Assembly: GCA_027531255.1 (NCBI GenBank)
Contig: JAPZRU010000005.1
Coordinates: 62,001 to 126,000 of the forward strand
Length of the DNA: 64,000 bases
DNA from: Steroidobacteraceae bacterium
Lineage (GTDB): Bacteria; Pseudomonadota; Gammaproteobacteria; Steroidobacterales; Steroidobacteraceae
Direction of reading: 5' to 3'
In this document: positions 1 through 64,000 of the stretch, one piece after another
How the letters are laid out: every line of letters starts with the position of its first letter
How positions within the stretch are numbered: the stretch's first letter is position 1
Translations under genes and position numbers: made by a program
The notes under the pieces: model-generated
The model's database searches: none
Told to the model about the DNA's origin: nothing
Seen by the model: only the letters and a program-made list of their open reading frames with translations

Positions 1-548
1 AGGATCGTCGAGACGCGGATCGGCGTGCGCAGCAGGTCGATGCGCATGCCTTCGGATAGCGCCGTCAGACCGGCCTTCGTCGCCGCGTAGACCGTCTGTG
101 CGCGAGGCATGCCGCGCGTGCCCGCCACTGAGGAGATCGTGACGAGGTGGCCTGCGTTCGCGGGGCGGAACAGTTCGAGCGCGGCCTCGCACTGGGCGAG
201 CGCGCCGACGAAGTTGGTCTCGGCGGTCTGCCGGTTCGCGTGGAACTTGCCAGTGCCCACCGAAGCGCCCTTGCCGAGGCCCGCGTTGACGATCACCCGG
301 TCGAGGCCGCCGAGTTCGTCGGCGAGTTCCCGGAACACGGGCGCGACGCGTGCGTAGTCGGTGACGTCCAGCGCGCGGATCGCCACGCGCACGTCGGGGT
401 GACGCCCGACGATCTCGCCGCGCAGCTTCTCGAGCTCGTCGAGCCGGCGCGCGCACAGCGCGAGGTTGCGTCCACGCGCGGCGAACTCGAGCGCCATGCC
501 TCGCCCCAACCCCGCGCTCGCACCCGTGATGAGGACGTTCCGGCGCAT
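1..548 (-). CDS. SDR family oxidoreductase (3' end outside window)
   Basis: Short-chain dehydrogenase/reductase, probably NAD(P)-dependent; the substrate cannot be told. The protein opens MRRNVLITGASAGLGRGMAL, so the cofactor motif TGASxGLG lies near residue 9. The NAG motif (VIVNAGLG) is near residue 93 and the catalytic Tyr and Lys sit in VYAATKAG near residue 158. The visible 182 codons cover most of a normal ~250-aa SDR; the C-terminal substrate part runs off the window. The ATG lies 13 bases after the stop of the aminotransferase gene on the same strand, so the two are probably cotranscribed. Confidence 0.88.
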   Translation of the reverse strand, partial: MRRNVLITGASAGLGRGMALEFAARGRNLALCARRLDELEKLRGEIVGRHPDVRVAIRALDVTDYARVAPVFRELADELGGLDRVIVNAGLGKGASVGTGKFHANRQTAETNFVGALAQCEAALELFRPANAGHLVTISSVAGTRGMPRAQTVYAATKAGLTALSEGMRIDLLRTPIRVSTI

Positions 549-561
549 CGTCGGACCTGCC

Positions 562-1740
562 TCAGGCGCGCGGCAGCCACGCCGCGAGCGCCTCGATCGC
601 GCGCTCGACCTCGGGCGTCGTGACCGCGAACGAGAACCGAATCGTGCGACCGCCGTGCACCGGGTCGAAGTCGATGCCCGGCGCCGCCGACACGCCGGTC
701 GCGTCCAGCATCCGCCGGCAGAACTCGAGGCTGTCGTCGGTCCAGTGGCCGACGCCGACGTAGAAATAGAAGGCGCCCTCGGGCGCGACGACGTCGCGAA
801 AGCCGAGCCGGGGCAGCGCGTCGAGCAGCAGCCCGCGATTGCGTGCGTACGCGGGCAGCGCGGCCTCGAGCGCGGCGGGATCGTCGAAGGCACCGAGCGC
901 GGCGTGCTGCGAGATCGCGGGCGGCGTCAGGAAGAAGTTGATCAGGTAGTTCGACAGGCCCGCGGCGAACCGCTCCGGCACGACCAGCCAGCCGAGCCGC
1001 CAGCCCGGCATCCGGAAGTATTTCGAGAAGCTGTTGACGACGATGGCCTCGTCGTCGAGCTCGAGCGCGCAGGTGGCGCGGCCGGCGTAGGTGATGCCGT
1101 GGTAGATCTCGTCCGAGACGAAGCGGATCCCGCGCTCGCGGCAGTACGCGAGCAGCGCGGCCAGTTCGTCGCGGTGGAGTACCGCGCCGGTCGGATTGGC
1201 GGGGCTCGCGCAGACGAGACCGTGCGGCGTGGCGGGCAGGCGCGCGAGCGCGGCCGGCGTCAGTCGGAATCCGGCTTCGGGCCCGCAGTCGACCTCGACG
1301 ATCTCGCGACCGAGCGCGGCCAGCGCGTTGCGGTACGCGGGGTAACCCGGCCGCGCGAGCGCGATGCGATCGCCCGGCGCGAACAGCGCGGCGAAGGTCG
1401 CGACCAGCGCGGCGCTCGCGCCCATCGTCAGCAGGATCCGCGCGGGCGTGACCTCGACGCCGTAGGTCTCGCGGTAGTGCCGCGCGATGCGCGCCTTCAG
1501 GTCCGGCGATTCGTAGTAGCCGAGCGGCACGCTCTGCCCTGCCCGCGCCAGCGCGCGCTCCGCGGCGGCAACCGCCGTCGCGGGCGCGCCCTGCGTGGGC
1601 TGGCCGTAGTGCATCGGCACGACGACGCGGCCTGCGCGCGCGAGCGCCGCGGCCTGCTCGCCGATGAGGCCGGCGTAGAACGGTTCGATCGTGGCGCCGC
1701 GGGGCGCGAGGTCGCCCGGGGGCAGCGGGGTGGCTCGCAA
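562..1740 (-). CDS. Pyridoxal-phosphate aminotransferase, class I/II fold
   Basis: Fold-type I aminotransferase of 392 aa. PLP-site motifs are visible: SPANPTGAVL, SDEIYHGITY and the lysine region NSFSKYFRMPGWRLGW, the usual SFSK Schiff-base lysine. The family includes aspartate and aromatic aminotransferases; the amino-acid substrate is not resolved. No in-frame ATG exists near the expected N-terminus. I chose the TTG at 1740 because GGAG lies 7 bases upstream; a GTG at 1767 is the alternative. It is divergent from the metallophosphoesterase and followed closely by the SDR gene. Confidence 0.88.
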   Translation of the reverse strand: MRATPLPPGDLAPRGATIEPFYAGLIGEQAAALARAGRVVVPMHYGQPTQGAPATAVAAAERALARAGQSVPLGYYESPDLKARIARHYRETYGVEVTPARILLTMGASAALVATFAALFAPGDRIALARPGYPAYRNALAALGREIVEVDCGPEAGFRLTPAALARLPATPHGLVCASPANPTGAVLHRDELAALLAYCRERGIRFVSDEIYHGITYAGRATCALELDDEAIVVNSFSKYFRMPGWRLGWLVVPERFAAGLSNYLINFFLTPPAISQHAALGAFDDPAALEAALPAYARNRGLLLDALPRLGFRDVVAPEGAFYFYVGVGHWTDDSLEFCRRMLDATGVSAAPGIDFDPVHGGRTIRFSFAVTTPEVERAIEALAAWLPRA

Positions 1741-1815
1741 GGGGGTCTCCGGATCACGGGCCGGCACGGTCCAGTACCGGCCGCCGGGTCCGCAGTCTAG
1801 CGCGGCCGTGCGATC

Positions 1816-3624
1816 ATGCGGCAGATGAGCCGGGCCGACCTCGACGCGCACGACGCGCCGCCCGCCGGCCTGCCGATGGTGGGCTGGTTCGACCCCGCGC
1901 GCCTGCTGCGCACGGGCCTCGCGACGCTCGTCTCGAAGCTGGTCGGCCGGCGCTCCGACGCGCGAGTCACGCTCGCGCTCGCCGCCGAGGCGCGCACGCC
2001 CTACGACCTGCGCGACGCGGCCGGCGCGGACGGGCTCTGGCTCGACTACGTCTGCGACACCGGCGACGGCTGGAACCCCACGTACGCGATCGCCTACGCG
2101 CTCGCGCAGCCCCGCCTCGACCTGCACGGCGCGCCGGGCGCGCCTCCGCACGTCACGCGGCGCGCGGACGTGCTCGTGTTCGGCGGCGACCAGGTCTACC
2201 CCGCGCCGAGCCGCGCCGAATACGAACGGCGGCTGGTGCTGCCCTACGCGACCGCGTTCCCGCCGCCCGCGCCGCGACGGCCGTACGCCGATCCGGACCT
2301 CGGATCCCGGCGGTCGCGCCCGCAGGTCTACGCGGTGCCCGGCAACCACGACTGGTACGACGGCCTGAGCGCCTTCATCCGGCTGTTCTGCACCGACGTC
2401 GGTGGCCGCAGCTTCGGCGGCTGGCGCACGCGCCAGGCGCGCAGCTACTTCGCGCTGCGCCTGCCAGGCCAGTGGTGGCTGCTCGGCGTCGACTCGCAGT
2501 TGCAGGCCGACCTCGACACGCCGCAGATCGAGTACTTCCGCGAGATCGCCGAGCGCGACATGCAGCCCGGCGACCGCGCGATCCTGTGCCTCTCCCAGCC
2601 GACCTGGGTCTACGCGCACAAGTACCGCCGGCTCGGCGGCCGCTTCGACGAGACCGACCTGCTGTACCTGCGCGAGCAGGTGTTCGCGCCGCGCGGCGTC
2701 GAGGTGAGCGTGTTCCTCGCGGGCGACCTGCACCACTACCGGCGGCACGAGGAGGTCGCGCCCGCGGACGGGCCGCCGATCCAGAAGATCACCGCCGGCG
2801 GCGGCGGCGCGTTCGTGCACCCGACGCACGACGAGGACGTCGAGCGTCTAGTCGAGGACCCGGCGGCGACGCCCCAGCCCGCGCAGCCGCGCGAGTTCGC
2901 CCTCCGCGCCAGCTATCCCGAGCCCGCGATCTCGCGACGGCTCGCGTGGGGCAACCTGCTGTTCGCCTGGCGCAATCCCACCTTCGGCCTCGTCCCGGCG
3001 CTCCTCTATTCGATCACCGCCTGGCTGTTCGCGGCGAGCGTCGAGTACCGCGAGGCCGGCGATCCGCTGGAGGCGCTCGAGCGCACCGGCGAGGCGTTCC
3101 TGCGCGCGCCCGGTCTCGCGCTCTGGCTCGGCCTGGTGGCCGCGCTGTTCGTCGTGTTCACGGACACCGCTTCGAAACCGTACAAGGTGCTCGGCGGTCT
3201 CGCGCACGCCGCCGCGCACGGCACCGCGCTGTTCTTCGTCGGCTGGGGCGCGGCACTGGCGGCGAACGCGATCGCGCCCGGCCCGCCGCTCGCGACCTTC
3301 GCGACCGGCGGCCTGCTCGTGTTCGCGGGTGGCTGGGCGCTCGGGTCCGTGGTCACGGGCCTCTACCTGCTGGTGTCGCTCAACGCGTTCGGCCGCCACA
3401 GCGAGGAGGCCTTCTCGTCGCTGCGCATCGAGGACTGGAAGCACTTCCTGCGCCTGCACGTCGCGCCGGACGGCCGGCTGACGATCTACCCGGTCCGCAT
3501 CGACCGGGTGCCACGACGCTGGCGGCGCCGGCGCGCCGAGGACCCTTCGCCGTCGCTCGTGCAGCCGTCCGAGCCTTTCGAGCCGGGGCTGATCGAACCG
3601 CCGATCGTCGTGCCGCCGCGCTAG
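1816..3624 (+). CDS. Metallophosphoesterase with C-terminal membrane region
   Basis: 602-aa protein with a calcineurin-like phosphoesterase domain in the first half. Metal-site motifs are FGGDQVYP, VPGNHDWYDG and GDLHHYRRHE. The second half (about residues 385 to 545) has several hydrophobic segments, such as LVPALLYSITAWLF, LALWLGLVAALFVVF and LYLLVSLNAFG, so the enzyme is probably anchored in the inner membrane. A charged tail follows. The family acts on phosphoesters; the substrate is unknown. A second ATG nine bases downstream is an alternative start. It is divergently transcribed from the aminotransferase. Confidence 0.85.
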   Translation: MRQMSRADLDAHDAPPAGLPMVGWFDPARLLRTGLATLVSKLVGRRSDARVTLALAAEARTPYDLRDAAGADGLWLDYVCDTGDGWNPTYAIAYALAQPRLDLHGAPGAPPHVTRRADVLVFGGDQVYPAPSRAEYERRLVLPYATAFPPPAPRRPYADPDLGSRRSRPQVYAVPGNHDWYDGLSAFIRLFCTDVGGRSFGGWRTRQARSYFALRLPGQWWLLGVDSQLQADLDTPQIEYFREIAERDMQPGDRAILCLSQPTWVYAHKYRRLGGRFDETDLLYLREQVFAPRGVEVSVFLAGDLHHYRRHEEVAPADGPPIQKITAGGGGAFVHPTHDEDVERLVEDPAATPQPAQPREFALRASYPEPAISRRLAWGNLLFAWRNPTFGLVPALLYSITAWLFAASVEYREAGDPLEALERTGEAFLRAPGLALWLGLVAALFVVFTDTASKPYKVLGGLAHAAAHGTALFFVGWGAALAANAIAPGPPLATFATGGLLVFAGGWALGSVVTGLYLLVSLNAFGRHSEEAFSSLRIEDWKHFLRLHVAPDGRLTIYPVRIDRVPRRWRRRRAEDPSPSLVQPSEPFEPGLIEPPIVVPPR

Positions 3625-3639
3625 CCGCTCGCCCAGGTA

Positions 3640-3660
3640 CCGGAGGCGCCGTGCCTCCGG
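3640..3660. terminator. Perfect 8-bp hairpin between convergent genes
   Basis: CCGGAGGC and GCCTCCGG form a perfect 8-bp stem with a 5-base loop (GCCGT), 15 bases after the metallophosphoesterase stop and between it and the convergent selO gene. No clear T-tract follows, so termination is an inference from position. Confidence 0.4.
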
Positions 3661-3808
3661 ATCGGCGTTTCGTCCCCGAGTGCGGGAGACGGTGAATGCG
3701 GTCACGGAAGGGTTCCGGGTTCGGCTGGCGGCCCGGCGCGAGCGACAGGGCGCGTCGTCCGGGATTCGCGGGCGCGCCCGGGCCGGCCACGCACCGGCGA
3801 GTGCCGCG

Positions 3809-5473
3809 TCAGCTGCTGCAGGACAGCGCGGAGCAGCCCGCGCGATGTCGCACCCATTCGGGGCGGCGCGCCGCGTACTCCTCGGCGTCGGGCTGCTCGT
3901 CGTAGGGACGCTCGAGGACGCTCAGCAGGCGCTCGAGCACGCTCACGTCGCCCGCGGTCGCCGCATCGATCGCCAGCTGCGCCAGATAGTTGCGCGGCAC
4001 GTACTTCGGGTTCACCGCGTTCATCTCCCGCACGCGCTCCGCGTCGGGACGCCCCTCCGCACGGACGCGCGCGGCCCAGCGCACGAGCCACGTGCCGAGC
4101 GCCTCGCGGTGCGCGCCCGTCGGCGCCCCGTCGTCGTAGTACGCCGCGCGCAACGGCGCCGGAATCTCGCCACCCGCCGTCACCGAACCCGGCTCGACCG
4201 CGGCGAGATTGCGGTGGAACAGGGTGAGGTCGGTCTCGACCCGCTGCAGGACCTGGAAGAGGCCCGCGATCAGTTCGTCGTCGCCCTCGCGGTCGAGCGT
4301 GCGCAACCCGAGCTTGGCCGCGAGCATCCCGCGATAAGTTCGCTGGTAGCTGTCCGCGTAGACCTCGAGCGCCGCTTCGAGGCGTTCGCGATCGCCCACC
4401 AGCGGCTCGAGCGAGCCGGCGAGCCGCGCGAGGTTCCACATGCCGATCTGCGGCTGGTTCCCGTAGCTGTAGCGACGCCCCTGTGCGTCCGTCGTGTTCG
4501 GCGTCCACGTCGGGTCGAAGCCCTCGAGCCAGCCGTAGGGCCCGTAGTCGATCGTGAGCCCCAGGATCGACATGTTGTCCGTGTTCATGACGCCGTGCAC
4601 GAACCCGACGCGCATCCAGTGCGCGATCGTGACCGCGGTGCGCCGGCAGATCTCGGTGAACCAGTCGGCGTAGACGGCCGGCCCGGGCGCGCCGAGTTCC
4701 GGGTAGTGGTGGCGGATCACCCAGTCCGCGAGCCGCCGCAGCAAGTCGTGCTCGCGCGCCCACGCGTGCACCTCGAAGTTGCCGAAACGCACGAACGTGG
4801 GCGCGACGCGGCAGACGATCGCGCCCGGCTCGGCCTGCGGATTGCCGTCGTAGAACATGTCGCGGACCACCGGATCCCCGGTCGCGACCAGCGACAGCGC
4901 GCGCGTGGTGGGCACCCCGAGCGCGTGCATCGCCTCGCTGCACAGGTATTCGCGCAGGCTCGAACGCAGCACGGCGCGGCCGTCGGCGAAGCGGGAATAC
5001 GGCGTGCGGCCCGCGCCCTTGAGCTGCAGCTCCCAGCGCCGGAGCGTCCCATCGGGCTGCTCGAGCACCCGCTCGCCCAGCGTGATCGCGCGACCATCGC
5101 CGAGCTGCCCCGCCCAGTTGCCGAACTGGTGGCCGCCGTAGCGCGCCGAGTAGGGCTGCGTGCCCGGCAGCACCCGGTTTCCGGCGAGTACCTCGACGGC
5201 GGGCCCGGCCGGGTGCTCCGGCCGGAGGATCCGAAGCTCCGCGCCGAGCGCGTCGGACCACGCGAGCAGCCGTGGCTGCGCGACGGGGGTCGGCAGCACG
5301 CGCGAGTAGCTCGCGCCGGGCACCTGCCGAGGCTGGTTGTCGACGGCCTCGCGCGGATCGCCGGGCAGCTCGCTCGTGAAGGTCGCCTCGAGCGCGAGCG
5401 TCTCGAGCGGCACGGCCGGCGGCCGCCCGGGCCGCACGACTCGCGGCGGAGCCAGGATCTCGGGGTTCTGCAA
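3809..5473 (-). CDS. selO: Protein adenylyltransferase SelO (YdiU family)
   Basis: 554-aa pseudokinase-fold protein of the SelO/YdiU family, which transfers AMP to Ser/Thr/Tyr of target proteins and is linked to oxidative stress. Family stretches include LPGDPREAVDNQPRQVPGA near the N-terminus, YSARYGGHQFGNWAGQLGDG, ELQLKGAGRTPYSRFADGRA and GVMNTDNMSILGLTIDYGP (the Asn/Asp metal site). The C-terminus CSALSCSS keeps the conserved Cys tail, here plain cysteine rather than selenocysteine. Length is normal. The start is TTG with GGAG 8 bases upstream; no ATG fits. Confidence 0.95.
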   Translation of the reverse strand: MQNPEILAPPRVVRPGRPPAVPLETLALEATFTSELPGDPREAVDNQPRQVPGASYSRVLPTPVAQPRLLAWSDALGAELRILRPEHPAGPAVEVLAGNRVLPGTQPYSARYGGHQFGNWAGQLGDGRAITLGERVLEQPDGTLRRWELQLKGAGRTPYSRFADGRAVLRSSLREYLCSEAMHALGVPTTRALSLVATGDPVVRDMFYDGNPQAEPGAIVCRVAPTFVRFGNFEVHAWAREHDLLRRLADWVIRHHYPELGAPGPAVYADWFTEICRRTAVTIAHWMRVGFVHGVMNTDNMSILGLTIDYGPYGWLEGFDPTWTPNTTDAQGRRYSYGNQPQIGMWNLARLAGSLEPLVGDRERLEAALEVYADSYQRTYRGMLAAKLGLRTLDREGDDELIAGLFQVLQRVETDLTLFHRNLAAVEPGSVTAGGEIPAPLRAAYYDDGAPTGAHREALGTWLVRWAARVRAEGRPDAERVREMNAVNPKYVPRNYLAQLAIDAATAGDVSVLERLLSVLERPYDEQPDAEEYAARRPEWVRHRAGCSALSCSS

Positions 5474-5604
5474 GAGGTGCTCCGGAACGGATGGGCCGCA
5501 CGATCGCGCGCTTCATTCTGGCCGCGACCGCGGTGGATTGCCACGCACCCTCGAGGGTGCCGGAGCGCGCGGCCAGGGTCAGGCTCGCACGAGAGAGGCG
5601 ACCA

Positions 5605-6150
5605 TGACGCCGATCCGGACTGGCTGGGCCACGAACGCCGCGTGCTGTTCGGTCGCTGCTGGAACTGCGCCGCGCACGCGGACGCGCTCCACCTGAAACC
5701 GGTGCGCGTCGAGCGCTGGGCCAACCTCGTGTTCGCGAACCTCGATCCGGCGGCGCCGCCGCTCGTCGATCACCTCGCCTCGATGCAGGACGCGGCGAGC
5801 CGCTGCGCGCTCGAGCGCATGCACCACGTCACCACCCGCCGCTACCCGGTGAGTGCGAACTGGAAGGTCTACGTCGACAACCATCTCGAGGGCTACCACG
5901 TGCCCGCGGTGCACCCGGGCCTGCACCGGGAACTCGACTTCCGCGCCTGCGTGACGGCACTCGGCGAGCACCACTCGTGCCAGTACGCACCGATCGCGCC
6001 CGGCCGGGGCGGCCGGCGCGTGTACGACGCGCGGGCCGGCGCGGGCGAGACGCTCGTGCACTTCGACTGGTTCGCGCTGGAGCCGCCGGCCGACGACGCG
6101 GGCCGCGCACGACTCGAGCGGCCGCCCGCGTGGGCACCTGCGAGGCACGA
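5605..6150 (+). pseudogene. Remnant of a Rieske-type aromatic-ring/choline oxygenase alpha subunit
   Basis: An open frame without a start codon encodes three recognisable pieces of a Rieske oxygenase large subunit. They are an N-terminal piece (DPDWLGHERRVLFGRCWNCA), then LKPVRVERWANLVFANLDP through ANWKVYVDNHLEGYHVPAVH with the His-x4-His iron ligands, and a late piece (TLVHFDWFALEPPADD). The whole Rieske [2Fe-2S] domain (CxH and CxxH) is missing between the first and second pieces. A second in-frame gap lies after RRVYDARAG, and the C-terminus is lost. It cannot be a working oxygenase. The frame survives both deletions. Confidence 0.75.
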
Positions 6151-6153
6151 CGG

Positions 6154-6159
6154 TAGACT
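6154..6159 (+). promoter_or_regulatory. Putative -10 hexamer of gpx
   Basis: TAGACT in the context GGTAGACTCCGG, 31 bases before the glutathione peroxidase ATG. The same GTAGACTCCGG string occurs upstream of minC, which supports a shared -10 type. No convincing -35 is seen. Confidence 0.4.
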
Positions 6160-6189
6160 CCGGCCATCGCGGAACCCGAGGAGAGTGCC

Positions 6190-6672
6190 ATGCCCAACGT
6201 CCACGATTTCGAGGCCCGGACCATCGACGGTGCGACGCGCTCGCTCGCCGACTACGACGGCAAGACCCTGCTGGTCGTGAACGTGGCGAGCCGCTGCGGC
6301 TTCACGCCGCAGTACTCCGGCCTCGAGAAGCTGTGGCGCGAACTCGGCCCGCGGGGCCTCGTCGTGCTCGGCTTCCCGTGCGACCAGTTCGGCCACCAGG
6401 AGCCGGGCGACGAGGCCGAGATCGAGAAATTCTGCCGCACGAGCTACGACGTCACGTTCCCGATGTTCGCGAAGGTCGAGGTCAACGGCGCGAACGCGCA
6501 CCCGCTGTTCAGTCACCTGAAGCAGGCGGCGCCGGGGCTGCTCGGCTCGGAGTCCATCAAGTGGAACTTCACGAAGTTCCTGGTCGCGCCGGACGGCCGC
6601 GTCGTGAAGCGCTACGCCCCAAACGACGCGCCGGAGAGCCTCGTGAAGGACATCGAGAAGGTCCTGCCCTGA
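6190..6672 (+). CDS. Glutathione/thioredoxin peroxidase
   Basis: 160-aa thiol peroxidase of the glutathione peroxidase family, which reduces hydroperoxides. The peroxidatic Cys36 lies in NVASRCGFTPQ, the catalytic Gln in FPCDQFGHQEPG (about residue 70), and the Trp/Asn pair in KWNFTKFLV. Cys64 and Cys82 (EIEKFCRTSY) are present; Cys82 is at the resolving position of thioredoxin-dependent members, so thioredoxin rather than glutathione may be the reductant. GAGGAG precedes the ATG. No signal peptide, so cytoplasmic. The stop codon abuts the next gene. Confidence 0.93.
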   Translation: MPNVHDFEARTIDGATRSLADYDGKTLLVVNVASRCGFTPQYSGLEKLWRELGPRGLVVLGFPCDQFGHQEPGDEAEIEKFCRTSYDVTFPMFAKVEVNGANAHPLFSHLKQAAPGLLGSESIKWNFTKFLVAPDGRVVKRYAPNDAPESLVKDIEKVLP

Positions 6673-7583
6673 CCCCGCCGCGCGCGCACCCGGGCGCCGG
6701 CCGCGTCCAGCTGCCGCCGAGCACCGCGTTCGCGACCGTCGCGGAGTTCCTGGCCGCGCGATTTCCGGCCGTGGACCTGCCGACCTGGCGCGAGCGGATG
6801 CGACGCGGACTCGTCACCGTGCCGGACGACTCGCCGCTCGCGCCCGATGCGGAGTACCGCGCCGGCCTGACGGTGCACTACCGCCGCGAAGTGGCCGACG
6901 AACCCTCGTTGCCCGCGGACGTCGGGCTCGTCCATGTCGACGAGCATCTCGTCGTCGCCGACAAGCCGCACTTCCTGCCGGTGGTGCCGTCCGGGTCCTG
7001 GGTGAACGAAACGCTCGTCGCGCGGCTCGCGGCCCGGCTCGGCCGCACGGACCTCGTGCCGCTGCACCGGATCGACCGGCTGACCGCGGGTCTCGTCCTG
7101 CTGTCGGCGAACGCGGCGACTCGCGGGCGCTTCCAGGCCCTGTTCCGCGAGCGGCGGATCGTGAAGCGCTACGAGGCATTCGCACCGCCGCTGCCCGCGA
7201 CTGCGCTCCCGTGCGTGCTGCGGCACCGACTCGAGCCGGGCGAGCCGTTCTTCCGGATGCGCGTGACCGCAGGCGCCCCGAATGCCGAGACCAGCCTCGA
7301 CGTGCTCGAGCGCGGTGCCCGCGCGTGGCGCTACTCGCTCGAGCCGCACACCGGCCGCAAGCACCAGTTGCGCGTGCAGATGGCAGCGCTCGGCGCGGCG
7401 ATCCTCGGCGATCCGTGGTACCCGGAACTGCAGCCCCGCGGTGCCGACGACTTCGAGCGCCCGCTGCAACTGCTGGCGCGCGAACTCGAATTCGACGATC
7501 CGCTCACGGGCGAACGACGCCGATTCGCCAGCGCACGTTCGCTGCACCTGCGCGCGGAGCCGGACCAGTGCCGGACCGGGTGA
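6669..7583 (+). CDS. RluA-family pseudouridine synthase
   Basis: RNA pseudouridine synthase of the RsuA/RluA superfamily. The catalytic aspartate is in LHRIDRLTAGLVLL, with VADKPHFLPVVPSG upstream and LEPHTGRKHQLRVQMA downstream, both family hallmarks. The usual N-terminal piece (VAEFLAARFPAVDLPTWRER) is present, so the protein should begin near base 6669. No ATG or GTG lies there; I use the CTG that overlaps the gpx stop, but the start is uncertain. Target RNA unknown. The 3' end overlaps the convergent downstream gene by 80 bases. Confidence 0.85.
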   Translation: MTPPRAHPGAGRVQLPPSTAFATVAEFLAARFPAVDLPTWRERMRRGLVTVPDDSPLAPDAEYRAGLTVHYRREVADEPSLPADVGLVHVDEHLVVADKPHFLPVVPSGSWVNETLVARLAARLGRTDLVPLHRIDRLTAGLVLLSANAATRGRFQALFRERRIVKRYEAFAPPLPATALPCVLRHRLEPGEPFFRMRVTAGAPNAETSLDVLERGARAWRYSLEPHTGRKHQLRVQMAALGAAILGDPWYPELQPRGADDFERPLQLLARELEFDDPLTGERRRFASARSLHLRAEPDQCRTG

Positions 7584-8142
7584 CCCTCACCGCAGCCGGA
7601 GCGGGGTCACGGTCAACGGACCCGGACGCCCCCGGACCCGCTTCGCGTTCGCGCAGCGGAACCGGCCAGCGAGCGGCGCGGCCGCACGCGTACCAGCGCC
7701 GGTCCTCGCGCAGTTCGCGGCGCTGCTCCTTCAGCCGCTCGCCCTCCGCAACCGAATAGCCGGCGCGCAGCCGCGCTTCCACGCGTTCGAGGCGCCGCGC
7801 GAGCGTGCGGCAGCGCGCCTCGAGGCGTGATGCCGCGGTGTCGGGATCTCCTGCGCGGGGGTGGCGCGGTTCCGCAGGTGCGACGCGCGGGCTGCGCCGC
7901 GCGCCACCCTGGCCGGGGCGGGCCGCGGCGGGCGCCCCGCGGTCGACCGGGGGGGCGGCATAGCCGTTCGGGGCCGGCAGCGGCACCGGCGCCGGCGTCG
8001 TGCGCGCATCGCAGGGGCGGTCGGCGTAGATGCGGCTACCCTCCTGCCCGCAGACGTACGCCGCGGCCGCACCGGCGGGCGTGGGCGCGAAGGCCGCGCA
8101 CAGCGCGAGGCTCGCGGCGGTCAACACGTCGAACTTCCGCAT
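7504..8142 (-). CDS. Exported DUF4124-like protein
   Basis: 212-aa protein with a signal peptide ([18 protein letters not shown], cleavage near AGAAA) followed by a short DUF4124-like segment, [16 protein letters not shown], with two cysteines. A proline-rich linker leads to a basic helical region ([20 protein letters not shown] and [18 protein letters not shown]) likely to form a coiled coil. Function unknown; probably periplasmic. The last 80 bases overlap the convergent pseudouridine synthase, so the C-terminal tail is less certain. Confidence 0.65.
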
Positions 8143-8490
8143 CGGCTCGCACCGGCCTGCACCGAACACGTCGACGAGAGTGGCGCACGGCACCGGACCG
8201 GGCACGCAGTGAAGCTGTCGCGAACCGCGGCTTTCTCTTCGGAGTGGCGCCCGCCGACTGCATGCCGACCTGCCCCGTCGAGCGACGGGGCCGGCAGTGT
8301 CGCCGTGCGGCGCCGGCCCAGCTTTCCGCGCTCGGCGCGTCGTCGCCGCAGTTCGCACTTCGCGCTGCAAGCGCGCGTCGCTCCCAGTAGACTCCGGGAC
8401 TTTCACGGGTGGCGCCTCTTGCGGGCGTCGCCTCCAGGACAGCCCGGCGAGCGCGCCACGGCGCGCCCGCCCCGTCGACACGCCGACCCG
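8143..8490. other. Intergenic region upstream of minC
   Basis: 348 bases between the divergent DUF4124-like gene and minC. I see no convincing gene. A TAGACT hexamer at 8388-8393 could be the minC -10, which would leave a leader of about 90 bases. Near 8278-8287 the string CCGTCGAGCGACGGG can fold into a small hairpin. Confidence 0.4.
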
Positions 8491-9414
8491 ATGCTCAATC
8501 CAACCGAGGCCAGGCCCGACCCGGCCCTCGACGTGCGTTTCGGTCCCGTGGGCCTCGTGCAGGTCCGCGTGCACCGTCTCGACCCCGAGTCGGTCCTCGC
8601 GGAACTGCACGCGCGGATCGCCGCTGCGCCCCGCTTCTTCGACCGTACGGCCGTCGCGCTCGATCTCAGCCTGATGACGGAGGCGCCGCCGGCCGAGGCC
8701 GTCGCGGCGGTGCTCGCCGCCATCCGTCGCGCGGGCCTCGTGCCGATCGGACTCACGCACGCCGGCATCGCGATCGACGTGCTCGCGCGCACGCTCGATC
8801 TGCCCGTGCTCACCCAGTTCCGCTCAGCCTCGAAGTCCAAGCGCGCGGGCGTGGCCGCCGTGCCCGGCGACGCCCCGGCCCCGGGTCCTGCCGACGCCGT
8901 CGGGGGCGGCGAAGCCGCGCCCGCCGAAGGCTTCGCGTCGCGCGCTCAAGCCACGACCGCCAGCAACGACGATCCGCCGTCGGCGACCGGCGCCTACCGT
9001 CCACTCACCGACGCCACGCAGCGCGCCGCCGCGGAACCCGACGCGCCGCCCGCCGCGGAGCCCGCGGTCGTCGCCGCGCCACCGCCGACGCTGCTGCACG
9101 TCCAGCCGGTCCGCTCCGGCCAGCGCGTCTACGCGCGCCACCGCGATCTCGTCGTCACGGCCACGGTCGGGGCCGGCGCGGAGGTCATGGCCGACGGCTG
9201 CGTGCACGTCTACGGCGCGCTGCGTGGCCGCGCGATGGCGGGCGCGCGCGGCGACGCGAACGCGCGCGTGTTCTGCCAGGAGTTCCGCGCCGAGCTCGTG
9301 TCGATCGCCGGCGTGTTCCGCGTCTTCGAGACCATCCCGCCCGAGCTCGCCGGTCATCCCGTGCAGGCCTGGCTCGACGGCGAGAACCTGCGCTTCGCCC
9401 GCATCGGCGGCTGA
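8491..9414 (+). CDS. minC: Septum site-determining protein MinC
   Basis: Inhibitor of FtsZ ring assembly, recruited to the membrane by MinD so that division occurs at mid-cell. N-terminal domain residues 1 to ~110 ([20 protein letters not shown]), C-terminal beta-helix domain from ~206 ([54 protein letters not shown]). At 307 aa it is about 75 residues longer than usual because of an Ala/Pro-rich linker of roughly 95 residues. First gene of minCDE. Confidence 0.95.
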
Positions 9415-9450
9415 GGCCGCACCCGTTTCACACTGCTGGAGACTCGTCAG

Positions 9451-10263
9451 TTGAGCGAGATCATCGTCGTTACTTCGGGCAAGGGCGGCGTCGGCAAGAC
9501 GACCACCTCGGCCAGCCTCGCCTGCGGCCTCGCGCGCAAGGGCAAGAAGGTCGCCGTCATCGACTTCGACATCGGCCTGCGCAACCTCGATCTCGTCATG
9601 GGATGCGAGCGTCGCGTGGTCTACGACTTCGTCAACGTGATCCAAGGCGACTGCACGCTCAAGCAGGCGCTCATCAGGGACAAGCGGCTCGAGAACCTTT
9701 CCGTGCTCGCCGCTTCCCAGACGCGCGACAAGGACGCGCTGACGAGCGAGGGCGTGAAGAAGGTGCTCGACGAGCTGGCCGCGGACGGCTTCGACTACGT
9801 GATCTGCGACTCGCCCGCGGGCATCGAGAAGGGCGCGCACCTCGCGATGTACTACGCGGACCGGGCCGTCGTCGTCGTCAACCCGGAGGTCTCCTCGGTG
9901 CGCGACTCCGACCGGATCCTCGGCCTGCTCGCCTCGAAGACCGCGAAGGCCGAGGCCGGCGGCTCGCGCGTGCAGGAGCACCTGCTGCTGACGCGCTACA
10001 GCCCGCGGCGGGTCGCCGCCGGCGAGATGATGAGCGTCGAGGACGTCAAGGAGATCCTGGGCCTCGACGTGATCGGCGTGATCCCCGAATCACCGGACGT
10101 GCTCTCGGCGTCGAACGCCGGCACGCCCGTGATCCTGAACGACGGCAGCGACGTCGCGGCCGCCTACGAGGACGCGGTGTCGCGGCTGCTCGGCGAGCAG
10201 CGGCCCCTGCGCTTCGTCACCGAGCCCAGGAAGGGCTTCTTCGCCCGCATGTTCGGAGGCTGA
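9451..10263 (+). CDS. minD: Septum site-determining ATPase MinD
   Basis: 270-aa ParA/MinD ATPase that binds the membrane with ATP, carries MinC and is released by MinE. The deviant Walker A is [11 protein letters not shown] at residues 8 to 18, the Walker B-like stretch is YVICDSPAGIEKGA, and the C-terminus GFFARMFGG is the amphipathic membrane-targeting helix. The start is TTG, confirmed by the canonical N-terminus (SEIIVVTSGKGG) and a GGAG upstream. It lies 36 bases after minC and one base before minE. Confidence 0.98.
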   Translation: MSEIIVVTSGKGGVGKTTTSASLACGLARKGKKVAVIDFDIGLRNLDLVMGCERRVVYDFVNVIQGDCTLKQALIRDKRLENLSVLAASQTRDKDALTSEGVKKVLDELAADGFDYVICDSPAGIEKGAHLAMYYADRAVVVVNPEVSSVRDSDRILGLLASKTAKAEAGGSRVQEHLLLTRYSPRRVAAGEMMSVEDVKEILGLDVIGVIPESPDVLSASNAGTPVILNDGSDVAAAYEDAVSRLLGEQRPLRFVTEPRKGFFARMFGG

Positions 10264-10264
10264 G

Positions 10265-10531
10265 ATGGGACTGCTCGACCTGTTCCGCCGCAGCACGCCC
10301 TCCGCGAGCGTCGCCAAGGAGCGGCTGCGCATCATCGTCGCCCAGGAACGCAGCCAGCGCGGCGGGCCGGACTACCTGCCGCTGCTGCGCCGCGAGCTGC
10401 TCGAGGTGATCCGCAAGTACGTGAACGTCGATCCGGACGCGATCCAGATCAACCTCGAGCGCGAGGAGGGCCAGGAAGTGCTGGAATTCTCGGTCGCGCT
10501 GCCCGAGAAGCCGCGGCCGCAGGGCGCCTGA
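10265..10531 (+). CDS. minE: Cell division topological specificity factor MinE
   Basis: 88-aa protein that stimulates MinD ATPase and drives pole-to-pole oscillation. N-terminal membrane/MinD-binding segment MGLLDLFRR, contact helix region AKERLRIIVAQERSQR, and dimer domain LLRRELLEVIRKYVNVDPD. Normal length. Last gene of minCDE; the ATG is one base after the minD stop. Confidence 0.98.
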   Translation: MGLLDLFRRSTPSASVAKERLRIIVAQERSQRGGPDYLPLLRRELLEVIRKYVNVDPDAIQINLEREEGQEVLEFSVALPEKPRPQGA

Positions 10532-10546
10532 GCCGCCCCCACCCGG

Positions 10547-10578
10547 CCGGCGCCCGCGGTCGCGGACGCCGGCGCCGG
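10547..10578. terminator. Inverted repeat between minE and the TonB receptor
   Basis: CCGGCGCC (10547-10554) and GGCGCCGG (10571-10578) form an 8-bp GC stem with a 16-base loop between two convergent genes. There is no T-tract, so a bidirectional terminator role is only inferred from position. Confidence 0.3.
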
Positions 10579-10583
10579 GCCGC

Positions 10584-12848
10584 TCAGAGCCCGGCGGTGG
10601 ACGTACCGCCGAAGCGGTACTGCACCTCGAGGCCGACGTGGCGCACGTTCGTCTCGACCTGCACGCCGCTGTAGAAGGCCTTTTCGTACGAGTTCGTGAA
10701 GAACCGCTCGTCGAAGAGGTTCTCGACGTAGGCCGTCGCCTTCCACCGCTCGCCCTCGACGCCGAACCGCACGTTCACGACGCCGTAGGAAGGCGCGATG
10801 AACGGGAAGAACTCGTAGCGCAGCGCGAAGGTGTTCGAGAGCTGCGAGCTGCGGCGATTCCACTCGACGCGCGCGAAGCCGTCGTAGCCGAACACGGGCG
10901 CCGAGTACTCGCCGTGGGCGCCGAGCGTCCACCGCGGCGCGTTGATCAGGCGCTTGCCCGACGCGTCGATGAAGGCGCCGTCGATGAAGGCCCGCTGCCA
11001 GCGCCCGTAGGTCGCGTCCAGGTAGCCGACGCTGGCGCCGAGGCGGAGCTGGTCGCTCGCCGCCATCTGCGTCGAGAAGTCGATGCCCTTGACCGTCGCC
11101 TTCGAGGCGTTGTCGATGCCCGTCGCACCGAGCAGCTGCCCAGTGACCGGGTTGATGAACTGGAAGCGCACGAACTGCTGCACGTTCTTCCAGTCCATGT
11201 AGAAGGTCGAGAGGTCGACGCGCAGGCGGCGGTCGAGCAGTTCGCCCTTCCAGCCGAGCTCGTAGTTCCAGAGTTCTTCGGGGTCGAACTCGTTGCGCAG
11301 CTGCACCGTGCCGGTGGTCTGCGTGCCGCCGGCCTTGAAGCCCTTGGACGCGGTTGCGTAGAGCAGCTGGCCCGGCAGCGGCTGCCAGCTCAGCGTCGCG
11401 CGCGGCGAGAAGTCGTTGAACGAGCTGCTGCGGTTGTTCGTGCCGGTGACCGCGCCGTTCGAGCGGCTCTGGCCGACCGTCCGCACGTCCTCCGTGGAGT
11501 AGCGGCCGCCGAGGATCAGGTTCAGCGAGTCCGTGAAGTGCCACGTCGCCTGGGCGAACACCGCCCAGTACTCGTTCGTCGTGTCCGAGTTCGTGCCGGT
11601 GACCTCGACGCCGGCCGGCCGGTTCAGCGGGCTCTGCGTGCCGTGGAAGGTGGGCTGGATCAGCACGCCGCGATCCTCGCCGACGAACGCCCCGATGCTC
11701 CACTCGAGCCGGCGCTCACCGCGGGACTGCAGGCGGATCTCGCCGCTCTTCGACTCGCGCTCGATCAGCAGTTCCTCGTAGAACGCGTCGATGCTGCCGC
11801 CGTCCACGTCGCCGAAGTTGTAGACCTCGGACTCGAGCGAGCCGCCGACGATCGTCAGCGTCATCGCGTCGAAGTCGTAGGTCGCCCGCGTGCTGACGTA
11901 GTCGAACGACGAGCCGACGCTCTGCGGCCGGTTGAAGTTCACGCGCGTGGTGTTGTCCGGGAAGAAGCCCACGCCGTCCGGGTTGGCGATGAAGCCGGTG
12001 CGGCCGCCGTAGTAGACGTTGCGCCAGGTCTGGGTCAGGAAGCCGGTCGGCACACCGACGCGCATGCCCTCCTCGCCCTCCATCGTGCTGTAGTTCAGGT
12101 CCCAGGTCAGGCGGTCGGTGGGCTTGAAGCGCAGCGTCGCGCGCGCGGCGTCGAACCGGCCGTCGTTGCCGCCGCCCACCGGGTGGATGTTCTCGATCCA
12201 GCCGTCGGTGCGGCGCGTCTGGGCCGAGGCGCGCAGCGCGAGCTTCTCGTCGACGATCGGCGCGTTGACGATCGCGTGCACGCCCCACGAGCCGTAGTTG
12301 CCGACGCTCGCGCCGACTTCCGACGCCCACTCGTTGGTCGGCTTGCGCGTGATCACGTTGATCGCGCCGCCGACGGCGTTGCGGCCGAAGTAGGTGCCCT
12401 GCGGGCCGCGCAGCACCTCGATGCGCTCGATGTCGAGGATCTCGGGATTGCTGGTGCCGACCGCCACGCTGAACTCATCGATGTAGAAGCCGTAGGGCGA
12501 CTGCCGCGAGTCGGCGAACGGGTTCAGCTGGTTGGACACGCCGCGCATCGACACTTCCTTGCGGTCGCGCGAGCCGAGCGAGACGAAGCTGACGTTCGGC
12601 ACCTGGGCCAGCACGTCCTCGACGCTGTCGACGTTCTGCCGCTGCAGAGCCTCGCCGCCGATCGCGCTCACGGCGATCGGCACCGTCATCAGCGACTCCT
12701 CGCGGCGCTGCGCGGTGACCACGATCTCCTCGAGAGTGCCGGCTCCCGCGCCGTCCTGGGCGTAGGCAGGCCCCGCGGTGCCGGCGCCGGCCGCGAGCGC
12801 GAGTGCGACGGCGAGGCGGACGGCGGGGCGAGAGGGTGCGGCGGTCAT
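10584..12848 (-). CDS. TonB-dependent outer-membrane receptor
   Basis: 754-aa receptor for energy-dependent uptake across the outer membrane. Signal peptide (MTAAPSRPAVRLAVALALAA, cleavage near AYAQD), TonB box-like EEIVVTAQRREE, plug domain with VLRGPQGTYFGRNAVGGAIN and VITRKP, then a beta barrel ending in an aromatic-rich C-terminus (VGLEVQYRFGG). The resemblance is to the broad non-heme TonB receptor group; substrate unknown. The neighbouring exported peptidases suggest peptides or modified amino acids (inference). GGAG precedes the ATG. Last of three same-strand genes. Confidence 0.93.
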   Translation of the reverse strand: MTAAPSRPAVRLAVALALAAGAGTAGPAYAQDGAGAGTLEEIVVTAQRREESLMTVPIAVSAIGGEALQRQNVDSVEDVLAQVPNVSFVSLGSRDRKEVSMRGVSNQLNPFADSRQSPYGFYIDEFSVAVGTSNPEILDIERIEVLRGPQGTYFGRNAVGGAINVITRKPTNEWASEVGASVGNYGSWGVHAIVNAPIVDEKLALRASAQTRRTDGWIENIHPVGGGNDGRFDAARATLRFKPTDRLTWDLNYSTMEGEEGMRVGVPTGFLTQTWRNVYYGGRTGFIANPDGVGFFPDNTTRVNFNRPQSVGSSFDYVSTRATYDFDAMTLTIVGGSLESEVYNFGDVDGGSIDAFYEELLIERESKSGEIRLQSRGERRLEWSIGAFVGEDRGVLIQPTFHGTQSPLNRPAGVEVTGTNSDTTNEYWAVFAQATWHFTDSLNLILGGRYSTEDVRTVGQSRSNGAVTGTNNRSSSFNDFSPRATLSWQPLPGQLLYATASKGFKAGGTQTTGTVQLRNEFDPEELWNYELGWKGELLDRRLRVDLSTFYMDWKNVQQFVRFQFINPVTGQLLGATGIDNASKATVKGIDFSTQMAASDQLRLGASVGYLDATYGRWQRAFIDGAFIDASGKRLINAPRWTLGAHGEYSAPVFGYDGFARVEWNRRSSQLSNTFALRYEFFPFIAPSYGVVNVRFGVEGERWKATAYVENLFDERFFTNSYEKAFYSGVQVETNVRHVGLEVQYRFGGTSTAGL

Positions 12849-12928
12849 GGCGAGGGTCTCCGGTCGGGCCGCGGACGGCGGCGGCGGTTACTGGTGGAAG
12901 CCTGGGAAGGAGTGGCGCGGCGCGTCGA

Positions 12929-13456
12929 TCAATCGGTCCAGCACTGCGGATCGAGCGGACCCTTCGCGGGGTCGAGCGCGGCGCGCACGAGGACGATCGA
13001 GGCGATGCGGTCGCCGCGCAGCTCCGCGTGACCCGCGGCCAGCATGCAGCTGGCCTTGCCGTCGCGGCGGCTGCGGATCACGTGGTAGGTGTAGATGCGG
13101 TCGCCCGCCTGGAACACCTGCTTGAAGGGCACGACGATCTCTACCTGCCCGCCGCCCGACTGGATGCGCGTGAAGTGGCTGGCCCAGCCGTCGACGCCGC
13201 GGATGATCTCACGCCCGTCGATCACGAGGGTCGCGTCCGGGGTGAACCACCTGGAGAAGCCCTCGGCGGTGTAGCCTCCGGGCACCAGGAACGTCGCGTT
13301 CCACCACTGGAAGAAACGCGACAGCGTGTCGGACGGACCGGCCGCCGCCGTCGGGGCGGCCGCCGTGGCCGCCTGCGCGTGCGTGACCCCGGACGGAAAA
13401 AGCGCCACCAGGGCGAGCAGCGCGAAGGCGCCCGCCCAGGCTCTGTTCGAGTCCAT
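12929..13456 (-). CDS. Exported NTF2/SnoaL-like protein
   Basis: 175-aa protein with a signal peptide (AFALLALVALFPSGVTHAQA) followed by an NTF2-like fold of about 130 residues (LSRFFQWWNATFLVPGGY, RWFTPDATLVIDGREIIRG, TYHVIRSRRDGKASCMLAAG). Such domains bind or turn over small molecules; none can be named here. It lies 80 bases upstream of the TonB receptor on the same strand, so its ligand may be the imported substrate. The ATG at 13456 is chosen because the signal peptide follows directly. Confidence 0.75.
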   Translation of the reverse strand: MDSNRAWAGAFALLALVALFPSGVTHAQAATAAAPTAAAGPSDTLSRFFQWWNATFLVPGGYTAEGFSRWFTPDATLVIDGREIIRGVDGWASHFTRIQSGGGQVEIVVPFKQVFQAGDRIYTYHVIRSRRDGKASCMLAAGHAELRGDRIASIVLVRAALDPAKGPLDPQCWTD

Positions 13457-13642
13457 AGATTCAGCCCCCTGCGGACCGCCGGGCCTCTTTACGCACGCCC
13501 AGGGAGTGCGCCGGGCCGGCTCGTCCGGAAACGGGAGTCTCTGGCAGCCCGCGGCGAGTTGCAACCGCCACAAGCCGAAACGACCGCGGATCGCGGCGGG
13601 CAGGCAGCGGCGCGGACCGGCCGCCGGAAGGCCCGACCCGCC

Positions 13643-15511
13643 TCAGCCCGCGGTCGCGATCCAGCGCTCCACCTTCCGCTCCAGCACCGCGAGCGGCAGC
13701 GCGCCCGTGTCCAGGACCTGCCCATGGAAGGCCTTCACGTCGAAGTGCGCGCCGAACTTCGCGCTCGCGCGCTCGCGCAGCTCGCGGATCTTGAGCTCGC
13801 CCGGCTTGTACGCACAGGCCTGCCCGGGCCACGAGATGTAGCGGTCGATCTCGACCTCGACGTCGCGGCGCGCCATCGACGTGTTCGCCAGCATGTAGTC
13901 GATCGCGCGCTGCCGGCTCCACTGCTGGGCGTGCAGGCCGGTGTCCACCACCAGCCGCACCGCGCGGAGCATGCCCATGTCGAGGTGGCCGAAGTACTGG
14001 TACGGATCCGTGAACATCCCGAGCTCGCGGCCGAGCGACTCCGCGTAGAGCGCCCAACCCTCCGAGTAGGAGGTCAGACCACCGAAGCGGAGCATCGCCG
14101 GCAGCGACGGATCCTCCAGCACCAGCGTGATCTGGAAATGGTGCCCGGGGATGCCCTCGTGCAGCGTCAGCGTCTCGAGGGTCGGGATCGGCCGCGTGTT
14201 CAGCATCGCCATGTTGAACCACAGCACCCCGGGCGTGACGCCGTCCGGCGGACCCGGCCGGTAGTAGCCGGTGCCGCGCTGGCCGCCGATCGCCGGCAGG
14301 CCGCGCACCACGAACGGCGCACGCGGGCTGCGCGCGAACAGCCGCGGGACGCCCGCCCAGATCCGCGCCTCGATCGCCTCGAACTTCGCGATCAGGTCCT
14401 CGGGCTTCGCGAAATAGAACTTCGGATCCGTGCGGATGTGCTCGAAGAAGGCCGGCAGGTCGCCCGCGAAGCCGACCTCGCGGCGCGTCGCCTCCATCTC
14501 GCGGCGGTAGCGCTCCACTTCGCGCAGACCGGTGTCGTGCAGCTCTGCCGCGCTGACCGGCAGCGTCACGTGGTGCTCCAGCGCCGCCGCGTACAGCTCG
14601 AGGCCGTCGCGCATCGACCAGAGGCCGGGGCCTTCGGGCGCGCGAGGCAGGTAGGTGTCGCGCAGCCAGTCGCGCAGCCGCGCGTAGGCCGGCAGCACGG
14701 TCCGCTCCGTCGCGCGACGGTACTCGCGCTCGAAGCGCTCGCGCTGCGCGGCCGTGAACGCTGCAGGCATCTTCGCGACCGCGGCGTAGAACGGGCTCTG
14801 CTCCACCGACTGCGCGAGGAAGGCCTCGCACTGCGCGATCACCTGCCGGACGATCACCTGCGACTGCACGTGACCGGAGCGCAGGCCCTCTTCCAGACCG
14901 CGCACGAGCGAGCCGAGATAGCCCGCGAAACCCTCGAGCCGGCGCAGGCCGGCCGCGTAGTCGGCCTCGGAACCGAACGGTGCGCCGGCGCCCGAGACGA
15001 AGTCCGGCAGCTGCACGTGCAGGCCGGAACTCGCGTTCAGTGGCGCGGCGCGCTGGACGCGCCAGCGGCCGGAGCGGAAACGCTCGAGCTCGCGGGCCGT
15101 GCGGTAGTCGAAGACTTCGTAGGCGATGCGGTCCACCGGCGCGAGCACCCGCGGGTCGATCGCGCGCAGGCCCGCGAGATCCTGCTCGGCGCGCAACCGG
15201 CGGCCGTCGAAGTACGCTTCCGACAGCGGGTCCACGAACGGCGGGTCGCCCGGCGCGCGCGCGGCCGCGCTGCGCGGCATCGGCTCCAGGCGGTCGAACG
15301 CCGCCTCGCTGGCGTCGATCAGCGTGCGCAGACGACGGCCGGCGTCACGCGCCGCGGCCGCGTCGTGACCCGCGGCGCCGCTCGTCCCGGCGTCCGCGGT
15401 GCCGCCCGCCGCAAGCGACTCGGCAGCCGGCGCCCCACCCGCAACCCACGGCGCGACGGCCGCGGCGGACAGCAGTCGTAGGGCCTCGCGGCGGGACTTA
15501 CTCGCGCTCAT
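13643..15511 (-). CDS. Exported DUF885 metallopeptidase
   Basis: 622-aa DUF885 protein, a gluzincin-like family of zinc peptidases. The zinc motif HEGIPGHHFQ is present with the downstream family block YSEGWALYAESLGRELGMF. The N-terminus (SRREALRLLSAAAVAPWVAG) looks like a twin-arginine signal, so it is probably exported folded to the periplasm. It heads the minus-strand trio with the NTF2-like protein and the TonB receptor, which fits a peptide import and breakdown role. Substrate specificity not known. A second DUF885 gene lies at 18.8-20.7 kb. Confidence 0.88.
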   Translation of the reverse strand: MSASKSRREALRLLSAAAVAPWVAGGAPAAESLAAGGTADAGTSGAAGHDAAAARDAGRRLRTLIDASEAAFDRLEPMPRSAAARAPGDPPFVDPLSEAYFDGRRLRAEQDLAGLRAIDPRVLAPVDRIAYEVFDYRTARELERFRSGRWRVQRAAPLNASSGLHVQLPDFVSGAGAPFGSEADYAAGLRRLEGFAGYLGSLVRGLEEGLRSGHVQSQVIVRQVIAQCEAFLAQSVEQSPFYAAVAKMPAAFTAAQRERFEREYRRATERTVLPAYARLRDWLRDTYLPRAPEGPGLWSMRDGLELYAAALEHHVTLPVSAAELHDTGLREVERYRREMEATRREVGFAGDLPAFFEHIRTDPKFYFAKPEDLIAKFEAIEARIWAGVPRLFARSPRAPFVVRGLPAIGGQRGTGYYRPGPPDGVTPGVLWFNMAMLNTRPIPTLETLTLHEGIPGHHFQITLVLEDPSLPAMLRFGGLTSYSEGWALYAESLGRELGMFTDPYQYFGHLDMGMLRAVRLVVDTGLHAQQWSRQRAIDYMLANTSMARRDVEVEIDRYISWPGQACAYKPGELKIRELRERASAKFGAHFDVKAFHGQVLDTGALPLAVLERKVERWIATAG

Positions 15512-15557
15512 GACGCTGCCTCGGTTCTGAACGACCCGTCGGATCGACCACCAGGAT

Positions 15558-15583
15558 CGCCCCCTGCGAGCGCCCCCTGCGAG
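15558..15583. repeat. Two tandem copies of a 13-mer
   Basis: CGCCCCCTGCGAG occurs twice in direct succession in the intergenic space between the divergent DUF885 and amidohydrolase genes. It could be a replication-slippage repeat or a paired binding site; nothing else supports either. Confidence 0.6.
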
Positions 15584-15673
15584 CGTCGGATCGTAACGGG
15601 AAAGCCGCGCATGGACCGCACGGCACGAGTTCTATACCCTCGCGCGAATCGCTGCCGCAAGGGGGCCTTTCGA

Positions 15674-17017
15674 ATGCCGTTCGCCGCCGCCAGTCCGGTC
15701 GCGCACCTGCGCGCGTGCGCCTCGCTGCTCCTGCTCGCGCTGACCGCCGCGCCCGTCGTCGCCCAGGACGCGCCGGCTCCCGTCGTGCGCGTCATCACCG
15801 GCGCGAACGTCGTGAACCTGGAGGGTGGTCCGCACGTGCGCGACGCCGTGGTCGTGATCACCGGCGAACGGATCACCGCGGTCGGCCCCGCCGGCCAGGT
15901 CGCCATTCCTGCGAACGCCCAGCGGCTCGCGCTGCCCGGCAAGTGGCTGATGCCCGGCCTGATGAACATGCACACCCATTTCGGGCTGAAGCTGCCGGGC
16001 GCGACCGGCGCGGCACTCGCGAACGAGACCGACTTCGCGCTGTCGCTCAGGATGCTCGACAACGCCAAGAAATCCCTGTGGTCCGGCACCACCACCGTGC
16101 GCACGCCGGGCGAGCAGCGCGACGCGATCTTCGCGCTCAAGAACTCGATCGACCGCGGCGAGCACCCGGGGCCGCGCATCTTCCCCGCCGGCCGCGCGAT
16201 CGTCCCGACCGGCGGCCACAGTTCCGAGCCGGTGTTCGACGGCATCGACGGCGCCGACGAGGCGCGCCACGAGGCGCGGCGCCAGATCCTGCTCGGCGCG
16301 AAGTGGATCAAGATCATGATCTCGCGCGGCATCGCGAGCACCGGCAACATCGCCGCCTCCGACATGACGCTCGAGGAGATGCGGGCGGTCACCGACGTCG
16401 CGCATCGCCAGGGCGTGAAGGTCGCCGCGCACACCGGCTCGCCGCAGGCGACGCTCGAGGCGCTCGAGGCCGGCGTCGACAGCTTCGAGCACGGCTACTT
16501 CCTGACGGAAGACGTGTTCCGGAAGATGAAGGAGAAGGGCGCCTGGTACGTGCCGACCATCGTCGTCAGCCAGGCCGGCGCGCAGGAGTTCTTCAGGAAG
16601 ATCGGCTCGCCGCCGTTCTACCTCGCGCGGGTGCAGATGGTGGGCAGGAGCCACTGGGCGGCGCTGCAGGCCGCGATCCGCACCGGCGTGAACGTCGCGA
16701 TGGGCAGCGACCAGTTCCCCTACGAGCCGAACGAGGGCACGGTCGCGTCCGTGCGCGAGATCGAGCTGTACCACGAGGCCGGCATGACGCCGCTGCAGGC
16801 GCTGCGCACCGCGACCGTCAACACCGCGCGGATGCTCGGCGCGGAGCAGGACCTCGGCGCGGTCGCGCCCGGCAGGTACGCGGACCTGATCGCGCTCGAC
16901 CGCGATCCGACCCAGGACATCCGCGCGCTGCGCACGATCTCGGTGGTGATGAAGGGCGGCGAGATCGTCCGCCACGACGCGGAGCCGTCGCTCGTCACGC
17001 TGAACGTGCTGAACTGA
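15674..17017 (+). CDS. Exported metal-dependent amidohydrolase
   Basis: 447-aa amidohydrolase-superfamily enzyme, close to the imidazolonepropionase/Xaa-Pro dipeptidase-like group. Signal peptide (ASLLLLALTAAPVVAQ), metal motif HTHFG after LPGKWLMPGLMNM, then KWIKIMISRG, VAAHTGSPQ, SFEHGYFLTE and MGSDQFPYEP, which supply the further histidines and aspartate. It probably hydrolyses a dipeptide or cyclic amide in the periplasm (inference). The ATG at 15674 places the signal peptide at the N-terminus. A TATACC hexamer near 15633 may be the -10. Followed by the symporter genes. Confidence 0.85.
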   Translation: MPFAAASPVAHLRACASLLLLALTAAPVVAQDAPAPVVRVITGANVVNLEGGPHVRDAVVVITGERITAVGPAGQVAIPANAQRLALPGKWLMPGLMNMHTHFGLKLPGATGAALANETDFALSLRMLDNAKKSLWSGTTTVRTPGEQRDAIFALKNSIDRGEHPGPRIFPAGRAIVPTGGHSSEPVFDGIDGADEARHEARRQILLGAKWIKIMISRGIASTGNIAASDMTLEEMRAVTDVAHRQGVKVAAHTGSPQATLEALEAGVDSFEHGYFLTEDVFRKMKEKGAWYVPTIVVSQAGAQEFFRKIGSPPFYLARVQMVGRSHWAALQAAIRTGVNVAMGSDQFPYEPNEGTVASVREIELYHEAGMTPLQALRTATVNTARMLGAEQDLGAVAPGRYADLIALDRDPTQDIRALRTISVVMKGGEIVRHDAEPSLVTLNVLN

Positions 17018-17024
17018 GTCCGCC

Positions 17025-17261
17025 ATGGCCTCGAACGCGCCGCGGCGCACCTACCGCTGGCTGCTGGTCCTGCCGTTCGGCTGGCAGGTCGGGCTCGCAC
17101 CGCTCGTCGACGACGTGCAGCTCACGCCGTTCCACCTGCCGTTCCCGATGTTCTGGCAGATGGCCGGCATCGTGTTCACCACGCTCGTGATCGCGGTGGT
17201 GTTCGCGCTCGACCGCAGGCTCGGCCCGGACCCCGACGACCCCGACGGCGGCACGCCGTGA
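17025..17261 (+). CDS. DUF3311 small membrane protein
   Basis: 78-aa protein with two hydrophobic segments (WLLVLPFGWQVGLAPLV and MAGIVFTTLVIAVVFALDRR) in the inner membrane. DUF3311 proteins are regularly encoded just before sodium:solute symporters and may be an accessory subunit. Its stop overlaps the GTG start of the symporter by 4 bases, so the two are translationally coupled. Confidence 0.85.
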   Translation: MASNAPRRTYRWLLVLPFGWQVGLAPLVDDVQLTPFHLPFPMFWQMAGIVFTTLVIAVVFALDRRLGPDPDDPDGGTP

Positions 17262-18736
17262 CCCTGGCGATCACGCTCGCGATCGTGCTCGGCACGATGC
17301 TCGGTGCGCTCTACTACGGGCACCGACAGGCGCGCGCGCACACGATGGGCGAGTGGGCGGTCGGCGGCCGCCGCTTCGGCTCGTGGATCTTCTGGTTCGT
17401 CAACGCCGGCGAGATCTACACCACCTTCGCGGTGCTCGGCATCGCCGGCTACGCGTGGGCCTACGGCGCGCCCGCCTACCTCGCCTTCACCTCGGTGTCG
17501 CTCGCCTCCGCGCTCGGCTACTGGCTGATGCCGAAGATCTGGGCCGCCGGCAAGCGTCACGACCTGGTCACGCAGGCGGACTTCTTCGAGCGCCACTACG
17601 GGTCGACGTGGCTCGCGGTCGTGGTCGCGCTGGCCGGCATCGCGGCGCTGGTGGTCTACGTGCAGATCCAGATCACCGCGCTCGCGATGATCGTGCGGCT
17701 CACCGTGGGCCCGGCGATCTCGCCGCTCGAGTCCGCGCTGGTCGCGGCGCTCGTGATGCTCGCGTTCGTCTACGTCGCGGGCCTGCGCTCCGCCGCGTTC
17801 GCGGCCGGCATCAAGGACGTCCTGATGATCGTGCTGGTCGTGGCGCTGTCGCTGACGGTGGCGTCGAAGGTCGGCGCGAGCTCGATGCTCGACGTCTACC
17901 GCCTCGTGCAGGTCGAGCACCCGGGCATCGGCGACTTCCCCGGCCTCAAGCCCGAGGCGGGCCTGACGAGCACGTGGCTCGTGACGGCCGCGCTGAACGT
18001 CGCGCTGGGCACGTGGATCTTCCCGCACATGTTCCAGCTGATCTACTCCGCGGGCAGCATCACCGCGATCCGCCGCAACGCGGTCTGGCAGCCGCTCTAC
18101 TCGCTGTCGTACTTCTTCATCATCCTGCTGGGCTTCGGCGCGCTGCTGGCCGGCACGCAGCCGCCGGGCGGCGACCCGAACGCGGTGCTGCTGCAGTTCG
18201 TGACCGACGAGTACCCGGCCTGGGCCGTCGGCCTGCTCGCCGGCACCGGCTGCCTGCTCGCGCTGGTGCCGGGTTCGATCCTGCTGCTGGGCGCGGCGTC
18301 GATCTTCGGGCGCAACGTCGTCCTGCCGCTGAAGCGCGACCTCCCCGACCGCACGGTCCTGTGGACGTCGCGCGCGGCGATGCTCGCCTTCGCGGCCGCG
18401 GCCGTGTGGCTGTCGGTCACGTCGAACGAGTCGCTGGTCGAGATCGGCCTGTCCGCCTACGCCGCGATCGGCATGCTCGCGCCCGGCGTGTTCCTCGCGT
18501 TCCTGTGGCCGCGTGCGAGCGCCGTCGGCGTGTTCGCCGGGATCGTCGCCGGCTACTGCGCGCTGCTGCTGCCGCCGGCCGAAGCCTTGTGGGCCCGGCT
18601 GCTGCCCGAGTGGGACACGGGCCTGGTCGCGATGGGCGTGAACCTCGCGGTCGCGGTGGTCGTCAGCCTGCTGGTGCCGCGCACCGCGGCGCTGCGCAGC
18701 GCCGCGGAATCCCGCCTCGGGGCCGCACGGTCCTAG
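17258..18736 (+). CDS. Sodium:solute symporter (SSS family)
   Basis: 492-aa inner-membrane transporter with about 13 hydrophobic segments. The opening MTLAITLAIVLGTMLGALYYG and the motif WAVGGRRFGSWIFWFVNAGE (sodium-site region) fit the SSS family, which imports small acids, amino acids or sugars with Na+. Substrate not determinable; the neighbouring peptidases suggest an amino acid or dipeptide (inference). GTG start within the end of the DUF3311 gene. Confidence 0.92.
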   Translation: MTLAITLAIVLGTMLGALYYGHRQARAHTMGEWAVGGRRFGSWIFWFVNAGEIYTTFAVLGIAGYAWAYGAPAYLAFTSVSLASALGYWLMPKIWAAGKRHDLVTQADFFERHYGSTWLAVVVALAGIAALVVYVQIQITALAMIVRLTVGPAISPLESALVAALVMLAFVYVAGLRSAAFAAGIKDVLMIVLVVALSLTVASKVGASSMLDVYRLVQVEHPGIGDFPGLKPEAGLTSTWLVTAALNVALGTWIFPHMFQLIYSAGSITAIRRNAVWQPLYSLSYFFIILLGFGALLAGTQPPGGDPNAVLLQFVTDEYPAWAVGLLAGTGCLLALVPGSILLLGAASIFGRNVVLPLKRDLPDRTVLWTSRAAMLAFAAAAVWLSVTSNESLVEIGLSAYAAIGMLAPGVFLAFLWPRASAVGVFAGIVAGYCALLLPPAEALWARLLPEWDTGLVAMGVNLAVAVVVSLLVPRTAALRSAAESRLGAARS

Positions 18737-18763
18737 CGCTCCCGCCCGGGAACGGGCGACCGC

Positions 18764-20689
18764 TCAGGCGGCGCCGTGCTCGCGTCGTCGCGCGTCCACC
18801 CAGCGCCGCAGGTGCTCGCTCAACGCCCAGAGGGGCACGTAGCCGTTCTCGAGCACGGCGGCGTGGAACTCCCGCAGGTCGAAGCGAGGCCCGAGCACCG
18901 CTTCGGCATGGGCGCGCTCCTCGAGGATCTGCAGCATCCCGACCGTGAACGCGGTGGCCTGACCGGGCACCGCGAGATAGCGGTCCACCGCCGCCTCGTT
19001 CGCCGCCCGCGGGCTCGGCGTGTGCTCGTCGAGCCAGCGGATCGCCTGCTCGCGAGTCCAGCGCTTCCAGTGCAGGCCCGAGTCCACGACGAGGCGCGTC
19101 GCACGCCAGAGTTCGCCGGACAGCCGCCCGAAATCGGCGTACGGATCCTCGTAGCCGCCGAGTTCCTTGGCCAGCCGCTCGGCGTAGAGCGCCCAGCCCT
19201 CGACGAACGCCGTGTCCTGCCACCAGCGGTTCACCTTGCGCACGCGCGGGATGCGCGCGTCCACCAGGATGCTCGAGATCTGCAGGTGATGGCCGGGCAC
19301 CGCCTCGTGGTAGAGCAGCCACTCGAGGTCGTACAGCGGCCGCGTGTGCAGCTGCGTGAGGTTCAGCCAGACCGTGCCCGGCCGGGAACCGTCCGGCGTG
19401 CCGGCCTCGTAGAAGCCGCCCGGCGCGCCGGCCGCGCGATACGGCTCGGTCGCACGTATCTCCAGCGGCAGCGGCGGCGGGCTCGCGAACGCGCGCGGCA
19501 GCCGCGCCTGCATGCCGCGCACGAGTTCGCGTGCCCGGGCGAGGTACGCCTCGCGGCCCGCCTCGTCGTCCCCGAGGAAGAAGCGCGGCTCAGTCTTCAG
19601 GCGCTGCATGAACGAGGCGAGATCGCCGGCGTGACCCACGCGCCGCATGACCTCCTCCATCTCCGCGTGCACCCGCTCGACCTCGCGCAGACCGAGCGCG
19701 TGGATCGACTCCGGCGCGAGGTCGGTGGTGGTGAACTGGCGGACCAGGAAGGCGTAGAACGCGTCGCCGTCCGGCAGCCGCCACGCGCCGCCGTCGACCG
19801 GCCTGCGGGCGGCGTGGGCCTCCAGCACGCGGATCAGTTCGCGGTAGGCCGGCACGACGTCGCGCTCGAACGCGCGGGCCGCGAGCGTCTCTAGCTCGCG
19901 GCGCTCGCGCGGCGACAGCCGAGCCTCGCCGAGCTTGCGCGCGAACTCGACCAGCACCGGGTTCGGGACCGCATCGACGAGGCCGCGGGACTGCGTGAGC
20001 AGCAGCGGATAGACCGACTTCGGCAGCCACACGCCGCGCGCCGCCTGCCGCTCGAGGCGCTCCACGAGTCCCGCGAAGTAGGGACGCACCGCCGCGAGCC
20101 GCCTCACGACCGCCTCCGCTTCCGCGCGCGTCCGGACGGGCTGCCCCGCGAGTACGCGGGGCACGTCGACGTGAGGGCCGACGATCTGGTTCAGCGGATA
20201 GAGATGGTCGCGCCAGCGGTGACGCTCCAGCAGCAGTTCCTGCTGGCGCTCGTACACGCGGTACTGCAGCCGGCGTCGCGCGTCGAGCCGCTCGGGCACG
20301 AACTCGCGCCGGAGCGTGGCGAGCTCGCGCGACGCGCTGGCCGCCTCGGCGGCCGCACCCGTCTCCGACAGCGATTCCCAGCGATCGGCGCCGACGCTTT
20401 CGCCCTGCCCCGTCGCGAGCTGCGGGTTCGCGACCAGCAACCGGAGGTAGGCGGCGTCCAGGAAGGCGTCGAATCGGCGCGCGAGCTCGGCGTCGGGTTC
20501 GCTTGCGGAGACATCCGACTGCGGCTGGCCCGTCGACGGCGCGGCGTTCGCGCCGCGCGCGGCAGGCACGACCAGCGCGCCGACCAGTGCAGCGCCCAGC
20601 GCAAGGGCCCGGCGCCTCTCCGTGTCGACGGAGCCGCGCAGGCCCCGGGCACCGGACGGTCCTTCGCCGCGACCGGACCGTGCGCTCAT
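18764..20689 (-). CDS. Exported DUF885 metallopeptidase (second copy)
   Basis: 641-aa DUF885 protein with the zinc motif HEAVPGHHLQ and the block FVEGWALYAERLAKELGGY. The N-terminus has a twin-arginine-like signal (TERRRALALGAALVGALVVP). It differs clearly from the copy at 13.6-15.5 kb, so it is a paralogue rather than a recent duplicate. The ATG at 20689 overlaps the aldo/keto reductase stop in ATGA, so the genes are coupled. Convergent with the symporter gene. Confidence 0.87.
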   Translation of the reverse strand: MSARSGRGEGPSGARGLRGSVDTERRRALALGAALVGALVVPAARGANAAPSTGQPQSDVSASEPDAELARRFDAFLDAAYLRLLVANPQLATGQGESVGADRWESLSETGAAAEAASASRELATLRREFVPERLDARRRLQYRVYERQQELLLERHRWRDHLYPLNQIVGPHVDVPRVLAGQPVRTRAEAEAVVRRLAAVRPYFAGLVERLERQAARGVWLPKSVYPLLLTQSRGLVDAVPNPVLVEFARKLGEARLSPRERRELETLAARAFERDVVPAYRELIRVLEAHAARRPVDGGAWRLPDGDAFYAFLVRQFTTTDLAPESIHALGLREVERVHAEMEEVMRRVGHAGDLASFMQRLKTEPRFFLGDDEAGREAYLARARELVRGMQARLPRAFASPPPLPLEIRATEPYRAAGAPGGFYEAGTPDGSRPGTVWLNLTQLHTRPLYDLEWLLYHEAVPGHHLQISSILVDARIPRVRKVNRWWQDTAFVEGWALYAERLAKELGGYEDPYADFGRLSGELWRATRLVVDSGLHWKRWTREQAIRWLDEHTPSPRAANEAAVDRYLAVPGQATAFTVGMLQILEERAHAEAVLGPRFDLREFHAAVLENGYVPLWALSEHLRRWVDARRREHGAA

Positions 20690-21714
20690 CGATTCAGCGT
20701 GTACTTCATGATCCGCCCGTGCGGACCCTCGCGATCGCGCTCGAGCGTGTACACGTCGCCGGGCGGGCCCAGACGACGCGCGGTCACGTGCGCGATGCGC
20801 GCGAGATCCTCCGCGTCGAGCCGCAGCTCGCCGACCTGCGCATGCGCGGCGAGATGACGCGTGCTGGTGGCGCCGACGATCGCCGCCGCAACGCCAGGCT
20901 TGTCCAGCACCGCGCGCGTTGCCACCGTGGCGACGTCGCAGCCGTGACGGTCCGCGATCGCGCGCAGCGCGCGGAGCAGCTCCTGGAACAGCTCCCACCC
21001 GCCGAACTCCTCGACGATCAGCCGGTACTTCGTCAGCGAGCGATTCGCGAGCGGTTCGGGGGGCGCCGGCTGGCCGAGCCAGCGGTCCGACAGGAAGCCG
21101 CCGGCCACCGTGCCGTAGCACAGCAGCGCGACCCCGTGCCGGCGGCACCAGTCGACCATCCCGTGCTCCGGGCGGTCGTCGAGCAGCGAGTACTGAAGCT
21201 GGTGCGCGAACACGGGCACACCGGCATCCACCATGGCCGCCAGTTCCGGCGTGCCGAAATTCGTCACGCCGATCCGGTCGATGCGGCCCGCGCGCCGCAG
21301 GCGATCGAGTTCGAGGGCGACCTCGACCCAGCGGGGCGTGGCGTAGTCCCACCAGTGGAACTGCACCAGGTCGAGCCGCTCGACGCCGAGCCGACGGCAC
21401 GAGCGGTCGACGATCTCCTCGACGTAGGCGCGGTGTACGACGCCGAGACGGTCGAGATCGGGCACGAACTTCGTGTGCACGCGGATCCGCCGTGCGTGTT
21501 CCGGGTAATCGCGGCGGAAGCGGCCGATCAGCTCCTCCACGCCGGTGTAGATATCCGCGCAGTCGAAGGTGGTGACGCCGGCGTCGACGAACGCCGCCAT
21601 GTCGCGGCAGGCCTCTTCGGGATCGACGGCACCGTGGCCGCCGGCCAGGTGCCAGCCGCCCTTGATCAGGCGCGAGATCGAGTAGTCCGGCGCGAGGTCG
21701 AGGCTGGGGATCAC
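20686..21714 (-). CDS. Aldo/keto reductase
   Basis: 342-aa NAD(P)H-dependent aldo/keto reductase. The catalytic tetrad is visible: Asp and Tyr in FDCADIYTGVEELIG, Lys in VHTKFVPDL and His in QFHWWDY. Cofactor-side motifs GVTNFGTPEL and AAIVGATSTRH are present. The GTG start at 21714 overlaps the stop of the upstream TIGR04076 gene (GTGA), and its own stop overlaps the DUF885 ATG, so three genes form one coupled unit. Substrate unknown. Confidence 0.9.
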   Translation of the reverse strand: MIPSLDLAPDYSISRLIKGGWHLAGGHGAVDPEEACRDMAAFVDAGVTTFDCADIYTGVEELIGRFRRDYPEHARRIRVHTKFVPDLDRLGVVHRAYVEEIVDRSCRRLGVERLDLVQFHWWDYATPRWVEVALELDRLRRAGRIDRIGVTNFGTPELAAMVDAGVPVFAHQLQYSLLDDRPEHGMVDWCRRHGVALLCYGTVAGGFLSDRWLGQPAPPEPLANRSLTKYRLIVEEFGGWELFQELLRALRAIADRHGCDVATVATRAVLDKPGVAAAIVGATSTRHLAAHAQVGELRLDAEDLARIAHVTARRLGPPGDVYTLERDREGPHGRIMKYTLNR

Positions 21715-22091
21715 GACTGCGCTCCCGCGGCTTCGTCGGCCGCGCCGGGCAGCTTCACGGCGGTGGTGTCGGCGTGGCGGAAAGTCCGCTTGCCGGTGCG
21801 CACGATCCGGAACCGCGACGGGCAGTTGGGATCGGGGCACGCGACCTCGGCGTCCGTGGACATCCAGTCGTTCGGGTCGGTGACGCGCTGCTTCGCCGGC
21901 AGCAGCGGCAGCAGCGCCGCCAGCGAGTAGATCGAGATGCCCTGGCCCGGCGGCAGCCGCAGGATCTCGCCTTCCAGCGTGAAGTAGTCGCCGGGCCTGG
22001 CGCCGCACCAGATCTTCGCGCCGGGCGGCGCGACGACCTCGACGCGCAGGTCGTACAGTTCGAAGGTGGCGGCGGAACGCGGATCGCTCAT
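21711..22091 (-). CDS. TIGR04076 family protein
   Basis: 126-aa cytoplasmic protein of the small TIGR04076 family (VCGA-type), whose role is unknown. Family features here are CGARPGDYFTLEGE, LRLPPGQGISIYSLAALLP and NDWMSTDAEVACPDPNCPSR, whose cysteines may bind a metal. Members are often encoded next to aldo/keto reductases, as here. The ATG at 22091 fits the family length; an in-frame ATG at 22115 is an alternative. Confidence 0.8.
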   Translation of the reverse strand: MSDPRSAATFELYDLRVEVVAPPGAKIWCGARPGDYFTLEGEILRLPPGQGISIYSLAALLPLLPAKQRVTDPNDWMSTDAEVACPDPNCPSRFRIVRTGKRTFRHADTTAVKLPGAADEAAGAQS

Positions 22092-22149
22092 CGCGGGCGG
22101 GCCTCGGCGGGACACGGCCCTGCGAGTCTACGCGGTCCGCGAGTCGCGC

Positions 22150-23454
22150 TCACGTCACCGCGGCCCGGCGCGCGTACTCGGGCCGCTCGTAGGCGCGCGT
22201 CTCGAGCACCTCGCGCAGGCGCGCTACCGCGTCCCAGACGTCGACGTAGCGCACGTACAGCGGCGCGAACCCGAAGCGCATCAGGTCGGGCGCGCGGAAG
22301 TCGCCGATCACGCCGCGGTCGATCAGCGCCTGGACGATCTCGTAGCCGCGCGGGTGCGCGTAGCCCACGTGGTTGCCGCAGCGGGCCGGGTCCGCGGGCG
22401 ACGCGAGCACCGGCCCGTGGTGGGCGCACTCGCGCGCGACGAGCTCGCGGAACAGCGTCGCGAGCCCGATCGCCTTCGCTCGCAGCGCGGCCAGGTCGAC
22501 GCCCTCGAACGCCTCCAGCGCCCCGTCGAGCGCGGACAGCGCCAGCACCGGCGGCGTGCCGCAGCGGAAGCGCCGCAGCCCCGGCGCGGGCGCGTACGCA
22601 TCGTCGAACGCGAACGGCTCGGCGTGCCCCATCCAGCCGCACAGCGGGCTCGAAAGACTCGCCTGCAGGTCCTCGCGCACGTACAGGAAGGCCGGCGCGC
22701 CCGGGCCGCCGTTGAGGTACTTGTAGCCGCAGCCGACCGCGAGGTCGGCCCCGGCGGCGCGCAGGTCCACCGGCACCGCGCCGACGCTGTGCGAGAGGTC
22801 CCACAGGACCGCGGCGCCCGCCTCGTGCGCGAGCCGCGTGATGCCCGGCAGGTCGTACATCTCGCCGCTCTTGTAGTGGACGTGCGTCAGCACGACGAGG
22901 GCGGCGCCGGCCCGGATCGCGGCCGGGATCGCCTCGCGCGGCACCGCGACGAACTCGACCCCCGGGCACAGGCGGGCCAGTCCCTGCAGCACGTAGAGGT
23001 CGGTCGGGAAGTTGCCGGCTTCCGAGACGATCCGCCCGCGCCCGCCGCGGGCCTGGATCGCGGCGAGCGCCAGCTTGAACAGGTTCGCCGACGTGGAATC
23101 GTCCACCAGCACCTCCCCGGGCCGCGCGCCGAGCAGCCGCGCGAGCCGAGCGCCGACGCGCTCCGGCAGTTCGAACCAGCCGGCGGTGTTCCAGCTGCGG
23201 ATCAGGTCGCGCCGCCACTCCCGCTCGACGGCCTCGTGCAGGCGCGCCCGCGCCCCGGCGCTCAGCGGGCCGAGCGAGTTGCCGTCGAGATAGACGAGAC
23301 CTTCCTCGAGGTCGAAAGCGGCGCGGCGCGAGGCGTGCGGGTCGGCGGCGTCGAGCGCCGCGCAGGTCTCGCGCGTCCAGCGGCCCGACGCCGTCGGGCC
23401 GTCGAGCGGCGCAACGGGGGGGACGAACTCGGGCTGGGCGGCCGCTTCGCTCAT
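22150..23454 (-). CDS. kynU: Kynureninase
   Basis: 434-aa PLP enzyme that splits kynurenine to anthranilate and alanine (and the 3-hydroxy form). Family stretches are YLDGNSLGPLS, DSTSANLFKLALAA, EAGNFPTDLYVLQGLA, LWDLSHSVGAVPVDL, the Schiff-base lysine in GCGYKYLNGGPGAPAF, and FRCGTPPVLALSAL. CGGAG lies before the ATG at 23454. No other tryptophan-catabolic gene (kynA, kynB) is in the window. It is divergent from a LysR regulator, a likely controller. Confidence 0.93.
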   Translation of the reverse strand: MSEAAAQPEFVPPVAPLDGPTASGRWTRETCAALDAADPHASRRAAFDLEEGLVYLDGNSLGPLSAGARARLHEAVEREWRRDLIRSWNTAGWFELPERVGARLARLLGARPGEVLVDDSTSANLFKLALAAIQARGGRGRIVSEAGNFPTDLYVLQGLARLCPGVEFVAVPREAIPAAIRAGAALVVLTHVHYKSGEMYDLPGITRLAHEAGAAVLWDLSHSVGAVPVDLRAAGADLAVGCGYKYLNGGPGAPAFLYVREDLQASLSSPLCGWMGHAEPFAFDDAYAPAPGLRRFRCGTPPVLALSALDGALEAFEGVDLAALRAKAIGLATLFRELVARECAHHGPVLASPADPARCGNHVGYAHPRGYEIVQALIDRGVIGDFRAPDLMRFGFAPLYVRYVDVWDAVARLREVLETRAYERPEYARRAAVT

Positions 23455-23534
23455 CGGACAACTCCGTTGCGGGACTCCGGCACGGATGCTAGCCGGCCAG
23501 CCGCCTGAGATCCTTGCAAGTGATTGGATGGATG

Positions 23535-23551
23535 ATTGAGAATTCTTCAAT
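23535..23551. promoter_or_regulatory. Palindromic operator candidate between kynU and the LysR gene
   Basis: ATTGAGAATTCTTCAAT is a near-perfect palindrome (arms ATTGA/TCAAT around GAATTCT) in an AT-rich island of an otherwise very GC-rich region. It ends two bases before the LysR-family ATG and lies 81 bases from kynU. It has the T-N11-A shape expected of a LysR binding site, so it is probably the regulator's own site. Confidence 0.6.
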
Positions 23552-23552
23552 A

Positions 23553-24497
23553 ATGTCCAGGCTCGGGATCGCCCACCTCGCGATGCTGGAAGCGATCGCC
23601 GGCAGTCGCAGCCTCCAGGAGGCGGCGGGCCGGCTGCGCATCACCCCGTCCGCGCTCAGCCACCGGCTCAGGGAAGCAGAACGCCGCCTCGGCGTGCCAC
23701 TGGTGGTCCGCGGCGGCGAGCGTCCCCGGCTCACGCCGGCGGGCGAGCGGCTGCTGCCCGTCGCGGCCCGCTTGGTCCACGAGCTGCGCGCGGCCGAGAA
23801 CGACGCCCGGGCGGCGCCGGCGCTCCCCGCACCGCCGGTGCGCATCGCGGCCTCCACGCTGTCGGGCTACCAGTGGCTCCCGCCCTTGATGCGCGAACTC
23901 GCCGCCGCACCCGAGCCGGTCGAGCTCGAGGTCGCGCTCGACGTCTCCCTGGATCCGCTGGGTGCGGTACGCGACGGTCGCGCGGACCTCGCGGTCGTGC
24001 CCACCGCCGTGGGCGCGGCCGGCCTGGGCGCGGTGCCGCGGTTCGGCGACGAGATGGTGGCGGGGCTGCCGGCGAACCACCCGAAGGCGGCGCGACCGTG
24101 GCTGGCGCCGCGCGACTTCCTCGACGAGACCTACGTGGCGGACGCCACGCGGCCGGAACCCGGTCGCGAGGTCGAGCGCTTCTTCGCACCGGCCGGCGTG
24201 GAGCCGAGCCGCGTGCTTCGCGCCGGCGCCACCGAGGGCGTGTTGGCGCTCGTCGGCGCCGGTTTCGGCGTGACGATCCTGACGCGCCTGACCGTTGAGC
24301 CCTACCGCGGTCTCGCCGCCTTCGAGCAGGTCCCGCTCGGCCGGCGCGGGCTGAGGATCCAGTGGCACGCGGTGCTGCGGCGCTCCGACGCACCGCTTTC
24401 GCGCGTGGGGCGCGTGGCCCGTGCGCTCGCGGCGGTAACGCCGGCGCTCGCGCCCGCGGCACGCGGGACGCCCCGCTCGACGGCGCGCACGCCGTAG
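23553..24497 (+). CDS. LysR-family transcriptional regulator
   Basis: 314-aa regulator with an N-terminal winged helix-turn-helix (HLAMLEAIAGSRSLQEAAGR, then TPSALSHRLREAERRLGVPL) and a C-terminal LysR substrate-binding domain (VRIAASTLSGYQWLPPLM through GAGFGVTILTRL). The ATG at 23553 is preferred over one at 23514 because the palindromic site at 23535-23551 would otherwise be inside the gene. It probably controls kynU; the inducer is unknown. Confidence 0.88.
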   Translation: MSRLGIAHLAMLEAIAGSRSLQEAAGRLRITPSALSHRLREAERRLGVPLVVRGGERPRLTPAGERLLPVAARLVHELRAAENDARAAPALPAPPVRIAASTLSGYQWLPPLMRELAAAPEPVELEVALDVSLDPLGAVRDGRADLAVVPTAVGAAGLGAVPRFGDEMVAGLPANHPKAARPWLAPRDFLDETYVADATRPEPGREVERFFAPAGVEPSRVLRAGATEGVLALVGAGFGVTILTRLTVEPYRGLAAFEQVPLGRRGLRIQWHAVLRRSDAPLSRVGRVARALAAVTPALAPAARGTPRSTARTP

Positions 24498-24553
24498 CAG
24501 CTGCGCTGCGGTCGACCCGCGGCATAGGGACGCCTCGCAGTACGCGCCGGCCC

Positions 24554-25225
24554 ATGGTCACGGAGTCCTCGGACCTCACGCTGGGCTACACCGTCGCGCT
24601 GCTCGCGGTCGCGACCGGCACTGCACCCGCCAGCGACCGGCCCGGGTGGCTGGCGATCCCGATCGCGATGGCCGCGCTCCTCGCCGGCGTACTGCTGTCG
24701 GAGTCCACGTTCCGCCACCAGCTCGAGGCCGACGTCGAGCCCTTTCGCAGCATCCTGCTCGGCCTCTTCTTCCTGCGCGTCGGCATGTCGCTCGACCTCG
24801 CGACGGTCGCCCGCGAGTGGTCGCTGGTGGTCGGCGGCGTCGCGGGGTTAATGGCCGTGAAGGCGCTCGGCATCTACGGGGTCGCGCGGCTGTTCGGCGC
24901 GGACCACCGCGAATCGCTGGCCCGCGCCGCGCTGTTCGCGCAGGGCGACGAGGTGCTGAAGGGCCTCGGCTTCGACACGCGGGAAGCCGCCGAGACCGTG
25001 GAGGACGTGCGCAGGCGCGACTTCGAGCGGCTCGAGTTGCAGATCGTCGGCGGCATCACGGCCGGGCGCTCGCTGCTGCGGGGCAACCTGGTGACGCCCC
25101 AGCCCGCACCGCTGACCGTGCCGACGCGCGAGAGCGCGGCCCGCCGCGGCGCGGCCGCGCCCGAGGCGCACAGTGTCGCCACCCGGGCGGCGAAGCAGGA
25201 TCAGCGCGGCGGTGGTTTGCCGTAG
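24554..25225 (+). pseudogene. Remnant of a KefB/KefC-type K+/H+ antiporter with an internal in-frame deletion
   Basis: The 223-codon frame matches two separate parts of a ~600-aa glutathione-gated antiporter. The first is the mid-membrane part (LLAGVLLSESTFRHQLEADV, EPFRSILLGLFFLRVGMSLD, RLFGADHRESLARAALFAQG). It joins directly to the extreme C-terminus (DEVLKGLGFDTREAAETVED, RRRDFERLELQIVGG, GRSLLRGNLVTPQP). The N-terminal helices, the later membrane helices and the TrkA-N nucleotide domain are gone. Transport is not possible. The reading frame is kept across the junction near base 24948. Its 3' end overlaps the convergent yaiI-like gene by 25 bases. Confidence 0.8.
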
Positions 25226-25707
25226 GCGACGGCCGACGCGAGCCACCGGTCGAGGTGCGACGCGAACGCACTGCGATCCGCCGCGGACAGCGGCGGCGGT
25301 CCGCCGGTCTGCAGCCCGCTCGCGCGCATCGTGTCCATGAAGTCGCGCATCGTCAGCTGCGCGCGGATCGTGTCCGGCGAGAACTTCGCGCCGCGCGGCG
25401 TGACTGCCTGGGCGCCTTTCTCCAACACTGCCGCCGCGAGCGGCACGTCCGCCGTCACCACGAGATCGCCCGACTCCGCGCGCAGCACGATCGCGCCGTC
25501 CGCGACGTCGAAGCCCGCGCTCACGGTCAGCACGCGCAGGCTCGGCACCCGTGGCACCGCGAGCGGCTGATTGGCGACCAGCGTGACCGCGACGCCGGTG
25601 CGCTCCGCCGCGCGGTAGAGAATCTCCTTCACCACCTTGGGGCAGGCGTCGGCATCGACCCAGATGGACGGCCGGCGCGGCGTCGCCGTGGGATCCTGCG
25701 CGGTCAT
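25201..25707 (-). CDS. YaiI/YqxD family protein (DUF188, PIN-like)
   Basis: 168-aa protein of the DUF188 family, a PIN-like nuclease fold with unknown substrate. The hallmark [16 protein letters not shown] is at the N-terminus, followed by [20 protein letters not shown] and [12 protein letters not shown]. Normal length. The ATG at 25707 is chosen to give the family N-terminus; the frame is open further upstream without homology. Confidence 0.88.
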
Positions 25708-25822
25708 CGAACGTCCTCCGGCGAGCGGAGCGCGCAAGCTAGCGGCGGCGCCGTGCGGAGGCAAGGCGAAGGCGCACCGGCGGAGCGCGAACGGGTGCCG
25801 GGGATGCTGCGCGGCGCCGCGT

Positions 25823-26737
25823 TCAGCCGGCGAGCACGCGGCCGATCTCGCGCAGCCGGTCGAGCCCCCGCACCTCGCTCGGGAACAGCGGCACCTCGAC
25901 CACTCGCGACTCGCCGAAGCGGCCGCGCAGTCGGTCGAGATGGGGACGCTGCTTCGCAGCCTTCTCGGCCAGGAACGGCGAGTCGGTCACCCGCACGACG
26001 TTGTTCACCACCACGCGGTCGATACCGAGCCCGTGCCTCGCGAGTTCCTCGAGCACGGAGTCGACCTGCAGCACCGACAGCGCCTCGGGGATCGTCACCA
26101 GCGAGAAGCTCACTTCGCGCTGCAGGAACCCCATGCATTCCGCGGACAGGTCCTGCCACTTGCGGATCACGTCCATCACGGACTCCCGCCGCTCGCCCGA
26201 GGTCTTGAGGTGCGAGTAGATGCGCGGCGCGAGCTTCAGGTGCTCGCCGAGCAGCCGCGGCATGCCGAGCAGCGCGAGCGTCTGGCCGAGCGGCGCCGTG
26301 TCCCAGACCACGTGCTCGTAGCGCGCCTCGACCGCGAGCCGCCGGATGAAGTCGACCATGAACTCCTCGTTCAGGCCGGGCAGTACCGACGTCATGAATT
26401 CGACGAACGAGCGGTAGTCGACGTCGACGAACGACGAGAACACGGCGTAGACCTCGTGACCGAACTGCTCGTCCCACATGTCGCGCAGGTCGGCGAGACC
26501 GAACTCGGTGAAGTACAGGTTCGGCAGCACCTCGCGCTCGCAGTGGCGACCCTCGAGCTCGAACAGGTGCGAGAGCGACGGCGTGGGGTCGGTCGACAGC
26601 ACCAGACTGCGGGCGCCGGCGTCCGCCCGGTGCAGCGCGGTCGCGGCGGAGCACGTCGTCTTGCCGACCCCGCCCTTCCCGAGGAACACGTGGATGCGGC
26701 GCGCGGCCTCGGGCGCCGGGCGCTTCGATGCGTTCAT
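25823..26737 (-). CDS. ArsA-family ATPase
   Basis: 304-aa single-domain ArsA/GET3-like ATPase. The deviant Walker A is [20 protein letters not shown] near residue 16, switch [15 protein letters not shown], and [17 protein letters not shown] carries the switch II Asp. Classical arsenite-pump ArsA has two such halves; this one has one and no arsenic-resistance neighbours, so a role as a targeting or maturation factor, like the actinobacterial/deltaproteobacterial single-domain forms, is more likely (inference). Confidence 0.87.
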
Positions 26738-26807
26738 GCCCCCGATTGTCGCGCCGTCGCCGCGAGGACGTCAGCGCGGCGACTGCGTACGCCCGACGGC
26801 GGTCGCT

Positions 26808-27128
26808 TCAGGCCGCGCAGGGCGCCTCGAGGTCGAGGACGGCGGGTATCGGACGGAACGCGAACGCCGGGTACAGCCCCGCCTGTTCGTCCAACTGGCC
26901 CGCGTAGGCGGCGTGGCCGAGCACGAAGCGCCGGAGGGAGTCGCAGTCCACGGCGCCCGCCCAGGCGGGGCTGACCAAGTCCGCGAGATTCGCGCGGCGC
27001 AGCGCATCGAGGTCGGCGACGACGCCGGCGGACTCCACCTGGCAGCAGAGCAGTCCGAGGCGCTTCCAGTGGCGGGCGGCAGACGGCGGCAGGCCGACGA
27101 GTTCGGGCAGCACGGGCACGAGTCGCAT
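26808..27128 (-). CDS. Hypothetical protein, 106 aa
   Basis: Unrecognised cytoplasmic protein. It opens MRLVPVLPELVGLPPSAARH, has a CC pair in LLCCQVESAG, and contains LGHAAYAGQLDEQAGLYPAF. AGAGGGAA lies a good distance before the ATG, which together with low antisense coding potential makes it likely real. No domain seen. It sits between the ArsA-like ATPase and the 524-aa acidic protein, both on the same strand. Confidence 0.5.
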   Translation of the reverse strand: MRLVPVLPELVGLPPSAARHWKRLGLLCCQVESAGVVADLDALRRANLADLVSPAWAGAVDCDSLRRFVLGHAAYAGQLDEQAGLYPAFAFRPIPAVLDLEAPCAA

Positions 27129-27289
27129 CGACGGGTTCCCTCTGTGCGATGGCGATGGGGGACGCGCACCTTATCGAGACCGCGCTGCGGTCGCGTGACA
27201 AAACGCTGCATCGTTGCGCTTCAAGGTTGCGAATCGACGCACGCGCGACACGCGGCACGCGGCACGCGCCGCCGCGGTCCGAGGCGGGC

Positions 27290-28864
27290 TCAGCCCGTCC
27301 GCGGATCCCGAAACGCGACCGCCCGTCCCTCGCCGGCCTCCAGCGCGTCGAGCGCCGTCTCGACCGCGTGCACTGCGCGCGAGTTCGCGACGCGCCGGAA
27401 CGGCCCGCCCTCGGCGAGCGGCCGCGGCGCCGCGAAGATGGCGCGCTGCTCGAGCAGGCGGCGCGCGTCGGCGACGAAACCCTCGGGGGCCTCACCGTCG
27501 CCGGGCAGGTAGCCCGCGACCTCGACCGGATCGGCATCGGTGCCGAAGTCCACGAGCAGCAGTGCGCCCGCGTGGTCGCGGTGCTCCAGCACTTCGATGC
27601 GCGGCGCACCGGCGCGTTCCTTGCGGTGGGTCCACAGCGCCTCGCCGCCGAGTTCGACGATCTCGCCCGCGATGGCCGCGAATCGCACCGCCGCACCCTC
27701 TTCCGCGCGCGGGTCGAGCAGCCGGATCTCCTCGTACGCGGCGAGGGTCTCGGCGGAGGCCTCGCCGAGCAGGTTCGTCGTCAATTCCCGCACGTCCGCG
27801 GTGTGTTCGAGCCCCAGTGCGCGGCCGAGCCGTGCCATCGCCGCCGCCACGTCCAGCGGCTCGAGATCCGAGAGCCGCCCGTCGAGACCGCCCACGATGG
27901 CCTCCGGCATGCGCGAAGCGAGCAGCCGGTAGGCCGCCCCGAAGAAGCGGCCGGCGTCGAACGCCTCCTCGTCCGGCGCGAGCGCGCCGAGCACGGCGGC
28001 GTGCCCGTCGTCGAACAGGCGCAGCACGACGGTGGCCGTGGGATCGTGGCGATAGGCCCAGACCTCGTAGCTGTCCGGAAGATCCGGCGCGGAGCCGTGC
28101 GGCTGCGGCACGCCGGACAGCACGTCGAGCGCGAGCGCACGGAACGACACGCGCTCGTCGGGCCCGAAGTCGTCGGGCGCCTGCGCCGCTTCAGCCGCCG
28201 CACCGGCAGCACTGGCGGCCGCGACGGCCGAAGCCTCGGCACCGGCCTGCTGGTCGGCCGCGTCGCGCACACTCGCCGGCAGGCCGCCGTGGTCGTCGGA
28301 GACCGACTGCGCGAGCGCGGCGATCGCGCCGGCGGTCTGCGCGGTCGCGAGCGCCTGCAGTGCCTCGAGCGGCCCGAACTCGATCCGCGCCGGCGCCGGC
28401 CCCGCATCGATCGCCTCGTCGTCCTCGGCATCCTCGGCGTCGAGATCCGCGTCGTCGCGCTGGCCGCGCGCCGCGAAATCCCCGGACTCGAGGTCGGCCG
28501 CGTCGGCGAGGTCGGCGTGCCGCGCATCGCCGTCGGTCGCCTGCAGGTAACGTTCGAGCAGTCCTCGCACTTCGCCGAGCAGCGCGCGCTGCCGCGCCGC
28601 GTCCGCGACGGGCACCAGCCCGTCGTGCGTCGCGACCGCCGCGTGCAGCCGTTCGATCACGCTGCCGTCGTCGTCGAGCCCCGCGGGCACGTACACCGCG
28701 TGCAGCGACTCCGCCAGTTCCTCGGGGAAGAACTTCACCACCGCCGCGCCGGGCACGTCTTCGGCGGTGAACACCTGCAGGTCGAGCGACTCCGCCCTCC
28801 CGGATTCGCCGAGCGCCTGACGGATCAGGCGGTGGAACACGTCGAAAGGCAGCGTCGCGCTCAA
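27290..28864 (-). CDS. Large acidic orphan protein, 524 aa
   Basis: No family recognised. Soluble, no signal peptide. The N-terminal ~110 residues (FDVFHRLIRQALGESGRAES) are followed by a strongly acidic stretch (DLDAEDAEDDEAIDAGPAP) and an alanine-rich low-complexity segment near residues 200 to 225. A second globular region runs from about 235 to the end (SYEVWAYRHDPTATVVLRLF, ALLLVDFGTDADPVEVAGY). The two halves could be divergent copies of one fold. The start is TTG with GAGG upstream. Divergent from the zinc-ribbon gene, with 71 bases between them. Confidence 0.65.
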   Translation of the reverse strand: MSATLPFDVFHRLIRQALGESGRAESLDLQVFTAEDVPGAAVVKFFPEELAESLHAVYVPAGLDDDGSVIERLHAAVATHDGLVPVADAARQRALLGEVRGLLERYLQATDGDARHADLADAADLESGDFAARGQRDDADLDAEDAEDDEAIDAGPAPARIEFGPLEALQALATAQTAGAIAALAQSVSDDHGGLPASVRDAADQQAGAEASAVAAASAAGAAAEAAQAPDDFGPDERVSFRALALDVLSGVPQPHGSAPDLPDSYEVWAYRHDPTATVVLRLFDDGHAAVLGALAPDEEAFDAGRFFGAAYRLLASRMPEAIVGGLDGRLSDLEPLDVAAAMARLGRALGLEHTADVRELTTNLLGEASAETLAAYEEIRLLDPRAEEGAAVRFAAIAGEIVELGGEALWTHRKERAGAPRIEVLEHRDHAGALLLVDFGTDADPVEVAGYLPGDGEAPEGFVADARRLLEQRAIFAAPRPLAEGGPFRRVANSRAVHAVETALDALEAGEGRAVAFRDPRTG

Positions 28865-28897
28865 GCCGGGACCTCGGGAACGATCGGAGGCGCACAG

Positions 28898-28928
28898 TTT
28901 ACAGGGGGCGGCGCGCCTACTGTATATT
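28898..28928 (+). promoter_or_regulatory. Promoter placing a leaderless start on the zinc-ribbon gene
   Basis: TTTACA (28898-28903) and TATATT (28923-28928), 19 bases apart, resemble a sigma-70 promoter. The -10 ends 7 bases before the ATG at 28936, so transcription would begin at or next to the A of the start codon. Confidence 0.5.
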
Positions 28929-28935
28929 CATCCAT

Positions 28936-29172
28936 ATGCCGTTCCGTTGCCCCCTCTGCGGAAGCACTTCCTTCGGGCCCGTCACGGTGCGGCGCCGGGA
29001 CGGCTCGCTCTATCTCTCGAGCCTGCGCCAGTGCGCCGGCTGCTCGATCGTCTTCACCGACCCGGAGCGGCTGTCGAAGAGCGAACCGCCGCCCACGCCG
29101 AACGCGCCGCCGCTGCCACCGGACTTCCGCCGCCTGTGGCAAACGCCCAAGCGTGAATCGGGAGAGCCCTGA
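28936..29172 (+). CDS. Small zinc-ribbon protein
   Basis: 78-aa protein with a zinc ribbon: CPLCGSTSFG at residues 5 to 8 and CAGCSIVF about 27 residues later. The C-terminal third is proline-rich (SEPPPTPNAPPLPPDFRRLW). No Shine-Dalgarno precedes the ATG, and the -10-like TATATT is adjacent, so translation is probably leaderless. Function unknown; nucleic-acid or protein binding are possible. Confidence 0.7.
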   Translation: MPFRCPLCGSTSFGPVTVRRRDGSLYLSSLRQCAGCSIVFTDPERLSKSEPPPTPNAPPLPPDFRRLWQTPKRESGEP

Positions 29173-29260
29173 ATGCCCCGCAGGTGTGTCGCCGTTCACC
29201 GTCGGTCCGGCGCGTCGCCGGCACGCTCGGGCCCGCACTCGCACCCGGAGGAACCCTCGC

Positions 29261-29554
29261 ATGATCCGAGTCGGTGACGTCATCCTCTACGACCGCCCGC
29301 AGGAGATTCCGTGCGAGCGGGACGACGGATTGATCGGCACCGTGATCACGCCGACGCCGTGGCGCACGCGCTTCGCGTGGTACCCGCTGCGTGCCGTGGT
29401 CAACGAGAACACGCGCCGCCGCCACGGCTGGGTCTGGCTGAAGCGCGTCGAATGGCGCCGGCACTTCGGCTCGCGGCGCGGCGAGTCAGTGCTGGAGGTG
29501 CGCGTCCTTCACCGGCCGGCGAAGGCGCTGACGCGCGCGACCTCGGAGACCTGA
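29261..29554 (+). CDS. Hypothetical protein, 97 aa
   Basis: Unrecognised small basic protein beginning MIRVGDVILYDRPQEIPCER and rich in Arg and Trp (ENTRRRHGWVWLKRVEWRRH). A strong ribosome site, GGAGGAA, precedes the ATG at 29261. The basic, aromatic composition would suit nucleic-acid binding, but there is no domain evidence. Follows the zinc-ribbon gene by 88 bases. Confidence 0.6.
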   Translation: MIRVGDVILYDRPQEIPCERDDGLIGTVITPTPWRTRFAWYPLRAVVNENTRRRHGWVWLKRVEWRRHFGSRRGESVLEVRVLHRPAKALTRATSET

Positions 29555-29578
29555 GGCACGCCGGCCGGGCCGTCCGGA

Positions 29579-30247
29579 TCAGCGCCCGCCGACCGGCCCC
29601 GCCTCGATCGTCTCCGTCGGTGGGGGCTGCACGAGCGCGGCGGCCTCGGCCGTCGTGCCGTAGAGCCACTGCTCGACGTCCGCGCGCTCGATCGACACCA
29701 CCGATCGCTTGTCCTGCTCGTCCGGCCCGGACTTCGGGTCGGGCTTGTGCATCCGGCGCATCAGCGGATGCGCGTCCGCGTTCACCGTCAGCATCGTGTA
29801 GCTCTCGTGGACTTCGCCCGTCGCGCGGTCCGTCCACGCGTTCCACAGGCCGGCGAGGCCCCACGGCTCGCCGTCACGGCGGGCGAAGCGCCACCAGACG
29901 TTGCGGCCCGTCTCCCAGTTCGGCTCATCGAACGACTGCGCCGGGACGATGCAGCGCTGCCCGCGCGCCCACGGCGCCTCGTACGACGCCTTCGTCGTGA
30001 TCTCCTCGAAGCGCGCGTTGAACGTCGAGTAGGCGACGCGCGGCTCCTTCGCGAAGAACGGGATCAGGCCCCACGCGCCGATCACCGGCTCGAGCGCGGG
30101 CAGCGTCTCGTGGACCGCGCGGCGGATGAACGGACCGGGCGCCCGGGGAAACACGCCGACGGGATCCCAGGGCGGCATCTGGCCCGGCCGCAGTTGCCAG
30201 AAGCGTTCGATCGCGGCCGCCGACGGAGTCAGGTAGCGAGTGCACAT
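29579..30247 (-). CDS. Abasic-site DNA-protein crosslinker (HMCES/YedK, SRAP domain)
   Basis: 222-aa SRAP-domain protein that covalently traps abasic sites in single-stranded DNA through its N-terminal cysteine. It starts MCTRYLTPS, so Cys2 becomes the catalytic residue after Met removal. Other family sites are the Asn in TFNARFEEI, the Glu-containing RCIVPAQSFDEPNWETG, and the His in LTVNADAHPLMRRMHKPDP. Normal length. DNA-repair role known for the family. Confidence 0.93.
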   Translation of the reverse strand: MCTRYLTPSAAAIERFWQLRPGQMPPWDPVGVFPRAPGPFIRRAVHETLPALEPVIGAWGLIPFFAKEPRVAYSTFNARFEEITTKASYEAPWARGQRCIVPAQSFDEPNWETGRNVWWRFARRDGEPWGLAGLWNAWTDRATGEVHESYTMLTVNADAHPLMRRMHKPDPKSGPDEQDKRSVVSIERADVEQWLYGTTAEAAALVQPPPTETIEAGPVGGR

Positions 30248-30649
30248 CGCCCGTGCAGCCTATGCGAAGCCCTGACCTCACCCGGCGGGCATGGTGCAGG
30301 TTCGTTTGCGCGGTGCACCGGGCGAAGCGCGCCGGAGCGCCGAGGGACCGACCCACCGATGATGCGTGGATTGCGATTAATCGCTTCAGTCTGTCTCTGC
30401 CGCACCACAACGAGTCCGCTGCGGCTATAAACGAACTGCAGTGAGGCTTCGCTGCGCCGACCTCGGATCGACCGGATGTTCCCCCCGTCCGGTCGATCCG
30501 GGGCGGTTCCTCCGGGGCGGCCCTCGCGACCGCCCCACTTCTCCTTCCGCTCCGTGCGGAGCCCGGTTTCGGGCCCGGCCGCCGTCCCGCCCTCGAGTCT
30601 TCGTTCTCGGGTTCGTCCGGTCGGGACGGCGCCGGTGCCCACCACGGGC
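30248..30649. ncRNA. Structured intergenic region, possible small RNA
   Basis: 402 bases without a convincing gene. A perfect 12-bp stem GGATCGACCGGA / TCCGGTCGATCC (30465-30476 with 30488-30499) can extend to about 16 bp. It is followed by GGGGCGGT/ACCGCCCC (30500-30507 with 30530-30537), which would compete with its base, the tetraloop hairpin GCCCGGTTTCGGGC (30561-30574), and GCCGTCCCG/CGGGACGGC (30581-30589 with 30622-30630) enclosing a further small hairpin. TATAAA at 30426 lies just before the first stem. GC-rich DNA folds easily, so RNA status is tentative and the strand is not settled. Confidence 0.35.
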
Positions 30650-31453
30650 CTACGGCGACGGCTGCCGCGGCGGGCCCGGGAAGAACGCGTTCGTGCGTCG
30701 CACGTAGTCCCGGTAGGCGGGCCGCCGCTCGCCGATGTCCTTCTCGAGCAGCGCCACGCCCGAGACGCGCAGCAGCAGCACGGACATGATCGCGGGCCCG
30801 ATCACGCTCCACCAGCCGCCGGCCGAGAGCGCGATCAGGAAGAACCCCCACCACACGCAGAAGTCGCCGAAGTAGTTCGGATGGCGCGTGTAGCGCCAGA
30901 AGCCGCGGTCCATCACCTGGCCGCGATTCGCCGGGTTCGCCTTGAAGCGTGCGAGCTGCCAGTCGCCGCCCGCCTCGAACACGAAGCCGACCAGCCACAG
31001 CGCGGCGCCGAGCCAGTCGAGCCAGCCGAGCGGCGTCGCCGCGCCGATACCGGCAAGCAGCGGCAGCGAGACGATCCACGCGAGCACCGCCTGGAAGCCG
31101 AACACGATGTAGAGGCTCTTGAACTCGAAGTTCGGCTCGTTGTTGGCGCGGATCTGCCGATAGCGAAAGTCCTCGCCGTGCCCGTGGTTGCGCCAGCCGA
31201 TGTAGGCCGCGAGCCGCAGCGACCAGAGGCCCACGAGCAGGAGCACGAGCCACGCGCGCTCGCCGAGCGCCCCGTCGCCGGCGACGGAGTAGGTGATCGC
31301 GGCCAGCAGGAACATCAGCGACCACATGACGTCGACGATGCTGACGTTCCGCAGCGGCAGGCTGACGAGCCAGCCGGCGAAGCCGAACGCGAGCAGCACG
31401 CCGAGCGCGGCGAGCCACGCGGCGACAACGGGCGGTAGCGCGACTTCAGGCAC
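30650..31453 (-). CDS. DUF1295 membrane protein (steroid-reductase-like fold)
   Basis: 267-aa inner-membrane protein with about seven helices. The C-terminal block RGFWRYTRHPNYFGDFCVWW is the cofactor-binding motif of the DUF1295/isoprenylcysteine methyltransferase/5-alpha-reductase superfamily. DUF1295 genes often sit in lipid-modification clusters with cyclopropane synthase and DUF2878 genes; only the DUF2878 partner is present here, 6 bases upstream. A role in lipid chemistry is inferred from that context. Confidence 0.87.
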   Translation of the reverse strand: MPEVALPPVVAAWLAALGVLLAFGFAGWLVSLPLRNVSIVDVMWSLMFLLAAITYSVAGDGALGERAWLVLLLVGLWSLRLAAYIGWRNHGHGEDFRYRQIRANNEPNFEFKSLYIVFGFQAVLAWIVSLPLLAGIGAATPLGWLDWLGAALWLVGFVFEAGGDWQLARFKANPANRGQVMDRGFWRYTRHPNYFGDFCVWWGFFLIALSAGGWWSVIGPAIMSVLLLRVSGVALLEKDIGERRPAYRDYVRRTNAFFPGPPRQPSP

Positions 31454-31459
31454 GGGGCG

Positions 31460-32035
31460 TCACTTCGTCGGGGGGCGGGCGGCGGCTGGGGCTTCCGGGG
31501 CGAAGCCGTTCCAGCGCGTCGCGAGCCAGGCGAGCGCGGGAATCAGGAGCGCGTAGCCGACGCCCTGCACCACCAGCAGCGTCGGCATCGCCATGGTCTC
31601 GATCGCACCGAGCCGCACGCCGGCGAAGTACGACAGCGGTCCGCCGACGGCGCCGATCGCCGCCGCGACCCACGGCCGGCCCTTGAGCCAGCCGAGCGAG
31701 AGATTCATCGTGGTCGCGAACATCGCCCACAGCGCCACCATCCACGCCGGCACGAGGCCGGGCGCGAGTCCCGCGCCCGCGTAGCTGACGATGCCGGTCG
31801 CCATCACCGCGCTGTCCCACGCGAGACCGAGGCCGCACGCCGTCGCGACGAGCCGCAGTTCCGGCCCGCGCCGCGGCGCCATCGCGAGGTGGATCGCGAG
31901 CACCGCGCCCGCAGCCGCGAGCCCGATCGTGGAGCGGCCGGCCGCGGCCGACAGCACGCAGACGAGCCACGCCGCCTCGAAGGCGACGAAGTTCCAGATC
32001 TTGACGAGCAGCGGCTTCGAGCGGAGCACGGTCAT
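31460..32035 (-). CDS. DUF2878 membrane protein
   Basis: 191-aa inner-membrane protein with about six helices (IWNFVAFEAAWLVCVLSAA, GLAAAGAVLAIHLAMAP, MNLSLGWLKGRPWVAAAIGA). It matches DUF2878, a family without known activity usually coded beside DUF1295 and cyclopropane-fatty-acid genes. The ATG at 32035 gives the hydrophobic N-terminus. Stop and DUF1295 start are 6 bases apart, so one operon. Confidence 0.75.
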   Translation of the reverse strand: MTVLRSKPLLVKIWNFVAFEAAWLVCVLSAAAGRSTIGLAAAGAVLAIHLAMAPRRGPELRLVATACGLGLAWDSAVMATGIVSYAGAGLAPGLVPAWMVALWAMFATTMNLSLGWLKGRPWVAAAIGAVGGPLSYFAGVRLGAIETMAMPTLLVVQGVGYALLIPALAWLATRWNGFAPEAPAAARPPTK

Positions 32036-32127
32036 GGTTCCGGATTCGGCAGTCCGCGGCGGACCGGATTCATGCGCCATCATCCCACGCCGGAGCGGCG
32101 CACGCCGGGGTAGTCCCGCCGGTCCCT

Positions 32128-32133
32128 TACAAT
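32128..32133 (+). promoter_or_regulatory. -10 hexamer adjacent to the start of the SDR fusion gene
   Basis: TACAAT in CCCTTACAATGGGCCGATG ends 6 bases before the ATG at 32140. With no ribosome site present, a leaderless transcript is likely. No clear -35. Confidence 0.45.
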
Positions 32134-32139
32134 GGGCCG

Positions 32140-33765
32140 ATGACGTCTTCGCCACTCGACCCCACCGAACCGTTCGGCGCCGACGACCTCGCCGCCTGCC
32201 TGCGCGTGCTGCGCGCGATCGAGGCGGATCGCGGGCAGCTGGCCCAGCTCACGCAGGAGCAGCGCCGGGAGCTGCTGATGCTCGCGGGGCTCGTCGCGAA
32301 GCCGGAGCGCCACGACCTCGTGCGGATGGCGAAGGCCTTTCGGCGGGCGGAGCGCCGGCAGGCGCGCGAGCAGGACCGGCTGGCCATCGAGCAGTCCGGC
32401 CTGCGGGTCCAGCGTCGTGCAGCGATCTACTCCCCCCTCTGGCTACCGCCGCCCGAGACCGGGCCGGAGCCGGAGCGTCCGCGCCTGCGGGACGCTCGCT
32501 CGTGCTACGTGTGCAAGCGCCACTACCGCGAGGTGCACCGCTACTACGACTCCCTGTGTCCCGAGTGCGGCGACTTCAACTACGCGAAGCGGGAGCAGAC
32601 GGCGGATCTCCGCGGCCAGTACGCGCTGGTGACCGGCGCACGCGTCAAGATCGGCTTCCAGGCTGCGCTGAAGCTGCTGCGCGCGGGTGGCCACGTGATC
32701 GTCACCACGCGGTTCCCGGTGGACGCCGCGGAGCGCTACGCGCGCGAACCGGACTACGGCGACTGGCACGACCGCCTGCAGATCCACGGGCTCGACCTCC
32801 GTCACACGCCGAGCGTGGAGCTGTTCGCCCGCTTCCTCGCGGAGCGCCTGCCTCGCCTCGATCACATCCTCAACAACGCCTGCCAGACGGTGCGGCGGCC
32901 GCCGGGCTTCTTCCGGCACCTCGTCGAACGCGAAGTGCAGCCGCTGGCGGCGCTGCCGGCGGAGTGGCGCGGCCCGCTCGCGCAGCACGACGAGTTGCGG
33001 CACGAACTGGAGTCCGCCGCCGCGCGTGCGCTGTCCGGGGCGCCGGCGCAGGTGCCGATCGACCGCACGTCCCGCGACGCGGTGGCCGGCAGCGGCGCGC
33101 GCGACGGCGACGTGACCGGCGGCGAGCTCGCTCTCACCGCCCTGCGCGTGCACGCCGAGGGCCTCGTGAGGAGCGCCGCCCTCTCCCAGCGCCGCTACCT
33201 CGACGACGACTTCCGCGACGGCGAAGCGCTTTTCCCCACGGGCCGCTACGACGAAGACCTGCAGCAGGTGGATCTGCGCGAGGTGAACAGCTGGCGCCTG
33301 CGGCTGCACGAAGTGCAGACGCCGGAGCTCCTCGAGGTGCACCTCGTCAACGCGATCGCGCCCTACATCCTGAATGCACGGCTGAAGCCGCTGATGCTGC
33401 GCACCGGCGGGCGGCACATGCACGTCGTCAACGTGTCCGCTATGGAGGGGCAGTTCTACCGCACCACCAAGACGGACAAGCATCCGCACACGAACATGGC
33501 CAAGGCCGCGCTCAACATGATGACCCGCACGAGTGCGCCCGACTACGTGAAGGACGGCATCCACATGAACGCGGTCGACACCGGCTGGGTCACCGACGAG
33601 GACCCCGCGGTCCACGCGGCGCGCAAGGCGGAGCTCGGGTTCGCGCCGCCGCTGGACGTGCTCGACGGCGCGGCGCGCATCGTGGATCCGATCTTCTCGG
33701 GCCTGAACACCGGCACGCACGCGTGGGGCCAGTTCCTGAAGGACTACAAGCCGGCACCCTGGTGA
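32140..33765 (+). CDS. SDR oxidoreductase with N-terminal zinc ribbon and altered active site
   Basis: 541-aa protein in three parts: a helical N-terminus (residues 1-120, Arg/Gln-rich around RRAERRQAREQDRL), a zinc ribbon with CYVC at 122-125 and CPEC at 140-143, and a Rossmann SDR domain from about 155 (YALVTGARVKIGFQAALKLL). NNAC follows (DHILNNACQT), and catalytic-type Ser433 is in VVNVSAMEG. Where SDRs have Tyr-x-x-x-Lys, the sequence is Thr451-Asn-Met-Ala-Lys455. A separate Tyr440-x3-Lys444 lies just before and could substitute. An insert of about 100 residues interrupts the domain. Function unknown. Confidence 0.82.
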   Translation: MTSSPLDPTEPFGADDLAACLRVLRAIEADRGQLAQLTQEQRRELLMLAGLVAKPERHDLVRMAKAFRRAERRQAREQDRLAIEQSGLRVQRRAAIYSPLWLPPPETGPEPERPRLRDARSCYVCKRHYREVHRYYDSLCPECGDFNYAKREQTADLRGQYALVTGARVKIGFQAALKLLRAGGHVIVTTRFPVDAAERYAREPDYGDWHDRLQIHGLDLRHTPSVELFARFLAERLPRLDHILNNACQTVRRPPGFFRHLVEREVQPLAALPAEWRGPLAQHDELRHELESAAARALSGAPAQVPIDRTSRDAVAGSGARDGDVTGGELALTALRVHAEGLVRSAALSQRRYLDDDFRDGEALFPTGRYDEDLQQVDLREVNSWRLRLHEVQTPELLEVHLVNAIAPYILNARLKPLMLRTGGRHMHVVNVSAMEGQFYRTTKTDKHPHTNMAKAALNMMTRTSAPDYVKDGIHMNAVDTGWVTDEDPAVHAARKAELGFAPPLDVLDGAARIVDPIFSGLNTGTHAWGQFLKDYKPAPW

Positions 33766-33769
33766 GGGC

Positions 33770-34822
33770 ATGATGCGGGCTCCGCGACCGATGCAGGAGC
33801 CCGCCGTGGCTGCGAAGACCGTCTCCCGCCGCAAGACCGCCGGCCGCACGCCCGGCGAGCTCTACCCGCCCATCGATCCGTACCGCACCGGCTACCTGCG
33901 CGTGTCCGACGTGCACCGCCTCTACTTCGAGGAGAGCGGCAACCCGAAGGGCAAGCCGGTCGTGTTCCTGCACGGCGGTCCGGGCGGCGGCACGGATCCG
34001 AAGATGCGGCGCTTCTTCGACCCGCGGAGGTACCGCATCGTGCTGTTCGACCAGCGCGGCTGCGGACGCTCGAAGCCGCACGCCAGCCTCGTCGACAACA
34101 CCACGTGGCACCTGGTCGACGACATCGAGCGCCTGCGCGAGCACCTCGGCATCGAACGCTGGCAGGTGTTCGGCGGCAGCTGGGGCTCGACGCTCGCGCT
34201 CGCCTACGCGCAGAAGCACCCTTCGCGCGTCACCGAACTGGTGCTGCGCGGGATCTTCCTGTGTCGCCGGCAGGAGATCGACTGGTTCTACCAGGATCCT
34301 CACGGCGCGGGCGCGCTGTTCCCGGACCGCTGGGACGAGTACGTCGCGCCGATCCCGCCGCGCGAGCGCGGCGACATGGTGCGCGCCTACTACAGGCGGC
34401 TGACCAGCCGCAGCCGGGCCGTGATGCAGCGGGCCGCGTCCGCGTGGTCGCTGTGGGAAGGCGCGACCAGCTACCTGCGGACCACGGAGGAGGACCTGAA
34501 GCGCTTCCGCTCGGCGAAGTTCACCGCCGCGTTCGCGCGCATCGAGTGCCACTACTTCATCAACGGCGCGTTCTTCGACGAGGACGGGCAGCTGCTGCGC
34601 GACGTCGGGCGCGTGCGGAAGATCCCCGCGGTGATCGTGCAGGGCCGCTACGACGTCGTCTGCCCGATGCGCTCCGCCTGGGAACTGGCCAAGGCCTGGC
34701 CCGAGGCCGAACTGCGCGTGGTGCCGGACGCGGGCCACTCGGCCAACGAACCCGGCATCACGGCGGAGCTGGTGCGCGCGACGGATGCGTTCGCGCGTCG
34801 TGCGCCGGAGCGCTCGCGCTGA
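33770..34822 (+). CDS. pip: Prolyl aminopeptidase (proline iminopeptidase)
   Basis: 350-aa alpha/beta hydrolase that removes N-terminal proline from peptides. Motifs: oxyanion HGGPGGGTDP, FDQRGCGRSKPH, nucleophile Ser in GGSWGSTLALAYAQ, Asp in VQGRYDVVCP and His in PDAGHSANEPG. About 30 extra residues precede the family N-terminus (LYPPIDPYRTGYLRV), so the true start may be the second or third Met. Four bases separate it from the SDR gene stop, so it is probably cotranscribed. Cytoplasmic. Confidence 0.94.
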   Translation: MMRAPRPMQEPAVAAKTVSRRKTAGRTPGELYPPIDPYRTGYLRVSDVHRLYFEESGNPKGKPVVFLHGGPGGGTDPKMRRFFDPRRYRIVLFDQRGCGRSKPHASLVDNTTWHLVDDIERLREHLGIERWQVFGGSWGSTLALAYAQKHPSRVTELVLRGIFLCRRQEIDWFYQDPHGAGALFPDRWDEYVAPIPPRERGDMVRAYYRRLTSRSRAVMQRAASAWSLWEGATSYLRTTEEDLKRFRSAKFTAAFARIECHYFINGAFFDEDGQLLRDVGRVRKIPAVIVQGRYDVVCPMRSAWELAKAWPEAELRVVPDAGHSANEPGITAELVRATDAFARRAPERSR

Positions 34823-34901
34823 ACGGCACGGGGCGACGACGCGCGGGGCGCCGCCGGGGCACGCGCAGCGCGGCGGCACGCCGGGCGCGGTGGCGGCGGC
34901 C

Positions 34902-35675
34902 TCAGGTCGGCCGCAGCGAAACGACACTCGAGCCCGCGCCGGGCAGCCGGTCCCGCTCCGTCACACCCAGCAGCCGCAGCAGCTGCTCCGGCAGCACCGG
35001 CTCGCAGCGCAGCCCGGGCGAGAGTCCCGGTTGCACCCGCTCGCGGACGAACTCGGGCAGCGTCGCGTCGAGCGTAAGCCAGTAGCGGCAGTCGGCGAGC
35101 TCGGCCGACCAGAGATGGAAGAGCTGGGCGAGGCGGTCGCCCTGCACGCGCGCGGCGAGCTGCCCGAAGCGCTCGGCGGAACGAATGGGCGCGGACTCGT
35201 CCGACGCCGGCGGTTCGTCGAACGGCAGAACTTCGCGGCCGCCCTCGGCATGCCTCAGCTTCGCGCAGAGGCGCGCCAGCGCGCCGGCCTGCGCGTCGCC
35301 GCGAAACACGTCGTCACCGAGCATGCTGCGGTCGATCGCGGGCGGAATCGTCGTGAGCGGCACGTCCCCGACGAGTTCGCGCCACGTCCCACGCCACCGC
35401 TCGGCATCCGTCGCGGGCGGCTCGAACTCGACGTAGCTGCAGAGTACCAGCGCGCCTTCACGAGCCAGCCGCCCGATCGTGACGAGCGCCGCGCGCTCGA
35501 TCAGCGTGACGAGGTTGGCGGACCCGGCCGCTCGTGCGCGCATGAACCGGGGCCTCCCGGACCCTTTCCCGGCGAACCGCGCGGGCGGCGGCGGCGCGAG
35601 GTCCATGCGCTCCATGGCCGCGAGGTCGACCAGCACGCGCTCCGGCCGGCGCGATGGACTCCCGGCGTCGCTCAT
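34902..35675 (-). CDS. Hypothetical protein, 257 aa
   Basis: No family recognised. Begins MSDAGSPSRRPERVLVDLAA and contains RSMLGDDVFRGDAQAGALAR and LFHLWSAELADCRYWLTLDA. Soluble, no signal peptide. Its ATG overlaps the stop of the next upstream gene (ATGA). Third gene of an apparently cotranscribed orphan trio. Convergent with pip. Confidence 0.6.
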   Translation of the reverse strand: MSDAGSPSRRPERVLVDLAAMERMDLAPPPPARFAGKGSGRPRFMRARAAGSANLVTLIERAALVTIGRLAREGALVLCSYVEFEPPATDAERWRGTWRELVGDVPLTTIPPAIDRSMLGDDVFRGDAQAGALARLCAKLRHAEGGREVLPFDEPPASDESAPIRSAERFGQLAARVQGDRLAQLFHLWSAELADCRYWLTLDATLPEFVRERVQPGLSPGLRCEPVLPEQLLRLLGVTERDRLPGAGSSVVSLRPT

Positions 35676-35908
35676 CCGGGATGCCGGGGGCCGCGCATCG
35701 ATTCGACCACGCGCGCACGGAGCTGCTCGAGCAGGCGCGCGTCGGCGCCCGCGGGGTCGATACCCGCCGCATCGAGGAGATCGCGGGTGAACTCGTCGGG
35801 ATCGCTCGCGCGCATACGCTCGAGTCGTGCCCGCGCGGTGTCGGAAAGCCGGAAGCCGAGGTGGCTCGCCAGCCGATCGAGCAGTCGCCTCACGTCGTCG
35901 GGCTGCAA
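35672..35908 (-). CDS. Hypothetical protein, 78 aa
   Basis: Small, probably helical, charged protein (RRLLDRLASHLGFRLSDTAR, ARLLEQLRARVVESMRG). TTG start; no strong ribosome site. The stop overlaps the start of the 257-aa gene in ATGA and the start lies 9 bases after a 46-aa gene, so all three look cotranscribed and coupled. Function unknown. Confidence 0.5.
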   Translation of the reverse strand: MQPDDVRRLLDRLASHLGFRLSDTARARLERMRASDPDEFTRDLLDAAGIDPAGADARLLEQLRARVVESMRGPRHPG

Positions 35909-35917
35909 TCGGGGAGC

Positions 35918-36058
35918 CTAGCGGTCGTCGCGACGTGCGAGCCGCCGTCTCAGTACGGCGACTTCCGAACGGAGCAAGGCGATCTCGCTGCGCGCCCCGA
36001 GCCAGCGTTGTCCGAGCCAACCGATCGCGAGCAGGAGGACGGCGGTGAGCATGGTCAT
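35918..36058 (-). CDS. 46-aa membrane-anchored coiled-coil protein, or integrase N-terminal scrap
   Basis: Short frame encoding one hydrophobic helix (MTMLTAVLLLAIGWLGQRWL) followed by a heptad-like basic helix (EIALLRSEVAVLRRRLARR). The position at the head of the orphan trio, 9 bases before the next start, favours a real small inner-membrane protein. However, the second half also resembles the opening of some integrase-type transposases (LRxEVAVLRR), so an insertion-sequence remnant is the alternative. A second ATG two codons in could be the start. Confidence 0.4.
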   Translation of the reverse strand: MTMLTAVLLLAIGWLGQRWLGARSEIALLRSEVAVLRRRLARRDDR

Positions 36059-36248
36059 GTCGAGCGTTGTACGCCCTTTGCCGCGCGGTCGTGCGGGTTT
36101 TGGCCCGGCGCGACCTCGGGAACGCCGTCAAAGAGTCGAGCGCGACGGTCCGCGAGGGCGTACAACGTACCGGCAGTCACGACATCCGCCTCGAGCGACG
36201 GGCCTTCGCCCCTCGCGGCGCGTCGCTCCGGACCGCTGGAGGCTTCCC

Positions 36249-36461
36249 ATGCAGACGAATTCTCACGACGCGCTGCAGCGCGCCGTCGACTCCTACGCGC
36301 AGACCTTCGGCCACGACGTGCCGGTCAGCGTGATCGCGATGTTCGCGGCGCGGCCCGGCGTGCTGGTCGCCGAGATCCAGCAGGCCGTTCGCCGCACGAG
36401 CCCGGTGCCGGGCTGGCGCGATCATGCCAAGCGGACGCAGGAAACGGCGCAGGTCCGCTGA
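36249..36461 (+). CDS. Hypothetical protein, 70 aa
   Basis: Small frame beginning MQTNSHDALQRAVDSYAQTF, then GHDVPVSVIAMFAARPGVLV and a basic tail. GGAGG lies just upstream (GCTGGAGGCTTCCC), a fair ribosome site. No domain recognised. Confidence 0.5.
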   Translation: MQTNSHDALQRAVDSYAQTFGHDVPVSVIAMFAARPGVLVAEIQQAVRRTSPVPGWRDHAKRTQETAQVR

Positions 36462-36496
36462 CGGATCGACGGACGGATCGACGGACGGATCGACTG
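36461..36496. repeat. Three tandem copies of a 12-mer
   Basis: ACGGATCGACGG repeated at 36461, 36473 and (last two bases changed) 36485, immediately after the 70-aa gene stop and followed by the palindrome GGCGGATCCGCC. It reads as TDGS repeats in one frame but no gene uses it. Slippage-prone repeat. Confidence 0.75.
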
Positions 36497-36634
36497 GCGG
36501 ATCCGCCGACCGAAAAGGGTTCTGGCAGAAGTCCTCGCGACGCGAGGACGCGGAGTCCGCGTCGGAAGACGCGGACCCCCTGACCGTCGGCCGCAGCGGT
36601 GGCTCGAGGCCTCGCCGCGGCCGACGAGGGTCGC

Positions 36635-36925
36635 TCAGTAGCGACTGCCGGAGCGGTAGCCACCGCCCGAGCGTTCGCCGGCGGGGCGATCCTGCGCCTC
36701 GTTCACGCGGAGCGAGCGGCCGCCCATCGAGTGGCCGTTGAGCGCGCCGATGGCCGTGGCGGCGTCGGACGAGCCCATCTGGACGAAGCCGAAGCCGCGC
36801 GGCCGCCCGGTCTCGCGGTCGTTGGGCAGGACCACCGACTCGACGGCGCCGTGCGTGGCGAACAGCCCGCGGACTTCATCTTCGGTGGCGGTGAAGGGCA
36901 GGTTGCCCACGTAGATCTTGGTCAT
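36635..36925 (-). CDS. RRM-type RNA-binding protein
   Basis: 96-aa protein made of one RNA recognition motif: RNP2 IYVGNLPF at residues 4 to 11 and RNP1 RPRGFGFVQM near residue 45, followed by a Gly/Arg/Ser tail (GERSGGGYRSGSRY). Such small RRM proteins in Gammaproteobacteria and Cyanobacteria bind RNA and are often cold-responsive. GGAGG lies before the ATG. A gap of 288 bases separates it from the divergent lldD gene, enough for a long regulatory leader. Confidence 0.92.
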   Translation of the reverse strand: MTKIYVGNLPFTATEDEVRGLFATHGAVESVVLPNDRETGRPRGFGFVQMGSSDAATAIGALNGHSMGGRSLRVNEAQDRPAGERSGGGYRSGSRY

Positions 36926-37199
36926 GAGACCTCCAGGTCCCGTATCGGTCGTGCGAACGCGCGGCGCGAAGCCGCGCGGGAGAACCGCGGTGACGAACGG
37001 GAGAGCCTGAAGGAACTTCGGCAGCCGGACCCGCCACTCGCGGGGATCGAGATCCATACGGCTGTCGACGGGGCGCGAGACGCGCCGCAAACAAACGGAC
37101 GTGCAACGATCGGGCAGCACCATAGCACGCGCCGCGAACCTGCGTGCCCGTTTGTGTTGCGGGTCGCTCGGCGCCTGCACACCTGCGCCCCGCTCCGCT

Positions 37200-37205
37200 T
37201 AACAT
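37200..37205 (+). promoter_or_regulatory. -10 hexamer next to the lldD start
   Basis: TAACAT in CCGCTTAACATCGCACGCC ends 8 bases before the lldD ATG. No ribosome site is visible, so a leaderless or near-leaderless transcript is possible. Confidence 0.35.
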
Positions 37206-37213
37206 CGCACGCC

Positions 37214-38365
37214 ATGCCTCCGAGAGTCGCCTCGATTTCCGACTACCGCGAGCTCGCGCGTCGCCGCCTGCCGCGGATGCTGTTCGAGTACGTCGACGGC
37301 GGCTCGTACGACGAGGTCACGCTGCGCGCGAACGTGCAGGACCTGCAGGCGATCCGACTGCGACAGCGCGTGATGCGCGACGTGTCGGCGACCTCGCTCG
37401 CCACCCATTGGTTCGGCCGCGATTGGTCGCTGCCCGTCGCCCTCGGCCCCGTGGGCTTCGCGGGCGCGTTCGCGCGCCGCGGCGAATTGCAGGCGGCGCG
37501 CGCCGCGGGTGCGGCGGGCGTGCCGTTCACGCTGTCCACGGTCGGCATCTGCAGCGTCGAGGAAGTGGCCGCGGCGCTGCCCGGCGCGTTCTGGTTCCAG
37601 CTCTACGTGATCCGCGATCGCGGCTTCCTGTCGGGGCTGCTCGAGCGGGTCGCGGCGGCACGGCCGGCGGCGCTGGTACTGACGGCCGACCTGCCGGTCG
37701 CCGGCGCCCGGTACCGCGACGTCCGCTCGGGAATGAACGCGCCGGGCGCGGTCGGCACGCTGAGCCGCCTTTGGCAGGCCGCCCTGCGTCCGCGCTGGTC
37801 CTGGGACGTTGCGCTGCGGGGCCGGCCGCTCGCGTTCGCCAACCTGGAAGGTGCGGTGCGGGATGCGAAGCACGTCGACGAGCTGCTGCCTTGGCTGTTC
37901 CGGAACATGGACCCTTCCGTGACCTGGCAGGACCTCGACTGGATCCGCGAGCGCTGGTCCGGGCCGCTGGTGGTCAAGGGCATCCTGGATCCCGAGGATG
38001 CGGCCGCGGCGCTCGCCGCCGGTGCGGATGCGGTGGTGGTCTCCAATCACGGCGGGCGCCAGCTGGACGGCGTGAGTTCGAGCATCCGTGCACTGCCCGC
38101 GATCGTCGAGCGCGTGGCCGGCCGCATCCCCGTCTTCGTGGACGGCGGCATCCGCTCGGGCATCGACGTGCTGCGCGCGCTCGCCCTCGGCGCGAACGGT
38201 TGCCTGCTCGGGCGCGCGTGGGCGTACGCGCTCGCGGCGGACGGCGAGCGCGGCGTCCGTCACGCGCTGGCGGTGATCCGGGAGGAACTGCGCGTCGCGA
38301 TGGCGCTCACCGGTCTCACTCGCGTGCAGGACGCGGGCGCCCACCTGCTCCACCGGGAACCCTGA
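37214..38365 (+). CDS. lldD: FMN-dependent L-lactate dehydrogenase family (LldD-like)
   Basis: 383-aa alpha-hydroxy-acid dehydrogenase with a TIM-barrel FMN domain; LldD oxidises L-lactate to pyruvate and feeds the respiratory chain. FMN and active-site features: YVDGGSYDEVTLRAN, FQLYVIRDRG, LTADLPVAGARYRD, the catalytic His in VVSNHGGRQLDGVSSS and FVDGGIRSGIDVLRALALGA. Close relatives act on other 2-hydroxy acids such as mandelate, so the substrate is probable rather than proven. Confidence 0.85.
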   Translation: MPPRVASISDYRELARRRLPRMLFEYVDGGSYDEVTLRANVQDLQAIRLRQRVMRDVSATSLATHWFGRDWSLPVALGPVGFAGAFARRGELQAARAAGAAGVPFTLSTVGICSVEEVAAALPGAFWFQLYVIRDRGFLSGLLERVAAARPAALVLTADLPVAGARYRDVRSGMNAPGAVGTLSRLWQAALRPRWSWDVALRGRPLAFANLEGAVRDAKHVDELLPWLFRNMDPSVTWQDLDWIRERWSGPLVVKGILDPEDAAAALAAGADAVVVSNHGGRQLDGVSSSIRALPAIVERVAGRIPVFVDGGIRSGIDVLRALALGANGCLLGRAWAYALAADGERGVRHALAVIREELRVAMALTGLTRVQDAGAHLLHREP

Positions 38366-38596
38366 GCGCTCGCCCCCGCGTCGAGCGGATGCGGCGGACC
38401 GGTCCGCCTCGCGCTCGTGCCGCGCGAATCACCTCCGGTCGCCGCGCGCACTGCGAATCGGCGTCGCTTCCACGCATTGGCACAGCCGCGCACGCGCGGC
38501 GCCACTACAGTCGCACGAGGAACTCGCCGCGCTGCGGCGCAGTCCAACGGGGCTGAAGAGAGGCCGAGCGTCGCTCGCGCGACGGGGAGTGCACCG

Positions 38597-40576
38597 ATGA
38601 TGCAGCCCGACACGCCGTCTCGGACGACTCCCGAGGGGGAACCCGGGGCGTCGCGTCACGCCGCGTTCGTCAAAAGCCTCGGCGCATACGGACGACAGCA
38701 CCGCGCACAGGCCTGGGAAGGCACGTTCGCCGACTTCCTGACGAACGTCGTGCCCGCCAACCCCGCCACGCTCGCACGGACCAGCCACCAGTACGTGTGG
38801 GACATGCTGCGCTGGTACGGCCGTGCGAACGACGCCGCCGACGAGGCCGCACGCGCCAGGGGCCTCTTCTGCCGCGAGCTGTTCGGCATCGACGAGCCGC
38901 TCGGCCGCGTCGTCGAGTACTTCAAGGCCGCCGCCGCCGGCAGCGACGTCGGCCGACGGCTGCTGCTGCTGCTCGGCCCGCCGTCCGGCGGCAAGTCCAC
39001 GCTCGCGATCCTGCTGAAGCGGGGGCTCGAGGAGTACAGCCGCACGGACGACGGCGCGCTGTACGCCATCAAGGGCTCGCCGATGCACGAGAACCCGCTG
39101 AATCTGGTGCCCGCCAGCCTGCGCGCGGCTTTCCGGGAGGCCTACGGCGTCGACATCGCCGGCGAGCTCTCGCCGTGGGCGCGAGAGCGCCTGGAACGCG
39201 AGTACGAGGGCGACTACCTGCGCGTGCCCGTGCAGCGCGTGTTCCTCAGCGAGGCGCTGCGCGTCGGCATCGGCACGTATGCGCCGCACGACCCCACGAC
39301 CGCCGACATCGCGGATCTCGTCGGCTCGGTGGACCTGTCGAAGGTCGCCACCGTCGGCGACGAGGGCGATCCGCGGGCGTGGAGCTGGTCGGGCGCCGTC
39401 TACGCCGCCAGCCGCGGCATGCTCGAGATGATCGAGATCCTGAAGGTCAAGCGCGAGTTCCTGTACCTGCTGCTGACGCTGACCCAGGAGAAGAACGTCA
39501 AGGTGTCGCGCTTCCCGCTGATCCACCTCGACGAGACGATCGTCGCGCACACCAACCTGGCCGAGTTCCACAAGTTCCTGCAGGAGAAGGAGAACGAGGC
39601 GCTGCTCGACCGGATGGTCATCATCAAGGTCCCGTACTCGCTGTCCTACGTCGAGGAGGCGCGCATCTACCAGAAGCTCGTGTCCGGCGCACCGGCGTTC
39701 CGCGACGTGCACCTCGACCCGCACGTGCTGCCGCTCGCCGCGGTGTTCGCGATCCTGACGCGGATGACGAAGCCGGCGCGCGAGACGCTCGACCCGTCCA
39801 AGAAGGTCCGCATCTACGCCGGCGAGACCGTCGAGGGCTTCCCGGAGAACGAGATCCTCCGGCTGAAGGCGGAGGCCCCGGACGAGGGTCTCGCCGGCGT
39901 CAGCCCGCGCTTCATCGTCAACTCGATCTCGAACGCGATCACGCGCAGCGACGTCCGCAGCCTGACCAGCATGGAGGTGCTGCTCGCGCTCAAGGACTCG
40001 ATCGAGAGCGACGCGCGGATGGACGCGAAGCAGAAGAAGCTCTGGATCGACCACCTCGTGACCGCGCGCAAGGACTTCTACAATCGCTGGGTCAAGGAGG
40101 ACGTGCACCGGGCGATGTTCGCGTCGTTCGAGGCCGAGGCGCAGCAGTTGCTCGACAAGTACGTGGACGAGGTCGAGGCCTCGCTGGACAACCGGCACGT
40201 CCAGGACCCGATCACCGGCGAGCAGCGGCCTGCCGACGAGCGCTTCCTCCGGTCGGTCGAGGAGAAGATCAAGGTCTCCGATTCCGGCAAGCAGTCGTTC
40301 CGGCAGGAAGTGGTGCGCAAGGCGATGGTGGCGTACAAGGCCGGCGACAAGTTCAGGCTGTCGTCGCACGCGCGCCTGCGCGAGGCGATCGAGCAGTACC
40401 TGTTCGCCGAGCGGCGCGACGTGCTGCGGCTCGTCACGTCGAACGCGCGCCCGGACGAGGAAGCGAAGAACAAGATCTCGGCGGTGCAGGACCGCCTGAT
40501 CCGCGAGTACGGCTACGACGAGCACGGGGCGCGGGAGGCGCTGAACTACGTGACGACGCTGCTCGCCCAGGAGTAG
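38597..40576 (+). CDS. prkA: Serine protein kinase PrkA (YeaG family)
   Basis: 659-aa AAA-type protein kinase used in stress and stationary-phase adaptation. Walker A is LLGPPSGGKSTLAILLKRG near residue 130; family blocks are GSPMHENPLNLVP, IGTYAPHDPTTADIADLVGS, LTLTQEKNVKVSRF and DETIVAHTNLAEF. The C-terminal PrkA domain is complete. GGGGAG sits before the ATG at 38597. First of three genes with the DUF444 and SpoVR proteins, an order conserved in many Proteobacteria. Confidence 0.95.
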   Translation: MMQPDTPSRTTPEGEPGASRHAAFVKSLGAYGRQHRAQAWEGTFADFLTNVVPANPATLARTSHQYVWDMLRWYGRANDAADEAARARGLFCRELFGIDEPLGRVVEYFKAAAAGSDVGRRLLLLLGPPSGGKSTLAILLKRGLEEYSRTDDGALYAIKGSPMHENPLNLVPASLRAAFREAYGVDIAGELSPWARERLEREYEGDYLRVPVQRVFLSEALRVGIGTYAPHDPTTADIADLVGSVDLSKVATVGDEGDPRAWSWSGAVYAASRGMLEMIEILKVKREFLYLLLTLTQEKNVKVSRFPLIHLDETIVAHTNLAEFHKFLQEKENEALLDRMVIIKVPYSLSYVEEARIYQKLVSGAPAFRDVHLDPHVLPLAAVFAILTRMTKPARETLDPSKKVRIYAGETVEGFPENEILRLKAEAPDEGLAGVSPRFIVNSISNAITRSDVRSLTSMEVLLALKDSIESDARMDAKQKKLWIDHLVTARKDFYNRWVKEDVHRAMFASFEAEAQQLLDKYVDEVEASLDNRHVQDPITGEQRPADERFLRSVEEKIKVSDSGKQSFRQEVVRKAMVAYKAGDKFRLSSHARLREAIEQYLFAERRDVLRLVTSNARPDEEAKNKISAVQDRLIREYGYDEHGAREALNYVTTLLAQE

Positions 40577-40625
40577 CGCGACCGCCGGGGCCGGCCCCCG
40601 GTCATGCGCACGGAGGCGCGAAGGC

Positions 40626-41762
40626 ATGGCAGACGGCGGCTGGTACGACCTGTTCTCGCGCGGGGCGCGCGACTGGCTGCGGCACGACGAGAAGATCCGC
40701 GCAGCCGTGCGCGCGAGCCTGCCCGAGATCATCGCGAACGCCGAGGTCGCGGGTGCCGGTGGCCAGGTGGTGCGAGTGCCGGTCCGGATGCTCGAGCATC
40801 ATCACTTCCGGCTGGCCTCGCCGGAGCGCCGCGAGGGCGTCGGCCAGGGCAGGGCCAGGCCCGGCGACCAGCTCGTGCCGCCGGGCCGCGACCGCGGCCC
40901 CGGCCAGCGCGGCGCCGGCGGGCGCGCCGACGGCGGCGTGGAGTTGGTGCTCGAGTTCAGGGTCGACGACATCGTCGACTGGCTCTGGGAGGAGCTGGAA
41001 CTGCCGAACCTGAAGGCGCGCGTCGGCGCGGCGGCCGAGTCCGACTGGGTCCGCGAGGGCTGGGACCGCCGTGGCGCGCGCTCCCGCCTCGACCGGCGGC
41101 GCAGCCTCCGGGAGGCCGTGAAGCGGCGCGCCGTGCAGGGCGACTCGCCGTCGTTCACCGACGAGGACCTGCGCTTCCGGCAGTTCAGGAAGCGCGAGCA
41201 GCCGACGACGCAGGCGGTCGTGTTCCTGCTGATGGACGTCTCCGGCAGCATGGGCGAGGCGGAACGGCGGCTGGCGAAGTCGTTCTTCTTCTGGGCGGTG
41301 CAGGGCCTGCGCCGCCAGTACCTGCACCTCGACACGGTGTTCGTCGCGCACACCACGCAGGCCTGGGAGTTCGACGAGCAGCAGTTCTTCCAGGTGACCG
41401 GCACCGGCGGCACGATCGCCTCCACGGGCTTCGCGAAGGTGCGCGAGCTGATCGACGAGCGCTGGTCGCCGTCCCGCTACAACGTCTACTTCTTCTACGC
41501 CTCCGACGGCGACAACAGTTCGTCGGACCGCGCGGCGGCGGAGCACGAGCTCGACCGGCTGACGGAGCGTGCGAACTACGCGGGCTACGTCGAGGTGGCG
41601 CCGGGCGGCCACTCGCGGTACGCGTCCGAGACGCGTGCGCTGTTCTCGACGCTGGTCGCCGGCGGCCAGCCCGTCGGCCACTTCACGGTCACCGGCATCG
41701 ACGACGTCTGGTCCGCGGTCCGGCACTTCTTCGGCCACGAAGCCCGGGCGGCCGGCGCATGA
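40626..41762 (+). CDS. yeaH: DUF444 protein (YeaH/YhbH family)
   Basis: 378-aa protein with a C-terminal von Willebrand-like fold whose metal site is visible in FLLMDVSGSMGEAERRLAKS (DxSxS). Also VFVAHTTQAWEFDEQQFF and GGTIASTGFAKV. Works with PrkA in stress responses; the biochemical role is unknown. GGAGG before the ATG. Stop overlaps the SpoVR start (ATGA). Confidence 0.95.
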   Translation: MADGGWYDLFSRGARDWLRHDEKIRAAVRASLPEIIANAEVAGAGGQVVRVPVRMLEHHHFRLASPERREGVGQGRARPGDQLVPPGRDRGPGQRGAGGRADGGVELVLEFRVDDIVDWLWEELELPNLKARVGAAAESDWVREGWDRRGARSRLDRRRSLREAVKRRAVQGDSPSFTDEDLRFRQFRKREQPTTQAVVFLLMDVSGSMGEAERRLAKSFFFWAVQGLRRQYLHLDTVFVAHTTQAWEFDEQQFFQVTGTGGTIASTGFAKVRELIDERWSPSRYNVYFFYASDGDNSSSDRAAAEHELDRLTERANYAGYVEVAPGGHSRYASETRALFSTLVAGGQPVGHFTVTGIDDVWSAVRHFFGHEARAAGA

Positions 41763-43141
41763 GCACGCCCGCCGACGTCGCCGTGCGCCAGTGGCGGGAG
41801 TTCCTGCCGCAGATCGAGCAGCTCGCGGTGCGCAGCGGGCTCGAGTACCACCCGGTCGACTTCGAGTCCGTGCCCGAGACCTTCATGATGGAGATCGCGG
41901 TGTACGGCCTGCCGGTGCGGATGCCGCACTGGTCCTTCGGCGTGCGCTACATCTCGCAGCTGATCCAGCACCGCATGGGCCACTCGCGGCTCTTCGAGGT
42001 GGTGTTCCCCGGCAATCCCGGCCGCGCCTATCTCGCGGCCGGCAACGGCCTCGCGGAGAACGTGCTCGTGCTCGCGCACGTGCTGGGCCACGCCGACTTC
42101 TCGCGCAACAACCTGCTGTTCCGACGCAGCCAGGACCAGGTCGGCATGCAGATCGTCGAGCGCGCGGCCAGCCACGCGCAGCAGATCGCACGCGCGATCG
42201 AGGAGCACGGCGCCGCGCGCGTCGAGGCCGTGCTCGACGCGGCGCTCGCGCTCGAGCAGCACGTCGACGTCGACCAGCCGCTCGTGCGGCCGCCATACCC
42301 CGAGTACGCGCCGCCGCAGCCGACGTGCCCCGACGACGACTTCCGACGCCGGTTCGCGGCCCTCGATCCCGATTCGAGCGAGCACCCGCACGGCATGCGC
42401 CGGCGTGCGCCGGTGCCGCCGTTTCCGGAGCGCGACCTGCTGTGGTTCATCGCGAACTACGCGCCGGAACTCGAGGGCTGGGAGCGCGACGTGTTCCTCG
42501 CGGTCCGCGAGGAGAGCTACTACTTCTATCCGGTGTTCGCGACGCAGATCATGAACGAGGGCTGGGCCTCGTACTGGCACGCCCGGCTGCTCCGCGAATC
42601 GGATTTCCTGCCGCAGGAAACATACCTGGACGCGATCAAGTGCCACTCCGACGTGGTGCGCCCGATCGCCGCGGACCAGCAGGTCGCGCTCGCGGTCAAC
42701 CCGTACCACCTCGGCTTCTCGATCTGGGAGAAGGTCGTCGAGCGGGACGGCCTCGAAGCGGCGCGGCGCGTGATGCGCGAGGAGGACGACTTCAGCTTCG
42801 TGCGCAACCGCCTGACGCCGGAACTCGCCGACGAACTCGGGCTGTTCCGCTTCGAGGCCGACTCTACCGGCGGCGTGCGCGTGATCGAGCGCGACCTGCC
42901 GAAGCTGCAGGACGCCCTGCTGGCCCCGAAGTACAACTTCGGCGCACCGCGCGTCGCGGCGCTGCACGTGCACGTCGACGGCACGCTGGAACTGCAGCAC
43001 GATCACGCGACCGACGGCCGCGGCCTGGACCCGGAGCGCAGCCGGCGCGTCCTCGAGTACCTGAAGCGCGTGTGGCGCCGGCCCGTGAAACTGCACACGG
43101 TGGGGGCGGCCGGACAGCCGCTCGAACTGGTGCCGCCGTGA
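41759..43141 (+). CDS. SpoVR family protein (YcgB)
   Basis: 460-aa SpoVR-family protein. Blocks: ETFMMEIAVYGLPVRMPHWS, LAHVLGHADFSRNN (a possible metal site), FYPVFATQIMNEGWASYWHA and NPYHLGFSIWE. Named for a sporulation phenotype in Bacillus, but in Proteobacteria it accompanies PrkA and YeaH. Function unknown. Last gene of the operon; the ATG overlaps the yeaH stop. Confidence 0.95.
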   Translation: MSTPADVAVRQWREFLPQIEQLAVRSGLEYHPVDFESVPETFMMEIAVYGLPVRMPHWSFGVRYISQLIQHRMGHSRLFEVVFPGNPGRAYLAAGNGLAENVLVLAHVLGHADFSRNNLLFRRSQDQVGMQIVERAASHAQQIARAIEEHGAARVEAVLDAALALEQHVDVDQPLVRPPYPEYAPPQPTCPDDDFRRRFAALDPDSSEHPHGMRRRAPVPPFPERDLLWFIANYAPELEGWERDVFLAVREESYYFYPVFATQIMNEGWASYWHARLLRESDFLPQETYLDAIKCHSDVVRPIAADQQVALAVNPYHLGFSIWEKVVERDGLEAARRVMREEDDFSFVRNRLTPELADELGLFRFEADSTGGVRVIERDLPKLQDALLAPKYNFGAPRVAALHVHVDGTLELQHDHATDGRGLDPERSRRVLEYLKRVWRRPVKLHTVGAAGQPLELVPP

Positions 43142-43479
43142 AGGCCGGGAGCGCGAGGCGCGGTACGCCCGTCGGCACCGCCTGCCGTCGCTGCCGACCG
43201 CCGAAATCAGAACGGCCCCTGAGCACAAGCGCACGGTACTCGCAGAAGTGGGTTCCGTCCGACCGCCGCGTCGCGCACTGGCGTCCCAACTTCGCGGTCA
43301 CGGTCGGCATTCGTCTGGGCGACAGCGCCTCGAACGCCACCACGACGCCGTCGCGTGCCGCTCGCTCGTCGCGCGCCACGCGTTGCGCGCGGGTGCGCGG
43401 CAGGTCGACCGGGACTCGCGCGACGGATAAGTCGGTGTACTCCGGCTCAACCCGCGACGTGCGCCAGGCGCCGACGATG
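43142..43479. other. Degraded intergenic stretch
   Basis: About 340 bases after the SpoVR stop with no gene I can support. A long open frame on the minus strand (for example EYTDLSVARVPVDLP and DGVVVAFEALSPRRMPTV) looks mildly protein-like but matches nothing I recognise. It merges into the transposase remnant to the right. Confidence 0.4.
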
Positions 43480-43739
43480 AGGCCTGCTCCGCCGTCGACA
43501 ACGGTCGCACACTCATCCCCCGCCCCGCCGGCGTCACCACCGCCCGCAACCGACCGTGCGGCGCGAACACCCCCTGATACCGCGTCAGGTGCCTCCGCGA
43601 CTCGGGCGACCTGCGCCGCCAGCCGCGCCATCAGGTCCAGCGGCTCGAGTACCCGGTGCGTCGTGCCGTCGCGGTACGGCGTCTTCAGCGCGTAGCGCAC
43701 CTGCCCCGTCGGCGTCAGCGCCAGGTACTCCGTCGCCAC
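43480..43739 (-). pseudogene. IS91-family transposase fragment with frameshift
   Basis: The upstream part reads TEYLALTPTGQVRYALKTPY and RDGTTHRVLEPLDLMARLAA, a signature of IS91-type Y2 transposases. About base 43595 the homology moves to another frame and continues HLTRYQGVFAPHGRLRAVVT and PAGRG, then fades. The N-terminal half (zinc finger) is absent, cut next to the methyltransferase stop at 43745. Only a central to C-terminal scrap remains, so it is inactive. Confidence 0.8.
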
Positions 43740-43744
43740 CAGGC

Positions 43745-44455
43745 TCAGGCGAAGGGAAGCTGCCAGAGCCCGAGGAACTTGCGCTCCGTCTTCTCGCTGA
43801 AGATGACCAGCGGGTCGGGCAGGCCGAACGGCGGCAACATCAAGTTCCGGTCACGGCAGCTCCCGGGCCGGCACGGCTGCCAGTTTCGGTAGCCCGTGCG
43901 CCGAAGGTGAGTGGTGGCGAGCAGATAGCCGCAGCCACTGCGCGAGAAGTTCTGCAACGCCTGCTGGATGGTAGCCACCGGGAGGTGCTGCAAGGCGTCG
44001 CGACAGACGATCAGGTCCGCGACGGGCAGTGGGTCGCGCGCGAAGTCGATGACCCGGAAATCGTGCCGTGGGTGCGCTTCGCTGTTGCGCTCGACGAGTG
44101 CGGGCACGATGTCGCCGCCGATGTAGCGCAAGCCGGGAGCGGCGTCGTTCAATACGAGCGGCATCCAGCCGAAATCGCCGCAGGGCACGTCGAGCAGGCT
44201 GGTGATCCGGTAGTCGCGGATCACCTGCGCGAGGATGCGCCGAGCCCCCGCAGTCGCGTCGAGCGTCGAGCCGACACCCGAGAGCACCGTCCCCCAGCGC
44301 TGTTCGCGGGCAATCCTCGAAAACGCCTCGGCGCGCATCTCGCCGCGAATCCGGTCCGCCTCCTCGGGCTCCACGAACGGCAGCGCGAGAGTCCGGGGCA
44401 GATCTGCAACCCGCTCGCGGAATCTCTTCCACCTGATCTTCGCCGATGCGCCCAC
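43745..44455 (-). CDS. Class I SAM-dependent methyltransferase
   Basis: 236-aa methyltransferase. The SAM-binding motif I is ITSLLDVPCGDFGWMPLVLN, acidic motif II YIGGDIVPALV, and DLIVCRDALQHLPVATIQQ matches motif IV. It ends in LGLWQLP, as relatives do, so it looks complete. The GTG start at 44455 follows a GGGGGT; no ATG fits. Target unknown; relatives are often in polysaccharide clusters. It is the only intact gene in the decayed patch next to tRNA-Arg, suggesting acquisition by transfer. Confidence 0.8.
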   Translation of the reverse strand: MGASAKIRWKRFRERVADLPRTLALPFVEPEEADRIRGEMRAEAFSRIAREQRWGTVLSGVGSTLDATAGARRILAQVIRDYRITSLLDVPCGDFGWMPLVLNDAAPGLRYIGGDIVPALVERNSEAHPRHDFRVIDFARDPLPVADLIVCRDALQHLPVATIQQALQNFSRSGCGYLLATTHLRRTGYRNWQPCRPGSCRDRNLMLPPFGLPDPLVIFSEKTERKFLGLWQLPFA

Positions 44456-44477
44456 GTGAGGTACCCCCGGACGGAAT

Positions 44478-44640
44478 CTATCATTCGCGCGTCGCACTCG
44501 CAGCGCAGACCCGGGTAAGGTCAACCTGGGGTTGACCGCCTTCGTGTCGGTGCGCACCACCCACCACGACGAGGCCTGGCTGCGGAAGTTCGTCGGTGGC
44601 GTGCGCGAGATGCCAGAGGTGGTCGAACTGCAGCGGACAG
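44478..44640 (+). pseudogene. Lrp/AsnC-family regulator fragment
   Basis: About 53 codons read DPGKVNLGLTAFVSVRTT, HHDEAWLRKFVGGVREMPEV and VELQRTG, the start of the Lrp/AsnC effector-binding (RAM) domain. The DNA-binding helix-turn-helix upstream and the rest of the RAM domain are absent. Not functional. Confidence 0.7.
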
Positions 44641-44832
44641 GAATTTCGAACCCTAGGTCCCGCGGCAGCGGCCCGCGTCCCAGTGACCGCGGTGAGTGCC
44701 CCGCGTGGCCTCCGCGGGCCGGTCCGCGATCGATCCCGACCGCACTCGAGCGGCGCACCGTCGCCGCCGATCTCACGGATCCCTCCAGGCCGCCCGACGC
44801 TCACGTCGTCCGGCCGGGACGTGAGCGAGTGG

Positions 44833-45360
44833 CTAGCAGCCGCCCTCGCACGGTGCCTCGGCACCGAGCCCTCGCAGCTCGCCTTCCACGACTCCGCCCA
44901 GTGTCAGCACGAGGCCCGCCAGGCAGGCGTAGAGGGGCGACCGTTCGATCGCCGCGAGCGCCGCGTCGAAGCCGGCCAGCGTCGGCAGCACCGGTGCCGC
45001 GGCCGACATCAGCTTCAGCCCGAACAGCATCAGCGCGAGCCCGAAGACGACGTGGGAGATGCCGAGGAGCGGTCGCGGGCGTTCGAACGCGACGCACCCG
45101 CCGGCAATGCCGATCATCAGCAGCGCGACGAAGTGGATCGGCAGCACCGCGACCAGCGTGATCAGCGCACACCCCAGGTTCGCCCACAGCACGACCGGCA
45201 GCCCGCGGCGCGCGCCGAGCAGGCCCGCCTGCACGAAGCTCGCGAGCACGAACGCCGTGGTGCGGCCGCTCTGGGTGACGAGGCCGGCGGTGATCCCGAG
45301 CAGCCCCGCGCGTGCCGGCGCGAGGAAGTCCAGATTTTCGCCGAAGGGATCGGACGGCAC
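44833..45360 (-). pseudogene. Truncated Na/Pi-cotransporter-like membrane protein
   Basis: 175-codon frame with repeated hydrophobic segments. AGLVTQSGRTTAFVLASFVQ, RRGLPVVLWANLGCALITLV, HFVALLMIGIAGGCVAFERP and GLALMLFGLKLMSAAAPVLP align with the first half of Na/Pi-cotransporter (PF02690-type) proteins, usually above 500 aa. The opening transmembrane segment is missing and the frame ends just where the second QSS-type repeat should begin (GLVLTLGGVVEGELRGLG). Probably inactive, although a short expressed membrane protein cannot be excluded. Confidence 0.6.
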
Positions 45361-45499
45361 GGTCTACATCACGAACGACTCGCGCCGCTCGACGTAGCGC
45401 ATCGAGGAACTCGGTCGGCAGCATGCCGCTCCTACTGCAGCGCCTCCGCAGGAACGAACTCGCGATTCGTCGGACAGAGCGGTCGCGAACACGTCGGCG

Positions 45500-45570
45500 A
45501 GTGGTTCGCCCGCGCGGCGTCGCGGGCTTCGTCGATGAGCGCGTTCCGGGAGCTTGACGGGCTGCGGCAT
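45500..45570 (-). pseudogene. ParD-like antitoxin scrap with frameshift
   Basis: GGAGG and ATG at 45570 open MPQPVKLP; a shifted frame continues ALIDEARDAARANHS. Together they resemble the N-terminus of ParD4-type antitoxins (MPQxVKLxDALxxEAR). Nothing of the rest of the antitoxin or of a toxin is seen. Confidence 0.4.
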
Positions 45571-45770
45571 GGCCACCTCCAGCTGAACACCAGCGCTCGG
45601 GTAGCAGAACTCAACCGTGCCAACCCTCTGGCGCGTTTCCGGCCGGCCCTCCCCGGAAACGACACTTGACTCTCTGCTGTTGGAATATCTTTTCGACAAC
45701 CTGCACGGGCCACTTTCGTCCGCGGGAGAAACGCGGAAGCAGGCGGCGCACCAACAGATCATCGGAAACG

Positions 45771-45803
45771 AAAAAGCGGCTAGCGAGGCATCGCTAACCG
45801 CTT
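45771..45803 (-). terminator. Rho-independent terminator of tRNA-Arg
   Basis: On the minus strand AAGCGGTTAGCGA, loop TGCC, TCGCTAGCCGCTT form a 13-bp stem with one G-U pair, followed by TTTTT. It lies 18 bases after the tRNA 3' end. Confidence 0.9.
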
Positions 45804-45820
45804 GATCGAGTTCGGGGAAT

Positions 45821-45897
45821 TGGCGCGCCCGGAAGGATTCGAACCTCCGACCCCCTGGTTCGTAGCCAGGTACTCTATCCAGCTGAGCTACGGGCGC
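45821..45897 (-). tRNA. tRNA-Arg (anticodon ACG)
   Basis: Complete cloverleaf: acceptor GCGCCCG/CGGGCGC, anticodon stem CCTGG/CCAGG with loop CTACGAA (anticodon ACG), T-loop GGTTCGAATCC. G73 and an encoded CCA end at 45821. The decayed accessory patch begins on its 3' side, the usual integration side for tRNA-targeted elements. Confidence 0.97.
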
Positions 45898-46194
45898 GTA
45901 AACCGCTGATCAACCTGCCCTTTCTGCTGGCCGTCCGGCTGGATCAGGCGCACCGGGAGAGGGTCCCGGCCGGGCGAGGCCGCGCATTCTACACGGCTGT
46001 GACCACGTCGTGGCAAGAGTCCGCCACCGGACGCGTACCGCGCCCTGGCCGACGGCACGACTTTCGTTGGCCACCGCGGCTCGACTCGCGCGCGGCGGCG
46101 TCCATCGCGGCGGGCGGACGGGGCCGCGGCGGCTTCCGCGTATCCTTGCGGTCCGGCGGGTCCACCCGCTCGCTCGGCCCGGACGCGAGGACGC

Positions 46195-46875
46195 ATGCAG
46201 TACGCGCAGCAGGAAACCGAACGCGACGTCACGCTGGTGCCGGGCGTGCGGCCCGTCGGAACGGTGATCGTGCTGCACGGCCTCGGGGCGGACGGGTGGG
46301 ACTTCGTACCGGTCGCCGAACACCTGCGGCTGCCGGCCACGCTGCCTCTCCGCTTCGTGTTCCCGCACGCGCCGGTGCGCCCCGTCACCGTGAACAACGG
46401 CTACGAGATGCGCGCTTGGTACGACATCCGCGACTTCTCGCTGACCGGCCGCGAGGACCTCGAAGGCATCACGCAGGCGACCGATCGCGTGAACGACTAC
46501 GTGCGCGCGGAGGCCGCCCACGGCATCGGCGCGGACCGCATCGTGCTCGCCGGGTTCTCGCAGGGCGGCGCGGTCGCGCTGCATGCGGGCATCCGGCATG
46601 CCGAACCGCTCGCGGGCATCGTCGCGCTGTCCACCTACCTGCCGTTCAAGGCGCGCCTCGGCGCCGAGATCTCGCAGACCAACCGCGAGGTGCCGATCCT
46701 GATGTGTCACGGCACGCAGGATCCGGTGGTGTCGGTCGAACTCGGCCAGATGTCGCGCGACGTGCTGAAGGATCACGGCTACGAAGTCGAGTGGCACGCG
46801 TATCCGATGGGCCACGAGGTCGGTCTCGACGAGATCGCGCGAGTCTCGACCTGGCTCCAGGGCGTGCTCGCGTAG
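46195..46875 (+). CDS. Carboxylesterase/phospholipase-type serine hydrolase
   Basis: 226-aa alpha/beta hydrolase of the YpfH/acyl-protein-thioesterase-like carboxylesterase group. Oxyanion HGLGADGWDF, nucleophile Ser in VLAGFSQGGAVALHAG, Asp in MCHGTQDPVVSV and His in YPMGHEVGLDEI. The family hydrolyses short acyl esters in the cytoplasm. No signal peptide. Substrate unknown. Confidence 0.93.
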   Translation: MQYAQQETERDVTLVPGVRPVGTVIVLHGLGADGWDFVPVAEHLRLPATLPLRFVFPHAPVRPVTVNNGYEMRAWYDIRDFSLTGREDLEGITQATDRVNDYVRAEAAHGIGADRIVLAGFSQGGAVALHAGIRHAEPLAGIVALSTYLPFKARLGAEISQTNREVPILMCHGTQDPVVSVELGQMSRDVLKDHGYEVEWHAYPMGHEVGLDEIARVSTWLQGVLA

Positions 46876-46979
46876 CGGCCGAGGCCGCCGAACGGGTCGC
46901 GACCTCGAGCGGAGCTCTCGCAACGAGCGCAGCGCCGGTGCCGGTGTCGGAACGCGGGTTCGCGGTCCTGCATTGGCCT

Positions 46980-47738
46980 TCAGGTCACGAATTTCAGCAG
47001 CGATTCCGCGAAACCCCGCCAGGCGGACGTGCCGGACAGCACCATCCGGAGCGGCTGCGAGACGAGGATCGCGAGACCGCCCCAGAGAGTGACCGGATGC
47101 AGCCGGCCACGCGTGAGCCAGTCGCGAATGACGAGCGGCACGAGGAACAGGTCCGCGAGCACGAACGCCGCGAGCAGCTGCGCGGACCCGAAGGACACGG
47201 GCCAGCGCGCGACCGCGGCGGTGATGAGGCAGATCGACGCGAGCAGCATCAGTCGCTTGTGGGACTGCGCGTCGCCGCGCCACGCGACCGCGAGCGCGAT
47301 CAGTACGGCGAACATCGCAGCGTCCACGGCCGGCACCACCAGGAACTGCCAGCCGGGCAGCGGGATGCCGACGAAGCCTCCGGGCCGCACCGCGGCAATC
47401 AGCCCCCCGTAGACGCCGGTGACGACCATCGCGACCGCCAGCGCCACGCCGGCGAGCCCGAGCATCCGGTGGAGATCGGTACGGCGCGCGGCGACGAGAC
47501 CCGTCTGTGCCACGAACAGCACGAACCAGGCGCTGAACAGCGCGCCGTGCACCGCGTAGAAGAAGGACTCGGGCGGCGAAACGGCGGCCGACTCGGGGTA
47601 CCACGCCCGCAGGTAGTAGGTGTCCGCGAAGCCGAGGAACACCGCTGCGAGGATCGCGATGCCCATGCCGGTGTAGAAGCGCCGCTCGCCGGCGGCGCGT
47701 CCGCGTACGAGACGCTCGGCCGTGATAGTCGTCGCCAT
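46980..47738 (-). CDS. Hypothetical seven-helix membrane protein
   Basis: 252-aa inner-membrane protein with about seven hydrophobic helices, e.g. FYTGMGIAILAAVFLGFADT, FFYAVHGALFSAWFVLFVAQ and LMLLASICLITAAVARWPVS. His residues in helices (AVHGALF, DLHRMLG, SHKRLML) could bind heme or metal; this pattern occurs in uncharacterised DUF2306-like proteins. No function assigned. Confidence 0.7.
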   Translation of the reverse strand: MATTITAERLVRGRAAGERRFYTGMGIAILAAVFLGFADTYYLRAWYPESAAVSPPESFFYAVHGALFSAWFVLFVAQTGLVAARRTDLHRMLGLAGVALAVAMVVTGVYGGLIAAVRPGGFVGIPLPGWQFLVVPAVDAAMFAVLIALAVAWRGDAQSHKRLMLLASICLITAAVARWPVSFGSAQLLAAFVLADLFLVPLVIRDWLTRGRLHPVTLWGGLAILVSQPLRMVLSGTSAWRGFAESLLKFVT

Positions 47739-47893
47739 CGCGGACCCCCCTCAAGGCCGGACCGGCACGCCTGCCCCTGCAGCCGACTATACGCCGGGGG
47801 TGCGACGTCGCAACGCGAGGCCGGGTGGCACGGGCCTTGCTCCGCTCGGCCGACGGCCGCGCCAACCTTCATGTCCGGCCACGGGAGACCGCC

Positions 47894-49339
47894 ATGCGCC
47901 CTCGCCGCACCGCCCCGTTCCTGGTCGCCGTAGCCGCGCTCACGCTCGGCGCGTGCGCGACCAATCCCGTCACCGGGAAGCAGCAGGTGGCGCTGATCTC
48001 GGAGCAGCAGGAGATCGCGCTCGGCCAGCAGGGCGCGCAGCAGGCGGTGGCGCAGTTCGGGCTGGTGCAGGACCATGAGCTGCAACGGTACGTCTCGGCG
48101 ATCGGGACGAAGCTCGCCGCGCAGAGCGAGCGCCCGCAGCTGCCGTGGTCGTTCGCGGTCGTGGACGACCCCACGCCCAACGCGTTCGCGCTGCCCGGTG
48201 GGCCGATCTTCGTCACGCGCGGCCTGCTCGCGCTGCTGAACTCGGAGGCCGAGCTCGCGTCGGTGCTGGGTCACGAGATCGGCCACGTCACTGCTCGGCA
48301 CTCCGTCGCGCAGATCAGCAAGCAGCAGCTCGCACAGCTCGGTCTCGGCCTCGGCATGATCCTCGCACCGCAGCTCCAGGGACTCGGCGACCTCGCGGGC
48401 CAGGGCCTGCAGCTCCTGTTCCTGAAGTACGGGCGCGACGCGGAGCGGCAGGCGGACGACCTCGGCTTCCGCTACGCGCTCCAGCAGAACTACGACGTGC
48501 GCGAGATGGCGGACGTGTTCGCCGCGCTGCAGCGCGCCACCGAGGGCCAGGGCGGCGGCCGGCTGCCGAACTGGGCCGCGAGCCATCCGTCCGAGCCCGA
48601 GCGCATCGCGGCCGTGCAGCGGCGAGTCGCCGCGGCGGGTCGCTCGTTCGAGGGTACGCGCTCCGGCAAGGACGACTTCCTGCGCCAGATCGACGGCCTG
48701 ACTTACGGCGCCGATCCGCGGCAGGGCTTCTTCCGCGAGGGCCAGTTCCATCACCCCGAGCTGAAGTTCCAGTTCCGCGTGCCGGGCGACTGGAAGACGC
48801 AGAACTCGACGAACGCGGTGATCGCGGTGAGCCCGCGGCAGGACGCTGCCTTCCAGCTGACGCTCGTGCCCGGCGAAACCTCGCCCGAGCAGGCCGCGCA
48901 GCAGTTCGCTCGACAGCAGGGCCTGCAGGCGCAGGCCGCGCGCGAGGAATTCAATGGCCTGCCGGGCGTGCTCGCGGCATTCCAGGCGCAGACTCCGCAG
49001 GGCACCGTGGAGGGTTATGCCGCGTTCGTGCGGCACGGCGGGCGGACCTACCAGCTGGTCGGATACTCGCCGCAGCCCGAGTTCGCGAACAACGACCGGA
49101 CTTTCCGCCAGATCCTCGGGAGCTTCGGACCGCTGAACGACTCGCGCATCCTGAACGTCCAGGCACGCAGGCTCCACGTCGCGACGCTCGGCTCGGCCAC
49201 GACGGCCGCGGACTTCGCGCGGCGCGAGTCGCCGGGCATCACGCCCGAGCAGTTCGCGGTGCTGAACCAGATCGACGACCCGAACGCGCGGCTGCCGGCC
49301 GGCGCGCTCGTGAAGGTGGTGCGGGGCGATCGACCTTAG
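47894..49339 (+). CDS. M48-family metalloprotease lipoprotein
   Basis: 481-aa periplasmic protease. Lipobox LTLGACATN (Cys near residue 21), zinc motif HEIGHVTARH in SVLGHEIGHV, and the third ligand Glu in YGRDAERQADDLGFRYAL. The C-terminal ~200 residues (after DGLTYGADPRQGF) form an extra domain that includes a LysM-like end. Similar enzymes (LoiP/BepA group) process or clear outer-membrane proteins. Start at 47894 gives the signal peptide. Confidence 0.92.
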   Translation: MRPRRTAPFLVAVAALTLGACATNPVTGKQQVALISEQQEIALGQQGAQQAVAQFGLVQDHELQRYVSAIGTKLAAQSERPQLPWSFAVVDDPTPNAFALPGGPIFVTRGLLALLNSEAELASVLGHEIGHVTARHSVAQISKQQLAQLGLGLGMILAPQLQGLGDLAGQGLQLLFLKYGRDAERQADDLGFRYALQQNYDVREMADVFAALQRATEGQGGGRLPNWAASHPSEPERIAAVQRRVAAAGRSFEGTRSGKDDFLRQIDGLTYGADPRQGFFREGQFHHPELKFQFRVPGDWKTQNSTNAVIAVSPRQDAAFQLTLVPGETSPEQAAQQFARQQGLQAQAAREEFNGLPGVLAAFQAQTPQGTVEGYAAFVRHGGRTYQLVGYSPQPEFANNDRTFRQILGSFGPLNDSRILNVQARRLHVATLGSATTAADFARRESPGITPEQFAVLNQIDDPNARLPAGALVKVVRGDRP

Positions 49340-49576
49340 CGACGCGGCGCACGCGCGTTGCCGATGCCTGCCACCACCCGTAGCGCCGCGCCCGGGCGCC
49401 GCCCGGCGCAGCCGGTCGCGCTCGCCACGGCGCACTGACCTCTTTTCGTGCACGGCGGCCTCGCCGTGAACCGCGATGGTGCGCGCGAGCGCGCCACCGA
49501 CTTCCAAGCCCTTGATCCGAAAGGCTCGCGCGGGTGGCACGCTTCTGGCTACGCTGTCTGAAAACCCGCGGGGCCC

Positions 49577-50992
49577 ATGACCTCCGTTCCCTACGACGAG
49601 ATGCAGGCGGCGGACGGCAAGAACCGTCCCCACTACCGGCGCTACAGCGACTGGCTCCTGAGCCAGCCGGAGGACCGGCTCGCGCGCAAGCGGGCGGAGG
49701 CGGACTCTCTGTTCCACCGCGTCGGCATCACGTTCGCCGTCTACGGCGAGCGTGAAGGTGCGGAACGCCTGATCCCGTTCGACATCGTGCCGCGCATCCT
49801 GCCGGCCCCGGAGTGGGACCAGCTGGCCGCCGGGCTGCGCCAGCGCGTCCGCGCGCTCAATGCGTTCCTCGCGGACGTCTACCACGACCAGGAGATCCTG
49901 CGCTCCGGCCGGGTGCCGCCCGAGCAGATCCTCTGCAACGCGCAGTACCGGCCCGAGATGCAGGGCATCGACGTGCCCGGCGGCATCTACGCGCACATCG
50001 CCGGCATCGACATCGTCCGCGCCGGCGACGGCCGCTTCCACGTGCTCGAGGACAACCTGCGCGTGCCGAGCGGCGTCAGCTACATGCTCGAGAACCGCAA
50101 GATGATGATGCGGCTCTTCCCCGAGTTGTTCGCGCGGCACCCGGTGGCGCCGGTCGAGCACTACCCCGACGTGCTGCTCGACAACCTGCGCAGCGTCGCG
50201 CCGGTCGGCGTGTCCGACCCGGTCGTCGCGCTGCTGACGCCCGGCGCACACAACAGCGCCTACTTCGAGCACGCGTTCCTGGCGCAGCAGATGGGCATCG
50301 AGCTCGTCGAAGGCCAGGACCTCTACGTGCGCGAGGACGCGGTCTACATGCGCACGACGCGCGGCCCCGTGCGCGTCGACGTCATCTACCGCCGCATCGA
50401 CGACGACTTCCTCGATCCGCTCGCGTTCCGCCCGGACTCGATGCTGGGTGTGCCGGGACTGCTGTCGGCGTACCGCGCCGGCCGCGTGACCATCGCGAAC
50501 GCGATCGGCACCGGCATCGCCGACGACAAGAGCGTCTACCCGTACGTGCCGGACATGATCCGGTTCTATCTCGGCGAGGAGCCGCTGATCGACAACGTGC
50601 CGACCTACGTGCTGCGCCGTCCCGACGACCTCGCCTACACGCTCGCGCACCTTCCCGAACTCGTGGTCAAGGAGGTGCACGGCGCGGGTGGCTACGGGAT
50701 GCTGATCGGCCCGGCCGCGACGCAGGCGCAGCTCGACGATTTCCGCGCGCGGATCACCGCGCACCCCGAGCGCTACATCGCGCAGCCGACGCTCGCGCTG
50801 TCCACGTGTCCCACGTTCGTCGAGAGCGGGCTCGCGCCGCGGCACATCGACCTGCGCCCGTACGTGCTCTCCGGTCGCGAGGTCACGATCGTGCCGGGCG
50901 GCCTGACCCGCGTCGCCCTGCGCAAGGGTTCGCTGGTGGTGAACTCTTCGCAGGGCGGCGGGACCAAGGACACGTGGGTACTGGAAACCTGA
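49577..50992 (+). CDS. Circularly permuted ATP-grasp protein
   Basis: 471-aa circularly permuted ATP-grasp enzyme (DUF404/DUF407 type), expected to form an amide bond using ATP. Family stretches are FHVLEDNLRVPSGVSYMLEN, VALLTPGAHNSAYFEHAFLA, MRTTRGPVRVDVIYRRIDDD, VTIANAIGTGIADDKSVYPY and LVVKEVHGAGGYGMLIGPAA. First gene of the Anbu-type cluster. Start ATG; no good ribosome site. Product of the reaction is unknown. Confidence 0.93.
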   Translation: MTSVPYDEMQAADGKNRPHYRRYSDWLLSQPEDRLARKRAEADSLFHRVGITFAVYGEREGAERLIPFDIVPRILPAPEWDQLAAGLRQRVRALNAFLADVYHDQEILRSGRVPPEQILCNAQYRPEMQGIDVPGGIYAHIAGIDIVRAGDGRFHVLEDNLRVPSGVSYMLENRKMMMRLFPELFARHPVAPVEHYPDVLLDNLRSVAPVGVSDPVVALLTPGAHNSAYFEHAFLAQQMGIELVEGQDLYVREDAVYMRTTRGPVRVDVIYRRIDDDFLDPLAFRPDSMLGVPGLLSAYRAGRVTIANAIGTGIADDKSVYPYVPDMIRFYLGEEPLIDNVPTYVLRRPDDLAYTLAHLPELVVKEVHGAGGYGMLIGPAATQAQLDDFRARITAHPERYIAQPTLALSTCPTFVESGLAPRHIDLRPYVLSGREVTIVPGGLTRVALRKGSLVVNSSQGGGTKDTWVLET

Positions 50993-51029
50993 AATGGACC
51001 CCCTTTCACGCCATGGAGGACACGAACCG

Positions 51030-51239
51030 ATGACCTCGAAGACCACGCAGTCGCTGGTGGAGCAGGTGCGCGACCTGTCGCCCGCCGAGTTCGCCGAGTT
51101 CCGGCGCTGGTTCCTGAGCTACGACCGTGCCCTCGCGCACGACCACGAGGATCCGCGGCAGATCCGGCTGCGGCGGCTCGACGCCCGCGTCGTGGAAGCC
51201 CTCGCCGAGTACCAGGAGCGCCCCGCCCGGGACGGTTGA
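51030..51239 (+). CDS. 69-aa small protein in the Anbu cluster
   Basis: Short acidic-basic helical protein starting MTSKTTQSLVEQVRDLSPAE and FAEFRRWFLSYDRAL. GGAGGA lies 9 bases before the ATG. The pattern LSPAEFAEFRRWF recalls small antitoxin-like proteins with the form LSPxELxEFRxWFxxFD, but no toxin is present. It sits between the ATP-grasp gene (37 bases) and the alpha-E gene (6 bases), so it should be part of the same operon. Role unknown; it may be a substrate, adaptor or carrier for the ATP-grasp enzyme (inference). Confidence 0.75.
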   Translation: MTSKTTQSLVEQVRDLSPAEFAEFRRWFLSYDRALAHDHEDPRQIRLRRLDARVVEALAEYQERPARDG

Positions 51240-51245
51240 AGCCCC

Positions 51246-52178
51246 TTGCTGTCGCGCACCGCCGATCACCTGTACTGGATGTCGCGCTGGCTCGAGCGGG
51301 GCGAGAGCCTCGCGCGCATGCTTGACGCGCACTACCGGCACTCGCTGCTGCCGCACACCCCGGACGTGCTCGCCCGGGACTGGACGGCGACGCTCGGCTC
51401 GCTCGGCGTGCTCGACGGCTATCTGGCGCGGTACGGCGAGATCGAGCCGGGCCGCGCGTTCAACTACCTGGCCTTCGACCGCGACCACGGCTCGTCGATC
51501 GTCTCGTGCCTGCGCGAGGCGCGCGAGAACGCGCGGGCCGTGCGCGGCACCATCACCTCCGAGATGTGGGAGACGCTGAACGCCACCTGGCTCGAGATCC
51601 GCGCGTACGACGCGCGGCGCGCGGACGTCGGGGACTTCCTCGAGTGGGTGAAGTACCGCTCGCACCTGTCGCGCGGCGTCACGCTCGGCACGATGCTCCG
51701 CGACGAAGCCTTCCAGTTCACGCGCATCGGCACGTTCCTCGAGCGGGCGGACGCGACCGCCCGCATGCTGCTGGCCCGGGCGAAGCCGGGCGTCGAGATC
51801 AACGACGACCCGGCGGGCACCGACCACTACGCGTGGACGCTGCTGCTGCGCTCGCTGTCGGCCTTCGAGGTGTACCGCAAGGTCTACCGCGACGCGGTGA
51901 CGCCGCGGCGCGTCACCGAACTCTTCGTGCTGCGCGACGACGTCCCGCGCTCGCTGCACCGCTGCATCAACGAGGTCTACGTGAACCTGCGGGCGGTCGG
52001 CAACGACCAGTCTCCTGAAACCGAGCGTCGCGCCGGCGAACTGCACGCCCGCTTCCGCTTCGGCCGCCTCGAGGACCTGCTGGCGCGGGGCTACGGCGCG
52101 TTCCTCGACGATTTCCTCGGCCACACGCGCTCGCTGGGGCATCGGATCTCGCAGGACTTCCTGGTGCCCGTGACCTGA
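51246..52178 (+). CDS. Alpha-E domain protein (DUF403)
   Basis: 310-aa all-helical protein beginning LSRTADHLYWMSRWLERGES, the alpha-E signature. Also FNYLAFDRDHGSSIVSCLRE and RDDVPRSLHRCINEVY. These proteins always travel with permuted ATP-grasp and transglutaminase-like genes and are thought to act with them in a peptide-ligation or modification pathway. TTG start, 6 bases after the small protein. Confidence 0.93.
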   Translation: MLSRTADHLYWMSRWLERGESLARMLDAHYRHSLLPHTPDVLARDWTATLGSLGVLDGYLARYGEIEPGRAFNYLAFDRDHGSSIVSCLREARENARAVRGTITSEMWETLNATWLEIRAYDARRADVGDFLEWVKYRSHLSRGVTLGTMLRDEAFQFTRIGTFLERADATARMLLARAKPGVEINDDPAGTDHYAWTLLLRSLSAFEVYRKVYRDAVTPRRVTELFVLRDDVPRSLHRCINEVYVNLRAVGNDQSPETERRAGELHARFRFGRLEDLLARGYGAFLDDFLGHTRSLGHRISQDFLVPVT

Positions 52179-52180
52179 CC

Positions 52181-52990
52181 ATGCAACTCCACGTACGTCA
52201 CGAAACCGTCTACCGCTACGACCAGCCGCTGAAATATTCGGCGCAGTGCCTGAAGCTCACGCCGCGCCGCGACGCCGGCCAGCGCACGCTGGCGTGGCGG
52301 CTCTCCGCACCGGGCCGGCAGAAGGAGCAGGTGGACGCGCACGGCAACGTCTCGCACCTGCTGACGCTCGAGGAACCGCACTCCGAGATCGCGATCGTCG
52401 TGCAGGGCGTCGTCGACACCGGCGAGCACGGCTCGCCGCGGCTGCCGGACGACGGGCTGCTTTCCCCGCTCGCCTATCTCGGCATCACGCCGCTGACGAC
52501 GCCGGATGCGCGCATCCGCGACTTCGCGACGCAGCACCTCGGCGGCGGTGGCAACCTGCGCGAGCGTCTCGAGCGGCTCGGCGAGGCCATCGCGCAGGCG
52601 ATCCGCTACCAGCCCGGCGTGACCGACGTCACCGACGGCGCGATCAGCGTGTTCGAGCGCGGCGAGGGCGTCTGCCAGGACCAGACGCACGCGTTCGTGA
52701 CCTGCTGCCGGGCCATGGGCATCCCGGCACGGTACGTGAGCGGCTACTACTACACGGGCGACGCCGGGGTCGTCGCGAGCCACGCCTGGGCGGACGCCTG
52801 GCTCGGCTCCGACGGGGGCTGGCTCAGCATCGACCTCACCCACCGTTCGCTGGCCGGGCCGCGGCACTGCCGCCTGGCGGTCGGGCGCGACTACCTGGAC
52901 GCGGCGCCGGTCCGCGGCGTGCGCCGCGGCGGCGGCCACGAGCAGCTCCGCGTGTCCGTGATCGTCGCGAACTCGCAGGCGCAGCAGTAG
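52181..52990 (+). CDS. Transglutaminase-like cysteine peptidase
   Basis: 269-aa protein with an N-terminal beta region (LHVRHETVYRYDQPLKYSAQ) and a transglutaminase core. The catalytic triad is visible: Cys in RGEGVCQDQTHAFVTCCRAM, His in VVASHAWADAWLG and Asp in WLSIDLTHRS. Probably a peptidase or amidase acting on the product of the ATP-grasp enzyme. The ATG is 2 bases after the alpha-E stop, so coupled. Cytoplasmic. Confidence 0.94.
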   Translation: MQLHVRHETVYRYDQPLKYSAQCLKLTPRRDAGQRTLAWRLSAPGRQKEQVDAHGNVSHLLTLEEPHSEIAIVVQGVVDTGEHGSPRLPDDGLLSPLAYLGITPLTTPDARIRDFATQHLGGGGNLRERLERLGEAIAQAIRYQPGVTDVTDGAISVFERGEGVCQDQTHAFVTCCRAMGIPARYVSGYYYTGDAGVVASHAWADAWLGSDGGWLSIDLTHRSLAGPRHCRLAVGRDYLDAAPVRGVRRGGGHEQLRVSVIVANSQAQQ

Positions 52991-53024
52991 GCGCGCCCGG
53001 TCCGGCGGCACCCGCCCGCCCCGC

Positions 53025-53633
53025 TCAGCGCGTCGCGATCTGGGCTCGCAGCTGGCTCGAGATGAACGCGTCGAGACCGGCCAGCCGCCGATCCCAGGGT
53101 TCGAAGCGCACCCAGTTCGAGCCCTCCGCCATCTCGACCACGAGCCCCTGGCGGCCCTGCAGGCGCGCGAGGTCGCCCGGTGCCACCGGATACCAGGCTT
53201 CGAGCGCCCAGTTCGCCAGCCGGCGGTACGGGGGCCGACTGACGGGCAGCGAGTTCGCGGGCGCGACGAGTGCCACCTCGAACAGCACCTCGCCGCCGCC
53301 CACCAGTCGCAGCCGCGGCGGCGCCGCGCGCATCTCGCCGCTCAGCAGGTTCATCCAGAGAAAGTACGTGCGCTCGCCCTGGCGGTTGATCTCGACCGGC
53401 CCGAGCGCCAGGTCCTCGGTGGCGCCCCGGGAACCCCGCCCGCTCGAGAACACCAGCGGTGCGGTCAGGGCCACGACGTTCACGGCGGTCCGCTCGTCGA
53501 CCCGTTCCGTCAGCCGCGCATCGCCGCTGGCGCCGCCGACCCGCCCGTCCACCGGCGTCGACTCGCAGGCCGCCAGCAGCAGCGCTACCGCGACCACCGC
53601 GACGGCCGTCCCGGCTCCTTCCCGTAACTGCAT
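53025..53633 (-). CDS. Hypothetical lipoprotein, 202 aa
   Basis: Signal peptide with lipobox (AVAVVAVALLLAACES; Cys near residue 23) followed by about 180 residues with no recognised domain (AVNVVALTAPLVFSSGRGSR, ERTYFLWMNLLSGEMRAAPP). It lies on the opposite strand between the transglutaminase and Anbu genes, so it is not in their operon. Confidence 0.7.
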   Translation of the reverse strand: MQLREGAGTAVAVVAVALLLAACESTPVDGRVGGASGDARLTERVDERTAVNVVALTAPLVFSSGRGSRGATEDLALGPVEINRQGERTYFLWMNLLSGEMRAAPPRLRLVGGGEVLFEVALVAPANSLPVSRPPYRRLANWALEAWYPVAPGDLARLQGRQGLVVEMAEGSNWVRFEPWDRRLAGLDAFISSQLRAQIATR

Positions 53634-53812
53634 CGTCGGCTCCTCCGCGTCCGGCGGTTCGCCCCGGGTCTCTCGCGGACCCGTCCCCGAGGCGTCGAGG
53701 GTAACCGCGCGCCCGGCGACCCGCGGTGCGATTTGACGATGCGCAGACGCTGCGTTGGCGCAACGGCGCGCCGCCCCCTACCATCGACGGGTCCAGGCTC
53801 CCGGGGATCGAC

Positions 53813-54589
53813 GTGACCTACTGCGTCGCTACGCTGCTCGACGAAGGGCTGGTGTTCCTGTCGGACTCGCGCACCAACGCGGGCGTCGACAACATCAGCA
53901 CGTTCCGCAAGATGACGGTGTTCGAGCGCCCGGGCGACCGCGTCCTCGTGCTGCTGACGGCCGGCAACCTCGCGATCAGCCAGTCGGTCGTGAGCCTGCT
54001 CCGCGAGCACCTCGAGACGCCGGAGCCGGAACTGAACCTGCTGACCGCGCAGAACCTGTTCGAGGCGGCGCGCTGCATCGGCGACGCGATCCGCAAGGTG
54101 CACGACCGCGACGCGCCGGCGCTCAAGGAACACGGCCTCGAGTTCACCGCAAGCTTCATCCTCGGCGGCCAGATCGGCCGCGAGGCGCCGCGCCTGTTCC
54201 AGATCTACTCCGCCGGCAACTTCATCGAGGCGACGCGCGAGACGCCCTATTTCCAGATCGGCGAGTTCAAGTACGGCAAGCCGATCATCGACCGCATCGT
54301 GCGCCCCGAGACCACGCTCCGCGACGCCGCGAAGTGCGTGCTGATCTCGATGGACTCGACCATCCGCTCGAACCTCTCGGTCGGCCTGCCGCTCGACCTC
54401 GCGGTCTACCGCCGCGACACTCTCGAGCTCGGCACGCGCGTCGGCATCGACTCGGACGACGAGTACTTCCGCATGGTGCGCACGCGCTGGGGCGAATCGC
54501 TGCGCCAGGCCTTCCGCGAGATGCCCGACCCGGAATGGCCGCTCGAGAGGCCGGCGACGCCGCGGATGACGACGATCAAGACGCGCTGA
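53813..54589 (+). CDS. anbu: Anbu-type ancestral beta-proteasome peptidase
   Basis: 258-aa Ntn hydrolase of the Anbu family, a bacterial relative of the proteasome beta subunit that forms helical oligomers. Start chosen at GTG 53813 because Anbu opens Met-Thr-Tyr-Cys; Thr2 becomes the nucleophile. Family stretches are LVFLSDSRTNAGVDNISTFR and KMTVFERPGDRVLVLLTAGN, then ASFILGGQIG and FQIGEFKYGKPIIDR. GGGGA lies just before the start. It belongs to the ATP-grasp, alpha-E and transglutaminase cluster, as in many Proteobacteria. Substrates are not known. Confidence 0.94.
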   Translation: MTYCVATLLDEGLVFLSDSRTNAGVDNISTFRKMTVFERPGDRVLVLLTAGNLAISQSVVSLLREHLETPEPELNLLTAQNLFEAARCIGDAIRKVHDRDAPALKEHGLEFTASFILGGQIGREAPRLFQIYSAGNFIEATRETPYFQIGEFKYGKPIIDRIVRPETTLRDAAKCVLISMDSTIRSNLSVGLPLDLAVYRRDTLELGTRVGIDSDDEYFRMVRTRWGESLRQAFREMPDPEWPLERPATPRMTTIKTR

Positions 54590-54617
54590 GAGCCGCGCCC
54601 CGGGGAGACCTCGACCG

Positions 54618-56006
54618 ATGACGACCCTGCACCGCGGCCTCGCCGCCCGGATCCTCGCGCCCACCGCCCTCGCCGCGACGCTCGCGGCGTTCGCGGCGTT
54701 CGGCGCCGCACCGGCGCGCGCCGACGACGCGCAGCTGCGCGCGCTGACCGAGCGCGAGCTGCCCTCACTGCTGACGCTCTACAAGGAGCTGCACGCGGCA
54801 CCCGAACTGTCGCGCTTCGAGGAGAAGACGGCCGCGCGGCTCGCCGCGGAGCTACGCCCGCTCGGCTACGAGGTGACCACGAACATCGGCCGGTACTTCG
54901 TGCCGTCGTGGCAGGGCCACGGCGTCGCCGCGGTGCTGCGCAACGGGCCGGGGCCGACGCTCCTGATCCGCGGCGACATGGACGCGCTGCCCGTCGAGGA
55001 GAGGACGGGCCTGCCCTACGCGAGCAAGGCGCGGATGAAGAACGAGGCCGGCATCGAGATGCCGGTGATGCACGCCTGCGGCCACGACGTGCACGTGACC
55101 GCGCTGGTCGGCGTGGCGCGCAACATGGTCCGGATGAAGGACCGCTGGTCGGGCACGCTGGTGCTGATCGGCCAGCCCGCGGAGGAAACGATCGACGGTG
55201 CGATCGCGATGCTGCGCGACGGCCTCTACCAGCGCGTGCCGAAGCCGGACGCGGCGCTCGCGCTGCACGTGTTCGGCGACCTGCCGGCCGGCCGGGTCGG
55301 CGTCACGCCGGGCTACGCGATGGCGCAGTCCACGCAGATGGACGTGATCGTGCGCGGCGTGGGCGGCCACGGCTCGCGGCCCGAGGAGGCCAAGGACCCC
55401 GTGGTGCTCGCCGCGAACATCGTCGTGCAGCTGCAGACCATCGTCTCGCGCGAGGTCTCCCCGTTCGACCAGGCGGTCGTCACCGTCGGCACGATCCAGG
55501 GCGGCACCAAGCGCAACATCATTCCCGAGGAAGTGAAGCTCGAGCTCAACATCCGCACCTACAGGGAATCCGTGCGCCAGCACGTCATCCAGTCGGTGGC
55601 GCGGATCTCGCGGGCCGCGGCGCTCGGCGCCGGGATGCCGGAGGACCGCCTGCCGATCGTCACGGTGATCGACACCGAGTACGCGCCGGCCGTGAACAAC
55701 GACGCGGAGCTGACGAACCGCGTGGCGACGACTTTCCGCCGCGCACTCGGGCCCGACGCGGTGGTCGAACTGCCGCCGGTGATGGGCAGCGAGGACTTCG
55801 GCCAGCTCGGCCTGGACGGCGAGATCCCGGTCAAGATGTTCCGCGTCGGCGCCACGAACCCGGAGCGCTACGCCCGGGCAAAGGCCGCGGGCGAGATTCC
55901 GCCGTCGGCGCACTCGCCCCTGTTCGCACCGGACCCGGAGCCGACCATCCGCACGGGCGTGGTGGCGATGACCGCCGCCGCGCTCGACTTCCTCGCGAGG
56001 CGGTAG
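54618..56006 (+). CDS. Exported M20-family amidohydrolase
   Basis: 462-aa M20 metallopeptidase/amidohydrolase. Signal peptide to about residue 35 (LAATLAAFAAFGAAPARAD). Metal-site residues: Asp in GDMDALPVEERTG, His in HACGHDVHVTALVG, Glu in GQPAEETIDGAIAM and the late PPVMGSEDFGQLG. The dimerisation domain begins at GVGGHGSRPEEAKD. Such enzymes split N-acyl or hippurate-type amides; substrate unknown. GGGGAG before the ATG. Follows anbu by 28 bases and could be cotranscribed. Confidence 0.92.
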   Translation: MTTLHRGLAARILAPTALAATLAAFAAFGAAPARADDAQLRALTERELPSLLTLYKELHAAPELSRFEEKTAARLAAELRPLGYEVTTNIGRYFVPSWQGHGVAAVLRNGPGPTLLIRGDMDALPVEERTGLPYASKARMKNEAGIEMPVMHACGHDVHVTALVGVARNMVRMKDRWSGTLVLIGQPAEETIDGAIAMLRDGLYQRVPKPDAALALHVFGDLPAGRVGVTPGYAMAQSTQMDVIVRGVGGHGSRPEEAKDPVVLAANIVVQLQTIVSREVSPFDQAVVTVGTIQGGTKRNIIPEEVKLELNIRTYRESVRQHVIQSVARISRAAALGAGMPEDRLPIVTVIDTEYAPAVNNDAELTNRVATTFRRALGPDAVVELPPVMGSEDFGQLGLDGEIPVKMFRVGATNPERYARAKAAGEIPPSAHSPLFAPDPEPTIRTGVVAMTAAALDFLARR

Positions 56007-56074
56007 GCGGCGACCCGCGGGCCGGCGATGCGCCGCGTCCGGCGCTCGCATCGATTCCCGTCGTCCGCTCGCGG

Positions 56075-56080
56075 TACAGT
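56075..56080 (+). promoter_or_regulatory. -10 hexamer adjacent to the 141-aa membrane protein start
   Basis: TACAGT in GCGGTACAGTTCGCGCATG ends 6 bases before the ATG at 56087. No ribosome site, so leaderless initiation is likely. Confidence 0.4.
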
Positions 56081-56086
56081 TCGCGC

Positions 56087-56512
56087 ATGCATCCCGATCC
56101 GGTCCGCCTCCCCGGCATTCCCGCCGTCGCCGCGCTCGCGCTGGTCGCGATCGGCGCCGGCATGATCTTCATGACAGCTGGGCGCATGCCCGGCATCGCC
56201 GTCAGCCTGGAGTCGCCACGCTGGTTCATGGGGCTGCTCGGCGGCGCGCTGGTCGGCGCCGGACTGCTGTCCGGTCGCTGGTTGCCGCGCGGCTGGCGGG
56301 TGGAGCGCCTGAATCGCAGTGCCGTCGTCGCGGCGATCGCCGCCGTGGGCGCGCTGTTCGGCGAGTTCAACGGGCTGGTGCTGCCCGCCTCGATCGAGTG
56401 GCTGCTGAACACCGCGGGCCGTGTGCTGTTCCCGGTCGGACTCGGCGCACTGATCGGCTGGGCCGCGGTGCACGGCTCGCGCAACTCGGACGCGAGCCGG
56501 CCGCGGCGCTGA
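56087..56512 (+). CDS. Hypothetical four-helix membrane protein
   Basis: 141-aa protein with four hydrophobic segments (AVAALALVAIGAGMIFMTAG, WFMGLLGGALVGAGLLSG, VVAAIAAVGALFGEFNG, VLFPVGLGALIGWAAV). Inner membrane, function unknown. Convergent with the superoxide dismutase gene. Confidence 0.65.
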   Translation: MHPDPVRLPGIPAVAALALVAIGAGMIFMTAGRMPGIAVSLESPRWFMGLLGGALVGAGLLSGRWLPRGWRVERLNRSAVVAAIAAVGALFGEFNGLVLPASIEWLLNTAGRVLFPVGLGALIGWAAVHGSRNSDASRPRR

Positions 56513-56593
56513 GCGGCGACCCCACCGCCGCGCGCGGCGGTGGGCCCGTTGCGGCCGCCCGTCGCGGTTGCGGTCGGTTGCGCAGCAGGCGCG

Positions 56594-57382
56594 TCAGGGC
56601 GCGCGCACCTTCGTCGCCTCCGCGTAGCGCCGGTTCGCGTCGTTCCAGTTCACCACGTTCCACCACTGGCCGACGTAGTCGCCGCGGCGGTTCTGGTACT
56701 TCAGGTAGTACGCGTGCTCCCAGACGTCGAGCCCGACGATCGGCGTGCCGCGCACCTCCGCCGTGTCCATCAGCGGGTTGTCCTGGTTCGGCGTCGACGT
56801 GACCGCGAGCGCGCCGTCGGCCTTCACGACCAGCCAGGCCCATCCGGAGCCGAAGCGGCCCATCGCGGCCGCGTTGAAGGCCCGCTTCAGCGCCTCGAGG
56901 GAGCCGAAGTCCTTCACGATGCGCTCGAGCAGCGCGGCGCTCGGCTCACCGACCTGCCCGGCGGGCGCGAGATTGCGCCAGAACATCGAGTGGTTCCAGT
57001 GACCGCCCGCGTTGTTGCGCACTGCCGGCGGCAGCGTCGAGGCGCGCGCCAGCAGTTCCTCGAGCGAGAGCTTCGCGAGTTCGGGATTCGCGCGCAGCGC
57101 CGCGTTCAGGCCGTCCACCTGCGCACGGTGGTGCCGCGTACGGTGGATGTCCATCGTCTGTGCATCGATGTGCGGCTCGAGCGCATCGGCTGCGTAGGGC
57201 AGTTCGGGGAGCGTGAAGCGATCGACGGGCGCGGCCGCAGGGAGGTTCGACGACGCGGCGGCCGGCGCTGCGCCGAACGTGTTCGGCGGCACGCACGCCA
57301 GGATCGTGGCCACGAAGACCCCGGCGAGGGCGCCGATCCCGGAACCACCGCGACGGGGATGCGAACGGGTCGAGTACTGCAT
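56594..57382 (-). CDS. sodA: Exported Fe/Mn superoxide dismutase
   Basis: 262-aa superoxide dismutase that removes superoxide. Metal ligands are the His of [13 protein letters not shown], the His of [13 protein letters not shown], and the Asp and His of [18 protein letters not shown]. The active-site block [10 protein letters not shown] leans to manganese. An N-terminal extension of about 55 residues contains a signal peptide ([20 protein letters not shown]), so the enzyme is probably periplasmic, unusual for this family. Start ATG at 57382. Confidence 0.9.
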
Positions 57383-57720
57383 GGACGTGGGAACTCCGGT
57401 TCGAAACGCTCCGGCGACTACCGCAGCGCAGCGCGGATAGTAGACCACGCCGCACCGGTCGTGGTTCGCCTGCCTCGACCTGCGCGACGGATTGCCGCGG
57501 GGACGTCGGCCGACGCTGACGGCGGCGGCACGGGCGCGGGTCGCGCGCGACGTTCCAACGATACACCGTGGACCGCCGCAGCCGGGCGATCACGAAAAAA
57601 TCCTGAAAAACGCGGCCCGAAATCGCTGCCTGCCGCGGATTTCCCGTCGACACGAGGCGAAACCGCGGTTACCCTTCCGCCGCCTGCCGCGAAACGCGGT
57701 CTTTTCAGGAGTTTTCTCGA

Positions 57721-58056
57721 ATGGCGAAGGCAAAGGCGAAGGCGAAGGCAGCCCCGAAGGGCGCGCCGACCAAGGGTGCGATGTTCGCGACGATCGCGGA
57801 GCAGACCGAGCTCTCGAAGCGGCAGGTCGCCGCGGTGGTCGACGCGCTCACCGCGATCGCCGTGAAGAGCCTCAAGCAGAACGGCGTCGCGACACTGCCC
57901 GGCCTCGCGAAGATGAAGCTCGTGAAGAAGCCCGCCACCAAGGCGCGCGAGGGCATCAACCCGTTCACGGGCGAGAAGATGACGTTCAAGGCGAAGCCTG
58001 CCTCGAAGAAGGTCCGCATCCTGCCGGTGAAGGCGCTCAAGGACGCGGTCAACTGA
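57721..58056 (+). CDS. HU-family DNA-binding protein
   Basis: 111-aa nucleoid protein of the HU/IHF fold that bends DNA. Dimerisation core ATIAEQTELSKRQVAAVVDA and arm region LPGLAKMKLVKKPATKAREG followed by NPFTGEKMTFKAKPASKKVR (the conserved NPxTGE). It has a Lys/Ala-rich N-terminal extension (MAKAKAKAKAAPKGAPTKGA). AGGAG precedes the ATG. Ends before a strong terminator. This type (longer than HupA/HupB) occurs alongside normal HU. Confidence 0.92.
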   Translation: MAKAKAKAKAAPKGAPTKGAMFATIAEQTELSKRQVAAVVDALTAIAVKSLKQNGVATLPGLAKMKLVKKPATKAREGINPFTGEKMTFKAKPASKKVRILPVKALKDAVN

Positions 58057-58134
58057 CGGTCCCTTCGGAACGAAGCGACCGCACCGAACCCACCGGTTCG
58101 TGCTGCGGCGCGACGCCCCGAGAGCCGACGACGA

Positions 58135-58156
58135 GGGCCCCGCGAGGGGCCCTTTT
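58135..58156 (+). terminator. Rho-independent terminator of the HU gene
   Basis: GGGCCCC, loop GCGA, GGGGCCC form a perfect 7-bp stem followed by TTTT, 79 bases after the HU stop. Confidence 0.9.
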
Positions 58157-58311
58157 CGTTTCCGGCGGCGGCGCCTCGCGCGCGGGCGAAACGGCCTGCG
58201 ACTCCGGTACGACGATCCGGTCGTTCGGCAACGGGAGCAGTGCAGGCGTGGCAGGCGACCGCCTGATCCGGCAGCCGAATGACGGCGAATCAGGCAGCCA
58301 CGGCAGGAAGG

Positions 58312-58402
58312 TGGCGGAGAGTGAGGGATTCGAACCCTCGATGGGCTTTTGGCCCATACACCCTTAGCAGGGGTGCGCCTTCGACCACTCGGCCAACTCT
58401 CC
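58312..58402 (-). tRNA. tRNA-Ser (anticodon GCT)
   Basis: Type II tRNA with acceptor GGAGAGT/ACTCTCC, anticodon loop CTGCTAA (anticodon GCT), long variable arm TATGGGCCAAAAGCCCATC, T-loop GGTTCGAATCC and encoded CCA. About 90 bases. Its place next to csrA is typical of Gammaproteobacteria. Confidence 0.96.
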
Positions 58403-58584
58403 GATGCGCCGGTGAGTCGATCGACCGGGCCGGGGCGGATGATACTGGGGCGCGAGAAGCCCGGTCAAAGTCGACCGCGGCGAATGCGGTCGGCGCCTAG
58501 ACGGCGGGTCTCGCCGGCGCCGCGATTGCGGCGCCCGGGGCGCAACCCGCGCGGGACTTCGGGTACGGCCCGGAAAGCCCCGCC

Positions 58585-58812
58585 TCAGGTGCCGCTGTAG
58601 GCCGCGCTGCCGAACGAGGCCTCGGGAGCGCCCGACTCGTCGCCGGTTTCCTCGCGCTTGATGCGCTCGAAGATCTCTTCGCGATGAACGGCCACTTCTC
58701 GGGGCGCGTTCACGCCGATCCGAACCTGATTCCCCTTCACTCCCAGGACCGTCACGGTGATGTCCTCGCCGATCATCACCGTCTCACCCACGCGCCGCGT
58801 GAGAATCAGCAT
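58585..58812 (-). CDS. csrA: Carbon storage regulator CsrA
   Basis: 75-aa RNA-binding regulator of translation and mRNA stability. The core [20 protein letters not shown], then [20 protein letters not shown] and [10 protein letters not shown] is canonical. A C-terminal tail of about 20 residues ([20 protein letters not shown]) is slightly longer than in E. coli. GGAG lies before the ATG at 58812. Next to tRNA-Ser and downstream of the lysC remnant and alaS. Confidence 0.98.
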
Positions 58813-58997
58813 TTCTTCACTCCTTGTGGACCGTCCCCAGCCGAACGGTTCTGAGGCAGGCGTTGCCGACTTTAAGCCGATTTCCACGCAACGTGAATGA
58901 AAAAAACGTTAGTCGCGACGCCAGCCATCTGAGAAGTAAGGAATTCTTGCGGCCTGCGAATCGCGCTCAAGGAATGCACCGAGAGCGCCCCCGGAGC

Positions 58998-59246
58998 TCA
59001 ATCCTTCCTGCGACGGCCGTTGTCGATAGGCGCCTGCTCCAGGCCGACGGCCGCGTGGACGGCGTGCACCGCCCGCTCCAGCGCCGCCTCGTCGACCAGC
59101 ACGGTGATCTTGATCTACGACGTGCTGACGAGCCGCACGCCGATGCCTTCGCGCGCGAGTGCCTCGAACAGGCGCGTCGCGACGCCGGCGTGCGAGCGCA
59201 TGCCGACGCCGACGAGCGAGGGCTTCGCCACGGTGTCATCGCCGCT
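58998..59246 (-). pseudogene. lysC: Remnant of aspartokinase lysC (C-terminal ACT domain only)
   Basis: Between alaS and csrA, where Gammaproteobacteria carry lysC. The frame reads [41 protein letters not shown], then TAG at 59117-59115, then in the same frame IKITVLVDEAALERAVHAVH and AAVGLEQAPID to TGA at 58998. Intact LysC has Glu (GAG) between STS and IKI, so one base change made the stop. The kinase domain and first ACT domain are missing. Not an active aspartokinase. Confidence 0.85.
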
Positions 59247-59410
59247 GACGTCCGGGGCGGCCCGCGGCTCGCTCCTGAAGGGCTCTTCGTTCGGCGTCGC
59301 GGCGGCGGGAGTGGATGCACTGCGGTCGTCGCGGGTCGCATCGCGGGTTCTGCCGAAACCGGACACCGCGGGTTGCCTCTCGTCGCCTGCCGTTCGACCG
59401 GACTCGCGGT

Positions 59411-62053
59411 TCAGCCGAGCTTCGAGCGGACCAGGTCGGCGACGCCGCCGAGCGCGGCGTCCAGCTGCGAGGCGTCGGTGCCGCCGGCCTGCGCGAAGTC
59501 CGGGCGTCCGCCGCCCCGGCCGCCGACCCTCGCGGCGACGCTGCCGACCAGTTCGCCGGCCTTCACCTTCGCGGTCAGGTCCGCGGTGACGCCCGCGACC
59601 AGCGCGACCTTGCCGTCGGCATCCGCCGCGCCGAGCACGATCACCGCGCTGCCGAATTTCTCCTTCAGCTGGTCCACCGCCGTGCGCAGCGCCTTCGCGT
59701 CGGCGCCGTCGAGCCGCGCGGCGACCAGCTTCACGCCGCCGATCTCGACGGCCGTGGACGCGAGGTCCGTGCCCTGCCCGCTCGCGAGCTTCGCCTTCAC
59801 CTGGTCGACCTCGCGTTCGAGCTTCTTCTGGCGGTCGAGCAGCGCCTCGACCTTGCCCGCGACGTCGTCGCGATTGCCGCGCACGAGCCCGGCGACCTCG
59901 CGCAGGCGGCGCTCCGTGTCGTTCACCCAGTCGAGCGCACCCTGGCCGGTGACGGCCTCGATGCGCCGCACGCCGGCGGCCACGCCGCCCTCGCTCGTGA
60001 TCTTGAACAGGCCGATGTCGCCGGTGCGGCCGACGTGCGTGCCGCCGCAGAGCTCGGTCGAGAACTCGCCGAAGTTCAGCACGCGGACGCGGTCGCCGTA
60101 CTTTTCGCCGAACAGCGCGACGGCGCCGGCCGCCACCGCCTCGTCGTAGGCCATCACGCGCGTGCGGCCCTCGCGGTTCGCGCGGATCTCGGCGTTCACC
60201 ATCCGCTCGATCGTCGCGAGTTCGTCGGGCGTCACCGGCTGGAAGTGCGCGAAGTCGAAACGCAGGCGCTCGGGCTCCACGAGCGAACCCTTCTGCTGCA
60301 CGTGGGTGCCGAGCACCGTGCGCAGCGCCGCGTGCAGCAGGTGCGTCGCCGAGTGGTTGCGCGCAGTGGCCGCGCGCGCCTCGGTGTCCACCAGCGCGTG
60401 CACGCGGTCGCCGACCTTCAGGCGGCCCTTGGCGACGGTGCCGACGTGCGCGAACGCCTCGCGCAGCTTCTGCGTGTCCTCCACGGCGAACTCGCCGTGG
60501 TCGGACTGCAGGCGGCCGGTGTCGCCGACCTGGCCACCGCTCTCGGCGTAGAACGGCGTGTGGTCGAGCACGACGCGCCCCTTCGCGCCCGCCGCCAGCT
60601 CCTGCACGCTCGCGCCGGCCTCGTCGATCAGTGCGACGACGGTGCCGGTTTCCTCGAGCGACTCGTAGCCCCTGAACGTGGTCTTGTGATCGAGCTGCAC
60701 GGTCTCGCGCAGGTTCACGCCGAACTTGCTCGCGGCCTGCGAACGGCTTCGCTGCGCCTCCATTGCGGCCTCGAAACCGGCCTCGTCGATGCCGAGACCA
60801 CGCTCGCGCGCGATGTCGTTCGTCAGGTCCACCGGGAACCCGTAGGTGTCGTAGAGCTTGAACACCGCCTCGCCCGGGATGACCTTGCGGCCGTCCGCGC
60901 CGGGCACCAGCTTCGCGATCGCGCCTTCGAGCAGCGCCATGCCGGAGGCCAGCGTCTCCGCGAAGCGCTCCTCCTCCTGCTTCAGCACGCGCTCGACGTG
61001 GGCGCTCGCCTTCGCCAGCTCGGGGTAGGCCTCGCCCATCGCCTCGACGAGCGCCGGCACCAGCGAGTGGAAGAACGGCTTGTCCTGCCCGAGCTTGTAG
61101 CCGTGGCGGATCGCGCGGCGCGCGATCCGGCGCAGCACGTAGCCACGGCCTTCGTTGGAAGGCAGCACGCCGTCGACGACCAGGAAGCTGCAGGCGCGGA
61201 TGTGGTCCGCGATCACGCGCAGGCTGGGGCTCGCGAGGTCCGCAGCATGGGTCGCCCGCGCGGCGGCGGCGATCAGGCCCTTGAACAGGTCGATGTCGTA
61301 GTTCGAGTGCACGCCCTGCATCACGGCCGCCATGCGCTCGAGGCCGGCGCCGGTGTCGACCGAGGGCTTCGGCAGCGGCGCCATCGTGCCGTCCGGCGCG
61401 CGGTCGAACTGCATGAAGACGAGATTCCAGATCTCGACGAAGCGGTCCCCGTCCTCGTCGGGCGAGCCCGGCGGGCCGCCGAAGATGTGCTCGCCGTGGT
61501 CGTAGAAGATCTCGGTGCAGGGGCCGCACGGGCCGGTGTCGCCCATCGCCCAGAAGTTCGACCTGGCGCCGAGGCGCGTGATCCGGTTCGGATCGACGCC
61601 CGCCTCCTTGACCCACAGGTCGAAGGCTTCGTCGTCGGTTTCGTAGACCGTGACCCACAGCCGTTCCTTCGGCAGGCCGAGTTCGCCCGTGACGAACTCC
61701 CACGCGAAGCGGATGGCGTCGCGCTTGAAGTAGTCCCCGAAGGAAAAGTTGCCGAGCATCTCGAAGAACGTGTGGTGCCGGGCGGTGTAGCCCACGTTCT
61801 CGAGATCGTTGTGCTTGCCGCCCGCGCGCACGCAGCGCTGGCTGCTGACCGCGCGCTTGTACGGGCGCTGGTCCTTGCCCAGGAACACGTCCTTGAACTG
61901 CACCATGCCGGCGTTCGTGAACAGCAGCGTCGGGTCGTTGCCGGGCACGAGCGGGCTCGACGGCACGATCGTGTGGCCGTGGCGCGCGAAGAAGTCGAGG
62001 AAGCGGCGACGCAGCTCCGCACTCGAGACGAAGCGGCGGGTGGAATCGTTCAT
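59411..62053 (-). CDS. alaS: Alanine-tRNA ligase
   Basis: 880-aa class II synthetase that charges tRNA-Ala. Catalytic domain start [55 protein letters not shown], and class II motif 3 region [11 protein letters not shown]. Editing-domain zinc site [13 protein letters not shown] and [16 protein letters not shown]-terminal C-Ala domain ends LVRSKLG. Normal length. Zone order recA-recX-alaS is conserved. Confidence 0.98.
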
Positions 62054-62175
62054 GGTGGCGGCGGCCGGGCCCCGGGGGCCGGCGGGATTGGCTGGAAAGG
62101 ACCGCGAAGTTTACGGCAAAAGGCGCCGCGGTCGGCGGGCTGGAGGCGAAGGCGTCCACCCGGTCGCGGGGTCGC

Positions 62176-62790
62176 TCAGCCGTCGTCCCCGTCGGCCTCG
62201 CCGGCTTCCAGATCCGCCTCGTCGAGGTCGTCCACGACGCGGCCCAGCGCCGTGCGCACGTGGGTCATCGAGTAACCGCGGTACAGCAGAAAGCGTACCT
62301 GCCGGGCGCGTTCCCTCGGGTCGTCGGGGAGCGCCCGGCCGAACCGCCGCTCGCGCAGCGCGGCGGCGCGATCCGCCCAATCCGGCGACTTCGCATCGAC
62401 CGCGGGCTCGATGAGATCGGGTGAGATGCCGAGGCGCTTCAGCTCCAGCGCGATGCGGACGGGACCCTGCCCCTTCGCGACGCGGGACAGCACCGCGGCT
62501 TCGACGTAGCGAGCGTCGTCGACGAGCCGCTCTTCTGCCAGCTCGGTGACGGCCGTTTCCGCGGCCCCGGAATCGAAGCCGGCCTGTGCGAGCCGGCCCT
62601 TCAGTTCCTTCGAGGCGAAATCGCGACGCGCCAGCAGGCCGATGGCCTTCACGCGCGCCGCATCCGGGCTGGCGGCCTCCTCGGGCGATTTCTGCTTCCG
62701 GCTGCGGCCGCTCCCGAGCGAACCGTGGCGCCGGCCGGAGGAGCCGCCGCCGGAGCGACGGCCCCCGAACCCACCCGAGCGGCCAGCCAC
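62176..62790 (-). CDS. recX: Regulatory protein RecX
   Basis: 204-aa inhibitor and regulator of RecA filaments. The three-helix repeats are visible ([51 protein letters not shown]). A Gly/Ser/Arg-rich N-terminal extension of about 45 residues ([19 protein letters not shown]) precedes the family region and may bind DNA. GTG start, 10 bases after the recA stop, so cotranscribed. Confidence 0.92.
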
Positions 62791-62800
62791 CGGCGCTCGC

Positions 62801-63853
62801 TCAGTCCTCGGCTGCTTCGGCGGCCGCGGCCGCCGGCGGGACCGTGCCCGTCTGGCCGCGCCGCGGCGCGAGGAGCTTCGACCGCAGCGCCGCAGTCAGG
62901 TCGTCGGCGACCTTCGGGTTCTGCTGCAGGAACGTGCGGGCGTTGTCCTTGCCCTGGCCGATGCGCTCGCCCTTGCACGAATACCAGGAACCCGACTTCT
63001 CGAGCAGACCGTTGTTGACGGCCATGTCGATCAGTTCGCCCTCGCGGGAGATGCCCTGGCCGTAGAGGATCTCGAACTCGGCCTCGCGGAACGGCGGCGC
63101 GACCTTGTTCTTGACGACCTTCACGCGCGTGCTGTTGCCGATCACTTCCTCGCCGTTCTTCAGCGCGCCGGTGCGGCGGATGTCGAGACGGACCGAGGAG
63201 TAGAACTTCAGCGCGTTGCCACCCGTCGTGGTCTCGGGGTTGCCGAACATCACGCCGATCTTCAGGCGGATCTGGTTGATGAAGATGACGATGGTGTTCG
63301 AGCGCTTGATGTTGCCGGTGAGCTTGCGCAGTGCCTGCGACATCAGGCGCGCGTGCAGGCCGACCTGCAGCTCGCCCATCTCGCCCTCGATCTCCGCCTT
63401 CGGCGTCAGTGCCGCGACCGAGTCGACGACCACGACGTCGACCGCGCCCGAGCGGACCAGCATGTCGGTGATCTCGAGCGCCTGCTCGCCGGTGTCGGGC
63501 TGGGAAACCAGCAGGTCTTCGACCTTGACGCCGAGCTTCTCGGCGTAGGTGGGATCGAGCGCGTGCTCCGCGTCGACGAACGCGCAGGTGCCGCCGAGCT
63601 TCTGGGCCTGCGCGATGACCTCGAGCGTCAGGGTGGTCTTGCCCGAGGATTCCGGCCCGTAGATCTCGACGACGCGGCCGCGCGGCAGGCCGCCGACGCC
63701 GAGCGCGATGTCGAGCGCGAGCGAGCCCGTGGGAATCACGTCGAAATCCATGGCCTGCGAGGCGTCCCCGAGGCGCATGACCGAGCCTTTGCCGAACTGC
63801 TTTTCGATCTGGCCGAGCGCGGCGGCCAGGGCCTTCTTGCGGTTTTCTTCCAT
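62801..63853 (-). CDS. recA: DNA recombinase RecA
   Basis: 350-aa recombinase for homologous repair and the SOS response. Walker [18 protein letters not shown], Walker [21 protein letters not shown], loop L2 region [20 protein letters not shown] (Leu instead of the common Met after IR) and the Ala/Glu tail [13 protein letters not shown] lies near the ATG. First gene of recA-recX. Confidence 0.98.
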
Positions 63854-63903
63854 CGGAGCGTTCCTTGGCCGGAGTGGCGGAGAGACGGGTTCGAGTGCTG
63901 CGG

Positions 63904-63929
63904 ATTATGGCACAGGATGGATGTACAGG
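63904..63929 (-). promoter_or_regulatory. recA promoter with direct-repeat operator candidate
   Basis: On the minus strand CCTGTACATCCATCCTGTG precedes CATAAT (-10-like), about 50 bases before the recA ATG. The repeated CCTGT, 13 bases apart, overlaps the promoter spacer and could be a LexA-type site, but it does not match the CTGT-N8-ACAG inverted form of E. coli. Confidence 0.35.
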
Positions 63930-64000
63930 CGAAGCCCTTTTCCTGTGAAAACGTCCAGAAACGCGCGCTGCACCGCCGCTGCCCCGGTGGCCGCCTCTAG

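Follow-up and report, generated by a model that had tools for sequence, protein, structure and literature searches.

The closest described relatives of the locus analysed here are the alpha subunits of GbcA/CntA-like Rieske oxygenases (NCBIfam NF058607; CntA, PDB 6y8j), with a Rieske domain (PF00355) and a catalytic domain (PF00848). In CntA, the Rieske cluster ligands are described as Cys86, Cys106, His88 and His109, and the iron ligands as His208, His213 and Asp323, with Glu205 as a bridging residue (PMC7948474). The CntA chain in our alignments (PDB 6y8j) is numbered 20 higher (i.e., His228, His233, and Asp343, as counted from the alignments). A leftover of a Rieske oxygenase large subunit has also been described from the dcb dioxygenase operon of Diaphorobacter JS3051, where a truncated nagG remnant (orf2) is depicted as sitting in the operon and retaining its start codon and N-terminus (PMC8406286). 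More generally, bacterial genes that are not maintained by selection are said to undergo inactivation and loss, driven by a strong bias towards deletions, and short frameshifting indels are listed among the commonest lesions of Salmonella pseudogenes (PMC2916853).

Here we describe a likewise truncated leftover of a Rieske oxygenase large subunit from a Steroidobacteraceae genome. The catalytic-domain start and the iron-ligand helix of the GbcA/CntA-like subunits align with it, but unlike these subunits it is devoid of the Rieske core, sheet strands, third iron ligand, C-terminus, start, and stop. Unlike orf2 of JS3051, it has lost internal parts, and its surroundings showed no oxygenase operon; in contrast to the Salmonella pseudogenes the dominant lesions are larger deletions. 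Within the window (the whole stretch of 64,000 nucleotides that was analysed), homology to the alpha subunit extends from ~5600 to ~6121 on the forward strand, the portion past 6088 being recognised through alignment only. A first-pass annotation made from the sequence had placed the remnant at 5605-6150, which is close but not identical to these limits. The remnant sits between the genes for SelO and a glutathione peroxidase (GPx) and consists of three collinear pieces, in original order and strand, which share the frame containing 5600. No Rfam matches were found in 5400-6300, and a simple scan of 5450-6260, which is weak evidence, returned no promoter- or terminator-like sites. The first start codon of the neighbouring SelO frame is a TTG (window position 5473).

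Table 1. Coordinates of the oxygenase remnant, its junctions, and its flanking genes in the window
Feature	Positions	Strand	Basis or remark
SelO protein adenylyltransferase, intact neighbour	3809..5473	-	Pfam 18-464 of 466
GAGAGG, Shine-Dalgarno-like sequence	5593..5598	+	5 nt before ATG 5604; read from the sequence, putative function
Piece 1, N-terminal helix and first Rieske-domain residues (DHDADPDWLGHERRVLFGRCWNCAAHADAL)	5600..5689	+	Profile scan, alignments
ATG, probable former start	5604..5606	+	Not in the frame of the homologous pieces; putative original start
Junction 1, in-frame loss of ~80 residues comprising the Rieske 2Fe-2S core with both Cys-His pairs	5687..5692	+	Border +/- a few residues
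Piece 2, catalytic-domain start including iron-ligand helix LEGYHVPAVHP	5690..6037	+	Pfam PF00848; CntA alignment
Junction 2 region, ~31 residues of sheet strands gone, in frame	6011..6056	+	Two imperfect 23-nt tandem copies
Piece 3, a strand with its downstream linker (ETLVHFDWFALEPPADDAGRARLER)	6047..6121	+	Profile scan for 6047-6088, alignment only for the rest
Stretch without detectable homology; stop codon, tail, and the C-terminal helix bearing the third iron ligand are gone	6122..6189	+	
Glutathione peroxidase, intact neighbour	6190..6672	+	Pfam 1-108 of 108

Very probably the locus is an ordinary deletion-eroded Rieske oxygenase pseudogene, which decayed in this lineage and would yield no functional protein. 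Specifically, it can be recognised as a homologue of an intact gene family, and it carries lesions that block the normal product, namely the loss of the start, the stop, and essential residues. The parent is a putative stand-alone GbcA/CntA-like (i.e., glycine-betaine/carnitine monooxygenase-like) alpha subunit. The central piece, which contains the beginning of the catalytic domain (NWKVYVDNHLEGYHVPAVHPGL), matched Pfam Ring_hydroxyl_A (PF00848) with an E-value of 1.5e-12, covering positions 1-48 of the 208 in the profile as compared with 2-205 in the intact homologue L017; a Pfam search of the remnant returned no match to PF00355. Among NCBIfam models the best match was AndAc (29.8 bits), followed by GbcA (25.2 bits), both far below cut-off. 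An intact homologue of the family (L096) had NF058607 as best match, with 153.7 bits and a cut-off of 670.

Homologues were collected from the best 80 of at least 557 relatives retrieved by one genome-contig scan (best segments 30-51% identical) and from four stretches of the family, giving 84 loci of which 78 were kept; L017 and L099 are apparently the same gene and hence counted twice among the 78. The remaining six were dropped by a length limit of 320; five of them run into a contig end, and one (L044) is interrupted. As this limit might itself remove Rieske-less forms, the six loci were inspected, and none was Rieske-less, their matches beginning inside or before the Rieske domain. The Rieske motif was present in 77 of the 78 full-length homologues, the last one (L087) being masked with N there.

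Family profiles built from these 78 homologues were used in a six-frame scan of the whole window. The N-terminal piece ranked first both at 5600-5662 (among 103,022 stop-free placements, with a score of only 6.3 bits) and at 5600-5689 (among 94,748), and fourth of 97,356 with a profile starting at the first Met of the homologues. The segment ETLVHFDWFALEPP of piece 3 (6047-6088) ranked first of 110,374 with 30.3 bits. On the other hand, no credible local match was obtained in the window for the Rieske CxH/CxxH segment (best local rank 273), for the late YYWLFPN...NVVIP segment (best local rank 476), or for the FSEEVQAEDAGICE helix and the C-terminal tail, and the missing pieces were not found elsewhere in the window by the profile scan. 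A match of PPAWAPARHDG to the YSPKRESG region of the tail, hinted at by the first alignment, was rejected by the profile test. Beyond the known pieces, the matches listed by tblastn on the window were mostly noise from untrimmed GC-rich queries. The first-pass proposal of an oxygenase remnant without its iron-sulfur domain is correct.

Gap sizes in the alignments delimit the two internal losses. Between pieces 1 and 2, intact homologues have 80-84 residues in 77 of 78 cases and 88 in one (L087 is masked there), and at the second gap 72 of the 78 have 37-38 residues versus ~6 in the remnant, which agrees with the missing late segment noted earlier. The alignment to homologues that had been suggested as a check sized both deletions and placed the border of junction 1 to within a few residues. 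Counted on the alignment, the loss at junction 1 begins ~11 residues inside the Rieske domain of L017 (25-105 in Pfam) and ends ~8 residues past it, so the deletion does not follow the domain border. At junction 2, the two tandem copies are 78% identical and share a 10-nt exact repeat GGCCGGCGCG; as background, repeats of at least 10 nt occurred in 127 of 3196 windows of 81 nt (4.0%). These copies would be compatible with slippage or recombination but prove neither. Around junction 1, no repeats of at least 7 nt were present in 5640-5730.

The claim that the iron-ligand helix was kept holds for the helix, not for the iron site. The bridging Glu and two His (equivalents of CntA E205, H208, and H213) are retained in LEGYHVPAVHP according to the CntA alignment (Glu97, His100, and His105 in P0001 numbering). 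All four Rieske ligands are absent in the profile scan, and so, locally, is the third-ligand segment LVAFSEEVQAEDAGICEIVQ, the ED of which aligns with D343 of the CntA chain (D323 of CntA). Because the C-terminal part with the third ligand is gone, what remains is two of three iron ligands and not an iron site.

The three pieces are indeed collinear and in one open frame, as first described, but they do not form a self-contained reading frame. There is no in-frame start between GTG 5477 and the internal GTG 5642, and no in-frame stop ahead of TGA 6278, which lies inside the GPx gene; the frame of ATG 5604 ends after 30 codons with a stop at 5694-5696. Without a stop, the frame of the remnant extends over 866 codons, of which ~555 run antisense to SelO, and its openness therefore means little. 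With a GC content of 71.8% in the window, 22-44% of 182-codon stretches are stop-free in each of the six frames (real genes counted in), so decay would seldom be visible as stops. The stop-free frame could easily arise by chance as a by-product of a 72% GC genome. The first-pass view that the retention of frame across both deletions exceeds what random decay usually gives is not supported: the chance that two losses both fall in frame is 1/9 by arithmetic, and that of two out of three is 2/9 when the start-side lesion is counted, with ATG 5604 taken as the start, and at least two further lesions break the gene, namely the shift of the start out of frame and the loss of the C-terminus and stop. 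Moreover, the pieces were noticeable as a single frame only because all of them were in one frame.

Among the observations that stand against the pseudogene reading are that two losses are in frame and that no frameshift or stop lies inside the pieces themselves. The GC content per codon position in the remnant resembles that of intact neighbours (GC3 of 0.933 in the central piece and 0.928 in SelO), and together with the lack of internal frameshifts and stops this points to decay that is recent or slow. Conservation was assessed in the central piece, where 28 of the 32 columns conserved at 90% or more are kept; 76 of the 78 homologues keep more and two equal this number, with 0-4 mismatches per homologue. 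The three family members in this set keep 29 of 32 each (3 mismatches), a fourth locus, L097 of genome G024, having been removed by the length limit. When every retained conserved column is counted, including the doubtful edges, the remnant differs at 9 of 47, whereas none of the 78 homologues exceeds 8 (range 0-8). Since three of these nine changes sit close to the edges of piece 1 and two in the doubtfully aligned tail, we prefer the central count of 4 in 32. As this number is equalled by two of the 78 homologues, relaxed selection on the kept central residues is not shown.

Selection for a miniaturised protein, i.e., a Rieske-less fragment whose frame is kept for, e.g., a binding or regulatory role, would account for the single frame of the pieces, the kept iron-helix residues, and the coding-like GC3, but it is very improbable for a fragment that has neither its own start nor its own stop and has lost sheet strands and the third ligand. 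Its architecture was also absent from the 77 readable full-length homologues and from the six loci dropped for length. AlphaFold2 with thin, nearly equal alignments gave a pLDDT of 49.2 and a pTM of 0.33 for the remnant versus 57.3 and 0.63 for an intact homologue. Neither model is good, and the ligand helix scored below 50 in the intact control too, so this comparison lends weak support. Translation of the short frame, starting at GTG 5642 or further upstream, into a selected Rieske-less mini-protein with a repurposed two-histidine helix is hardly credible. An import of the fragments by horizontal transfer or recombination, instead of decay in place, is equally far-fetched: the best matches reach at most ~51% identity and are spread across Gemmatimonadota, Chloroflexota, the own family, and others (best 80 of at least 557), and no common gene neighbourhood was found in the four gene-bearing family members or at the GPx of 14 relatives, but the pieces retain their original order and strand, as expected from decay in place, and none of the three neighbours tested belongs to a mobile element. 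A gene that was transferred and then decayed would have the same appearance as one decayed in place.

An assembly artefact, by which the organism would carry an intact gene whose segments were lost during assembly of a GC-rich stretch, is unlikely, even though the genome is a draft (40 contigs, 95.6% complete) and junction 2 lies within GC-rich near-repeats with a 10-nt direct repeat. The locus lies in the interior of a 198 kb contig, and the flanking SelO, GPx, and pseudouridine synthase match Pfam models nearly full length, as do seven of nine other frames in the window, the two without a Pfam hit perhaps not being real genes. For these reasons a local assembly error is not favoured. Furthermore, several separate losses in one gene would be required, and the genome search revealed no detached Rieske piece: the only other matches to the missing Rieske segment were distant paralogues, 25-40% identical. 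Seven other Rieske oxygenase-like loci (L146-L152; contigs C2, C28, C32, and C36) were detected in the own genome at E<=5e-14, with open frames of 392-499 codons; two of them are close together on C28 and three lie within 45 kb on C32.

Under the pseudogene reading, the oxygenase would have lost its function in this lineage and then been eroded mainly through deletions. A deletion near the start may have put the ATG out of frame, if ATG 5604 was the start; one of ~240 nt would have removed the Rieske core, one of ~93 nt the sheet strands, and a further deletion would have taken the stop together with the C-terminus and its third iron ligand. The number and order of these events are those we infer from the pieces left. 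The locus illustrates how a dead gene can retain an extended open frame when the genome has 72% GC, and an open frame alone does not equal selection; automatic annotation might take such a remnant for a protein or let it run into the adjacent genes.

Within the family, the gene has a patchy distribution. Only seven of 217 family genomes match at E<=1e-22, the own genome included (best other 50% identical), and two of 59 in the relatives set at 1e-20, the own genome being in both numbers. The genus is represented by a single genome, the own one. Only this genome out of 369 in a class sample matched at the strict limit of 1e-28, which is too strict to show weaker matches, and the 90 plasmid records were all less than 60% identical. 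No close intact relative giving the ancestral DNA was found across the genus, family, relatives, class sample, contig scan, and plasmids. Neither SelO, GPx, nor three other tested window genes occurred within the 4.5-8.4 kb fetched around the gene in four family members. GPx matches were found in 34 relatives, and in the 14 stretches fetched neither SelO nor an oxygenase occurred within 6.0-8.5 kb. In a Chloroflexi metagenome genome (L044:3662-7434), an oxygenase homologue is split by ~2.7 kb, with a transposase-like frame, which we take to be IS1595/ISXO2-like, near the start of the insert. This homologue is apparently another member caught being inactivated.
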